Source: Bacillota bacterium (GTDB lineage Bacteria > Bacillota > Clostridia > UBA1381). From it: DNA of 41,425 nucleotides. A model generated the notes under the pieces. The model searched no databases. It saw nothing but the letters and a program-made list of their open reading frames with translations, and had not been told where the DNA came from. Positions 1-41,425 of this stretch are shown here, piece by piece. Made by a program: the position numbers and the translations under genes. Where the stretch lies: NCBI GenBank assembly GCA_029007725.1, contig JAQXIJ010000050.1, positions 1-41,425 on the forward strand, written 5' to 3'. The first letter of the stretch is position 1. Each line of letters opens with the position of its first letter.

Positions 1-34
1 GGTAAAATAACTTTAAAAGAAAGAGAAAGATATA

Positions 35-2236
35 ATGGATAAGGAATTAATACAACAGGAATTTTCGCATATGAACAATATGCAAAAGCAGGCTGTTTTT
101 ACAACAGAGGGACCTTTGCTTATTCTTGCGGGAGCAGGCTCAGGAAAAACAACCGTGCTTGTAAACAGAATTGCATATATAATCGAAAGTGAAAATGTGC
201 GTCCTTATAATATTATGGCGATAACCTTTACAAACAAAGCAGCAAACGAAATGAAGGAAAGAGTCAACCGCGCAATCGGAGATTTATCACAAGACATGTG
301 GCTCTGCACCTTTCATACCGCGTGTGTGCGTATTCTGCGGAGCCATATTCAGCTGCTGGGTTTTGAAAGCAGCTTTGTAATCTACGATTCCGCTGACTCA
401 AAAACGCTGCTTAAGGAGTGCTACAAGGAGCTTGACATTGACGAAAAAAATTTTCCGATACGCTCTACGGCGGCAATTATTTCAAAAGCTAAAGACAATA
501 TGCAAGATACCGACACCTTCCGAATGGTGAACAAGTCGGACTACAGACTCAGCAAAATCGCAGACATATATGAGCTTTACCAAAAAAAACTAAAGGCAAA
601 CAACGCTGTTGACTTTGATGACATTCTGTTCTGGGCGGTAAAAATCCTTATGGAAAACCCCGATGTGCTCGAAAAATATCAGGACAGATTCCAATATATA
701 ATGGTAGACGAATATCAGGACACCAACAATGCTCAGTATATGCTTATCAGTATGCTTGCCGCAAAGCACGAGAATATCTGTGTGGTCGGCGATGATGATC
801 AAAGTATTTATAAATTTCGCGGAGCAAATATTCAGAATATTCTGAATTTTGAGGATAATTTTGAAAATGCGGAGATAATAAAGCTGGAGCAGAATTATCG
901 CTCTACAAAAATTATTCTTGACGCCGCAAACGCGGTTATACACAACAACGAGGGCAGAAAGTCCAAATCGCTGTGGACGGAAAATGCGGGAGGCGACAAA
1001 ATTAAATTTCATAACGGCTATAATGAGCGCGACGAAGCTGTTTACATAACAACAGAGATGGAAAAGCTTCACTCTGCAGGAATGAACTATTCTGACATGG
1101 CTGTGCTGTACCGGACAAATGCACAGTCGCGTGTGATAGAGGAAATGCTTTTAAGAAGCGCTGTTCCGTACAAGGTTGTCGGCGGTCTGAGGTTCTATGA
1201 CCGAAAAGAAATAAAAGACATAATTGCATATCTGCGTCTTATACATAATCCGGACGATAACCTTAGCTTTCAGAGGATTATAAACGAGCCGAAGCGCGGC
1301 ATCGGCAGTACAACAATAGAAAAGCTTGCCGCGATTACACAGGATTTCGAAATCAGTATGTTTGATGCCGCGCGCTATGCAAACCAATATGCTTCGCTTT
1401 CAAAATCGCAGGTAAAGCTTGTGGAATTCTGTGAGATGATCATTTCGCTGAAAAATTCCGAAAAGACAATGAAACTTACCGAATTCGTTGAAAAGGTCAT
1501 GAATGACTCAGGGTATATGCCGATGCTTATTTCGGAAAATACCATCGAATCAAAGACCAGAATCGACAACCTCGGCGAATTTATCTCCGCCATTTCGGAA
1601 TACGAAAAAACGGACGAAAATCCATCGCTGTCTGGTTTTCTGGAAAGTGTTGCGCTTATTTCTGACCTGGATTCCTATGACGAGGATGAGGACGTATGCA
1701 TACTTATGACCATTCATTCCGCAAAAGGTCTCGAATTTCCGGCAGTTTTTCTGTCCGGTATGGAAGAAGGGCTTTTCCCATCCGCACGTTCAATGAATTC
1801 GCAGGAAGATTTGGAGGAAGAACGCCGCCTATGTTATGTTGCGATTACGCGTGCAAAAAAATACCTGTACATCACCAACGCAAAGCAGCGTACACTATAC
1901 GGACGCACAACAATGCAGATAAATTCAAGATTTCTTGATGAAATTCCGCATGAATATATTATAGAGGACGGAAATGCAGCTGTCGACAAAATCCCGAAAT
2001 CAATGTCAAAGGTTCACAGCGTCACTGCCGAAATATTTAAAAAATCCCCCATCGCAGCTCCAAAGGGCAATACCGACTTTTCTGCCGGCGACCGTGTTCG
2101 GCACAAAAAATTCGGCAAGGGCACCGTTGTAGCTGTTCAGAAGTTTGAGAAAGACGCTATGCTTGAGGTTAACTTTGACACAATCGGAACAAAGCGTCTT
2201 ATGGCAGCATTTGCAAAACTGGAAAAAATTAAATAA
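35..2236 (+). CDS. pcrA: ATP-dependent 3'-5' DNA helicase, UvrD/PcrA family
   Basis: This encodes a 733-residue superfamily 1A DNA helicase used in nucleotide excision repair and in removing blocks from DNA. The Walker A motif AGAGSGKTT lies at residues 32-40. It is followed by VDEYQDT (motif II), GDDDQSIYKFRGA (motif III), TIHSAKGLEFP (motif V) and YVAITRAKK (motif VI), in the expected order. The last ~50 residues (FSAGDRVRHKKFGKG onward) match the small C-terminal domain of PcrA that binds RNA polymerase, which favours PcrA over Rep. Length is normal for PcrA. The start ATG follows an AGAGAAAGA purine tract. The promoter lies off the left edge. The gene is complete and is followed by the SRP RNA promoter. 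Confidence 0.95.
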   Translation: MDKELIQQEFSHMNNMQKQAVFTTEGPLLILAGAGSGKTTVLVNRIAYIIESENVRPYNIMAITFTNKAANEMKERVNRAIGDLSQDMWLCTFHTACVRILRSHIQLLGFESSFVIYDSADSKTLLKECYKELDIDEKNFPIRSTAAIISKAKDNMQDTDTFRMVNKSDYRLSKIADIYELYQKKLKANNAVDFDDILFWAVKILMENPDVLEKYQDRFQYIMVDEYQDTNNAQYMLISMLAAKHENICVVGDDDQSIYKFRGANIQNILNFEDNFENAEIIKLEQNYRSTKIILDAANAVIHNNEGRKSKSLWTENAGGDKIKFHNGYNERDEAVYITTEMEKLHSAGMNYSDMAVLYRTNAQSRVIEEMLLRSAVPYKVVGGLRFYDRKEIKDIIAYLRLIHNPDDNLSFQRIINEPKRGIGSTTIEKLAAITQDFEISMFDAARYANQYASLSKSQVKLVEFCEMIISLKNSEKTMKLTEFVEKVMNDSGYMPMLISENTIESKTRIDNLGEFISAISEYEKTDENPSLSGFLESVALISDLDSYDEDEDVCILMTIHSAKGLEFPAVFLSGMEEGLFPSARSMNSQEDLEEERRLCYVAITRAKKYLYITNAKQRTLYGRTTMQINSRFLDEIPHEYIIEDGNAAVDKIPKSMSKVHSVTAEIFKKSPIAAPKGNTDFSAGDRVRHKKFGKGTVVAVQKFEKDAMLEVNFDTIGTKRLMAAFAKLEKIK

Positions 2237-2262
2237 AATCACGGCATTTTTTCAAAAAACTC

Positions 2263-2291
2263 TTGCAGTTTTGCATAATATATAGTATAAT
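2263..2291 (+). promoter_or_regulatory. SigA-type promoter for the SRP RNA
   Basis: TTGCAG (2263-2268), a 17-base spacer and a perfect TATAAT (2286-2291) predict transcription from about 2298. The same layout, TTGCAA with 17 bp, recurs before rpmE and the KduI gene. A second TTGACA at 2299 has no good -10 partner. Confidence 0.75.
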
Positions 2292-2323
2292 ATTATAGTT
2301 GACAGTTGAATATCGGCGATGAT

Positions 2324-2426
2324 AACCGAGTCCTGTACGGCTCAATCCTGTGAACCTTGTCAGATGGGGAACCAAGCAGCAATAAGCAGACCTTTGGGCG
2401 CGATACAGATTAACTCGGTTTGAGCC
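2324..2426 (+). ncRNA. ffs: Signal recognition particle RNA, small bacterial type
   Basis: The diagnostic helix 8 is readable: GTCAG, then a TGG stem with a GGAA tetraloop closed by CCA, then AAGCAGCAATAAG (about 2357-2386). This is the Ffh-binding site of SRP RNA. The ends pair as ACCGAGT (2325-2331) with ACTCGGT (2413-2419), and a T-run follows. The 5' end is uncertain: the promoter above would start RNA near 2298, so the primary transcript may be about 130 nt. Its place directly before dnaX is the usual Firmicutes order. Confidence 0.88.
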
Positions 2427-2439
2427 TTTTTTGAAATTT

Positions 2440-2459
2440 ACCCCTTTTGAGGGGTTTTT
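2440..2459 (+). terminator. Short hairpin with T-run between ffs and dnaX
   Basis: ACCCC (2440-2444) pairs with GGGGT (2451-2455) and runs into TTTTT. It is short and sits just upstream of the dnaX Shine-Dalgarno, so it may act as a partial terminator that lets some SRP transcripts read into dnaX. Confidence 0.4.
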
Positions 2460-2487
2460 ACAATTATACAAAAAGGAGGCAACTTTT

Positions 2488-4248
2488 ATGGCATATCAGG
2501 CTATTTACCGAAAATGGCGTCCGGTTGTGTTTGAAGATGTTGTCGGTCAGTCGCATATTACCCGCACTCTCCAAAATCAAATTAAGTCCGGGAAAATTGC
2601 CCATGCCTACCTTTTCTGTGGCACTCGCGGTACCGGAAAAACCACCGCAGCAAAGATTTTTTCGCGTGCAGTAAACTGTCTTAATCCCAAAGATGGCTCT
2701 CCCTGCAATGAATGCGAAGTCTGCCGCGGCATTGCCGATGGCAGTGTTATGGACGTTTTTGAAATTGATGCGGCATCAAACAACGGCGTTGACAACATAC
2801 GTGAAATTATCGAGGATTCAAAATACGTTGCGACCAAAGCAAAATACCGTGTCTATATCATTGACGAGGTGCATATGCTCTCGGGCGGCGCTTTTAACGC
2901 GCTTTTAAAAACTCTTGAAGAACCGCCCGAACACGTTATTTTCATTCTTGCGACAACCGAAGCTCACAAGGTTCCGCCGACGATTTTGTCACGCTGCCAG
3001 CGCTTTGACTTTAAGCGCATAAAGCCGGACAATATAGTCCGTCGTATGCGTGAGATCGCAATGGGTGACGGACTTAATATAACCGATGACGCATATCGGC
3101 TTCTGGCTCATCTTGCTGACGGCTCTATGCGTGACGGTCTTTCCATTCTCGAGCGCTGTATTTCAGCAGCAGGCACAAGCCTTGACTGTGACAGCATAAC
3201 CTCTGTCCTCGGAATTGCAGGAACCGGTGTGATGTTTGATATGGCAGACTGCATTAATAAGGCAGATTCAAAGGGTATTCTTAAAATAATCGACAATCTG
3301 ATGAACGACGGCAAGGATTTAAACGTTTTTATCGACAGTCTTTTGTCGCACTACCGCAACCTTTTGGTATGCAAAGTCACAGAAGAGCCTGAAACGCTGC
3401 TTGACTGTGACGCTGAAGATATGATTGAGCTTAAAGCTCAGGCGGGTCGAACCTCATTTGAAAAACTTTCAAATACCGTTTCAAAGCTTTCCGCGGCACG
3501 TGCAGAAGCCAAATGGGTAAAAGAGCCACGCATAATATATGAGCTGGCACTTATAAAGCTTACAAAACCCGAGCTTGATTTATCGTACGATTCAATTTTA
3601 GACAGGCTTACCGAATGTGAAGAAAAAATAAAAAACGGCATAAACATACAGGTTGAACAACCTCCAAAGCCTGAGCCGCCAAAAAAAGAAGCAAAAAAGC
3701 CCAAGCCGTCTGCACGTCTTTTCGTGCCTATTGACAAAAGCGCCCTTACTGCGCAGAGTCCTATAGTTGCAGCAGCACGCAAATGGGACAAGATTGCAAA
3801 TGCGGTGGCAAAAAAGTTTCCGCATCTTGCCATAGCGGTACTGAACAGGCAAATAACCATTGACGGAGAGGGCATAATACTTATATATAAAAAGGATGAA
3901 ATTATGCCGAAAAAAATTGCCGCGGCATACATCAAGCAGATTACCGCATCGTTCCGTCAGAATACGGGCACGGATTTTAATGTAAAAACAGCGTTTTTTG
4001 AAGATATTGAAGATAATATAATAGATTTCTGGAAAATATCTGACCAAAGCGTTCAGGCAGCCGAAAACACCGACCCAATAGACACTCTTGCCAACAATTT
4101 TCCGGAAATCGTTGAATTTACCGACGAGTCGGAATTTGTCGACTATAAACCTGATAGCAGTGATTTTTCTCAGGCTTCTCTCGAAGACGAAGACGACGAT
4201 GAGGAAGAAGAATTTTTAGAAGATGAGGATTCATCTGATAAAGAATAA
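2488..4248 (+). CDS. dnaX: DNA polymerase III subunits gamma and tau
   Basis: This is the clamp-loader ATPase of the replicative polymerase, 586 residues. The chosen ATG (MAYQAIYRKWRP, the canonical DnaX start) is preceded by AAAGGAGG at 2472-2479; the frame is open farther upstream, but that stretch overlaps the SRP terminator and has no ribosome site. Walker A is GTRGTGKTT (45-53). Zinc-binding cysteines are at 64, 73, 76 and 79. Walker B is IIDEVHML and the SRC motif is ILSRC. The C-terminal third is the tau-type polymerase-interaction region, ending in a very acidic Asp/Glu tail. I saw no slippery A-run that would clearly give a short gamma form. It forms an operon with ybaB (22-base gap) and recR. 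Confidence 0.95.
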   Translation: MAYQAIYRKWRPVVFEDVVGQSHITRTLQNQIKSGKIAHAYLFCGTRGTGKTTAAKIFSRAVNCLNPKDGSPCNECEVCRGIADGSVMDVFEIDAASNNGVDNIREIIEDSKYVATKAKYRVYIIDEVHMLSGGAFNALLKTLEEPPEHVIFILATTEAHKVPPTILSRCQRFDFKRIKPDNIVRRMREIAMGDGLNITDDAYRLLAHLADGSMRDGLSILERCISAAGTSLDCDSITSVLGIAGTGVMFDMADCINKADSKGILKIIDNLMNDGKDLNVFIDSLLSHYRNLLVCKVTEEPETLLDCDAEDMIELKAQAGRTSFEKLSNTVSKLSAARAEAKWVKEPRIIYELALIKLTKPELDLSYDSILDRLTECEEKIKNGINIQVEQPPKPEPPKKEAKKPKPSARLFVPIDKSALTAQSPIVAAARKWDKIANAVAKKFPHLAIAVLNRQITIDGEGIILIYKKDEIMPKKIAAAYIKQITASFRQNTGTDFNVKTAFFEDIEDNIIDFWKISDQSVQAAENTDPIDTLANNFPEIVEFTDESEFVDYKPDSSDFSQASLEDEDDDEEEEFLEDEDSSDKE

Positions 4249-4270
4249 ATTTTAAAGGAGAATTTTTAAC

Positions 4271-4624
4271 ATGGGAAAGTATAAGGGCTTCGGAGGAAGC
4301 GGAATGAATCAGAACAAAAAGTTGCCTAATGTTGTAAAGCAGGCGCAGCTGATGCAGGAAAAAATGGAAGCCGTTCAGAGCGAAATAGAAAAGAAAACGG
4401 TTGAAGCGACATCCGGCGGTGGCGCTGTAAACGTTGTTGTAAACGGAAAAAAAGAGATTGAATCAATAAAAATAAGTCCTGAAGCAGTTGATCCCGAGGA
4501 TGTTGAAACACTCGAAGACCTCATCATGGTCGCTGTAAACGACGCAATCAAGAAGGCTGACGATATGATGGCTGAAGGCATGAGCGAAATCACAGGCGGC
4601 ATCAGTATTCCGGGATTATTCTGA
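4271..4624 (+). CDS. YbaB/EbfC nucleoid-associated DNA-binding protein
   Basis: A 117-residue member of the YbaB/EbfC family, small dimeric DNA-binding proteins usually coded between dnaX and recR. The typical core is present: a helix with [18 protein letters not shown], then a glycine-rich [11 protein letters not shown] strand and the [19 protein letters not shown] helix. An AAAGGAG Shine-Dalgarno at 4253-4259 supports the first ATG. A second ATG eleven codons on (MNQNKK) could also be used, since the first residues are Gly/Lys-rich and poorly conserved in the family. Transcription is most likely from the ffs/dnaX promoter. Confidence 0.92.
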
Positions 4625-4643
4625 AATTTTTGAGGTAAAAAAC

Positions 4644-5243
4644 ATGTATTCACCAATGATTGAAACGCTGATAGAGCAGTTTGCGCAGCTTCCGGGCATC
4701 GGAAGGAAAAGCGCCGAAAGAATTGCATTTTATCTGCTTGATTCCATGTCCAAAGACGAAGTCGAGCATATGTCAAAGGTTATTTCTTATGCAAAAAATT
4801 CGGTTTTATTCTGCGAAGAATGTCAAAATCTTACTGACATCTCTCCCTGCCCTATCTGTTCCTCACCCAAGCGTGACAAATCAGTTATTTGCGTTGTAGA
4901 GGAACCGAAAGATGTTTCAGCCATAGAAAAAACCGGTCAATATAACGGTCTTTATCACGTATTGCATGGTGTCATATCGCCTATTGACAATGTTTCTCCC
5001 GATGACATCCGTATAAAGGAACTGCTTCGACGCCTTTCGGACGAAACGGTGCGGGAAGTTATAATGGCTACCAACCCTACAGTAAACGGTACCGCCACAG
5101 CTGTTTATATAAAGCGTCTTTTGAAGCCTATGGGCATAAAGGTTACACGCATTGCTCATGGGATTCCTATTGGCTCTGACCTTGAATACGCTGACGAGGT
5201 TACACTTTCCAAGGCTCTCGAAGGCAGAACCGAAATGAATTGA
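4644..5243 (+). CDS. recR: Recombination mediator protein RecR
   Basis: This is a 199-residue RecR, which works with RecO (and RecF) to load RecA onto gapped DNA. An N-terminal helix-hairpin-helix ([17 protein letters not shown]) is followed by a four-cysteine zinc finger ([14 protein letters not shown]) and a Toprim domain with [12 protein letters not shown]. The C-terminal part carries the [14 protein letters not shown] and ARGIP-like ([14 protein letters not shown]) motifs. Length is standard. The 19-base gap after ybaB and the absence of a promoter indicate co-transcription with dnaX and ybaB. Confidence 0.96.
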
Positions 5244-5262
5244 CTGTTTTCTAAAAAACTCT

Positions 5263-5290
5263 TGCAAAATCATAAAAAAAGTGTTATACT
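5263..5290 (+). promoter_or_regulatory. SigA-type promoter for rpmE
   Basis: TTGCAA (about 5263-5268), a 17-base A-rich spacer and TATACT (about 5286-5291) lie about 45 bases upstream of the rpmE start. Confidence 0.7.
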
Positions 5291-5335
5291 GTTAAATGGT
5301 GCTTTTAATTAACTGATTTTACGAAAGGAGGAATT

Positions 5336-5539
5336 ATGATGAAAGAAGGAATCCATCCCGAATACAAGCAGACTACTATAAGATGTGCTTGCGGCGAAGT
5401 GATTAATATCGGCTCAACAAAAGAAGACATTCAGGTCGAAATTTGTTCAAAATGCCATCCGTTCTACACAGGCAAACAGAAGCTTGTCGATACAGGCGGA
5501 CGTGTTGAAAAGTTCAACAAGCGTTTCAACCGCAAATAA
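5336..5539 (+). CDS. rpmE: 50S ribosomal protein L31, zinc-binding form
   Basis: A 67-residue L31 of the large ribosomal subunit. It has four cysteines (CACGEV near residue 19-21 and CSKC near 39-42), the zinc-binding C+ form, followed by the typical [24 protein letters not shown]. The Shine-Dalgarno AAAGGAGG lies at 5324-5331. Two ATG codons stand in tandem at 5336 and 5339; the second has the better spacing from the ribosome site, and the annotation keeps the first. The gene has its own promoter. No clear terminator follows it, so transcription may continue into rpsO. Confidence 0.95.
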
Positions 5540-5582
5540 TAGTAGTTTGTATTGTTATTTTTATTTTGCATTTTAAGTTAAA

Positions 5583-5628
5583 CCTATACTTAGATGACCG
5601 ATTCACCAACGGTTTCTCAGTACATGGG
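5583..5628 (+). promoter_or_regulatory. Hairpin leader of rpsO, probable S15 autoregulatory element
   Basis: A long imperfect stem-loop precedes rpsO. CCTAT (5583-5587) pairs with ATGGG, ACT with AGT, AGA with TCT, and CCG with CGG across the loop ATTCACCAA. S15 is known to repress its own translation through structured leaders in many bacteria. The first arm, CCTAT, can also pair perfectly with ATAGG at 5640-5644, which overlaps the Shine-Dalgarno, so an alternative fold or pseudoknot is possible. Confidence 0.6.
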
Positions 5629-5655
5629 GATAATTAATCATAGGAGGTGAAATTT

Positions 5656-5922
5656 ATGACTAAAGAGCGCAAGCAGGAAATTATCACTACTTTCGCTACT
5701 CACGAAGGGGATACAGGTTCTCCCGAGGTTCAGATTGCTTTGCTTACAGAAAGAATCAATCACTTGAATAACGAACACCTGAACTTCCACAAGAAGGATA
5801 ACCACTCTAAGAGAGGTTTGCTTATGATGGTTGGTAAGAGAAGAAATCTTATGAACTATCTTAAGTCACAGAATATCGAAAGATACCGTGCTTTAGTTGC
5901 TAAGCTGGGTCTTAGAAAGTAA
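5656..5922 (+). CDS. rpsO: 30S ribosomal protein S15
   Basis: An 88-residue S15, which binds 16S rRNA helices 20-22 and is an early assembly protein. The family signature is complete: [48 protein letters not shown] and a C-terminal [12 protein letters not shown]. The ATG at 5656 follows TAGGAGGTG with good spacing. A GTG three codons upstream lies within the ribosome-binding site itself and is rejected. The gene sits directly before pnp, as in E. coli and B. subtilis. Confidence 0.97.
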
Positions 5923-5933
5923 TTTAGATATGT

Positions 5934-5966
5934 TATGGGCAAGCATTGTATGTTTGCCCATATTTG
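5934..5966 (+). terminator. Hairpin after rpsO
   Basis: TATGGGCAA (5934-5942) pairs perfectly with TTGCCCATA (5954-5962) around an 11-base loop. The following T-tract is weak (TTTGC), so read-through into pnp is likely, as in the classic rpsO-pnp operon. Confidence 0.6.
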
Positions 5967-5972
5967 CATATG

Positions 5973-6080
5973 GGAGATATGATATTTAGCACATAAATAG
6001 AACTCATAACGCAATCTTGTGGGCTGTATTTATCTGCTAATATAATATCTCCGGTCAAAAAAAATTATTATAAGGAGATA
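5973..6080 (+). promoter_or_regulatory. pnp leader: long hairpin with alternative anti-Shine-Dalgarno pairing
   Basis: A nearly continuous stem of about 30 bp spans 5973-6052. GGAGATAT (5973-5980) pairs with ATATCTCC (6045-6052), TTAGCA (5986-5991) with TGCTAA (6035-6040), ATAAATA (5993-5999) with TATTTAT (6027-6033), and CTCATAA (6003-6009) with TTGTGGG (6017-6023, two wobbles). The loop is 7 nt. The 3' arm bases TATCTCC (6046-6052) are also a perfect complement of the pnp ribosome-binding site GGAGATA (6074-6080). The 5' arm and the Shine-Dalgarno therefore share one sequence and can compete for one partner. In E. coli, pnp is autocontrolled through RNase III cutting of a leader stem; a comparable switch here is inference. 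Confidence 0.7.
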
Positions 6081-6084
6081 AACT

Positions 6085-8415
6085 ATGTTCAGAAAATTTG
6101 AAACAGAACTTGCAGGACGTCCGCTCGTTATCGAAACCGGCAAAATGTGCTGTCTTGCAAACGGTCATTGCCTTGTTCGCTATGGCGATACAGTGGTTAT
6201 GGTCAACGTAACAGCATCAAGAACACCGAGAGAAGGTATAGACTTCTTCCCTCTTTCGGTTGATTACGAAGAAAAACTATATTCCGTAGGTAAGATCCCG
6301 GGCGGATATATCAAGCGCGAATCTAAGCCATCCGAAAAGGCAATCCTCACATCACGTGTTATCGACAGACCTATAAGACCACTGTTCCCAGCCGATCTAA
6401 GAAACGACTGTACAGTCGTTGCAACAGTTCTTTCCGTCGAGCAGGACAATCCTCCCGAAGTTGCCGCAATGATAGGTACTTCTATAGCGCTTTCCATTTC
6501 GGATATTCCTTGGAATGGTCCGATAGGCGCAGTTTGGCTCGGACTTGTTGACGGTGAGTATGTTATAAACCCGACTGTTGCTCAGCGAGAAAAGTCAGAA
6601 ATGCACGTTACAGTTGCAGGAACAAAGCAAAAAATTGTAATGATTGAAGCCGGCGCAAACGAAGTAGACGAGCAGGTTATGCTGGACGGTATTAAATTTG
6701 CACACCATGAAATCAAAAAAATCTGTGATTTTGTTGAATCAATCAAGGAAGAAATCGGAAAGCCGAAATTTGAATACACACCGCACACCATCAATCAGGA
6801 TTTATGGAACGCTGTTAAAGATCTTGAATATGAAAACATTAAGCACGCACTCGACACAGATGATAAAAACGTTCGTGACGAAAGAATTGGTGTAATTGAA
6901 GACGAAATTACCGAAAAGCTTTCAGAGCAGTTCCCTAATCTTTCGGAAACTCTCGGCGAGCTGTTATATAAAATGCAGAAGGAAATCGTAAGAGCATGGC
7001 TGGTTGCCGGCAAACGTGTAGACGGCAGAGCTCTCGACGAAATCAGACCACTGTCCGCAGAGGTTGACCTTCTTCCTAGGGCTCACGGTTCGGGACTTTT
7101 CACTAGGGGTCAGACCCAAGTTATGACCGTTGCAACTCTCGCGCCTCTTGCCGAAATGCAGAAGCTGGACGGCATCGATACTGAAGAAACAAAGAGATAT
7201 ATGCACCACTATAACTTCCCTTCATATTCTGTAGGCGAAACAAAACCTTCTCGCGGTCCCGGACGACGTGAAATCGGTCACGGAGCACTGGCTGAGCGTT
7301 CACTCGTTCCTGTTCTTCCGTCAGAAGAAGAATTTCCGTATGCAATCAGAACGGTTTCTGAGGTTCTTTCTTCAAACGGTTCTACATCACAAGGATCTGT
7401 ATGTGGTTCTACACTTGCTCTTATGGCTGCAGGTGTTCCGATCAAAGCTCCAGTTGCAGGTATCTCATGCGGACTTATTACAACCGACAACGGCTTTACA
7501 ACAATGGTAGATATCCAGGGGCTTGAAGATTTTTATGGTGAAATGGACTTTAAAGTTGCCGGAACAAAGAAAGGTATCACTTCAATCCAGGTTGATATAA
7601 AAAATGACGGCTTAACATATGAAGTAATAAACGAAGCTTTTCAAAAAACAAAAAAAGCGAGAAAATATATAATCGATAACGTGCTTTTGAAAGCTATTCC
7701 GGCAGTACGCGACCACCTGTCACCATATGCTCCCAAGGTATCAACAATGCACATTGACACAGAGAAAATCCGTGACGTTATCGGTCAGGGCGGCAAGGTT
7801 ATTCAAAAAATTGTCGCTGACACCAATGCGAAAATCGATATTGAAGAAGACGGTACAATCCATATATTTGCCGTCGATCAGGCTTCGGGCGATGCTGCAA
7901 GAGCAGCTATTGAGCTTATTGTAAAAGAACCTGAAGTCGGTGAGGTTTACGAAGGTACAGTCAAGACAATCACACCTTTTGGTGCATTTGTTGAAATCCT
8001 TCCGGGTAAGGACGGTCTTTGCCATATTTCAAAGCTTTCCTATGACCGCGTAGAAAAGGTCGAAGACGTTGTTGAAGTTGGTCAGAAACTTACCGTTAAG
8101 GTTATGGAAATTGACGAAAAGACGGGCAAAATAAGCCTGTCACACAAGGATTTGCTTCCAAAGCCTGATGGTTATGAAGAAAAGAGAAGTTCCGACAGAC
8201 GTATGCAGGAAAACAGACAGTCCGAGCATAGACCATACGGCAGCAGCAGACCGGATTACAGACGAAACAATATGCACAAATCCGAACCAAGGCCTGATCA
8301 GCAAAGGCAAGAGCCGGAAAAGCCAGTAGCCCCTCTTCCTGTAACAGAGGAAAAGAATCCTGGAGATAAAAAAGAAGAAAAAGGTGGTTTATTCAGCAGA
8401 CTTTTAGGTAAATAA
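6085..8415 (+). CDS. pnp: Polyribonucleotide nucleotidyltransferase (PNPase)
   Basis: A 776-residue 3'-5' phosphorolytic exoribonuclease of mRNA decay. It has two RNase PH domains (residues ~10-230 and ~300-540, with the FFPLSVDYEEK and GRREIGHGALAER motifs) linked by a helical domain. A KH domain follows (DVIGQGGKVIQKI, ~555-610), then an S1 domain (EGTVKTITPFGAFVEI, ~620-690). Beyond the usual ~700 residues there is a ~85-residue disordered tail rich in Arg, Pro, Gln and Lys that ends GGLFSRLLGK. Such tails occur in some Clostridia and may bind RNA or helicase partners. The start follows AAGGAGAT at 6072-6079, inside the switch-like leader. Confidence 0.96.
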   Translation: MFRKFETELAGRPLVIETGKMCCLANGHCLVRYGDTVVMVNVTASRTPREGIDFFPLSVDYEEKLYSVGKIPGGYIKRESKPSEKAILTSRVIDRPIRPLFPADLRNDCTVVATVLSVEQDNPPEVAAMIGTSIALSISDIPWNGPIGAVWLGLVDGEYVINPTVAQREKSEMHVTVAGTKQKIVMIEAGANEVDEQVMLDGIKFAHHEIKKICDFVESIKEEIGKPKFEYTPHTINQDLWNAVKDLEYENIKHALDTDDKNVRDERIGVIEDEITEKLSEQFPNLSETLGELLYKMQKEIVRAWLVAGKRVDGRALDEIRPLSAEVDLLPRAHGSGLFTRGQTQVMTVATLAPLAEMQKLDGIDTEETKRYMHHYNFPSYSVGETKPSRGPGRREIGHGALAERSLVPVLPSEEEFPYAIRTVSEVLSSNGSTSQGSVCGSTLALMAAGVPIKAPVAGISCGLITTDNGFTTMVDIQGLEDFYGEMDFKVAGTKKGITSIQVDIKNDGLTYEVINEAFQKTKKARKYIIDNVLLKAIPAVRDHLSPYAPKVSTMHIDTEKIRDVIGQGGKVIQKIVADTNAKIDIEEDGTIHIFAVDQASGDAARAAIELIVKEPEVGEVYEGTVKTITPFGAFVEILPGKDGLCHISKLSYDRVEKVEDVVEVGQKLTVKVMEIDEKTGKISLSHKDLLPKPDGYEEKRSSDRRMQENRQSEHRPYGSSRPDYRRNNMHKSEPRPDQQRQEPEKPVAPLPVTEEKNPGDKKEEKGGLFSRLLGK

Positions 8416-8483
8416 TATCAACAGTCAAGAGCGCATATATATTCTTTCTATAATAGAATATAAAAATAGCATTGACAGAAATA

Positions 8484-8516
8484 AAAAGCGTTGCTTAACA
8501 AACAGCAACGTTTTTT
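8484..8516. terminator. Bidirectional terminator between pnp and the convergent hydrolase
   Basis: AAAAAGCGTTGC (8484-8494) pairs with GCAACGTTTTTT (8505-8516), giving T-runs on both strands. The last four codons of the hydrolase on the - strand lie inside this hairpin, so stop codon and terminator overlap. A second stem, TATATTCT/AGAATATA, lies just upstream around 8437-8461. Confidence 0.75.
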
Positions 8517-9496
8517 ATTTGTCTAGTATCAAAATCATGCCAAAAACCGAGAACTGTTTTTTGATACTCTGCCCTTTCTACGCAATAGCTCATTGCATGA
8601 TTTGCACCCGGAACAACAAGAAGACGTTTTGGCGAAGTGCATGCCTTATAATTCTGATATGTCATATCAATCGGTACAAACTTATCGTCCGTGCCGTGAA
8701 CAAAAAGCACCGGAATATTTGTTTTTGCAAGCGATTCAAGAGTAGAGCAGTCCCCTGTCCGCATATTTATTTTTTGCTTACAAATTGAATCGGCAATAAT
8801 TCCGCGAAAATTATATGGAATATGCAGATTTTTCTGCGCAACATGCTTCCATATTTCCTTGGGAGATGTGAAACCGCAGTCTGCCATAATTCCGTGAACA
8901 CTATTTGGTAAATCCAAATCTGCCGCCATAAGTACTGTAGTTGCACCCATAGAAATACCTGCAAGATAAATCGGCAGCTCTTCTCCGCATTTGTCAACAA
9001 CCCAATTTGCCCAGTCAACACAGTCATAGCGCTCAATTAGTCCGAATCCCATATAATCTCCGCCGCTGTTATTCTGGCCACGTTGTTCTACATAAAGAAC
9101 GCTGCAATTATTGCTATTCCAAAATTCCGCTATAAGACCAAAATCACCATACCACGACGACCGCCAGCCATGAAAAGCGATTATTACTCTTTTCGCCGTA
9201 TCGCACTGGTAGAAATGCCCTTCCAGCGTTATACCGTCGCGTGCCGTAATTTTGACAGTTTCAAGATCGCTGTTCTTTAGTACTTGCGCTGCAGCCGTAT
9301 ACTCTTCTTCAAATTCACTTGTATCCTCGTTTCCAGATATCCTTTTTCCGCTTTTCTTCATTATCTCGGGCTCCTCGCGGTCAAGCGCCATTTTTACCAA
9401 CGAAGCAGTAGTGGCATACGCCGCCATTCCAAACATTACCGCGCCTGAAGCCACAATTCCGGCTGTCGTCAGCAGCTTTTTTATTACCTTTGACAT
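8495..9496 (-). CDS. Membrane-anchored alpha/beta hydrolase, YqkD-like
   Basis: A 333-residue serine hydrolase. The start (MSKVIKKLL) is chosen because AGGAGGG lies at 9504-9510; the longer open frame upstream has no ribosome site. An N-terminal hydrophobic segment (TTAGIVASGAVMFGMAAYATTASL, in two runs) acts as a signal anchor or uncleaved signal, so the catalytic domain probably faces outside. The fold motifs are AFHGWRSSWYG (oxyanion strand), the nucleophile GISMGA, the acid HGTDDKFVP and the base GANHAMSY. The natural substrate cannot be told; these enzymes are often called esterase or peptidase-like. It is convergent with pnp and looks monocistronic. Confidence 0.85.
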   Translation of the reverse strand: MSKVIKKLLTTAGIVASGAVMFGMAAYATTASLVKMALDREEPEIMKKSGKRISGNEDTSEFEEEYTAAAQVLKNSDLETVKITARDGITLEGHFYQCDTAKRVIIAFHGWRSSWYGDFGLIAEFWNSNNCSVLYVEQRGQNNSGGDYMGFGLIERYDCVDWANWVVDKCGEELPIYLAGISMGATTVLMAADLDLPNSVHGIMADCGFTSPKEIWKHVAQKNLHIPYNFRGIIADSICKQKINMRTGDCSTLESLAKTNIPVLFVHGTDDKFVPIDMTYQNYKACTSPKRLLVVPGANHAMSYCVERAEYQKTVLGFWHDFDTRQIKNVAVC

Positions 9497-9686
9497 ATAT
9501 ATTCCCTCCTGCACCATGTCGTAACTTATTATACCATTTATGCATAATTTTATTACCAATGCATGACATATATAGATATATAATATTCTGCATATAAATT
9601 TATATGTAAAAAGTATTTTAGCAAAACATTCACCTAAAGTCAATAGTATAAATATGAGTGTGCACGGATTTTTGTGCGATTTTTAT

Positions 9687-9716
9687 AAAAAAAGAAATCT
9701 GCCTCAACAGATTTCT
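9687..9716 (-). terminator. Terminator of the liv operon
   Basis: On the - strand AGAAATCTG, a 6-base loop, and CAGATTTCT run into seven T residues. It lies 18 bases after the livF stop. Confidence 0.85.
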
Positions 9717-9733
9717 TCCCTAACTCGTTATAA

Positions 9734-10441
9734 TCAGCCTCCGAGATAAGCCTTTTTAATCTTATCACTCTGCGCAAGCTCTGCGCCGGTGCCTGAATAT
9801 TTAATTCTGCCCGATTCAAGAACATATGCTCTGTCGGCAATGGCAAGCGCCATTTCAGCATTCTGCTCAACCAAAAGAATGGTTGTTCCGGCTTTATGGA
9901 GCTCTTTTATTATATCAAATATCTGCTGTACCAAAATCGGTGCCAGTCCCATAGAAGGTTCGTCCAGCATCAAAAGCTTTGGCTGACTCATAAGCGCCCG
10001 TGCCATTGCAAGCATTTGCTGCTCACCGCCCGAAAGAGTTCCTGCAATCTGATTTTTGCGGTGTTTGAGACGCGGAAAACGCTGGTATGCATCAGCAATT
10101 CCCGACTTTGTATATGCTCCGTTTGTATATGCACCCATCTCAAGATTTTCTTGAACAGTCATCTGAAGGAATACATGACGTCCCTCCGGAACGTGTGCTA
10201 TTCCCTCTGAAACCAATTTGTACGCCGGAGTTTGCGAAATATTCTGATCCATAAATGATATGCTGCCTGTTTTTGAGCGTAAAAGCCCAGAAACTGTCCG
10301 CAGGGTCGTGGTTTTTCCTGCTCCGTTTGCACCGATAAGCGCGACAATTTCGCCTTGCTGAACATCCAATGAAACATCCTTAAGTGCGTGTATCTGTCCG
10401 TAATATACGTTTATATTATCAACCTTTAGCATATCGCTCAT
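9734..10441 (-). CDS. livF: Branched-chain amino acid ABC transporter, ATP-binding protein LivF
   Basis: A 235-residue cytoplasmic ATPase of the HAAT-type importer. Walker A is GANGAGKTT (37-45), the signature LSGGEQQMLAMARAL, Walker B LLMLDEPSMGLAP, and the switch histidine is replaced by Gln in LLVEQNAEMAL, as is usual for LivF. The ATG at 10441 (MSDMLKVDNINVYYG) follows AGGAGG located in the last codons of livG, so translation is coupled; an in-frame start further up lacks a site. It is the last gene of livKHMGF and is followed by a strong terminator. Confidence 0.94.
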   Translation of the reverse strand: MSDMLKVDNINVYYGQIHALKDVSLDVQQGEIVALIGANGAGKTTTLRTVSGLLRSKTGSISFMDQNISQTPAYKLVSEGIAHVPEGRHVFLQMTVQENLEMGAYTNGAYTKSGIADAYQRFPRLKHRKNQIAGTLSGGEQQMLAMARALMSQPKLLMLDEPSMGLAPILVQQIFDIIKELHKAGTTILLVEQNAEMALAIADRAYVLESGRIKYSGTGAELAQSDKIKKAYLGG

Positions 10442-10442
10442 A

Positions 10443-11282
10443 TCAGTTTGCCTCCTTCTTTTTACCGAGATAAGCTTCAATTACCTTCGGATTTGATTTA
10501 ACCTCTTCAGGAGAACCCTTTGCAATAACCTTACCGTGGTCAAGCACGCATATTCCCTCGCATATATTCATGACAAGATTCATATCATGCTCAATCAGCA
10601 TGACCGCAATCTGAAAATTATCTCTGATACGGCGAATATTCTCCATCAACTCAGCTGTTTCGGATGGGTTCATGCCAGCTGCCGGCTCATCAAGGAGGAT
10701 AATTCCTGGATGTGTGGCAAGAGCTCTCGCAATTTCGAGCCTCCTCTGTGCACCATACGGCAGCGAACCCGCCTGATGATCCGCCATATCTTCCATATTA
10801 AAGAACTTTAAAAGCTCCATTGCCTCGTCTCGTGACTTTTTTTCCGATGCCTTATATCCGAAAAGTCGTGTAATCGACGCAAAAAGCGGCTGATGTATGG
10901 AATTATGCAAGCCCACCTTTACATTGTCTATGACAGACATATTGGAAAAAAGCCTGATATTCTGAAAGGTTCTTGCTATACCCATTCTATTCACCTGTTC
11001 TGTTGTCTTTTTAAGCGTAGATTTGCCATCCAGCATTATTGTTCCGCGTGTCGGTTGATATACATTGGTCAACAGGTTAAAAACGGTGGTTTTCCCTGCT
11101 CCGTTAGGACCTATAAGTCCGGCTATTTCCGTTCTGCCCACCGTAAGTGAAAATTCGTCAACAGCTGTCAGTCCGCCAAAATCAATGCCGAGATGATGCG
11201 TTTCTAGAATTGGGGTTTTATCCAAGTCACGTTCTGGAATAATTGCCTTGCTCGGAACCGGTACCATTTTTCCCTTATCCAT
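10443..11282 (-). CDS. livG: Branched-chain amino acid ABC transporter, ATP-binding protein LivG
   Basis: A 279-residue ABC ATPase, partner of LivF. Walker A is GPNGAGKTT, the signature is LPYGAQRRLEIARAL, Walker B IILLDEPAAGMNP and the switch histidine sits in LIEHDMNLVM. The start MDKGKMVPV follows GAGAGGGGGAAG and overlaps the end of livM by 8 bases. About 25 residues (KGKMVPVPSKAIIPERDLDK) precede the conserved ILETHHLGIDFGG, longer than most LivG; a later start is not available because no ATG with a ribosome site lies there. The gene ends one base before livF. Confidence 0.93.
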   Translation of the reverse strand: MDKGKMVPVPSKAIIPERDLDKTPILETHHLGIDFGGLTAVDEFSLTVGRTEIAGLIGPNGAGKTTVFNLLTNVYQPTRGTIMLDGKSTLKKTTEQVNRMGIARTFQNIRLFSNMSVIDNVKVGLHNSIHQPLFASITRLFGYKASEKKSRDEAMELLKFFNMEDMADHQAGSLPYGAQRRLEIARALATHPGIILLDEPAAGMNPSETAELMENIRRIRDNFQIAVMLIEHDMNLVMNICEGICVLDHGKVIAKGSPEEVKSNPKVIEAYLGKKKEAN

Positions 11283-12357
11283 TTGAAACTTCCCCCTCTC
11301 CGCTTGATTCATAAGCATTTTTTTTGCTTAGCGACCCAAGGATTTTATCCTTGAGTATCATTACTCTTTGGCTGTTGGTTGCCAGCATTACAAGAATCAG
11401 GACAACAGCATATATAAGCATTCGGTAATCTGAAAATTGTCGCAGCATTTCCGGCAGAGTATACAAAAGGGCGGTTGCAATAATTGTACCCGGAATATTG
11501 CCCATTCCCCCCAGCACAACAAATACCAAAATCAAAATCGACGTGTTGAAATCAAATTTTCTTGCGGCAATAGTCGAGAAATTCATAGCATATAGCGCAC
11601 CTGCCATACCTGCAATAATCGCAGATATTATGAACGCGGTCAGCTTGTATTTTGTTATGTTTATACCTACCGATTCAGCTGCAATTCTATTGTCACGAAT
11701 TGCGGTAACAGCGCGACCGGTTTTGCTGTTTACCATGTTAAGAACAACAAACAGTGCAAAGATTATCAGTAAAACTCCAGATAAAAATGTTGAAATTTTA
11801 CTTACTCCGACTGCTCCCTGTGGACCGTTCAGAATCATTTTTCCGCCGGAAAGATTTAGTGCCTCAGCGCTTTTCATGCTGAAGTGAAGTCCGGCTTTAT
11901 CAACTCCGATATAGATACAGTTAATAATATTTTTTATAATTTCGCCAAAGGCCAGTGTTACGATTGCCAGATAATCGCCTTTTAAGCGAATAACTGGAAT
12001 ACCGATGATAAGTCCCAAAAATCCTGCCATAATTCCACCTATTATTATAGCCACCAGAAGCTTAATAGGTGTGGGAGCAGCGTTCGGCATACATGCAACG
12101 GTTATAACTCCACTGAAAGCGCCAACGCTCATGAATCCTGCATGTCCAAGGCTCAACTCGCCCAGGAATCCGACAGTTAGATTGAGCGAAATTGCCATAA
12201 CAATATACGCACATATAGGAATAAGCAATCCGCTGATTTTGTTGCTCAGCATATTCATTTTAAGCATCGGGAACAAAACAGCAAAAGCAACAATTATCAT
12301 GCCGTAGCATTCGATATTTGTCAGTGTGAATTTGCTCAATTTTTTTGTTTTATTCAT
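11275..12357 (-). CDS. livM: Branched-chain amino acid ABC transporter permease LivM
   Basis: A 360-residue inner-membrane permease with about ten hydrophobic segments and the LivM signature SLNLTVGFLGELSLGHAGFM near residue 60. The second conserved block is RDNRIAAESVGINITKYK, the cytoplasmic EAA-like loop that contacts the ATPase. A GAGGTG ribosome site precedes the ATG. It follows livH by 9 bases and overlaps livG by 8. Confidence 0.94.
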   Translation of the reverse strand: MNKTKKLSKFTLTNIECYGMIIVAFAVLFPMLKMNMLSNKISGLLIPICAYIVMAISLNLTVGFLGELSLGHAGFMSVGAFSGVITVACMPNAAPTPIKLLVAIIIGGIMAGFLGLIIGIPVIRLKGDYLAIVTLAFGEIIKNIINCIYIGVDKAGLHFSMKSAEALNLSGGKMILNGPQGAVGVSKISTFLSGVLLIIFALFVVLNMVNSKTGRAVTAIRDNRIAAESVGINITKYKLTAFIISAIIAGMAGALYAMNFSTIAARKFDFNTSILILVFVVLGGMGNIPGTIIATALLYTLPEMLRQFSDYRMLIYAVVLILVMLATNSQRVMILKDKILGSLSKKNAYESSGEGEVSNG

Positions 12358-12366
12358 ATTAACACC

Positions 12367-13248
12367 TCACACCTTTTCTGTAATCTTTTTACCCAAAATA
12401 CCTGTAGGCTTTACCAAAAGCACTATAATCAAAACCGAAAACACTATTGCGTCGGAAAGCGCAGTCGATATATAAGACTTACTGAATATTTCTATAATAC
12501 CAAGAAGAATACCTCCGACCATTGCACCCGGTATTGAACCGATTCCGCCAAACACTGCAGCCGTAAATGCCTTTATACCGGGCATTGAACCGGTTGTAGG
12601 CTGAAGTGTGGGATATGCCGAACACAGAAGCACACCGGCAATTGCAGCCAATGCACTGCCAATTGCAAATGTAAGTGAAATTGTCACGTTTACGTTGATA
12701 CCCATAAGCTCTGCAGCATCTTTATCCTCCGATACCGCACGCATTGCTTTACCCATTTTGCTCTTTTTGGTAAAAGCGGTAAGTGCCACCATTATGATCA
12801 CACACGCAATTACTGTTACAATAGATTCTGCGGTTATAATCAGTTTTCCTTCAAACAGTGATATTGAAGAGAAGGTAACAAGAGATTTGAAAGCCTTTGG
12901 GTTACTTCCCCATATAAGCAAGGCTATATTCTGCAAGAGGTAGCTGACGCCGATTGCTGTAATAAGAACGGCAAGCGAGCCAGCTCTTCTGAGCGGTTTA
13001 TAGGCAAAAGCTTCAATTCCCACACCAAGAACGGTACATACAAGCATTGCAAGTACAACCGACAGTGCCGGCGGAAATCCCAGATATGCCGATGCGCAAT
13101 ACGATATGTATGCGCCGACCATGATTACATCACCATGTGCAAAATTAAGCATTTTTGCAATTCCGTAAACCATTGTATATCCCAAAGCAATGATTGCATA
13201 TACACTGCCGAGACTTATACCGTTTATCAAGTTTGAAATAAAAGACAT
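12367..13248 (-). CDS. livH: Branched-chain amino acid ABC transporter permease LivH
   Basis: A 293-residue permease with the LivH hallmark GSVYAIIALGYTMVYGI followed by LNFAHGDVIMVGAYISY. The cytoplasmic coupling loop is MRAVSEDKDAAELMGINV and a late block reads AAVFGGIGSIPGAMVGG. The start follows AGAGGT. It pairs with LivM in the membrane. Two hairpins separate it from livK, so it is probably expressed at a lower level than the binding protein. Confidence 0.94.
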   Translation of the reverse strand: MSFISNLINGISLGSVYAIIALGYTMVYGIAKMLNFAHGDVIMVGAYISYCASAYLGFPPALSVVLAMLVCTVLGVGIEAFAYKPLRRAGSLAVLITAIGVSYLLQNIALLIWGSNPKAFKSLVTFSSISLFEGKLIITAESIVTVIACVIIMVALTAFTKKSKMGKAMRAVSEDKDAAELMGINVNVTISLTFAIGSALAAIAGVLLCSAYPTLQPTTGSMPGIKAFTAAVFGGIGSIPGAMVGGILLGIIEIFSKSYISTALSDAIVFSVLIIVLLVKPTGILGKKITEKV

Positions 13249-13288
13249 ACTTATACCTCTTTTTTACTGTTTCGTGTTTTGTGGTTAA

Positions 13289-13340
13289 AACAAATAAATG
13301 CGTTCCCTATACTTTTTCAGACGGAAACGCATTTATTTAT
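13289..13340 (-). terminator. Second hairpin of the livK-livH intergenic region
   Basis: A 15-bp stem (AAATAAATGCGTTCC with GGAAACGCATTTATTT, one bulged A) is followed on the - strand by a TTTGTTTT tract. It lies 40 bases upstream of livH. Confidence 0.6.
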
Positions 13341-13377
13341 CCAAAATCCGCTGCATTGTATTAGGCATTAAAAGTAC

Positions 13378-13411
13378 CAAAGAAGGCACTTTATAGATAG
13401 CGCCTTCTTTG
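13378..13411 (-). terminator. First hairpin directly after livK
   Basis: CAAAGAAGGC (13378-13387) pairs perfectly with GCCTTCTTTG (13402-13411) just after the livK stop. The T-tract beyond is broken, suggesting partial termination or 3'-end protection of livK mRNA. Confidence 0.6.
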
Positions 13412-13422
13412 ACACAAATTAA

Positions 13423-14598
13423 TTACATACCTACATATACGCCGTTTTTAATAACCATACCCTTAGGATCCTTAGAAACTTCGCCGCTTTGTGACCAAAA
13501 CATTCCATTTCCTGTAATACCGTCAAACTTGAAATCGTCACTTGTAAGTGTTTCAGCAAGTTTTGTTCCGATTTCCTCCGCAGTCATGTCAGCCGTGACA
13601 CCTGCCTTTACACAAGCTTCGTAGATTGCGTTTACAACATCGTATCCATCAGCTGCAAACTGATTCGGTGTTTCTTTAAATTTATTGTTGTACTTTTCAA
13701 CAAAACTCTTTGTTGCATCGTCCTGAGCGTCAGCCGTAAACGGTGTAAGAAGCATTACGTCTTCTGCAAGTGACTTGTCGAAGCCTTCAAGGGTAAGGAT
13801 TCCGTCCATACCGTCAACACCGAAGAACTTAGGCTCATACTGCATTTTCTTTGCCTGTGTCAAGATAAGTGATGCCGGTGTGTAGTATATCGGCAAGAAT
13901 ACAAGATCAGCACCTGCAGACTTAATTTCATTAAGCTGCGATGTAAAATCATTTGCAGAGTCATCGGTAAATGTCTTTACGCAAACAACATTAAGTCCAT
14001 CATTTTCCGCCTCTGCCATGAATTTTTGGTAAATACCTGTTGAATATACGTCTGAGTTATTGTAGATTACAGCAATCTTTTCTCCGAGATTCTGCTCTTT
14101 TATATATTTAGCTGATGCAATACCCTGGTTAGGATCGGTAAAGCACATCTGGAACATTAAGTCCTTATCCTTTACAACATCCGGTGAAGAAGCAGAAGGG
14201 GTCATAGCGAAAATCCCGTCAGAGTTTGATTCAGTTGATACAGCTATACAAGGCTGAGTTGTAACTGCACCCATTGAAATCTTCATACCCCAGTCCTTAA
14301 GGTTGTTGTATGCATTTACAGCCTTTTCCGCATCGTTTTCGTCATCTTCAAACTTCAGCTCAAACTTAAGGTCACCCTTTGCATTAATTTCTTCAAGGGC
14401 AATTTCAGCGCCATTTTTAACTGCCTGTCCGTATATAGCTGCCGCACCTGTTATAGGTCCTATGCCGCCAATTTTAATCGTCTTGGCATCTCCGCTTCCA
14501 GAATCACCGGTGTTTTTACCTGTGCCGCAGCCGGCAAGACTTGTTACTGCTATAGCTGCCGTTAAAGCTAAGCTTGCAATTTTGGTGAACTTTTTCAT
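13423..14598 (-). CDS. livK: Branched-chain amino acid ABC transporter substrate-binding lipoprotein
   Basis: A 391-residue binding protein of the Leu/Ile/Val (HAAT) family. The signal peptide MKKFTKIASLALTAAIAVTS ends in a lipobox LAGC, so the mature protein is a lipoprotein on the outer face of the membrane. The type I periplasmic-binding fold starts KIGGIGPITGAAAIYGQAVKNG and continues with the family's FEDDENDAEKAVNAYNNL and GAVTTQPCIAVSTESN blocks. The start follows AGAGGTAAG. A strong promoter lies about 90-120 bases upstream. True ligand specificity within the HAAT family cannot be read from sequence. Confidence 0.92.
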   Translation of the reverse strand: MKKFTKIASLALTAAIAVTSLAGCGTGKNTGDSGSGDAKTIKIGGIGPITGAAAIYGQAVKNGAEIALEEINAKGDLKFELKFEDDENDAEKAVNAYNNLKDWGMKISMGAVTTQPCIAVSTESNSDGIFAMTPSASSPDVVKDKDLMFQMCFTDPNQGIASAKYIKEQNLGEKIAVIYNNSDVYSTGIYQKFMAEAENDGLNVVCVKTFTDDSANDFTSQLNEIKSAGADLVFLPIYYTPASLILTQAKKMQYEPKFFGVDGMDGILTLEGFDKSLAEDVMLLTPFTADAQDDATKSFVEKYNNKFKETPNQFAADGYDVVNAIYEACVKAGVTADMTAEEIGTKLAETLTSDDFKFDGITGNGMFWSQSGEVSKDPKGMVIKNGVYVGM

Positions 14599-14688
14599 TG
14601 TTACTTACCTCTTTCTGATTACTTATTTATTTCAGCCATAAGGCAAAAATACTTGAAATAATTATCAAATATTCAGATAATATTATAG

Positions 14689-14717
14689 ATTCTATCACAT
14701 TTTTGGCTATATGTCAA
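14689..14717 (-). promoter_or_regulatory. SigA-type promoter of the liv operon
   Basis: On the - strand TTGACA (14717-14712), a 17-base spacer and TAGAAT (14694-14689) predict a start near 14682 and a leader of about 84 nt before livK. Confidence 0.8.
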
Positions 14718-14757
14718 GAAAATCGCCTTGCAAAAAGCAAGAATATTTATAAAAAAC

Positions 14758-14804
14758 TTAACAAAATATTAGCATATTTTTCACATAGAATTAACAAAAT
14801 ATTA
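14758..14804. repeat. Paired 14-bp direct repeats upstream of the liv promoter
   Basis: TTAACAAAATATTA occurs at 14758-14771 and again, identically, at 14791-14804. The start-to-start distance is 33 bp, about three helical turns, placing both on one face of the DNA roughly 75-120 bp upstream of the predicted start site. This fits a cooperative regulator site. The rest of 14599-15026 is AT-rich and has no gene. Confidence 0.5.
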
Positions 14805-14988
14805 CCTTTAACTTTATAAACATTTTGTGTTTGGGCTAAAATCAAATTTCCTTTTCTATATTTTAACTAAAACTCGATTATTTCTTCGTTACAAGCATAG
14901 GTATAAAAATCAACATAACAACAAATAACCGACTTGACAGTTAAAAAGGAAATAAGCTTTACTTAGTTCAGTTGATTATATGATTTTT

Positions 14989-15030
14989 AAAGAAGGCTTG
15001 AAAATTTAAAATTTCAAGCCTTCTTTTTAT
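14989..15030. terminator. Strong palindromic terminator after the transketolase pair
   Basis: AAAGAAGGCTTGAAA (14989-15003) pairs perfectly with TTTCAAGCCTTCTTT (15012-15026), abutting the stop codon at 15027. The better T-tract (TTTTTATTTATTTTT) is on the + strand, so it may also end + strand RNA. Confidence 0.8.
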
Positions 15031-15956
15031 TTATTTTTCACAATTTCCTTTGCGTTTTTATAAATATTCTCCGCTGTCAGACCGTATTCTTTAAACAGTT
15101 CTGCTGGCTTTCCGGATTTTCCGAAACGATCCGTTCCTATAATCTTTACCGGGCAAGGTGCGTTTTCGCAGACAACCTCTGTTACTGCATTTCCAAGCCC
15201 TCCGTATATTGAATGTTCCTCCGCGGTTACAATAGCGCCGGTTTCTTTTGCAGCCTTTGTTATAATTTTCTTATCAATTGGCTTAATTGTATGAATATTT
15301 ATAACCCTTGCAGAAATTCCGTCCTTTTTCAGCATTTCGTGCGCTTCAAGAGCCATCTGAACCATAAGACCTGTAGCAATTATTGTAACGTCATTTCCGT
15401 CCGCCAATTGAACTCCCTTTCCGATTTCAAACTTGTAATCTGTCGGATTGACGTCCTCGACCGCCAAACGTCCAAAACGCATATACACCGGCCCGTTATG
15501 CTCTATAGCAGCCTTGACCGCAAGTCTTGCCTCAATGTCATCGGCAGGATTTATAACAACCATATTCGGAATGGTACGCATAAGTGCAATATCCTCAAGA
15601 CACTGGTGCGACGCTCCGTCCTCACCTACCGAAATTCCGGCATGGGTTGCGCCAATTTTTACATTAAGCTTTGTATATCCAATTGAATTTCTTATCTGTT
15701 CAAATGCTCTTCCGGCAGCGAACATCGCAAAAGTTGATGCGAAAACTATCTTTCCGGTCGAAGCGAGTCCTGCGGCAACCGACATCATGTTTGCTTCTGC
15801 AATACCCATATTAAAAAATCTTTCGGGATATACCTTTTTAAACATTTCGGTTTTTGTGGACTTTGACAAATCTGCGTCCAATACAACTATTCTTTCATCT
15901 GAGCCAAACTCTGCAAGAGCTGCTCCGTATGATTCTCTGGTAGCTTTTTTTGCCAT
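15027..15956 (-). CDS. Transketolase, C-terminal subunit
   Basis: A 309-residue half-transketolase carrying the pyrimidine-binding and C-terminal domains of the thiamine-diphosphate enzyme of the non-oxidative pentose phosphate pathway. The glutamate that activates the cofactor is in FFNMGIAEANMMSVAAGLA. Other conserved blocks are KIGATHAGISVGEDGASHQ and ARVINIHTIKPID. Its ATG overlaps the stop of the N-terminal subunit gene by one base (TAATG), so the two are translated in coupled fashion and act as a complex. Split transketolases of this length are common in Clostridia and archaea. A 1-deoxyxylulose-type enzyme is less likely because the N-half is transketolase-like. Confidence 0.93.
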   Translation of the reverse strand: MAKKATRESYGAALAEFGSDERIVVLDADLSKSTKTEMFKKVYPERFFNMGIAEANMMSVAAGLASTGKIVFASTFAMFAAGRAFEQIRNSIGYTKLNVKIGATHAGISVGEDGASHQCLEDIALMRTIPNMVVINPADDIEARLAVKAAIEHNGPVYMRFGRLAVEDVNPTDYKFEIGKGVQLADGNDVTIIATGLMVQMALEAHEMLKKDGISARVINIHTIKPIDKKIITKAAKETGAIVTAEEHSIYGGLGNAVTEVVCENAPCPVKIIGTDRFGKSGKPAELFKEYGLTAENIYKNAKEIVKNK

Positions 15957-16804
15957 TATAAACTCGCCTCCAACTCTGCAATCTTTTCGTCCAGTTCCTT
16001 CATTGCCTGATTATACTGTTCCTCATTCGGAGCTGAGCCATGCCATGCAGCAACGTTTTCCATAAAAGATACGTTTTTACCCTTTAACGACTTCAAAATC
16101 ACCGCCGTAGGCTTGCCCTTTGTCGCTTTAGCCTCATTTACGGCTTTTTCAAGTGAATTAAAGTCATGTGCGTCTGCATTAACTACATGCCATCCGAACG
16201 CTTCAAACTTTTTGTCTATCGGATTCGGATTCATAACATCGGAAATATTTCCGTCTATCTGGAGCCCGTTATTGTCAATGAAAGCGGTAAGGTTGTCTAG
16301 TTTATAGTGAGCTGCAAACATTGCCTGTTCCCAGACCTGTCCTTCCTCAAGCTCGCCATCACCGAGAATTGTATACACTCTGTAATCCTTGTCATCTATT
16401 TTTCCAGCAAGAGCCATACCTCCAGCCGCAGAAACACCCTGTCCGAGCGAACCTGTTGACATATCAACACCCGGAACCTTATTCATATCTGGATGTCCCT
16501 GTAGATAACTGTCGATTTTTCTGAAAGTTTTTATGTCCTCTTTCGGAAAGAATCCTTTAAGTGCCAGCACTGAATAAAGTGCAGGACAGGTATGTCCCTT
16601 TGAAAGAACAAATCTGTCGCGGTTCTCCATCTTCGGATTTTTCGGATCAATATTCATCACCTCATAATAGAGATACACCAAAATATCTGCGATTGACAGC
16701 GAACCTCCCGGATGTCCCGATGCCGCACTGTAAACAGCGGTAACAGCGCCTTTTCTTACCTTGTTAGCCAAAATTGCGAGCTCTGTCGCTCTTTTTTGCT
16801 CCAT
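15956..16804 (-). CDS. Transketolase, N-terminal subunit
   Basis: A 282-residue half-enzyme with the thiamine-diphosphate pyrophosphate-binding domain. The signature GHPGGSLSIADILVYLY, the SKGHTCPALY histidine, and the Mg/ThDP motif LGDGELEEGQVWEQAMFAAH ending in DNNGLQIDG are all present. The start follows AGGAGGAG. It lies 5 bases after the mrnC end on the same strand, so it may be transcribed with cysE-cysS-mrnC; no promoter or terminator separates them. Confidence 0.93.
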   Translation of the reverse strand: MEQKRATELAILANKVRKGAVTAVYSAASGHPGGSLSIADILVYLYYEVMNIDPKNPKMENRDRFVLSKGHTCPALYSVLALKGFFPKEDIKTFRKIDSYLQGHPDMNKVPGVDMSTGSLGQGVSAAGGMALAGKIDDKDYRVYTILGDGELEEGQVWEQAMFAAHYKLDNLTAFIDNNGLQIDGNISDVMNPNPIDKKFEAFGWHVVNADAHDFNSLEKAVNEAKATKGKPTAVILKSLKGKNVSFMENVAAWHGSAPNEEQYNQAMKELDEKIAELEASL

Positions 16805-16809
16805 TATAC

Positions 16810-17226
16810 TTACTCCTCCTGATTTTTATATGTAACAGTACATGCACTGTTATATGCAATTTCCATCAATTCGTTAAGACGTTCCTTCTGCCCAGACAGA
16901 TGCAGATATCCCAATAGTGCCTCAAAGCCCGTCGCACGCCGATAGTCAATAAGGTTCGCGTTTTTAGGTACCGTTGCCGATTTTGCATTTCTGCCACGCT
17001 TATATACGGCATATTCCTGCTCGGTCAGCATATTTTCAAGCACACCCATGCTTTTACTCTGTGCCTGTGCACGGACTATTTTTACATTTTCAACATGCTG
17101 CTTGTGCGCAGGCATATCAGGATGAACTGAAAGCCCTTTTTCACGGACAAATATTTCATAGACCGCATCGCCGATATACGCCAGCACAAGCGCCGAATAC
17201 GAAGCCGGATTTTTTAAATTCATCAT
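16810..17226 (-). CDS. mrnC: Mini-ribonuclease III
   Basis: A 138-residue RNase III catalytic domain without the double-stranded RNA-binding domain; in B. subtilis it matures 23S rRNA 5' and 3' ends. The catalytic signature is [15 protein letters not shown] with Asp20, and the C-terminal acidic patch is [16 protein letters not shown]. The ATGATG start overlaps the cysS stop by 4 bases; the slightly longer frame starting with a GTG inside cysS is rejected. Its place right after cysS is the conserved Firmicutes arrangement. Confidence 0.95.
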
Positions 17227-18629
17227 TTTATATATGACCACTTTACACCCATCGGCGTATCTTTAAGTTCAATATTTCTTGCCTTAAGCTCATCTCTGAT
17301 TCTGTCTGCCTCAGCCCAGTTCTTGTTTGCGCGTGCCACGTTTCGCTTTTCAATAAGCTGTTCTATTTTATCATCGATTGAATCGGTCTTTTTTTCGGCA
17401 AACAGTCCCAGAACATCGCCGAGTTCATGAATAAGATTATATGTTTTATCGAGTATTTCCTTTGAATTGTCGCCTTTTTCCGAAAGCTCCTTATTCGCAG
17501 TCGAAACTATGTCGAAAATTGCCGACAGTGCATCAGCCGTATTAAGGTCGTCGTCCATAGAATCGATAAATCTTTGCTTCGACTTGTCCAGTTCGGCCGA
17601 AATGATAAGCTCGCTGTCATTCATTTCTCTGTCCTTTGCCTGCTGCATAAGGAATTTAACATTATCAAGACAGGTATATACTCTCGTCAGCGCCGATTCT
17701 GCCTGCTGCATAAGCTCGTCGCTGAAATTTACCGGACTTCTGTAATGTGCCGAAAGCATGAAAAATCTGATAACCTCCGGCTTATACTTCTTTGTTATAT
17801 CGCGGATTGTAAAGAAGTTGCCAAGTGATTTGCTCATCTTCTGATTATTTATATTTATATAGCCGTTGTGCATCCAGTAATGCGCAAATTCTGCATTATT
17901 GGCACATTCTGACTGTGCGATTTCGTTTTCGTGGTGCGGGAAAATCAAATCCTTTCCGCCCGAGTGAATGTCGATTGTCGGGCCGAGGAATTTGTTTACC
18001 ATTGCGGAACACTCTATATGCCATCCCGGTCTTCCCATACCCCACGGGCTTTCCCATGCAGGTTCGCCCTCTTTCTGTGCTTTCCAGAGAGCAAAATCCA
18101 TAGGATCTTCTTTTTCGTCATTTACGTCTATTCTTGCTCCTGCCTCAAGCTCTTCAAGCGGCTGGTGCGACAGTTTGCCGTAATCCTTGAATTTTTTTGT
18201 CCTGAAATATACGTTTCCGTTGACGTTATATGCATATCCGTTATCCTCCAGCTTTTTTACAACATCGATAATTGCATCAATATTTTCGGTAGCCTTTGGA
18301 TGAATTGTAGCCTTTTTGATTCCGAGTGCTTCGGCATCCTTGTAATACTCGGCAATAAATCTCTCGCCGAGCTCCTTTACCGTGATGCCTTCCTTTTTCG
18401 CCCTGTTAATCATTTTATCGTCAATATCGGTAAAATTCTGTATAAATGTCACCTTGTATCCGCAGTATTCAAGATATCTGCGCATTGTATCGAAGATGAT
18501 AAAAGGTCTTGCGTTGCCTATATGAAAATAGTCATATACTGTTGGTCCGCAGGAATACATTTTAACTTCTCCCGGAGTAATTGGGACAAATTCCTGCTTT
18601 TCTCTTGTCATGGTATTATAAATTTTCAT
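17223..18629 (-). CDS. cysS: Cysteinyl-tRNA synthetase
   Basis: A 468-residue class I aminoacyl-tRNA synthetase. It starts [14 protein letters not shown] and carries the HIGH-type motif HIGN (36-39) after the zinc cysteine in [10 protein letters not shown]. The other zinc ligands are in GWHIECSAM and [10 protein letters not shown], and the second catalytic motif is [18 protein letters not shown] site precedes the ATG. The start lies 14 bases inside the end of cysE, and the stop overlaps mrnC by 4 bases. Cysteine supply (CysE), charging (CysS) and rRNA maturation (MrnC) are thus translationally linked. Confidence 0.96.
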
Positions 18630-19290
18630 TGTTATTTCCTTCCGGTTTATTCTTTTTTTCAAGCTCGATGATTTTCTTTTCGAGGTTAGATACATGTACC
18701 GACAGTGTGCAAAGCTGTGAGGATAGTGGGTCAGGAATGCTAACCTGGTCAAGGTCTGCCTTAACCCTCACACCCTCACATTTGACAATCCGCGCGGGTA
18801 CTCCGACACAGGTTGAATTCGGCGGCACTTCGGAAAGCACAACCGCACCGGCGGCTACCTTTGAATTGCTGCCGACAGTAAATGGGCCGAGAATCTTTGC
18901 TCCGCAGCCCACCATAACATTATCACCCAGAGTTGGGTGGCGTTTTCCTTTTTCCTTGCCCGTACCGCCGAGTGTAACGCCTTGATAAATCGTACAGTCA
19001 TTGCCAATCACCGCGGTTTCCCCTATAACCACGCCCATTCCGTGGTCGATAAACAGACCTCTGCCTATCGTCGCGCCCGGGTGAATTTCGATTCCTGTCC
19101 AAAAGCGCGTACACTGCGAAATCCATCTTGCTATATACTTTAAGTTGTGTTTAAAGAAAAAATGTGCGACCCTATGCCACATAACTGCGTGTATGCCGGG
19201 ATAAAGAAAAAACACCTCAGCTTTGTTCCTTGCTGCCGGATCACGCTCGAGCACTGCCTGCAAATCATATGCAACATTTTTAAAGAGCAT
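18616..19290 (-). CDS. cysE: Serine O-acetyltransferase
   Basis: A 224-residue enzyme that makes O-acetylserine from serine and acetyl-CoA, the committed step of cysteine synthesis. The N-terminal helical part reads [18 protein letters not shown]. The left-handed beta-helix of hexapeptide repeats carries the catalytic [17 protein letters not shown] and [12 protein letters not shown], then [21 protein letters not shown]-terminal heptad-like helix ([22 protein letters not shown]) may form a coiled coil. The start has only a modest AGGATGG site. No T-box leader is seen upstream, unlike B. subtilis cysES. Confidence 0.94.
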
Positions 19291-19320
19291 ACTACACCAT
19301 CCTAATTATCATATAACATT

Positions 19321-19349
19321 ATTATACTATATACTCCAAGAAATTACAA
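19321..19349 (-). promoter_or_regulatory. SigA-type promoter of cysE-cysS-mrnC
   Basis: On the - strand TTGTAA (19349-19344), 17 bases, then a perfect TATAAT (19326-19321). The predicted leader is only about 25 nt, too short for a T-box or S-box riboswitch. Confidence 0.75.
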
Positions 19350-19425
19350 CCTATTTTTAAAGATTTATGATATATTTTGTATCAAAACAAGGATAAAACA
19401 TATTTATACGGGACGTTTTACAAGC

Positions 19426-19489
19426 AAAAAGGATATAAGCAGCCGTCCATTGCACTTTTTACTAACAGTCGGCTTGTTATATCCTTTTT
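19426..19489. terminator. Terminator after the SipL-like gene
   Basis: AAAAAGGATATAAGCAGCCG (19426-19445) pairs with CGGCTTGTTATATCCTTTTT (19470-19489), with one GC/TG mismatch, around a 24-base loop. T-runs are present on both strands. Confidence 0.8.
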
Positions 19490-19491
19490 TT

Positions 19492-21021
19492 TCAGTTAGC
19501 AATCGGAATGATAAGCTTTTCGCCCTTTATCAGCGCTGATCCATCCTCAAGACTATTGCACTCGGCAATCTGATCCTCCTTTACATGATATCGTTTTGCA
19601 ACCTCCCAAAGACTGTCGTTTTCCTTTACAAAGTAGATTATAATCCCTTTGTTGCAACGCTCTGTTTCCTTTGCTTGAACATCGATTATTGCTTTCAACT
19701 GATATTTTCTCATCACCTTGCCGCATATGCGCAGTCCGCACCTAATTTCGACGTTTCCTGCCGAATTAATAGTATAGCTAATATGCTCGCACTCAATGTT
19801 GAGCAAAACCTCCATGCTATGCTCTGCACCGTCACTGTCAATCATATAGCTGAACGGAATTTCTTCATTTATGCTGCACACCGGAATCTGCTTATCCTCG
19901 GTTGTATACAAAATGTATATGACCGTCTTTCCCGAAACCGCAATCCTGCCGCTTTGCACCTGTGCTGAGGTTATATACGGCTTTGCCACAACACTGTATA
20001 CGCTGTGAATTTCCGGCAGCTTTGAATCGTGCTGAATCATCTCTTTCATAACTGTCGAAAAGAACGGCTTTGAGGCAATTTCTTCAATATCATAGTTTTC
20101 ATACAACAATTCTGCATCGGCATTTGTGAAATAACAGTCTGTCAGAATCGGGATCTCTTGCTGGCATTCCGCTCTGACCGCCACACGAACATCCGAAAAA
20201 ATACTGATTGTGCGGTTGCTGCCGCCCTGCAATGCAATGTCGGTATCGCACACTTCAAACGAAATATCACATTCCTGCTCCTCCGCAAGGCTATCAATAT
20301 CAAAAACTTCGGTAAACGGAAGTTCAAAATCCATATATTCTATGCAGCTTTTTTCATCCAAATAAAGTATGTACGCATTCGCCTTTCCCTTAACGACCAA
20401 CTTGCCTTGCAGCGCCCTGCATTCCTTTTCCGAAATCATCACGTTGCTACGCAAAATTTCGCCAATGCTGCTTTTTCCCTCCGGAAGTTCCGCCGTGTCA
20501 CTTATTTCAAAATTAAAGTCACGACACTCTTCAGTGCTGCACAGTCTTATGCAGTCCGTCATAAACTGTGCACAGTCATCCTCAATCCCGCTTACAAAGG
20601 CATAGTTTTTTTCCGCAATCACCTGTACCGAAATACATATCTGTGCCTCAATTCCGACCTTGCGCGAATTAATCGGCTTATAGCTCACCTTTTCGGCATC
20701 AGCGGATGCGGCAAAGCGCATATTCTCCGAAAATTCCGAACGCTTAAGAGTTTCGCAAAACTCAAAAGTTCCGTGAATCGATTCAATCGGCAATTCCACA
20801 GACTCCGGAACATAAAGCACGGTAACGTTCACCTTTCCGCTTATTGTAATCTTGCCGTTTTCAATCTGTTTCTCGGTTATAAAGGTGTCGGCGTCCACCT
20901 GCAGAACCTTCAAAATGTCTGGCTTTACGTCCGGAACTATAATGCTGCCCTCGGCGCTTCCTCTTATATCTCCCTGCCAAACGGCTTTTCCCACATTTAT
21001 ACTTTGTTTATTAACGTCCAT
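19492..21021 (-). CDS. SipL-like spore coat protein (DUF3794/SPOCS repeats plus LysM)
   Basis: A 509-residue protein with repeated DUF3794 (SPOCS) domains: GKITISGKVNVTVLYVPE near residue 60, GKLVVKGKANAYILYLDE near 210, and GRIAVSGKTVIYILYTTE near 365. It ends in a LysM domain (FVKENDSLWEVAKRYHVKEDQI..LIIPIAN, in parts). The same architecture and length are seen in SipL of Clostridioides difficile, which binds SpoIVA and is needed for coat assembly around the forespore. The start follows AGGAGGAG. There is no signal peptide, as expected for a mother-cell protein. Orthology to SipL is inferred from architecture; some DUF3794 proteins have other roles. Confidence 0.8.
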   Translation of the reverse strand: MDVNKQSINVGKAVWQGDIRGSAEGSIIVPDVKPDILKVLQVDADTFITEKQIENGKITISGKVNVTVLYVPESVELPIESIHGTFEFCETLKRSEFSENMRFAASADAEKVSYKPINSRKVGIEAQICISVQVIAEKNYAFVSGIEDDCAQFMTDCIRLCSTEECRDFNFEISDTAELPEGKSSIGEILRSNVMISEKECRALQGKLVVKGKANAYILYLDEKSCIEYMDFELPFTEVFDIDSLAEEQECDISFEVCDTDIALQGGSNRTISIFSDVRVAVRAECQQEIPILTDCYFTNADAELLYENYDIEEIASKPFFSTVMKEMIQHDSKLPEIHSVYSVVAKPYITSAQVQSGRIAVSGKTVIYILYTTEDKQIPVCSINEEIPFSYMIDSDGAEHSMEVLLNIECEHISYTINSAGNVEIRCGLRICGKVMRKYQLKAIIDVQAKETERCNKGIIIYFVKENDSLWEVAKRYHVKEDQIAECNSLEDGSALIKGEKLIIPIAN

Positions 21022-21067
21022 TTTATTTCTCCTCCTAAAACATACCTTTGTAGATACTTATGCACTG

Positions 21068-21096
21068 CATATATAATATATTCTAAAATTTGTCAA
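21068..21096 (-). promoter_or_regulatory. Candidate promoter of the SipL-like gene
   Basis: On the - strand TTGACA (21096-21091), a 17-base spacer and TATATG (21073-21068). A sporulation sigma factor site (SigE) would be expected for this gene but no clear one was recognised, so this may be incidental. Confidence 0.45.
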
Positions 21097-21193
21097 TCAC
21101 TATACTTGGCATATTTTATACAAAATTAACAAATATTCATATCTTATATCTGCGTATTAATATTTAAAACCGCTGGACTTTGAGTGCGGATTA

Positions 21194-21202
21194 TGTTATA
21201 AT
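21194..21202 (+). promoter_or_regulatory. Extended -10 promoter of the small SLH gene
   Basis: TGTTATAAT (21194-21202) is an extended -10. A weak -35 TGGACT lies 17 bases upstream at about 21174-21179. The gene starts 52 bases downstream. Confidence 0.55.
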
Positions 21203-21254
21203 ACATTATAGCAAATATTTTTATACATATTTTTGCCTTTGAAAGGAGTTAAAA

Positions 21255-22250
21255 ATGAACAGTATATTAAAAAAAGCGGCAATTTTTGTGGCTGTGTCCG
21301 CAATGGTATTTTCAAGCATTGCTTCTGCAGCGAGTTTTACCGATATGCCGGACGGTCAGAGCGGAATTGCTATTGAAAATGCGGTTAAAAACGGACTGTT
21401 GCATGGTTATGATGACAACACGGTACGTCCTGACAACAATATCACAAGAGCTGAAATGGCAGTAATTATCACAAATGCCTGCAAGGTAACAAAGCTCGGT
21501 GACATTTCATCCTTCACTGATGTTGCGGCAGATTCATGGTATCATGACGCCATGGCGCAGGCTTATGAAATGGGGGCGTTTTCTGGTGACGGCGATAAAA
21601 TGCATCCAGAAAATAATATAACTTTTCAGGAATGTTTTACGATACTTGCAAACGTTTTTGAGCTTCTTCCGCCCTACACGGGCAAAAATCCGTCAAGAGT
21701 ATATGATACAAGTGTACTAAACACATATTACGATGCAACCGAGGTTGCCGACTGGGCAAAGCCTTATGTTGCCGGTGTTGTCATAAACGGCGGCTGGAAA
21801 GGAACCAACGGCAAGCTGACCCCCACAGCGTACATCACAAGAGCGCAGTTCGCTGTTGTAATGGACAACCTTATCAAAAATTATATTGACGAACCCGGTA
21901 CATATACCGAAATCAACGAAAACACCATGATTCGCTGTGACGGTGTTGTACTCGACAACGTTACATCCAACCATGACATATATGTAAGCGATAACGTGAG
22001 TCCAAACGGTCTTACAGTGAACAGCATCACATCCAACAAGCGCTTTGTTGTGCGTGGCTGCGCTACTCCGATCAAAGGCGCTGAAGGAAAGCTTACCGCC
22101 GGTGATGTCGGTCTTTCGGTTACAGGTCATTTTGAAAATCTCAGGATCGTAAGACCTTACATACACATAAGCGTTGCAGGTGCAACATGGACCAAGCTTT
22201 ATAACACGACCGACTCCTCTATTTCACTCGGAAATGTCCCGCTGAAATAA
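21255..22250 (+). CDS. Secreted SLH-domain protein with C-terminal beta-rich domain
   Basis: A 331-residue exported protein. The signal peptide (MNSILKKAAIFVAVSAMVFS) ends ASAAS, so cleavage is near residue 26. Three S-layer homology domains follow: FTDMPDG..NITRAEMAVII (27-75), FTDVAADSWYHDAMAQAYEMG (~88-140) and ADWAKPYVAGVVINGG..ITRAQFAVVMDNL (~165-210). These bind pyruvylated secondary cell-wall polymer. The last ~115 residues have repeated strand-turn units (CDGVVLDNVTSNHDIYVSDNV) that suggest a small beta-helix; no family is recognised. The start follows GAAAGGAG. Unlike most SLH proteins, the anchors are N-terminal and the extra domain small. Confidence 0.85.
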   Translation: MNSILKKAAIFVAVSAMVFSSIASAASFTDMPDGQSGIAIENAVKNGLLHGYDDNTVRPDNNITRAEMAVIITNACKVTKLGDISSFTDVAADSWYHDAMAQAYEMGAFSGDGDKMHPENNITFQECFTILANVFELLPPYTGKNPSRVYDTSVLNTYYDATEVADWAKPYVAGVVINGGWKGTNGKLTPTAYITRAQFAVVMDNLIKNYIDEPGTYTEINENTMIRCDGVVLDNVTSNHDIYVSDNVSPNGLTVNSITSNKRFVVRGCATPIKGAEGKLTAGDVGLSVTGHFENLRIVRPYIHISVAGATWTKLYNTTDSSISLGNVPLK

Positions 22251-22257
22251 AAAATAA

Positions 22258-22317
22258 TAGGTATCCTTCTCCTTGTGTATACATTTGATACGCATATAGG
22301 TTTGGGATACCTTTTTT
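22258..22317. terminator. Bidirectional terminator between the SLH and GNAT genes
   Basis: AGGTATCC (22259-22266) pairs with GGATACCT (22305-22312) and runs into TTTTTT on the + strand; an inner stem GTGTAT/ATACGC extends it. The - strand gene stops within its edge. Confidence 0.75.
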
Positions 22318-23089
22318 ATTGCATTGCTATATTAAAATATATATTTTCTTGTTTTGGATAGACCATTACCGATGGTGCGCCATCAAAATCAGGAACCGCA
22401 CAGCGCCTCACTCGACACGAAAGCAGCTTTTCAACTGCAGCTGCCATTCCGGCACAATCACCGTCTTTTTGCAATAGCTCATCTATAGAAATACCGCCTT
22501 TTTCAATCGTTGCAAATGCCGCCGCACAGATGCCGTTTCCGCTTATTTTAACAAAATATCCGTCATTAAGCCGTGCGATTTTTTCAAGACTGTCTTTGCT
22601 CCATTCTATCAGCTGTTTATCCTCAAAAAAACTGCGTCGTATTTCATAATATTGCGCCGCCGATATTTCTTCGGCAAAAAAGCCTCTGTCGTTTGCAGTT
22701 ATATACTTTTTTTCGGTACAGCTTACCGAAAAAAAATCCTGTTTTTCATAAAAATCAAAAAGTTCTTCGCTACCGGGCACCAACACCATAAAGGCTTCCC
22801 TGCATTTTTTTATGTGTTCCTTCGCAAATCCGACAAGGCTTTTACCTATGCCCATGCCGCGATATGTTTTACTTACCGCAAGAGCATAGATATACCGTCC
22901 TCTTTTTTTTCCGCAGGACACCGGCAAAAGCGACACTATTCCCAAAACTTTTCCGTTTTCTTGGCATACTGCAGTGCAGCCAGCAAAATCCGACAAAAAT
23001 TTCTCTATAAAGCCAGTTTCGTCACCAAATGCCTCCTGCCATATTTCCACAATTTGACCGTAATGCTTTTCAGAAGCAATTTCTGTCAT
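22316..23089 (-). CDS. GNAT-family N-acetyltransferase
   Basis: A 257-residue protein whose N-terminal half is a GNAT acetyltransferase. Acetyl-CoA-binding motif A is YIYALAVSKTYRGMGIGKSLVGFAK (about residues 66-90, in two pieces), followed by a motif B region ending FYEKQDFFSV. The second half (~140-257) is unassigned and contains two short beta segments; it may be a substrate or dimer domain, as in Eis-like enzymes. The ATG overlaps the stop of the DUF2156 gene by four bases (ATGA), so the two are coupled. Substrate unknown. Confidence 0.78.
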   Translation of the reverse strand: MTEIASEKHYGQIVEIWQEAFGDETGFIEKFLSDFAGCTAVCQENGKVLGIVSLLPVSCGKKRGRYIYALAVSKTYRGMGIGKSLVGFAKEHIKKCREAFMVLVPGSEELFDFYEKQDFFSVSCTEKKYITANDRGFFAEEISAAQYYEIRRSFFEDKQLIEWSKDSLEKIARLNDGYFVKISGNGICAAAFATIEKGGISIDELLQKDGDCAGMAAAVEKLLSCRVRRCAVPDFDGAPSVMVYPKQENIYFNIAMQ

Positions 23090-23982
23090 ATGCCGATTTC
23101 CTCCGCTCTGAATTTAGTAATAATACGGCACGGTCTATAGGACAGCTTAGCCTTGCGCAAGCCCTCGTCACCGGCATCGTCCTCTCTGTTGATGAACTCA
23201 TATCCGTCGGCATTGTTTCTGACAAATTCACGGTTTACAGTGGAGTATGCTCCGTTTATGTCGGGATATGCCTTTTCAATATGCACTAAAAACGTACTGC
23301 TGTTCAGCTCGTCACCCATTGAAAATGCAACCGTCTTCCCCCCCGCACATAAAATTCCGCCGGACAGCCCAAGCTCATCATAGTACTTAAATGCCTTTTT
23401 TACAACTCTTTCATCATCAAGCAATCCGCGTTTTTTGCTGTAGTCCATAATGCTGCACCACTTGCTGTGCATTTCCTCAGCTTTGTATATATTATCTCCC
23501 GTTATAATTTCATATTTCCAGTCAGGATAATCAGCGGTAAACCGGTTTATGTGATTGCGCTTATTTGAGAGCTTTTTCCCTGACAAATTTTTCAGCTTCT
23601 CAGATTCATATACATAATCCTCATCTTCGCGCGTTTCTCGGAACGAAAAGCGTCCAGGGAAGTTTTCTTCAAGAAACTTTTTTTGCCATTCATTTACGCT
23701 ATGAAATTTCAACGGGGTATTTTTACTTTCCGACCAAGCAATAAGCTTGTTAACAGCCGACCTTTCATCGCCGCTTCCTGCAGGGAAAAGACATGACCTG
23801 TTTTCTTCTTTTCCGGAATAAATAAACAAAAAACCGTCCTCCTCGGCAACCATTATATCAAATGCCTCCTGCCACAAAAACATTGTTGTAAAGTTATATT
23901 CAAGATTTGGACAGGAATATACTCGCAATATTTTGTCAATCCATTTTTTATCCTCAATTTCAATTTTTTTAAATTCCGGCAT
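23086..23982 (-). CDS. DUF2156 (phosphatidylglycerol lysyltransferase C-terminal-like) protein
   Basis: A 298-residue soluble protein of the DUF2156 family, two tandem GNAT-fold halves related to the aminoacyl-transferring part of MprF and to FemX enzymes. Recognisable blocks are NLEYNFTTMFLWQ near the start, KKLSNKRNHINRFTADYP in the middle, and the late EKAYPDINGAYSTVNREF and EFINREDDAGDEGLRKAKLSYRP. There is no membrane flippase domain, so it is not a full MprF. The start MPEFKKIEI follows GGAG at a suitable distance; an earlier ATG 21 codons upstream lacks a site. Function unknown; amino-acid or acyl transfer is a family-level guess. Confidence 0.75.
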   Translation of the reverse strand: MPEFKKIEIEDKKWIDKILRVYSCPNLEYNFTTMFLWQEAFDIMVAEEDGFLFIYSGKEENRSCLFPAGSGDERSAVNKLIAWSESKNTPLKFHSVNEWQKKFLEENFPGRFSFRETREDEDYVYESEKLKNLSGKKLSNKRNHINRFTADYPDWKYEIITGDNIYKAEEMHSKWCSIMDYSKKRGLLDDERVVKKAFKYYDELGLSGGILCAGGKTVAFSMGDELNSSTFLVHIEKAYPDINGAYSTVNREFVRNNADGYEFINREDDAGDEGLRKAKLSYRPCRIITKFRAEEIGI

Positions 23983-24069
23983 AAATTTATCTCCGATTCT
24001 TTGGTACAATATGCTTATAATCTTATTATAATTTTTTTTAGACAAATTATAAGTTATTATTTCTGTATA

Positions 24070-24098
24070 ATATTATCATATTTTCCATATAATTTCAA
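24070..24098 (-). promoter_or_regulatory. Candidate promoter of the DUF2156-GNAT pair
   Basis: On the - strand TTGAAA (24098-24093), 17 bases, then TAATAT (24075-24070) with an extended TG at the correct place. The leader would be about 80 nt. Confidence 0.5.
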
Positions 24099-24135
24099 CT
24101 TAAAAACTCTGCTTTTTTCTGTGAATTTTTTAACT

Positions 24136-25686
24136 TTAACCTTTATAAATAATGTAAGACAACCCGTTACCGGTCAATTTTTTTTCATTTATCTCCATTC
24201 CGTGAGCAAGCAGTATTTCTTTTGCCTCATGAACATCTGCCTTGACCGCTCCTTTTGACGGATTTACAGCCACATACAGCGTTTCGTTTTCATCAAAGCG
24301 CTTATAGATAAACGGATATCCGGTACGAAACGTTTCAAATCCGCCATCTGCGCACAAAGCGCTATGTGTGCATCTTATTTTTATAAGATTTCTTACATGA
24401 TTAAGCAGAGAATTTTCATTTTTCAGCTGGTCTTCCACGGTCGGAGCGTCCTCTGCATTGTCTGTAGGCAAATACGGAGTATCACTATTGGAAAAACCGA
24501 GATTTTTACCTTTCGCCCACTGCATTGGGGTCCTTGCTCCAGTGCGATTATATCCGCCCTCCTTTGACGGCAGTCCGTCAATATTTTTCATGCCGATTTC
24601 GTCTCCGTAATACACAAACGGCACACCAGGCATGGTCAGCAAAAAGGTGTACGCTATTTTTAGCTCGTCCGTACTTCTGCCAAGCGAAATTCTCTGCATA
24701 TCATGGTTCCCAGTCGGGATTGAAATATATCCCTTTTCTTTGGTATTTTCATAATGATCAAGATATTCATCCAAAAATTCATTTATATCGCCCTGTCCCG
24801 CTGCACGAAAATAGCTGTTTCCTATCCACTGCTTGCCCTGATTTGTCCCCTTTTCATATCTGAACAGCGTTGTATATGACTTCATCCTAAAGTGTAACAA
24901 AAAATCAATATCAAATCCTGCTTCTATTGCAGTCTTAGGATAGCACCATTCCGAAATAAGCACACTTTCTGGAAATTCTTTTTTAAATCGACCCGAAATA
25001 TCATTCCACAGCTCGACAATTCCCTCACTGTTGGGGTCATTTTTTATAAGCGAAGCCGCCATATCCACTCTGAAACCGTCCGCACCGAGCTTGCTCCAAA
25101 AACGCATGATATTCAAAAGCTCCTCACGTGTTGCTAAGCAATCAGGATGATTCATCGGAAGCTGCCACGACTTTTCTATGTTTTTGAAGCCATAATTAAG
25201 TGCCGGCTGACAATAGAAAAAGTTTTTCATATAGCAACCGTCACGTTCAGAATAGCCGCCAATCAAAGTGTCATCACCGTTGTCCCAGACACTATCACTC
25301 CAAATATATCGGTTGGAATACTTGTTTTTTTCCGCCTTTGATGATTGCTTAAACCATTCGCACTCGAGTGATGTATGTCCCGCAAGCAAATCGAGCACAA
25401 CCTTTATGCCGCGCTTTTTCGCCTCGGATGCAAGATTTTTAAAATCGTCGTTTGTGCCGTACCTCGGCGCCACCTTATAAAAATCGGTAACATCATACCC
25501 TGCATCCCTAAACGTACTGTCGTATATGGGATTCAGCCAGATTGCATTAAATCCCATTTCTTTTATGTAATCAAGCTTTTCAGCAATTCCGTTTAAATCG
25601 CCGATACCATCACCGTTTGAATCATAGAATGACTGCGGATAAATATTATAAAACACCGCCTTGTCAAGCCAGACTAACTTACTCAT
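24136..25686 (-). CDS. GH13 alpha-amylase-family glycosidase
   Basis: A 516-residue (beta/alpha)8 enzyme acting on alpha-glucosidic bonds, without signal peptide and so cytoplasmic. The catalytic triad is visible: nucleophile Asp in GFRVDMAAS (about 208), acid/base Glu in LISEWCYP (about 246), and transition-state Asp in GNHDMQ (about 329). Conserved region I reads DLLAGHTS, with Gly in place of the usual Asn before the histidine, which points to a divergent subfamily rather than a standard oligo-1,6-glucosidase. QSFYDSNGDGIGDLNGI is the usual N-terminal block. The ATG at 25686 (MSKLVW) follows TTGGAG; a TTG five codons upstream is within the ribosome site. It has its own promoter and is separated from the glycan locus by ~800 bp. 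Confidence 0.88.
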   Translation of the reverse strand: MSKLVWLDKAVFYNIYPQSFYDSNGDGIGDLNGIAEKLDYIKEMGFNAIWLNPIYDSTFRDAGYDVTDFYKVAPRYGTNDDFKNLASEAKKRGIKVVLDLLAGHTSLECEWFKQSSKAEKNKYSNRYIWSDSVWDNGDDTLIGGYSERDGCYMKNFFYCQPALNYGFKNIEKSWQLPMNHPDCLATREELLNIMRFWSKLGADGFRVDMAASLIKNDPNSEGIVELWNDISGRFKKEFPESVLISEWCYPKTAIEAGFDIDFLLHFRMKSYTTLFRYEKGTNQGKQWIGNSYFRAAGQGDINEFLDEYLDHYENTKEKGYISIPTGNHDMQRISLGRSTDELKIAYTFLLTMPGVPFVYYGDEIGMKNIDGLPSKEGGYNRTGARTPMQWAKGKNLGFSNSDTPYLPTDNAEDAPTVEDQLKNENSLLNHVRNLIKIRCTHSALCADGGFETFRTGYPFIYKRFDENETLYVAVNPSKGAVKADVHEAKEILLAHGMEINEKKLTGNGLSYIIYKG

Positions 25687-25717
25687 AACTTTTTTCTCCA
25701 ATATTTTTTATGTAATA

Positions 25718-25746
25718 ATTATACACCCTGCATAAACTAATTTCAA
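25718..25746 (-). promoter_or_regulatory. SigA-type promoter of the GH13 gene
   Basis: On the - strand TTGAAA (25746-25741), a 17-base spacer and a perfect TATAAT (25723-25718). Two copies of TGTTGAAA lie in tandem at and just before the -35 box, a possible operator. Confidence 0.75.
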
Positions 25747-25777
25747 CATTTTTTCAACACTTAACAAATAAGTGCTG

Positions 25778-25939
25778 ATGATTAAAAAATATTTTAAAAG
25801 GATGTATTGCGATAATTGGCAAAAAATTATTGAAAAGCTTAGCGTGATAGGCCATGATGAAAAACGTATCACAAACGCTAAAAAGAATATAAACCTAAGC
25901 AGCATTCCAGGAGCAGAATTAACCGCCAAAAGCTGTTAA
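25778..25939 (+). CDS. Possible 53-residue basic protein or remnant
   Basis: An ATG-started frame reads MIKKYFKRMYCDNWQKIIEK and continues to a TAA at 25937. Composition is Lys/Asn-rich with normal-looking amino acid use. There is no Shine-Dalgarno, and the region upstream is occupied by the - strand GH13 promoter, so it is more likely a gene remnant than an expressed gene. I recognise no family. Confidence 0.25.
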   Translation: MIKKYFKRMYCDNWQKIIEKLSVIGHDEKRITNAKKNINLSSIPGAELTAKSC

Positions 25940-25999
25940 ATAACAGTAAGCTTATAACTCTGTATCCTCACACGCGTTTTTTTATATTTTCCCGAGCAT

Positions 26000-26165
26000 T
26001 CTCGCGATTTTATTGTATTGAGCCAATACCCAATATCTGATGAATCAGTACCGGTTCTTTCTGAGATACAGCTTTATCGTCTGATTCCTCAGCAAAATCA
26101 AGCCATTTATATCTACTCTTTACATACATATACAAATATACGAGCTGTATTATTTCCAAAATTTC
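26000..26165 (-). pseudogene. Short open segment, possible gene remnant
   Basis: On the - strand an open frame of about 55 codons has a hydrophobic start (EILEIIQLVYLYMYVK) and a polar tail (SRYKWLDFAEESDDKAV), ending in a stop near 26010. No good start or ribosome site was found; the only ATG is internal. It resembles the C-terminal end of a membrane protein, but no family is recognised. Confidence 0.25.
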
Positions 26166-26190
26166 AATACAAAAACTGAATTACTATATG

Positions 26191-26239
26191 GCTGTCGGCG
26201 AACACAAGAAGCACTATCTTTCATAGTTTCGTCACCAGC
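26191..26239. other. Nested stem-loop in the gene-poor region
   Basis: Three stems nest: GCTG (26191-26194) with CAGC (26236-26239), CGAA (26199-26202) with TTCG (26228-26231), and ACTAT (26213-26217) with ATAGT (26223-26227), closing a 5-base loop. Read on the - strand the apical loop is GAAAG. It is not explained by any gene and lies just beyond a - strand terminator. Confidence 0.4.
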
Positions 26240-26273
26240 TCTCACCTACGTCAGTTTTTTCATAAAAGAAAAA

Positions 26274-26308
26274 GACCGCAAAAATTGAAAATCTCAATCA
26301 TTGCGGTC
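26274..26308 (-). terminator. Terminator at the end of the glycan locus
   Basis: On the - strand GACCGCAATGATTGA and TCAATTTTTGCGGTC form a long stem followed by TTTTTCTTTT. It lies about 215 bases after the deacetylase stop and is the likely end of that transcript. Confidence 0.7.
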
Positions 26309-26521
26309 AGTCAAGCATAGCATATCTGCCTTAGGCACTAGCTTTGTGTCCATATATTTTAATAGGTTTACATATGTATACTTTTTTATCTGTATTATTC
26401 TGTCATATTATATGCAAATGTGTCAATAATATAGACATTTCTTATTATAAATATTTTCAGCTGCGCTGTATTTTCGAATATTATGCTCGAAAGATATGCA
26501 CAAAGCGTCGCTGCGTGTCAA

Positions 26522-27364
26522 TTATTGGATTCTTACCGTTTCCCCTGCTCCGATTTTTATAATTCTATCCTCTGCGGCAATCCATAAATCAATAACGGAA
26601 CCGTTGTATGACATTGTATAATCAGCCGAAAATTGAAGATGATTATAAGCTGCCACATAATCGTATATCTCGATGTTTGTAGCATACCATATATCGTCTT
26701 TTCCACCTATTTCTTGAGCAAATTTTTCTATAACACTCCAATTATCGTGCTGCTCAAACTCATAGCTGTGTCCCCACAAATAAAACATAACGCTCTTCCA
26801 GTGCTGACACGGCTTCAACTCAATGAAGTGCTTTGTAAGCTCCGGCAGCTGCGGATCCGCATAGTGACAAGTTGGGGCAAGCTTCAGCCAATCCTCCGGC
26901 AACTCAAAACCTCCTGTTGAATGTACCGTTCTTGCATAAGCAATGCCGGATGCCTTGAGGGCTTCTATTATACCATCATTGTATTCGCCGTACGGATACG
27001 CAAAACCGCGTACAATTCTTCCAAACATATTCTCAATTGCAGAACGGTCATCAAGAATATCCTTTGTCACGCTCGCGGTCGGCATGTATACATAATACGG
27101 ATGCGTATAGCCGTGAGCAGCTATTTCCTGTCCAGAAGATGAATACAGTTCATATGCCTTCGACCTGCTCATTCTTCTGTGATATGCGCCCTCCGGATAA
27201 ACATATCCTTCTTCTGTGAACAACCCGGAATTAATATTAAAGGTGCCTTTAAGTCCGTGCTTGTTCATTATATCGATTAACCTTGCATCTGTATCTACAC
27301 CATCATCAAAGCTGAGCGTAAGCGCTTTAGCTTTTCCTCCCGGATATCTCATAAATATATTCAT
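26522..27364 (-). CDS. Polysaccharide deacetylase (NodB homology, CE4-type)
   Basis: A 280-residue metal-dependent deacetylase. Motif 1 TLSFDDGVDTD carries the catalytic base and a metal Asp (about residues 20-21). Motif 2 AAHGYTHPYY carries the two metal histidines, and motif 3 is RGFAYPYGEYND. There is no signal peptide and the catalytic domain begins at residue ~12, so the enzyme should act in the cytoplasm on imported oligosaccharides rather than on the cell wall. The start follows GGGAG. Its position after the KduI fusion suggests it removes O- or N-acetyl groups from uronic-acid glycans; this is context-based inference. Confidence 0.85.
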   Translation of the reverse strand: MNIFMRYPGGKAKALTLSFDDGVDTDARLIDIMNKHGLKGTFNINSGLFTEEGYVYPEGAYHRRMSRSKAYELYSSSGQEIAAHGYTHPYYVYMPTASVTKDILDDRSAIENMFGRIVRGFAYPYGEYNDGIIEALKASGIAYARTVHSTGGFELPEDWLKLAPTCHYADPQLPELTKHFIELKPCQHWKSVMFYLWGHSYEFEQHDNWSVIEKFAQEIGGKDDIWYATNIEIYDYVAAYNHLQFSADYTMSYNGSVIDLWIAAEDRIIKIGAGETVRIQ

Positions 27365-27492
27365 TATTAACTCCCTTCAAAAGCTTAAGGCTTAAAGAAA
27401 ATCCCGCAGACTGAGCGTTGAACCTAACATCGTATGATTATAAACCGTGTCCCGGTATGCCAAGCGTGAAATTTTATTCAGTTCTTTTAATA

Positions 27493-29118
27493 TTATCTTA
27501 AATCCTTTGTTTCGATAAAGTCCATATCGTCAAATTCCTGGTTTTCGCCGCACATTGCCCAGATAAATGAGTAATTTTTTGTACCGACGCCGCTGTGAAT
27601 TGACCAGCTAGGTGAAATTACCGCTTCTTCATTGTGCATGATGATATGTCTTGTTTCCTGCGGCTCTCCCATCATATGGAACACAACATCATTTTCGTCC
27701 ATATCAAGATAGAGGTAAACCTCCATGCGTCTGTCATGAGTATGACACGGCATGGTGTTCCAGTTTGAGCCAACCTCAAGCTGTGTAAGTCCCATTGCCA
27801 GCTGACAGCTCTGCACAACGTCTGGATGTATGTACTGGTTGATAACTCTCTTGTTACATTCCTCAGCACTTCCGCACGGAACCTTTTTAGCCTTTTTTAT
27901 ATCTATTTTAACGATAGGATAGGATGTGTGCGCAGGGCATGATGAAACGTAAAATTTAGGCGGATTTTCTGTATCAACGCACTTAAATGTTATGTCCTTG
28001 TTACCCCTGCCAATATAAATTCCGTCGCGCGGATTCATTTCATAGTCTGTTCCGTCAATCGTGATTATTCCCTTTCCGCCGATGTTGATGCAGCCCATTT
28101 CTCTTCGTTCAAGAAAATAGTCGCTTGCCAGCTCTTTTCCGGCCTCCAGCTTAAGCTCCTCATAAACCGGCATAATTCCTGCGGTTATAATTCTGTCGAT
28201 ATGGCTATAAACCATTCTTATGTTATCCTTTGTAAACAGCTTTTTAATATGAAACTCTTTTCGCAGTCTTTCGGTTGTATAGTGCTTTACATCATCCGGG
28301 TTAGACGCACAGCGCACTTCCATTGTGCGCAAATCTTCCTTTATATAGCTGCCGTACACCTCTATCTGCGACAAAGCTGCCCATGACAGCGGATATACCG
28401 CCTGCTTGAAGTTTGTCAGATGAATGATTCGTGTTTTTTTCTTTTCGGGCAGAACAATCTCCTGACCATCCCTTGTTTTTTCAAATTCGGCACTTATGCG
28501 AGTCTTATCCGAAAATTCAACATCAAGACTCTTCCAGTATGTATCATGCGGAAAATCACCGCGTAGGAAAAATACAATTTTTTCAACCTCAACATCCCTA
28601 CCAAAGTCTATGTAATACTCCATATCCTCTCTTGCACCGGCCGCCCATGAGTGGTACGGATATCCTCCGTGTGCAGAATTGTCACAAACACCGTCTATAG
28701 CGTTGCGTTCAAAAAAGCATGGTTCATCTCGCGTTACAAGGTTTGCGTGCGCATGTGGAAAATACTTTTTCTGGCCGCGCAAATCATGCGAATTTAGAGC
28801 AATGTTTCTTTCGGCATAAATTTCGTCATCGGTCGGTTCGCTTACCGAAATTTCATGTCTGCTTCCTCCAAACGCATCTGCAGCATATATATCCTTAAGC
28901 TGTCCAAACGGAATCTCGAATTCAAACTCACCTGAAGGAATATACACAATCGATTCTGCCAGTGTTTTGTCAAGACGGAGTTTTAAAAACTCGCTGTTAG
29001 GCGCATGAATAAATATTCTGTCGCCTTCGTTATATTCATTTTCGTAGCAACAGTTTATTTTCTTGGCGGTAACAGAAAAAAGCTCATTCTTATTTTTATC
29101 AATTATACGCAATTCCAT
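27493..29118 (-). CDS. kduI: 5-keto-4-deoxyuronate isomerase fused to an N-terminal carbohydrate-binding-like module
   Basis: A 541-residue protein, nearly double the ~278 residues of KduI. Residues ~264-541 are a complete KduI, which converts 4-deoxy-5-keto-uronate (5-keto-4-deoxyuronate) to 3-deoxy-D-glycero-2,5-hexodiulosonate. From memory of E. coli KduI, its metal ligands His196, His198, Glu203 and His245 all map here with a constant offset of 263: His459, His461, Glu466 and His508 (PCHTHDRRMEV, WSIHSGVG). Residues ~1-100 look like a small beta domain, and ~105-260 resemble a discoidin/F5-8C fold (HGGYPYHSWAAG, YYIDFGRDVEVEKIVFF, ending SQIEVYG). There is no signal peptide. The ribosome site is weak (GGGTGA). 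It has its own promoter. Confidence 0.9.
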   Translation of the reverse strand: MELRIIDKNKNELFSVTAKKINCCYENEYNEGDRIFIHAPNSEFLKLRLDKTLAESIVYIPSGEFEFEIPFGQLKDIYAADAFGGSRHEISVSEPTDDEIYAERNIALNSHDLRGQKKYFPHAHANLVTRDEPCFFERNAIDGVCDNSAHGGYPYHSWAAGAREDMEYYIDFGRDVEVEKIVFFLRGDFPHDTYWKSLDVEFSDKTRISAEFEKTRDGQEIVLPEKKKTRIIHLTNFKQAVYPLSWAALSQIEVYGSYIKEDLRTMEVRCASNPDDVKHYTTERLRKEFHIKKLFTKDNIRMVYSHIDRIITAGIMPVYEELKLEAGKELASDYFLERREMGCINIGGKGIITIDGTDYEMNPRDGIYIGRGNKDITFKCVDTENPPKFYVSSCPAHTSYPIVKIDIKKAKKVPCGSAEECNKRVINQYIHPDVVQSCQLAMGLTQLEVGSNWNTMPCHTHDRRMEVYLYLDMDENDVVFHMMGEPQETRHIIMHNEEAVISPSWSIHSGVGTKNYSFIWAMCGENQEFDDMDFIETKDLR

Positions 29119-29179
29119 TATATTTCACCCATTTTATGCGCCGAAATTTCCGGTGCATCCTTCCTAATATATTTCTATA

Positions 29180-29208
29180 ATTATACACCAAAATTTCCCG
29201 TTTTGCAA
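29180..29208 (-). promoter_or_regulatory. SigA-type promoter of the KduI-fusion gene
   Basis: On the - strand TTGCAA (29208-29203), 17 bases, and a perfect TATAAT (29185-29180). It begins two bases after the GH2 stop codon, so kduI can be expressed apart from the upstream genes. Confidence 0.75.
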
Positions 29209-29210
29209 GC

Positions 29211-30935
29211 TCAGTCTTCGATTTTTGCCTTGCGCTCATTAATCTTTCTGAAAATTTCGGGAGCAAATTTCGGTTTGCGGTGATATGTATACAGTCCGTT
29301 GATTTCCTGCTCAACATCATAAAGCTGCGTATAGCAGAATCCAAACATTTTTTCGTTATCCAAAAGCGTATCGGTAAGTCCCTTGTATCTTTCAATAAAC
29401 TCCTGCTCGGTTTTTGGCTCATTTCCGTAGCCCCAGCCCGTGCCGGTATTTTCTGCATCCCATCGCATTCCACCGTATTCACTGACAAAAAACGCTTCAT
29501 CGTTATACGGCTGTCTGCCCTTTGTTGCAGGATTTTTCTCCAGGGAATATTCAAGCGTTTTGTACTTTGCAAAGTCATCATAGGTTTTTTTGAAGACTGT
29601 CGGATCCTGCTCATAATCGTGCACATCATATATATCAGTAATTACATGAAAATGTCCGCTTGTATCTATGCAAGGTCTTGTTTTGTCAAGCGCCTTTGTA
29701 GCCTTGTACACATCCTCAATAACCGCATCGCACTGCCGGTTTCCTCTTAAGTCCCATGTTTCATTGAATGGACACCATCCGATTATTGACGGGTGGTTAA
29801 AATCTCGCTCAACCGCTTCAATCCATTCCGGCAAAAACTGATGCAGTGCATCGACTTTAGTATGATTGAGCCCCCAGTTTCCATGTTCACCCCAGACCAT
29901 ATATCCCAATCGGTCGCAGTGATACAAAAATCTCGGTTCAAAAACCTTCTGGTGCAGTCTGGCGCCGTTAAATCCAAGTCCCATCGAAATCTTTATATCA
30001 TTTATCAAATCCTCTTCGCACTTTGCGGTATAAATGCCGTCCGGATAAAAGCCCTGGTCAAGAACAAGGCGCTGGAATACTGATTTTCCGTTCAGCATAA
30101 ATTTCATGCCGTCCATCCAGACATTTCTTAGTCCGAAATAGCTGTAAACCTTGTCTTCGCCATAAGTAAGCTCCAAGTCATAGAGTCCGCCCCGACCAAG
30201 TTCCCACAGGTGTGTTTCACTAAGCTTCATTGTAAGTACCACGCTGCTTCCGGTATATTCTGCCGAAGCCTCTCCGACTGTTTTTCCGTCAAAGGCAGCC
30301 TTTGCTTCCAGTGTCTCACAGCCTTCGCACTCTGCTTCTATCGTCAGGGTTGATTCCTTGTAGTTTGGGAAGTATTTTACTGATTTAATATGTCTTTTTG
30401 GTACAAATTCAATCCATACCGTCTGCCAGATACCTGTTGTTCTTGTATAGTCGCAGTCATATGAATGGTATCTGTCGCTCTGCTTGCCGGCAGGCTGATT
30501 TCCGCTGCGGTTATCGTCTTCCGCGTGCAGACAGATTTTATTTTTACCTGCAGTAAGGTACTTTGTTATATTGAAATAAAATGAAGTGTAGCCGCCGAAA
30601 TGTGTTCCGACCTTTTTGTTGTTTACAAACAGAGTCGCTTTATAGTCGACAGCTCCGAAATGAATAAAAATATTGTTTTTTAGGCTTTCAGCAGAAACTT
30701 CTATCTCTTTTCTGTACCAAACTGAATTCATGAAGTCAACATTATGCACACCGGACAGCTTGCTTTCGGGACAAAACGGTACGATGATCTTGCCTGAAAG
30801 AGCATTTTCATAAATTTTTCTTTCCTCGCCGCTGTTTGATTTATCTATCTCAAATTCCCATTCGCCGTTAAGATTCTGCCAGTTTTTTCTCTCAAACTGC
30901 GGATTTGGGAATTCCTTTCTATAGATTTTTTCCAT
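29211..30935 (-). CDS. GH2 family beta-glycosidase
   Basis: A 574-residue cytoplasmic enzyme with the three core GH2 domains: sugar-binding jelly roll (WQNLNGEWEF to ~185), immunoglobulin-like (~190-275) and TIM barrel. The acid/base Glu is in CPFNETW (about 392) and the nucleophile in FFVSEYGG (about 486). The C-terminal Asn-x-Lys motif that binds the carboxylate in beta-glucuronidases is not seen; the region reads EINGLYTYHRKPKF, so a galactosidase-like or other beta-glycosidase is as likely as glucuronidase. The start MEKIYRKEF follows AAAGGAAAA; an upstream in-frame ATG overlaps the preceding gene. It lies 34 bases after the six-hairpin gene. Confidence 0.88.
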   Translation of the reverse strand: MEKIYRKEFPNPQFERKNWQNLNGEWEFEIDKSNSGEERKIYENALSGKIIVPFCPESKLSGVHNVDFMNSVWYRKEIEVSAESLKNNIFIHFGAVDYKATLFVNNKKVGTHFGGYTSFYFNITKYLTAGKNKICLHAEDDNRSGNQPAGKQSDRYHSYDCDYTRTTGIWQTVWIEFVPKRHIKSVKYFPNYKESTLTIEAECEGCETLEAKAAFDGKTVGEASAEYTGSSVVLTMKLSETHLWELGRGGLYDLELTYGEDKVYSYFGLRNVWMDGMKFMLNGKSVFQRLVLDQGFYPDGIYTAKCEEDLINDIKISMGLGFNGARLHQKVFEPRFLYHCDRLGYMVWGEHGNWGLNHTKVDALHQFLPEWIEAVERDFNHPSIIGWCPFNETWDLRGNRQCDAVIEDVYKATKALDKTRPCIDTSGHFHVITDIYDVHDYEQDPTVFKKTYDDFAKYKTLEYSLEKNPATKGRQPYNDEAFFVSEYGGMRWDAENTGTGWGYGNEPKTEQEFIERYKGLTDTLLDNEKMFGFCYTQLYDVEQEINGLYTYHRKPKFAPEIFRKINERKAKIED

Positions 30936-30969
30936 GTATTTTTTCCTTTCTAAAATAAAGTTGCCGGTA

Positions 30970-33315
30970 CTATTCAAGATTCTGCACAGCCGAATATTTG
31001 TTTATCCACTTCATTCCGCAAACTGACGTGTCTTCTTCAGTTCCATCACAGAAAACAACTTTTACCGGTATTTCCTTCGCAGAATTTACGTGTACCTTTG
31101 ATACCATGTTTTCATATGGCCGTACCGTCCACACGCCGTTTTCTACAACGCAAGTACAGTTAACAGCTGTAATTTTATCATTTTTTATGATTACATATGC
31201 AGAAGTCAGTGCAACTTCCTCAAGACACTTAAAATGCTCATGAACATCATTGTCACAGCATCCGCCCCGGTTATCAACCTTAAATGTACCCTTGTCGGTT
31301 TCAAGGTTCATTGAAAGATATGCTCCTACCGGATTATCATCCTTAACTGTATACCAACCGCTTATCATATCGACATACTGTTCTCCGATTACTGCACTGC
31401 GCTTCACTCCGTTGTGTGGCTTTGTCATATTTTCTACCCAGATATCGGTCTTTACGCACGGGTCGCAGATAAAAGCCCAGCGCAAATCATTGCTTTCAAC
31501 ATCAATAACCTGCATACACGCACTAAGCCCATCGAAGGTTCTTACAAGATATTCTTCCTTCCCGGTCAAAAGATATAGATAGTATGTTGCATAGGTTTTC
31601 CACGATGTCCAGCCGTGAGGGCTGTTAATCATATTTTCGCCGTACATAACATCATACTGTGCTTCCCAAAAACGCAGTGAACAGTCCTTTACGCGGCAAT
31701 CCGGCACAATCATCTGCTCAAGACATCGGTGCTTGTTTATGAGGTATTCCGCAGCTTCGGTATATTTTTCCCGTTTTGCTGCATCATCAACAACCAGTGC
31801 GGTCATTCCAAGTTGAAGCGCCGCACACGAAATCATTCCGTCCTCAAAGGTTATTTCTCCCTCAGTATCTATATCGTCACGATTTTTAGCAAGGTCGTCC
31901 ATTGCGCGCTTTACCGAGTCAAAATGCCGCTCGTATCTTTTCCTCCATTCTTCGGAGGTTTTGCCGAGATTTTTTTCAATCAAAGCCAATTCGAGAATTG
32001 ATTTTGCAGGATAAACAACCGCGGTATAGTGAACACCTATGCTGTTTTTATCATGTCCGCTGAGCTCTTTATAATACGCACGGTATGAGCCGTCGGTATG
32101 CTGACTTTTCATCATCCAGTCGCCCAGCTTTGAAGCAAATTCTATATACTTCTTCTTTCCTGTTGCCTCATACGCGTCGCACAGCATACTTATCGCTGCG
32201 CCGGTATTATTGATTCTGCCAGGAGCGGTCAGAGGCCGAACCTCCTTTATGTCATACATTTTAGCAAGAATTTTATCAAACATATCCAAAAGCGGTATGT
32301 CATACTCGCTGTCCGGCATATATTTTGCAGCCAAAAAGGCCGAAAAAAATCCGTACCACGCTTCAAGATGCGTAGTGGCCTTCTGAGGCTTTAAAAGCGC
32401 CTGTTTTCTTGCAGTATCAAGATAATATGACCATTTTTTGCGCTTATAGACATAAATGGTCGAAATATAGTCAGCAATAAGCTCTATGCGGTAAACACCT
32501 TCCTTTTCAAATGCGCAGGTTATGTCGGTATTATCCGTTTCATATATTTTTTTGTTGTTCGGATCATAGACGCAAATTTTGTATTCTCTGCCGCACATAA
32601 GTTTAAGATGTGGTTTTTCGTTACCGAACAGGGTATAATTCTCTGCTTCAATAAACTCAATACCTGTAGTTTTGTGAATTTTTTCTTTTATTTTGTAAAC
32701 GTCATCACACGGAACCAGGATAATTTCCCATGCTTTTTCCTCACCCGGCTCAAGACGTTCAAATCCTTGAGGATGGCGTGCCGGCTGCGGAAGCGTACTC
32801 AAAAGATCAAGCTCAGCTGTATATATTCTATGACCGTTGTGGTCTTCGTTTATTATGTTATAGTCCAGTTTCCATGATTTTATCGGTTTTTTTGACGCAA
32901 CTGCAAGTATTTGTCCATCGGGACTCATAAAATATCCATAAAAATGCGTTTTTTCGCATCGCAAAAGCGTAGGAAACAGCTTTTTGTTCCACTCAGGATA
33001 AGTGTCCATGTATGTATCTATGCCAAGGCGAAGAAACAATCGTTCAGGCTTAAATATTTCCGCTCCGGTATTTTTTAGCAATATATTTATTCTTACATTT
33101 TCAGAGACGGCATATTTAATCTCTGCCTCGACCGCACCCATGCTTCCGCAAAATGTGTTTTCGTCCTTTTCTTCAAGAGCAAATTCCCTGTCTGTGCCGC
33201 CATCCTCAGCCCAAAGGCTAGGACCTCCATAGTTGTCTCTTCTAAACCCCACCGTTTCTTTTCCAAATTCAATTAACGAAAGATGCCCGTTTTTATCTGC
33301 AGTTATTTTAGCCAT
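30970..33315 (-). CDS. Uncharacterised 781-residue protein, beta-sandwich plus (alpha/alpha) toroid (six-hairpin glycosidase-like)
   Basis: I do not recognise a named family. Residues 1-~310 are beta-rich (FGKETVGFRRDNYGG, RLFLRLGIDTYMDTY). Residues ~320-650 are helical with repeated hairpin-like units (AISMLCDAYEATGKKKYIEF, SILELALIEKNLGKTSEEW, LYLLTGKEEYL) typical of (alpha/alpha)6 barrels of glycosidases and lyases. The tail (~650-781) returns to beta strands. Candidate active-site blocks are LTAPGRINNTGAAIS, SIGVHYTAVVYPA and RFWEAQYDVMYGENMINSPH. There is no signal peptide. GGAGGT precedes the ATG. Placed between GH88 and GH2, a glycosidase or lyase acting on uronic-acid oligosaccharides is inferred, not shown. 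Confidence 0.7.
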   Translation of the reverse strand: MAKITADKNGHLSLIEFGKETVGFRRDNYGGPSLWAEDGGTDREFALEEKDENTFCGSMGAVEAEIKYAVSENVRINILLKNTGAEIFKPERLFLRLGIDTYMDTYPEWNKKLFPTLLRCEKTHFYGYFMSPDGQILAVASKKPIKSWKLDYNIINEDHNGHRIYTAELDLLSTLPQPARHPQGFERLEPGEEKAWEIILVPCDDVYKIKEKIHKTTGIEFIEAENYTLFGNEKPHLKLMCGREYKICVYDPNNKKIYETDNTDITCAFEKEGVYRIELIADYISTIYVYKRKKWSYYLDTARKQALLKPQKATTHLEAWYGFFSAFLAAKYMPDSEYDIPLLDMFDKILAKMYDIKEVRPLTAPGRINNTGAAISMLCDAYEATGKKKYIEFASKLGDWMMKSQHTDGSYRAYYKELSGHDKNSIGVHYTAVVYPAKSILELALIEKNLGKTSEEWRKRYERHFDSVKRAMDDLAKNRDDIDTEGEITFEDGMISCAALQLGMTALVVDDAAKREKYTEAAEYLINKHRCLEQMIVPDCRVKDCSLRFWEAQYDVMYGENMINSPHGWTSWKTYATYYLYLLTGKEEYLVRTFDGLSACMQVIDVESNDLRWAFICDPCVKTDIWVENMTKPHNGVKRSAVIGEQYVDMISGWYTVKDDNPVGAYLSMNLETDKGTFKVDNRGGCCDNDVHEHFKCLEEVALTSAYVIIKNDKITAVNCTCVVENGVWTVRPYENMVSKVHVNSAKEIPVKVVFCDGTEEDTSVCGMKWINKYSAVQNLE

Positions 33316-33345
33316 TTTTTACCTCCAGGCTTTATATTATAAAGA

Positions 33346-33354
33346 ATTATATCA
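33346..33354 (-). promoter_or_regulatory. Extended -10 promoter before the six-hairpin gene
   Basis: On the - strand TGATATAAT gives TGn plus a perfect TATAAT (33351-33346). No good -35 is seen 17 bases upstream, which an extended -10 can tolerate. Confidence 0.5.
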
Positions 33355-33370
33355 CATAATACGCAAATGC

Positions 33371-33402
33371 GGCAGTATAAAAATACACTGCCCCATTTTT
33401 TT
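33371..33402. terminator. Hairpin between GH88 and the six-hairpin gene
   Basis: GGCAGTAT (33371-33378) pairs with ATACACTGCC (33383-33392, two-base bulge). The long T-tract (ATTTTTTTATTTT) is on the + strand; on the - strand the following bases are not T-rich, so for the operon it is probably only a partial stop or 3' stabiliser. Confidence 0.5.
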
Positions 33403-33416
33403 ATTTTCTGTTATTA

Positions 33417-34535
33417 TTAAAACATATGAAAATAGTTTTCATTATTCAGTTTATAAATTGCTTCCGCAAAATAGTAGTCACCATAAATAATAGGTATATG
33501 TCTGCCAACATCCGAATGATATCTTTCTGTCCCCATGTTTACCATGCTGTCTGTATCGCAGCTGTAGTCACAGAAATTTTTGTCAAGAGCTTTGAGCAAA
33601 TTTAAGGCGGCCTCCAGATATGTATTCTTTTCAAATCCGCCTACAGCGTATGCAAGGTCAATAAGACCGCTTGCAGCCGCAGCACCTGCGGTACTGTCAT
33701 AAATAACAGGTTCTTTCGGGCTTCTGAAATCGCATTTAGGCAGCCAGTCGTCACAAACGCAGCTTATAAAATAGTTTGCAACTCTTTTAGCGGTGTCAAG
33801 GTATTCCTGCTTTTTGGTATAATGCCAGCTGAGTGTAAAGCCATACAATGCCCATGCCTGACCTCGTGACCACGACGAACCTTTTGCATAGCCCTGACCG
33901 CGGTCCTCATCTATCACTTCTCCGCTTACCGGATCATAAATCACAATATGTTTTACGCTTCCGTCAGCTCTAACATGATTTTTCATGGTAGAGTCGGCGT
34001 GTGCCATTGCAATATATTTATACCTCGGGTCTTTTGTTTCTTCACTTGCCCAATACAATAACGGAAGATTCATCATGCAGTCAATAATTGTCCATCCGGT
34101 ATGGTCTTCGTTGCCCCAGTTGTTCCACGCACGTATAAAATTACCTTTTACGTTGAATCGCGCTGCAATTACATCAGCTGCACGCAAAGTGCGCAATCGT
34201 GAATCATTATTTTTCGTAATTCGGAAATCCGCTCCGGAAGAAATGTGCCACATAAATCCAACATCATGGTGAAGCTCATCATATTTTTTGAAAGCGCAGT
34301 CCAGCTTTTTTTCCGCAATTCTGGCAGCGGACTTAAAATTTTCTCCGCCACTTGTAAGATACATAATCCACATGAGTCCCGGCCAAAATCCATTTGTCCA
34401 CCAGGTTATATCGTCTGTGTGGTCATCAAAAACACCATTTTTTGAAGTATACGGGATTTTATCCCTGCTGCGTTTTTCAACAGCATTCATTTTATCAATT
34501 ATCTTTTGCTCTGTGTCCTGTGACCACCTGCACAT
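33417..34535 (-). CDS. GH88 unsaturated glucuronyl hydrolase
   Basis: A 372-residue cytoplasmic (alpha/alpha)6 enzyme that hydrates the C4-C5 double bond of unsaturated glucuronic acid at the non-reducing end of oligosaccharides made by polysaccharide lyases, releasing 4-deoxy-5-keto-uronate. The two catalytic aspartates of Bacillus GL1 UGL, Asp88 and Asp149, correspond by spacing to Asp91 (HHDVGFMW) and Asp152 (TIIDCMMNLPLL). Other family blocks are WWTNGFWPGLMW near residue 45 and SSWSRGQAWALYGF. GGGAGGT lies inside the end of the preceding gene, and the ATG is separated from that stop by one base, so translation is coupled. GH105 is less likely, since the WWTNGFWPG block is typical of GH88. 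Confidence 0.9.
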   Translation of the reverse strand: MCRWSQDTEQKIIDKMNAVEKRSRDKIPYTSKNGVFDDHTDDITWWTNGFWPGLMWIMYLTSGGENFKSAARIAEKKLDCAFKKYDELHHDVGFMWHISSGADFRITKNNDSRLRTLRAADVIAARFNVKGNFIRAWNNWGNEDHTGWTIIDCMMNLPLLYWASEETKDPRYKYIAMAHADSTMKNHVRADGSVKHIVIYDPVSGEVIDEDRGQGYAKGSSWSRGQAWALYGFTLSWHYTKKQEYLDTAKRVANYFISCVCDDWLPKCDFRSPKEPVIYDSTAGAAAASGLIDLAYAVGGFEKNTYLEAALNLLKALDKNFCDYSCDTDSMVNMGTERYHSDVGRHIPIIYGDYYFAEAIYKLNNENYFHMF

Positions 34536-34536
34536 A

Positions 34537-37137
34537 TTATTTTACCTCCCTGTAAACGTATGTTGTAACCGGTTCTGCCCAACGTTGTCTTGAAACTACA
34601 TAATCCGCGTCATATCCCGCAGACATATAATCTTTTATGCTGCTCTCCGGCTGACTGTAAATGTTGACGTTGTGTATTACACCATCAGCTTTACCATATT
34701 CAATAAATATAAGTGTTCCAAGTTTTAAATTTCGGATATTTTCGAGTTTTCTGCCATCCGGTGTAAGATTCGGGACAATATTTGCATATCCGCCGTTATA
34801 CGAGAACAAGCTTCCACATACATACTCAAGTTTGTTGTTGTGACTTGTTGAGCCTTTTATAACGCTGCTCTTCTTAATGGAATAGTCCTGCTCAATTCCT
34901 ATTATTTCACCGTTGGTGTTTGTTTCATAGCGTATAATGTCTCCCGGTGACAATGTTGCTGCAATATCTCTTGCACTTTCAGTATTGGTACACAGGCTCT
35001 TGAACACACCATTTACCCAAAGTTCAAGCTTATACACGCTTTCGTCATCACTGTTTATGCTTTCGCTGATTTTCTGAATCACTGCACCAGGATTATCGAT
35101 TGATACCGAGGTTACATTTGACGAAGATACGTAAAGTGTTGCCTTTGCAGTACCGTCAGCTGTCAAATCATATGCTGCAACCTTGTACCAGCTGTCGTTC
35201 GAATAATATCTATTATTAACAATTTTATACATATTATCGTTGCTTCGGCTCTTTGCGTCCGGAATAACAAAGTTATAGCTCATACCGGCGATATTGAAAC
35301 GCGGAGAAAATGTGGAAGGTCCCGATTTATACATACAGTCTTCATTATAGAACAATGTAAGACTGTCTTTTTCATTCTCTTTTTTTGTAAATGCCGACAC
35401 ATCGGTTGCTTCCGAAACAGTATCTACGCAGTTAATTTTTCCTTCTTTATTTACTGCATACTTTATAAGACGCATGGTGTCAGCGGAATTCTCTATACTT
35501 TTAACACGAGACTTGATTTGATCCGAATCCTTTACGGTTGTCATATCAAACTTAACCCTGTCTGCCAGAGTAATTCGCTCAATTTTTGAGTCCTGCGTAA
35601 GCATTTTTAACGTGTAAGTGTCATCATCGTTATCATATACCTTGATCAGCCAAGCGTATTTAAGTTGAGATGCGTCCGGTTCGTAAACTACAACGTCGTT
35701 ATTTAATCCTATATAGAATATGCCATTACTGCCGCTGCTCAAATTTTTGCAATACTTCTTTGCATATTCACTAAGGTTATATTCTTTGTCACCAATTTTA
35801 ATTTTGTTGTCCGTTGTATCGATTTTGCTTGCCGTTCCTTCGATATAATAGTTGCAAACTTCGATTTTTACAGCCTTTTTGTCTGCTGAAACTATGCAGG
35901 CAACAAGACTGCTTTCCGACAAGTCATAGAATGATATTTCTTCCTTATAATTTTCCGCAACATCGTATATATTATAGCATACATCATCTGAAAGATCAAT
36001 ACATTCCGGTATATTTTTATCATAGATTTTCATACCTATGGTATCAAGCCTTGAAATATAGCAGTACGTTACGTTTTCAACCACAGCAACATCATATTTA
36101 CCGTCACGGTCATTATCTATCAGCTTAACGCTTCCAGTTTCCGGCTCAAAATACTGCGCCATATCCGCGTCATACAGAGCCTTTCCGTTCCAGATGAATC
36201 CGTAATTGTTTTTCAGCTTATATTTACGAGTTTTTGAGTCTTTTCTATATGTCAGGGTATTATCCTTAAAGCTGTCAACATCCTGAGCATCGATTTCTAT
36301 GACATCATTTTTGCTTTTCGACGCAAAAATCACCGTTTTGTCCTTTGTTTCCTTATCTTCGCTGTAGTATGCTTCTACATTATAGCCCAACATCTCCTGC
36401 ATACCGTCCGCGAAATAGCGTTCGCCGTCAATAGATATCATTCCTTTGGGAGCATATGCTTCCTTGTTCCAAAGTCCGGAATTTTCATTTGAATCAACAA
36501 TGCCTTTTACCGAATATACATTTCTGTATCTGCTGAGCAGATTTTCTTCTTTATTGATTTTCATGTTTCCCTTTGAATAGGTAGTATCCAAAAGATCCAT
36601 GTTCATTACGTTATAGAGCAATACAGCTGTATTTTTGCTTGTCATTTCGCTGCTGCTCATTCCGGCATTTATTCTTTTTTCGCCCGCAATCCGCAGATAT
36701 CCGTTCGGATATCCGCCTTCATTCTCCGCCATTTTTGAATATCCGGCAAGAGAAAGTGACATTTTGACAGCTTCGTTATAGGTTATTACATCATTCGGGT
36801 AAAATTTTATACCAGGTGCAATTATACCTAAAGTTTCCGCATAGTCTATACTTTTCGCCGCAAAGTTATTTCTTGCGACATCGGAGTAATTCGTTACATC
36901 GTTTCCCGAATTTTCCTGACCGATAAGTGACATCAGAGTATAGACAAACTGTGCTCTGGTAACTGGCTCATCTTCCTTTTCAGGCAAAGTATTATCCTCA
37001 ACCAAAGCGCCTATCAATCCATATGTATCGGAAAAGTCGGAATATTTCACTTCACTGTCGGCGTAAGCAAAGGTCCCGCTGATTGATGTAATTGCTGCCG
37101 CTATTGCAAGCGATAACAATAAAAGTCTTTTTTTCAT
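34537..37137 (-). CDS. Large secreted SLH-domain protein, unknown C-terminal region
   Basis: An 866-residue exported protein. The signal peptide (MKKRLLLLSLAIAAAITSIS) ends near TFAYADS. Two clear SLH domains follow (YSDFSDTYGLIGALVED..VTRAQFVYTLMSL, ~31-75; YSDVARNNFAAKSIDYAETLG..ITYNEAVKMSLSLAGY, ~84-133), and a third is degenerate (~148-182). The remaining ~680 residues are beta-rich with many YKLKN/YKLEL-type strands and no family I recognise; there is no transmembrane anchor at the end. The ribosome site is AAAGGGACGG. Coupling to GH88 suggests it serves the same substrate, for instance in surface binding. Confidence 0.82.
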   Translation of the reverse strand: MKKRLLLLSLAIAAAITSISGTFAYADSEVKYSDFSDTYGLIGALVEDNTLPEKEDEPVTRAQFVYTLMSLIGQENSGNDVTNYSDVARNNFAAKSIDYAETLGIIAPGIKFYPNDVITYNEAVKMSLSLAGYSKMAENEGGYPNGYLRIAGEKRINAGMSSSEMTSKNTAVLLYNVMNMDLLDTTYSKGNMKINKEENLLSRYRNVYSVKGIVDSNENSGLWNKEAYAPKGMISIDGERYFADGMQEMLGYNVEAYYSEDKETKDKTVIFASKSKNDVIEIDAQDVDSFKDNTLTYRKDSKTRKYKLKNNYGFIWNGKALYDADMAQYFEPETGSVKLIDNDRDGKYDVAVVENVTYCYISRLDTIGMKIYDKNIPECIDLSDDVCYNIYDVAENYKEEISFYDLSESSLVACIVSADKKAVKIEVCNYYIEGTASKIDTTDNKIKIGDKEYNLSEYAKKYCKNLSSGSNGIFYIGLNNDVVVYEPDASQLKYAWLIKVYDNDDDTYTLKMLTQDSKIERITLADRVKFDMTTVKDSDQIKSRVKSIENSADTMRLIKYAVNKEGKINCVDTVSEATDVSAFTKKENEKDSLTLFYNEDCMYKSGPSTFSPRFNIAGMSYNFVIPDAKSRSNDNMYKIVNNRYYSNDSWYKVAAYDLTADGTAKATLYVSSSNVTSVSIDNPGAVIQKISESINSDDESVYKLELWVNGVFKSLCTNTESARDIAATLSPGDIIRYETNTNGEIIGIEQDYSIKKSSVIKGSTSHNNKLEYVCGSLFSYNGGYANIVPNLTPDGRKLENIRNLKLGTLIFIEYGKADGVIHNVNIYSQPESSIKDYMSAGYDADYVVSRQRWAEPVTTYVYREVK

Positions 37138-37167
37138 TTATAAACCGTCCCTTTCTGTACAAATGCA

Positions 37168-38835
37168 TCAATGTGCAGCGGAATAGTCCGCCGCGTTCAT
37201 CAAAAGCACTGCAATTTGTGCCCGAGTTGTATTTTCCTTAGGCATAAAATGATTTTTGTCCATACCGTTGATTATTCCGGCAGCTGCCATTATAGTAACA
37301 GCCTCCTGTGCGTATTCTGAACATTTGTCAATATCTGCAAATTTTTTCTCATTTTTCGGAAGAGTGCATCTGCTTTTTATAACTCTGTACAAAATAACCG
37401 CAGCGTCTTCACGGGTAATCAAGTTCTCCGGCTTAACCGTTCCGTCCTCATATCCGGCAACAACACCTGCCGAAACCGCCTTGGACATAACATGTGCATA
37501 CCATGCACCGCTGTCGACATCGACAAATTGCATATCCTCGTTACCTGTTATATTAAAGGCATTTACTGTCATTGCAATAAATTCTGCACGCGTTACTGCA
37601 TTTTCCGGCCTGTATGTATTGTCCGGATAACCAGAAACAATCTTCTTTTCATATAACTTCAAAATCGGTGCTTTTGCCCAGTGACCTTCAATATCCGCAA
37701 AAACTGTTGTACCGGAATTTTCGTTGTTTCCGTTTGTTGCAGATGATGTATATCCGCTGCCGGAGCCACCACCTGAGCTGCTTCCTGTGCTATTGTCTTT
37801 GCCGCTTTCCTGTTGTTTGTCATACAGCGTTTTTGCAATAGCTTCAAACCTCGTTTGTATATCGCTGAATAAACTGATAGATGATTTTTCATCAAACATC
37901 TGATGAAAAACCTTTTCCGGTGTATTTAGCTTTGAGTAATTGTTCGTATTCGGATTTATTATTTCAAATGCGTTTGAAACCTCATTTCCTGAATAGTCTG
38001 TACCCAAAATTGCGTTTTTAAGTTCCAGCCAGTCTTTAGCTGACTGAACAGCTGCCAAAACCGCGGTTTCGGCAAGTGTTTTTGCAACATCTGTCGCCGC
38101 ATCTATTTTAGTTTTTGCAAAAAGTTGTGCAAACAGAGCTTTTGCACTGTCTGTCAAAGTTTCATATACCGCATAGCAATCATACATTACATTTCCGGAT
38201 TTTGATGTTAATGCGCTTTGATATTTAAAAAGTGCTTTTTCTGTGTCGTCACCGTTTCTAATGTCGTACAAAGCTTTTTCTGTGAGCAATTCTTTTGCAA
38301 ATGAGTCAGTGTCCTTAAATCCGCCGTTCGGCCTGCGAAATTTCAGCATATATGAGATTTCCGAAACCTCCGCCTCGGAAAGACCTATGTCTGCCGTTTC
38401 AAGCGCCGACTTTATTTCGTCAGCACTTGAAGCAGCGTTTATACTTTCAGTCAAATCACTCGTTGCTCTGCCGAGATACAGGAAAGAGTCGGAAGTGTTT
38501 GACGTTTTTGAGTAGGCAAAAACGCTATACATTCCGCTTTTCATCTGCTCCGGCAAAAGAATCCTGCTGCTGTAGCCACCGTTCATATCCGACAAAGTGA
38601 TTTCGGTTACAGAAGGCGGATTTGTATCCGACACGTCGGAGATATTATCTCTTTCCGGCAGAACGTACAGCATAACTGCCTGTTCCGATGAAGTCCCGCA
38701 CGTGCCTGTTACCGACAGTGCCTGTTCTTCATAGTTATATGACGCTGACGCCGTTATGTCTGCCTCGGCATAAGTTGTGTTTATTAAACCGGCTGCTGCC
38801 GATAAGCATACTAACATACTAATAAGCTTTTTCAA
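37168..38835 (-). CDS. Secreted protein with C-terminal triple SLH anchor
   Basis: A 555-residue exported protein. The start codon is TTG, chosen because AGGAGG lies 7 bases upstream and the signal peptide MKKLISMLVCLSAAAGLINT (cleavage near TYAEA) begins there. An N-terminal beta domain (EADITASASYNYEEQALSVTG, in part) of ~100 residues precedes a helical region (~120-345). A Ser/Gly/Asn-rich linker (~350-375) leads to three SLH domains: FADIEGHWAKAPILKLYEKK, FVDVDSGAWYAHVMSKAVSAG and FADIDKCSEYAQEAVTIMAAAG, each with a TRAEF-type end (TRAEF, TREDA, TRAQI). The function of the exposed part is unknown; the 30-base gap to the next gene indicates one operon. Confidence 0.85.
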   Translation of the reverse strand: MKKLISMLVCLSAAAGLINTTYAEADITASASYNYEEQALSVTGTCGTSSEQAVMLYVLPERDNISDVSDTNPPSVTEITLSDMNGGYSSRILLPEQMKSGMYSVFAYSKTSNTSDSFLYLGRATSDLTESINAASSADEIKSALETADIGLSEAEVSEISYMLKFRRPNGGFKDTDSFAKELLTEKALYDIRNGDDTEKALFKYQSALTSKSGNVMYDCYAVYETLTDSAKALFAQLFAKTKIDAATDVAKTLAETAVLAAVQSAKDWLELKNAILGTDYSGNEVSNAFEIINPNTNNYSKLNTPEKVFHQMFDEKSSISLFSDIQTRFEAIAKTLYDKQQESGKDNSTGSSSGGGSGSGYTSSATNGNNENSGTTVFADIEGHWAKAPILKLYEKKIVSGYPDNTYRPENAVTRAEFIAMTVNAFNITGNEDMQFVDVDSGAWYAHVMSKAVSAGVVAGYEDGTVKPENLITREDAAVILYRVIKSRCTLPKNEKKFADIDKCSEYAQEAVTIMAAAGIINGMDKNHFMPKENTTRAQIAVLLMNAADYSAAH

Positions 38836-38879
38836 GATAATACCTCCTAAATTTTATGTCTGCTGAATATAAAACAATA

Positions 38880-41327
38880 TTATTCTACTTCTATAGTCTG
38901 ATGAACACCCTGCGGAATCATGTGCTCAAAGCTGTCCCAAATCATAGCCGTTGCTTTTACCGCATTCTCTTGAACTACAGCTTCAGCCTTGCACTCGCCG
39001 TCTTCTGTTGCTATGTTCGGGTAAACATTCAAGAGCGCTCCGCTTTCATTATATACTGCAATCATGATTACCGAACCGCTGTCAACTATTGCGGAAGCAG
39101 TAAGTTTTTCGCCAGGCTGCAGAGTGCTCTGTGAGAGCTCAATACGATTTTTTATGTCTTCCACTTCGTAGTATTTTACAATTTTTCCGTCTTTTGAAGT
39201 AATTGCAACTATATTTCCTGCCGTTACAATGCTTGCCGTTGTATCGAACGCTGAATCTTCATATACTTCAATCTCTGCATCGTTTGTTGCAGCAATTTTC
39301 TGCTTAAAATTGGTTGCTCTTAAAGTGCTATCTCCAAAATTAACAAATATTTTGTTTCCTTCTATTTTGTATTCCGTTGATGTTACATCAAATGATGCAC
39401 TGTTGTCATATTCGCCTCTGTATGCTATGATATCATCAAATGCAACCTCCGAATTTACCTCTGTACCCTCTACCGGTGATACAAGGGTAAAGCATTTAAG
39501 ACGATTTATGCTGTCATATCTTCCACCTACGAATGTATCATCCTGAGCTAATAAATCACCATTCATATAATATGTAACCTTATCAGTACCCGGTGTCATT
39601 GTAATGGCAAAATTATACCATTCTCCCGGCACCCATGTACCGTACTTTTTATCGTTTACATAAATATCTCCCTGTGCCCGAAGGTCAAACACTGAATACA
39701 TGTTTGACTCGTCATCTTGTTTAGTACCGATGTTTGCCGCAGCTGTCGCTTGTCCCTCAACGCTTACAGACGGTGCTTTAATGCTTACTTCATATGTAAA
39801 TGGAAATGCATAATTAAAGATATTGACTTTATCAGCGTTCATATCTATAAACGGGTCGGTAAACTGTTTCTCATCGCTTTCCTGTGCCTGATAACCGGTA
39901 GTTCTTATATAAAATGCCTTGTTGCCATCAGCTTTAGCTGAACCTGCTTCTTCTGCTGCGGTAGTGTTGATTGTTCCGTCTATACCGGAAATCCAGAATG
40001 AAGATGGAGCTGTATTTGCGTCAAGTTCTCCATTAAAATTTTGCTCGAAAAATTTTACTTGACCGTTGGGAATATTAGGAGTCTTTATTTTGGTCAAAAG
40101 CTCATCCTTTGTTCCTGTGGCAAAATATGTATTATCAATATCCCATGCAACCTTTGATGCATCGCTGTCATTTTTTCCCCAAATAAAGTAGTTAACAGCG
40201 TCAAGAGCTCCGGCAGTTGTCATTGCATATTGACCTACTTGTTTGCCGTTTATATATATCGTTATATTTTGATCGGTGTCAATCAACACATCAAGATGAT
40301 ACCACAATCCAAAAGCAACTGTTGCAAGCTGAGGCCATGACTTATTACCATCGGCATTAATATATTCATAGGTTATCGTCCCGTTATTATTAACATAAAT
40401 AATATATGACGTTCCACCAACAACGAATTGAATACTTTTACCTACATATGAATCTTCATTGCAAAAATCAACCGAATACAGCTTGCTGACATTTTCTGAA
40501 CCTGCAAAAATGCTATGCTTTATTTGTGCATTACTGCTAGCCGGACCGGAATAGGCCATTCTCAGAGCCTTGTCATCTGCAGGCTTTCCACCGATATCTC
40601 CTTCTACTTTTGTGTAGCAGGATGAATTGCCTATGTTAGTAAACTGCATGTCACCTGACATATTTTCAATGTTAGAAAAGTCCTGCGAATCATTTGAAAA
40701 TTCGTTCCACCATGACATACCATCCAATACACTCAAGCTGATATTATCAAAACCCCACGGTGACAGTGTCCCGTTTTCACCAACAGCCTGTGATTTAATC
40801 TGAAACATCGGAATGTTTCCTATTGTTTTTGTTGTATATCCAATCGCAGTTTGCTTATTTCCTTTGTCATCAGTCAATACCGTAACAAAGGTTGTTGTCT
40901 GACCAATCATATACATTGTAACATTAACCCAGCCGCTTACATCGTATGTAAGTTTTGCTTCATTGTTACCATTTAATGTTACCGTTCCGTCTGACTTAAA
41001 ACTCAGCAGATCAGTGTTCCAGTCTCCGCCAATTCCTGTTCTTAATCCTCGATTATACGCACCGCCGTTATTATAATCAAAAGAAAGCTTAACCGTATCG
41101 CTTGATGTTATATTTTCAATCAGAAATACAACATTGACCGCATCCCACGCCGTTTTATTCGTCGGCATAACTTCCAGATAATAGTCACCACTGCCTTCTG
41201 AACGCTCCTTGAATGCTGTTGTTGTTCCTTTTGTTTCAATAGATCCCGACTTCCAGCCTTGTACAATATCAGGTTGACTGTTGAAATCCTGATTCGCAAA
41301 ATTTGCTATACCGCAATCGTTAAGGAT
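38880..41327 (-). pseudogene. Truncated LamG/concanavalin-like surface protein, 5' end lost
   Basis: The first ATG gives 762 residues (38880-41168), but coherent protein sequence in the same frame continues upstream for about 45 more codons (NFANQDFNS..GSGDYYLEV) to near 41300. A stop lies at 41328-41330, and no start codon or signal peptide is present. Three similar jelly-roll (LamG/concanavalin-like) repeats are seen, each with a GxWYHLDV- or GEWYNFAI-type strand and an IYINGKQVGQY- or YYMNGDLLAQD-type strand. A ~160-residue C-terminal module (ELSQSTLQPGEKLTASAIV..KATAMIWDSFEHM, in parts) follows. It has no SLH domain. Such repeats usually bind glycans. It is the first gene left of the surface/glycan operon. 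Confidence 0.75.
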
Positions 41328-41425
41328 TTATGCCTTAAGAAAATCGTCGGCTATGCCTTTTCAAGCCGCATTGATACCAACCTCACGGTTTCCGCTTTGG
41401 AAATGGCTGTAAACCGTCAAAAGCC
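41307..41425 (+). mobile_element. IS3-family transposase fragment (DDE integrase core), cut by the window edge
   Basis: The + strand frame reads YTAIVKDLCLKKIVGYAFSS, then RIDTNLTVSALEMAVNRQK, the part of IS3-family OrfB around the second catalytic Asp (VKDL). The normal upstream part (first Asp, WVTDITYI-type block) is missing: sequence before ~41305 belongs to the surface-protein gene on the other strand. No terminal inverted repeat is seen at the junction, so this is a truncated copy, a rearrangement or an assembly join. Confidence 0.75.

Follow-up and report, generated by a model that had tools for sequence, protein, structure and literature searches.

The intergenic region between rpsO and pnp in the Clostridia genome studied here raises the question of how a single RNA strand might serve two pairings. 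The 3' arm of a long hairpin in the pnp leader is complementary to the 5' arm of that hairpin and also to the ribosome site of pnp, the gene for polynucleotide phosphorylase (PNPase). In E. coli, the autoregulation of PNPase is textbook knowledge, although debate continues on how the cut leader lowers translation. The window is the whole stretch of DNA that was analyzed, 41,425 nt in length.

The rpsO-pnp locus and its leader hairpin

A sequence-only reading of the window had proposed a hairpin of about 30 bp and 80 nt in the pnp leader. Folding of positions 5960-6110 indeed gave a stem-loop of 80 nt with 32 pairs at this place (Table 1), with a folding energy of -34.2 kcal/mol for the segment compared with -20.7 ± 3.5 kcal/mol for dinucleotide shuffles (z -3.8, 0/200). 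The heptamers GGAGATA, TATCTCC and GGAGATA, assigned by that reading to the two arms and to the pnp Shine-Dalgarno (SD), were located to the exact base, and the 3' arm complements both copies. In the predicted fold of the window, the pnp ribosome site is unpaired when the hairpin is intact, and when the downstream half is folded alone TATCTCC pairs with GGAGATA.

Table 1. Positions of the features of the rpsO-pnp region within the window
Feature	Position	Strand	Basis
rpsO (ribosomal protein S15)	5656..5922	+	ORF; upstream of the element in 60/60 flank-checked loci
First intergenic hairpin after rpsO, ATGGGCAA/TTGCCCAT	5935..5961	+	sequence; T run absent
pnp leader hairpin (conserved element)	5973..6052	+	fold, CM matches, covariation
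5' basal arm GGAGATA, same sequence as the ribosome site, partner of 6046-6052	5973..5979	+	sequence and fold
Core 5' strand: UUAGC (5986-5990), A5991, unpaired C5992, AUAAAUA, unpaired G6000	5986..6000	+	alignments A1/A3
Core 3' strand: G6026, UAUUUAU, C6034, U6035, GCUAA (6036-6040)	6026..6040	+	alignments A1/A3
3' basal arm TATCTCC, putative switch strand, complement of 5973-5979 and 6074-6080	6046..6052	+	sequence, TIR coevolution
pnp Shine-Dalgarno GGAGATA, alternative partner of 6046-6052	6074..6080	+	sequence, folding
pnp (polynucleotide phosphorylase, 776 aa), ATG at 6085	6085..8415	+	ORF; TIGR03591 above cut-off

The first intergenic hairpin, which also folds in congeners L083-L087 and L089, may be terminator-like or protect a 3' end. 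A pattern scan identified 0 terminator-like sites, this hairpin included. The pnp leader hairpin is likewise a strong stem between two genes, as a transcription terminator or attenuator would be. However, no U run follows position 6052, the scan was negative here as well, and the core described below is retained when long inserts fill the apical loop, so that a terminating function of the leader hairpin is barely credible.

The sequence-only reading had itself pointed to a weak TTGCCC/TATGAT pair from which transcription might start inside the stem. With such a promoter (5954-5983), pnp transcripts would lack the full 5' arm and the hairpin would normally not be made. The pair matches the consensus at 9/12 positions with an 18-base spacer, but promoter-like sites occur at chance level (2 compared with 2.1 expected in shuffles), congeners keep neither the spacing nor the -10, and the stem is under strong RNA covariation. 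A start at this site is highly improbable.

A short frame (ATG ATA TTT AGC ACA TAA, at about 5979) was rejected, as it is not kept in congener L084. Elsewhere in the window, a bacterial small SRP RNA was identified at 2324-2423, upstream of a dnaX-like gene (Rfam RF00169). The region 5' of rpsO (5585-5645) contains GACCGATTCACCAACGGTTTCTCAGTACATGGGGAT, with a similar CCGAATCACCAACGGCATCTCAGCGGAGGG in the relative L005; it is a candidate S15 autoregulatory leader, with no Rfam match at the gathering score.

Covariation, core and distribution of the element

The pnp leaders of relatives contain the same kind of hairpin with most of the sequence changed. A family alignment of 43 sequences (A1) and a wider alignment of 41 sequences (A3) were prepared. 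The A1 consensus reads, from the base upward, a clade-variable basal stem, UUUAGCA, a 1x1 mismatch, AUAARYA and a G.G mismatch, above which the upper stem covaries freely. In A1, 94% of the cells are paired and covariation is 0.454 versus 0.161 in shuffled alignments; in A3, the corresponding values are 93.6% and 0.653 versus 0.188, with ≤0.15 in slid registers. Two-sided changes were found at 14/19 pairs in A3, while UUAGC/GCUAA is almost invariant. By this covariation among aligned sequences, the hairpin stem is established as an RNA structure.

The core itself was surveyed in 137 clusters. UUAGC/GCUAA is identical in 121/137, and the pair adjoining UUAGCA/UGCUAA is non-Watson-Crick in 128/137, mostly G.G or G.U. 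Since it is Watson-Crick in just 9 clusters, conservation extends to a non-standard pair in a fixed position. In the window, C6034 faces C5992 and G6026 faces G6000, according to A1, A3 and the core survey. A second conserved mismatch, this one G.G (window 5993-6033), sits higher in the stem, 7 bp from the first in the window's family and 6 bp in several other clades. Nine leaders (L005, L142, L143, L140, L124, L070, L016, L028 and L168) have long repeat-like inserts in the apical loop, in some cases 100-250 nt in length. Both core arms are retained in them, and the apical loop is thus dispensable. A conserved non-Watson-Crick pair of this kind suggests a specific place of protein contact or of cleavage, and the core that contains it is probably the site where RNase III recognizes or cuts the duplex. 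The genome has an RNase III gene (TIGR02191, 254.6 bits, above cut-off).

The ends TTAGCA and TGCTAA of the core resemble the CIRCE operator, TTAGCACTC-N9-GAGTGCTAA. This candidate was rejected: the window holds TTAGCACAT...TATCTGCTAA with 45 nt between the arms instead of N9, and the element has arms 30-60 nt or more apart, a compensatory upper stem, and a mismatch where CIRCE is a perfect repeat. Judged by these features, the pnp leader element is an RNA hairpin and not a DNA operator.

Distribution was followed with two covariance models, R1 trained on the window's family and R2 broader. The window element scored E 1.6e-12 with R1 and 2.7e-13 with R2, with a strong match solely at rpsO-pnp. 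R1 matched in 52/70 family genomes at E 0.1, one of the matches (G032) being weak and away from pnp; several of the misses were leaders with apical inserts of 100-250 nt and retained core arms (L005, L142, L143). It also recovered pnp leaders of other orders, outside its training set. R2 matched in 74/391 genomes of the class, in 207/396 sampled genomes of the order of G273 (same class, different order), and in 7/398 genomes of a phylum sample, where all but one came from the window's class.

The first 60 flank-checked loci all lie at rpsO-pnp, 59 with both genes and 1 at a contig end with rpsO only. Among the next locus sets, 6/69 have no pnp downstream, and all six belong to the weaker matches. 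Off-target matches (G112, G211, G1056 and others) likewise have no pnp downstream; those that were aligned are mostly near-perfect inverted repeats which score on both strands and are probably terminators. The position of the element is near-exclusive to pnp. Near-perfect inverted repeats away from pnp, again probably terminators, were also matched on both strands in L361, L362, L364 and L365; by eye from sequence, the L361 match is near MOSC-like and radical-SAM cofactor genes and the L362 match near a phosphoesterase-like gene.

No Rfam 15 family reached its gathering score for the window element, and a permissive search returned chance-level microRNA-type matches only. While a pnp leader hairpin is known as a kind, the variant with the conserved core is absent from Rfam and is regarded as new. 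Other Clostridia (L044, L055, L046, L049, L036) have different pnp leader hairpins, for example UUUGUGUUUGAA/UUCAAAUACGAAAA or UUUAGGU..GUAGCUUGUA/ACAAUCUAAA; in L055, the 3' arm also matches its own SD (CGCUCC/GGAGCG).

Coevolution of the 3' arm with the initiation region

Conservation of the exact GGAGATA duplication, on which the sequence-only reading had staked its idea, was not found in relatives. Among 8 congeners, the window counted, the 3' arm is TATCTCC in 8/8 and the 5' arm GGAGATA in 7/8. The SD reads GGAGATA in the window alone and GGAGA-A/G in the remaining 7, so that the genus shares GGAGA only and the alternative pairing extends over 7 bp in the window and 5 bp in the congeners. 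The exact repeat was rejected as a conserved feature; what persists while the sequence changes is complementarity. In the window, the duplex of the 3' arm with the translation initiation region (TIR) has -10.2 kcal/mol, within the 5th-25th percentile range of random arm/TIR pairs (-12.2 to -8.9). Every CUCC is complementary to every SD, so a single 7-nt match is unexceptional, and its significance rests on the relatives.

For comparison among leaders, the 3' basal arm was taken as the 20 nt after GCUAA and the TIR as bases -20 to +5 of pnp. In the family, own arm-TIR pairs beat swapped ones with a genus-level permutation p of 0.0003. Over 145 clusters (238 leaders), own pairs reached -9.43 versus -7.06 kcal/mol for swapped pairs (z -14.6). 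The reversed-arm control in these clusters gave z -3.9 and is thus not fully null, which means that part of the effect is composition. When the SD core was masked, z was -7.0, with -2.9 for the reversed-arm control, and the 3' arm paired against codons +6 to +30 gave z -1.4. Relatedness makes leaders statistically dependent, and a comparison was therefore also made across 72 disjoint nearest-relative pairs. The own TIR was better in 57/72, with a mean gain of 3.6 kcal/mol (p 2.6e-8), and the reversed control had a gain of 1.1 (p 0.002). The nearest-relative result is the safest figure, since the 145 clusters still share ancestry.

Leader segments upstream of the hairpin showed no own-TIR effect (z 0.6 and -0.5), and the rpsO leader at equal distance gave z 0.7, whereas pnp of those species gave -9.7. 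The segment from the arm to the TIR has an MFE of -9.2 with the own and -6.7 with swapped TIRs, the own being lower in 114/141 (p 5e-17). Predicted ribosome-site accessibility is 0.65 with the hairpin intact, 0.44 without the 5' arm and 0.53 with swapped TIRs; a cruder test on the accessibility of the whole downstream half gave a weak own-versus-swapped difference (p 0.06). Sequence likeness to the own TIR is seen in the 5' basal region (z 5 to 6) but not in the 16 nt that lie past the hairpin. Of the 3'-arm nucleotides matching the TIR in 73 strong cases, 85% are also paired with the 5' arm, which makes the hairpin and the masked structure mutually exclusive.

Individual leaders illustrate how the match is kept. 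Changed but matching sequences are CUUGUUUCUCC with GGAGGAACAAG in L274, GAAAAUCUCC with GGAGGUUUUC in L202, and GUUGCCUUU with GGAGGCAAU in L126, and in genus g10 the pairing spans the start codon. The effect is weaker in leaders without the core (z -3.3), and g2, L010 and L256 have no usable arm-TIR complementarity. In G021 and G052, some 220 nt or more of inserted sequence lies between the hairpin and the ribosome site, which indicates that close coupling of the two is not essential everywhere.

Both pairings that had been expected to covary in related Clostridia do so, the stem in A1 and A3 and the arm-TIR pairing across the 145 clusters. The suggestion that the 3' arm is selected for both the 5' arm and the ribosome site is borne out by strong coevolution, with little or none in the control segments. 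Sequence comparison thus shows that the 3' basal arm has two coevolving partners, the 5' arm and the initiation region.

A possible switch and its relation to known systems

From these results, we infer a switch in which the 3' strand has a dual use. As long as the message retains the 5' strand, the hairpin would stand, the pnp ribosome site would be free and pnp would be translated. If that strand disappears, its 3' partner would fold forward onto the ribosome site and block it. The trigger would most likely be a cut of the duplex by RNase III, after which PNPase could remove the 5' strand from the new 3' end and so bring its own production to a halt. RNase III has a site in the rpsO-pnp hairpin of both E. 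coli and Streptomyces (PMC5872136), and in E. coli PNPase regulates its own message through digestion of an RNA that is duplexed with it (PMC10362022). This reading, with cut, removal and autogenous shut-off, is given a probability of about 0.52.

The core is conserved as sequence beyond pairing, as expected of a binding site, and the main rival is therefore that a protein bound at the core alters the equilibrium of hairpin and masked structure while the 5' arm stays in place. Such a protein could be PNPase via its KH/S1 domains, RNase III in a non-cutting mode, or another double-strand binder. Indeed, E. coli PNPase also represses itself independently of its nuclease activity, by binding (PMC10362022). 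However, RNase III recognition alone could account for the core, and melting such a very stable hairpin would be costly; binding without removal appears rather unlikely.

The switch by cleavage and removal can be put in a wider form. Oscillospirales-type Clostridia would have an as yet uncatalogued cis-regulatory RNA whose 5' strand mimics the pnp initiation region, and PNPase would sense its own level by the rate at which it destroys the mimic and frees the anti-initiation strand. This form is tentative, at just under even odds; if true, an exonuclease would be the reader of this RNA switch. Such a mechanism was not described for Clostridia in the open-licence literature searched, and an earlier description elsewhere is possible. 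The coevolving 3' arm and ribosome site offer a concrete, testable mechanism of translational shut-off, and a large group of gut bacteria gains an RNA element that Rfam lacks.

In translational attenuators such as the ermC leader, one strand picks either an upstream partner or the ribosome site. There, ribosome stalling swaps the partner, whereas in the pnp leader nuclease removal or protein binding would be the likely cause. The pnp leader also has no conserved leader peptide, unlike ermC-type attenuators.

Closer relations are found at the same locus in other bacteria. In Streptomyces coelicolor, an intergenic hairpin likewise lies just 5' of pnp and is cleaved there by RNase III; its rpsO-pnp locus has four promoters, two of them intergenic, and the likeness is by description only (PMC5872136). 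In E. coli, where PNPase autoregulation was described (Jarrige 2001; Robert-Le Meur and Portier 1992/1994; as cited in PMC10362022, PMC5872136 and PMC3997798), a shared terminator-like hairpin is followed by a long double-stranded hairpin before the pnp start. The window shares with this type of leader the rpsO-pnp location, the long hairpin and an RNase III gene. The same gene order and two-hairpin layout (PMC5872136) would fit a purely E. coli-like course, in which a cut by RNase III and erosion of the duplex by PNPase destabilize the message, without any role for 3'-arm pairing to the ribosome site. The E. coli duplex is described mainly as protection against RNase E. This course leaves the coevolution of the 3' arm and the initiation region unexplained, and is considered clearly unlikely. 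E. coli itself has no such complementarity, as the pairing of its 3' arm with its own TIR (-4.2 kcal/mol) is not better than with unrelated TIRs (-4.7). In this respect the E. coli leader differs from that of the window, as the sequence-only reading had supposed, and the E. coli stem, GGCTAATGA/TCATTAGTC, also does not contain the UUAGC/GCUAA core pair that is present in the window.
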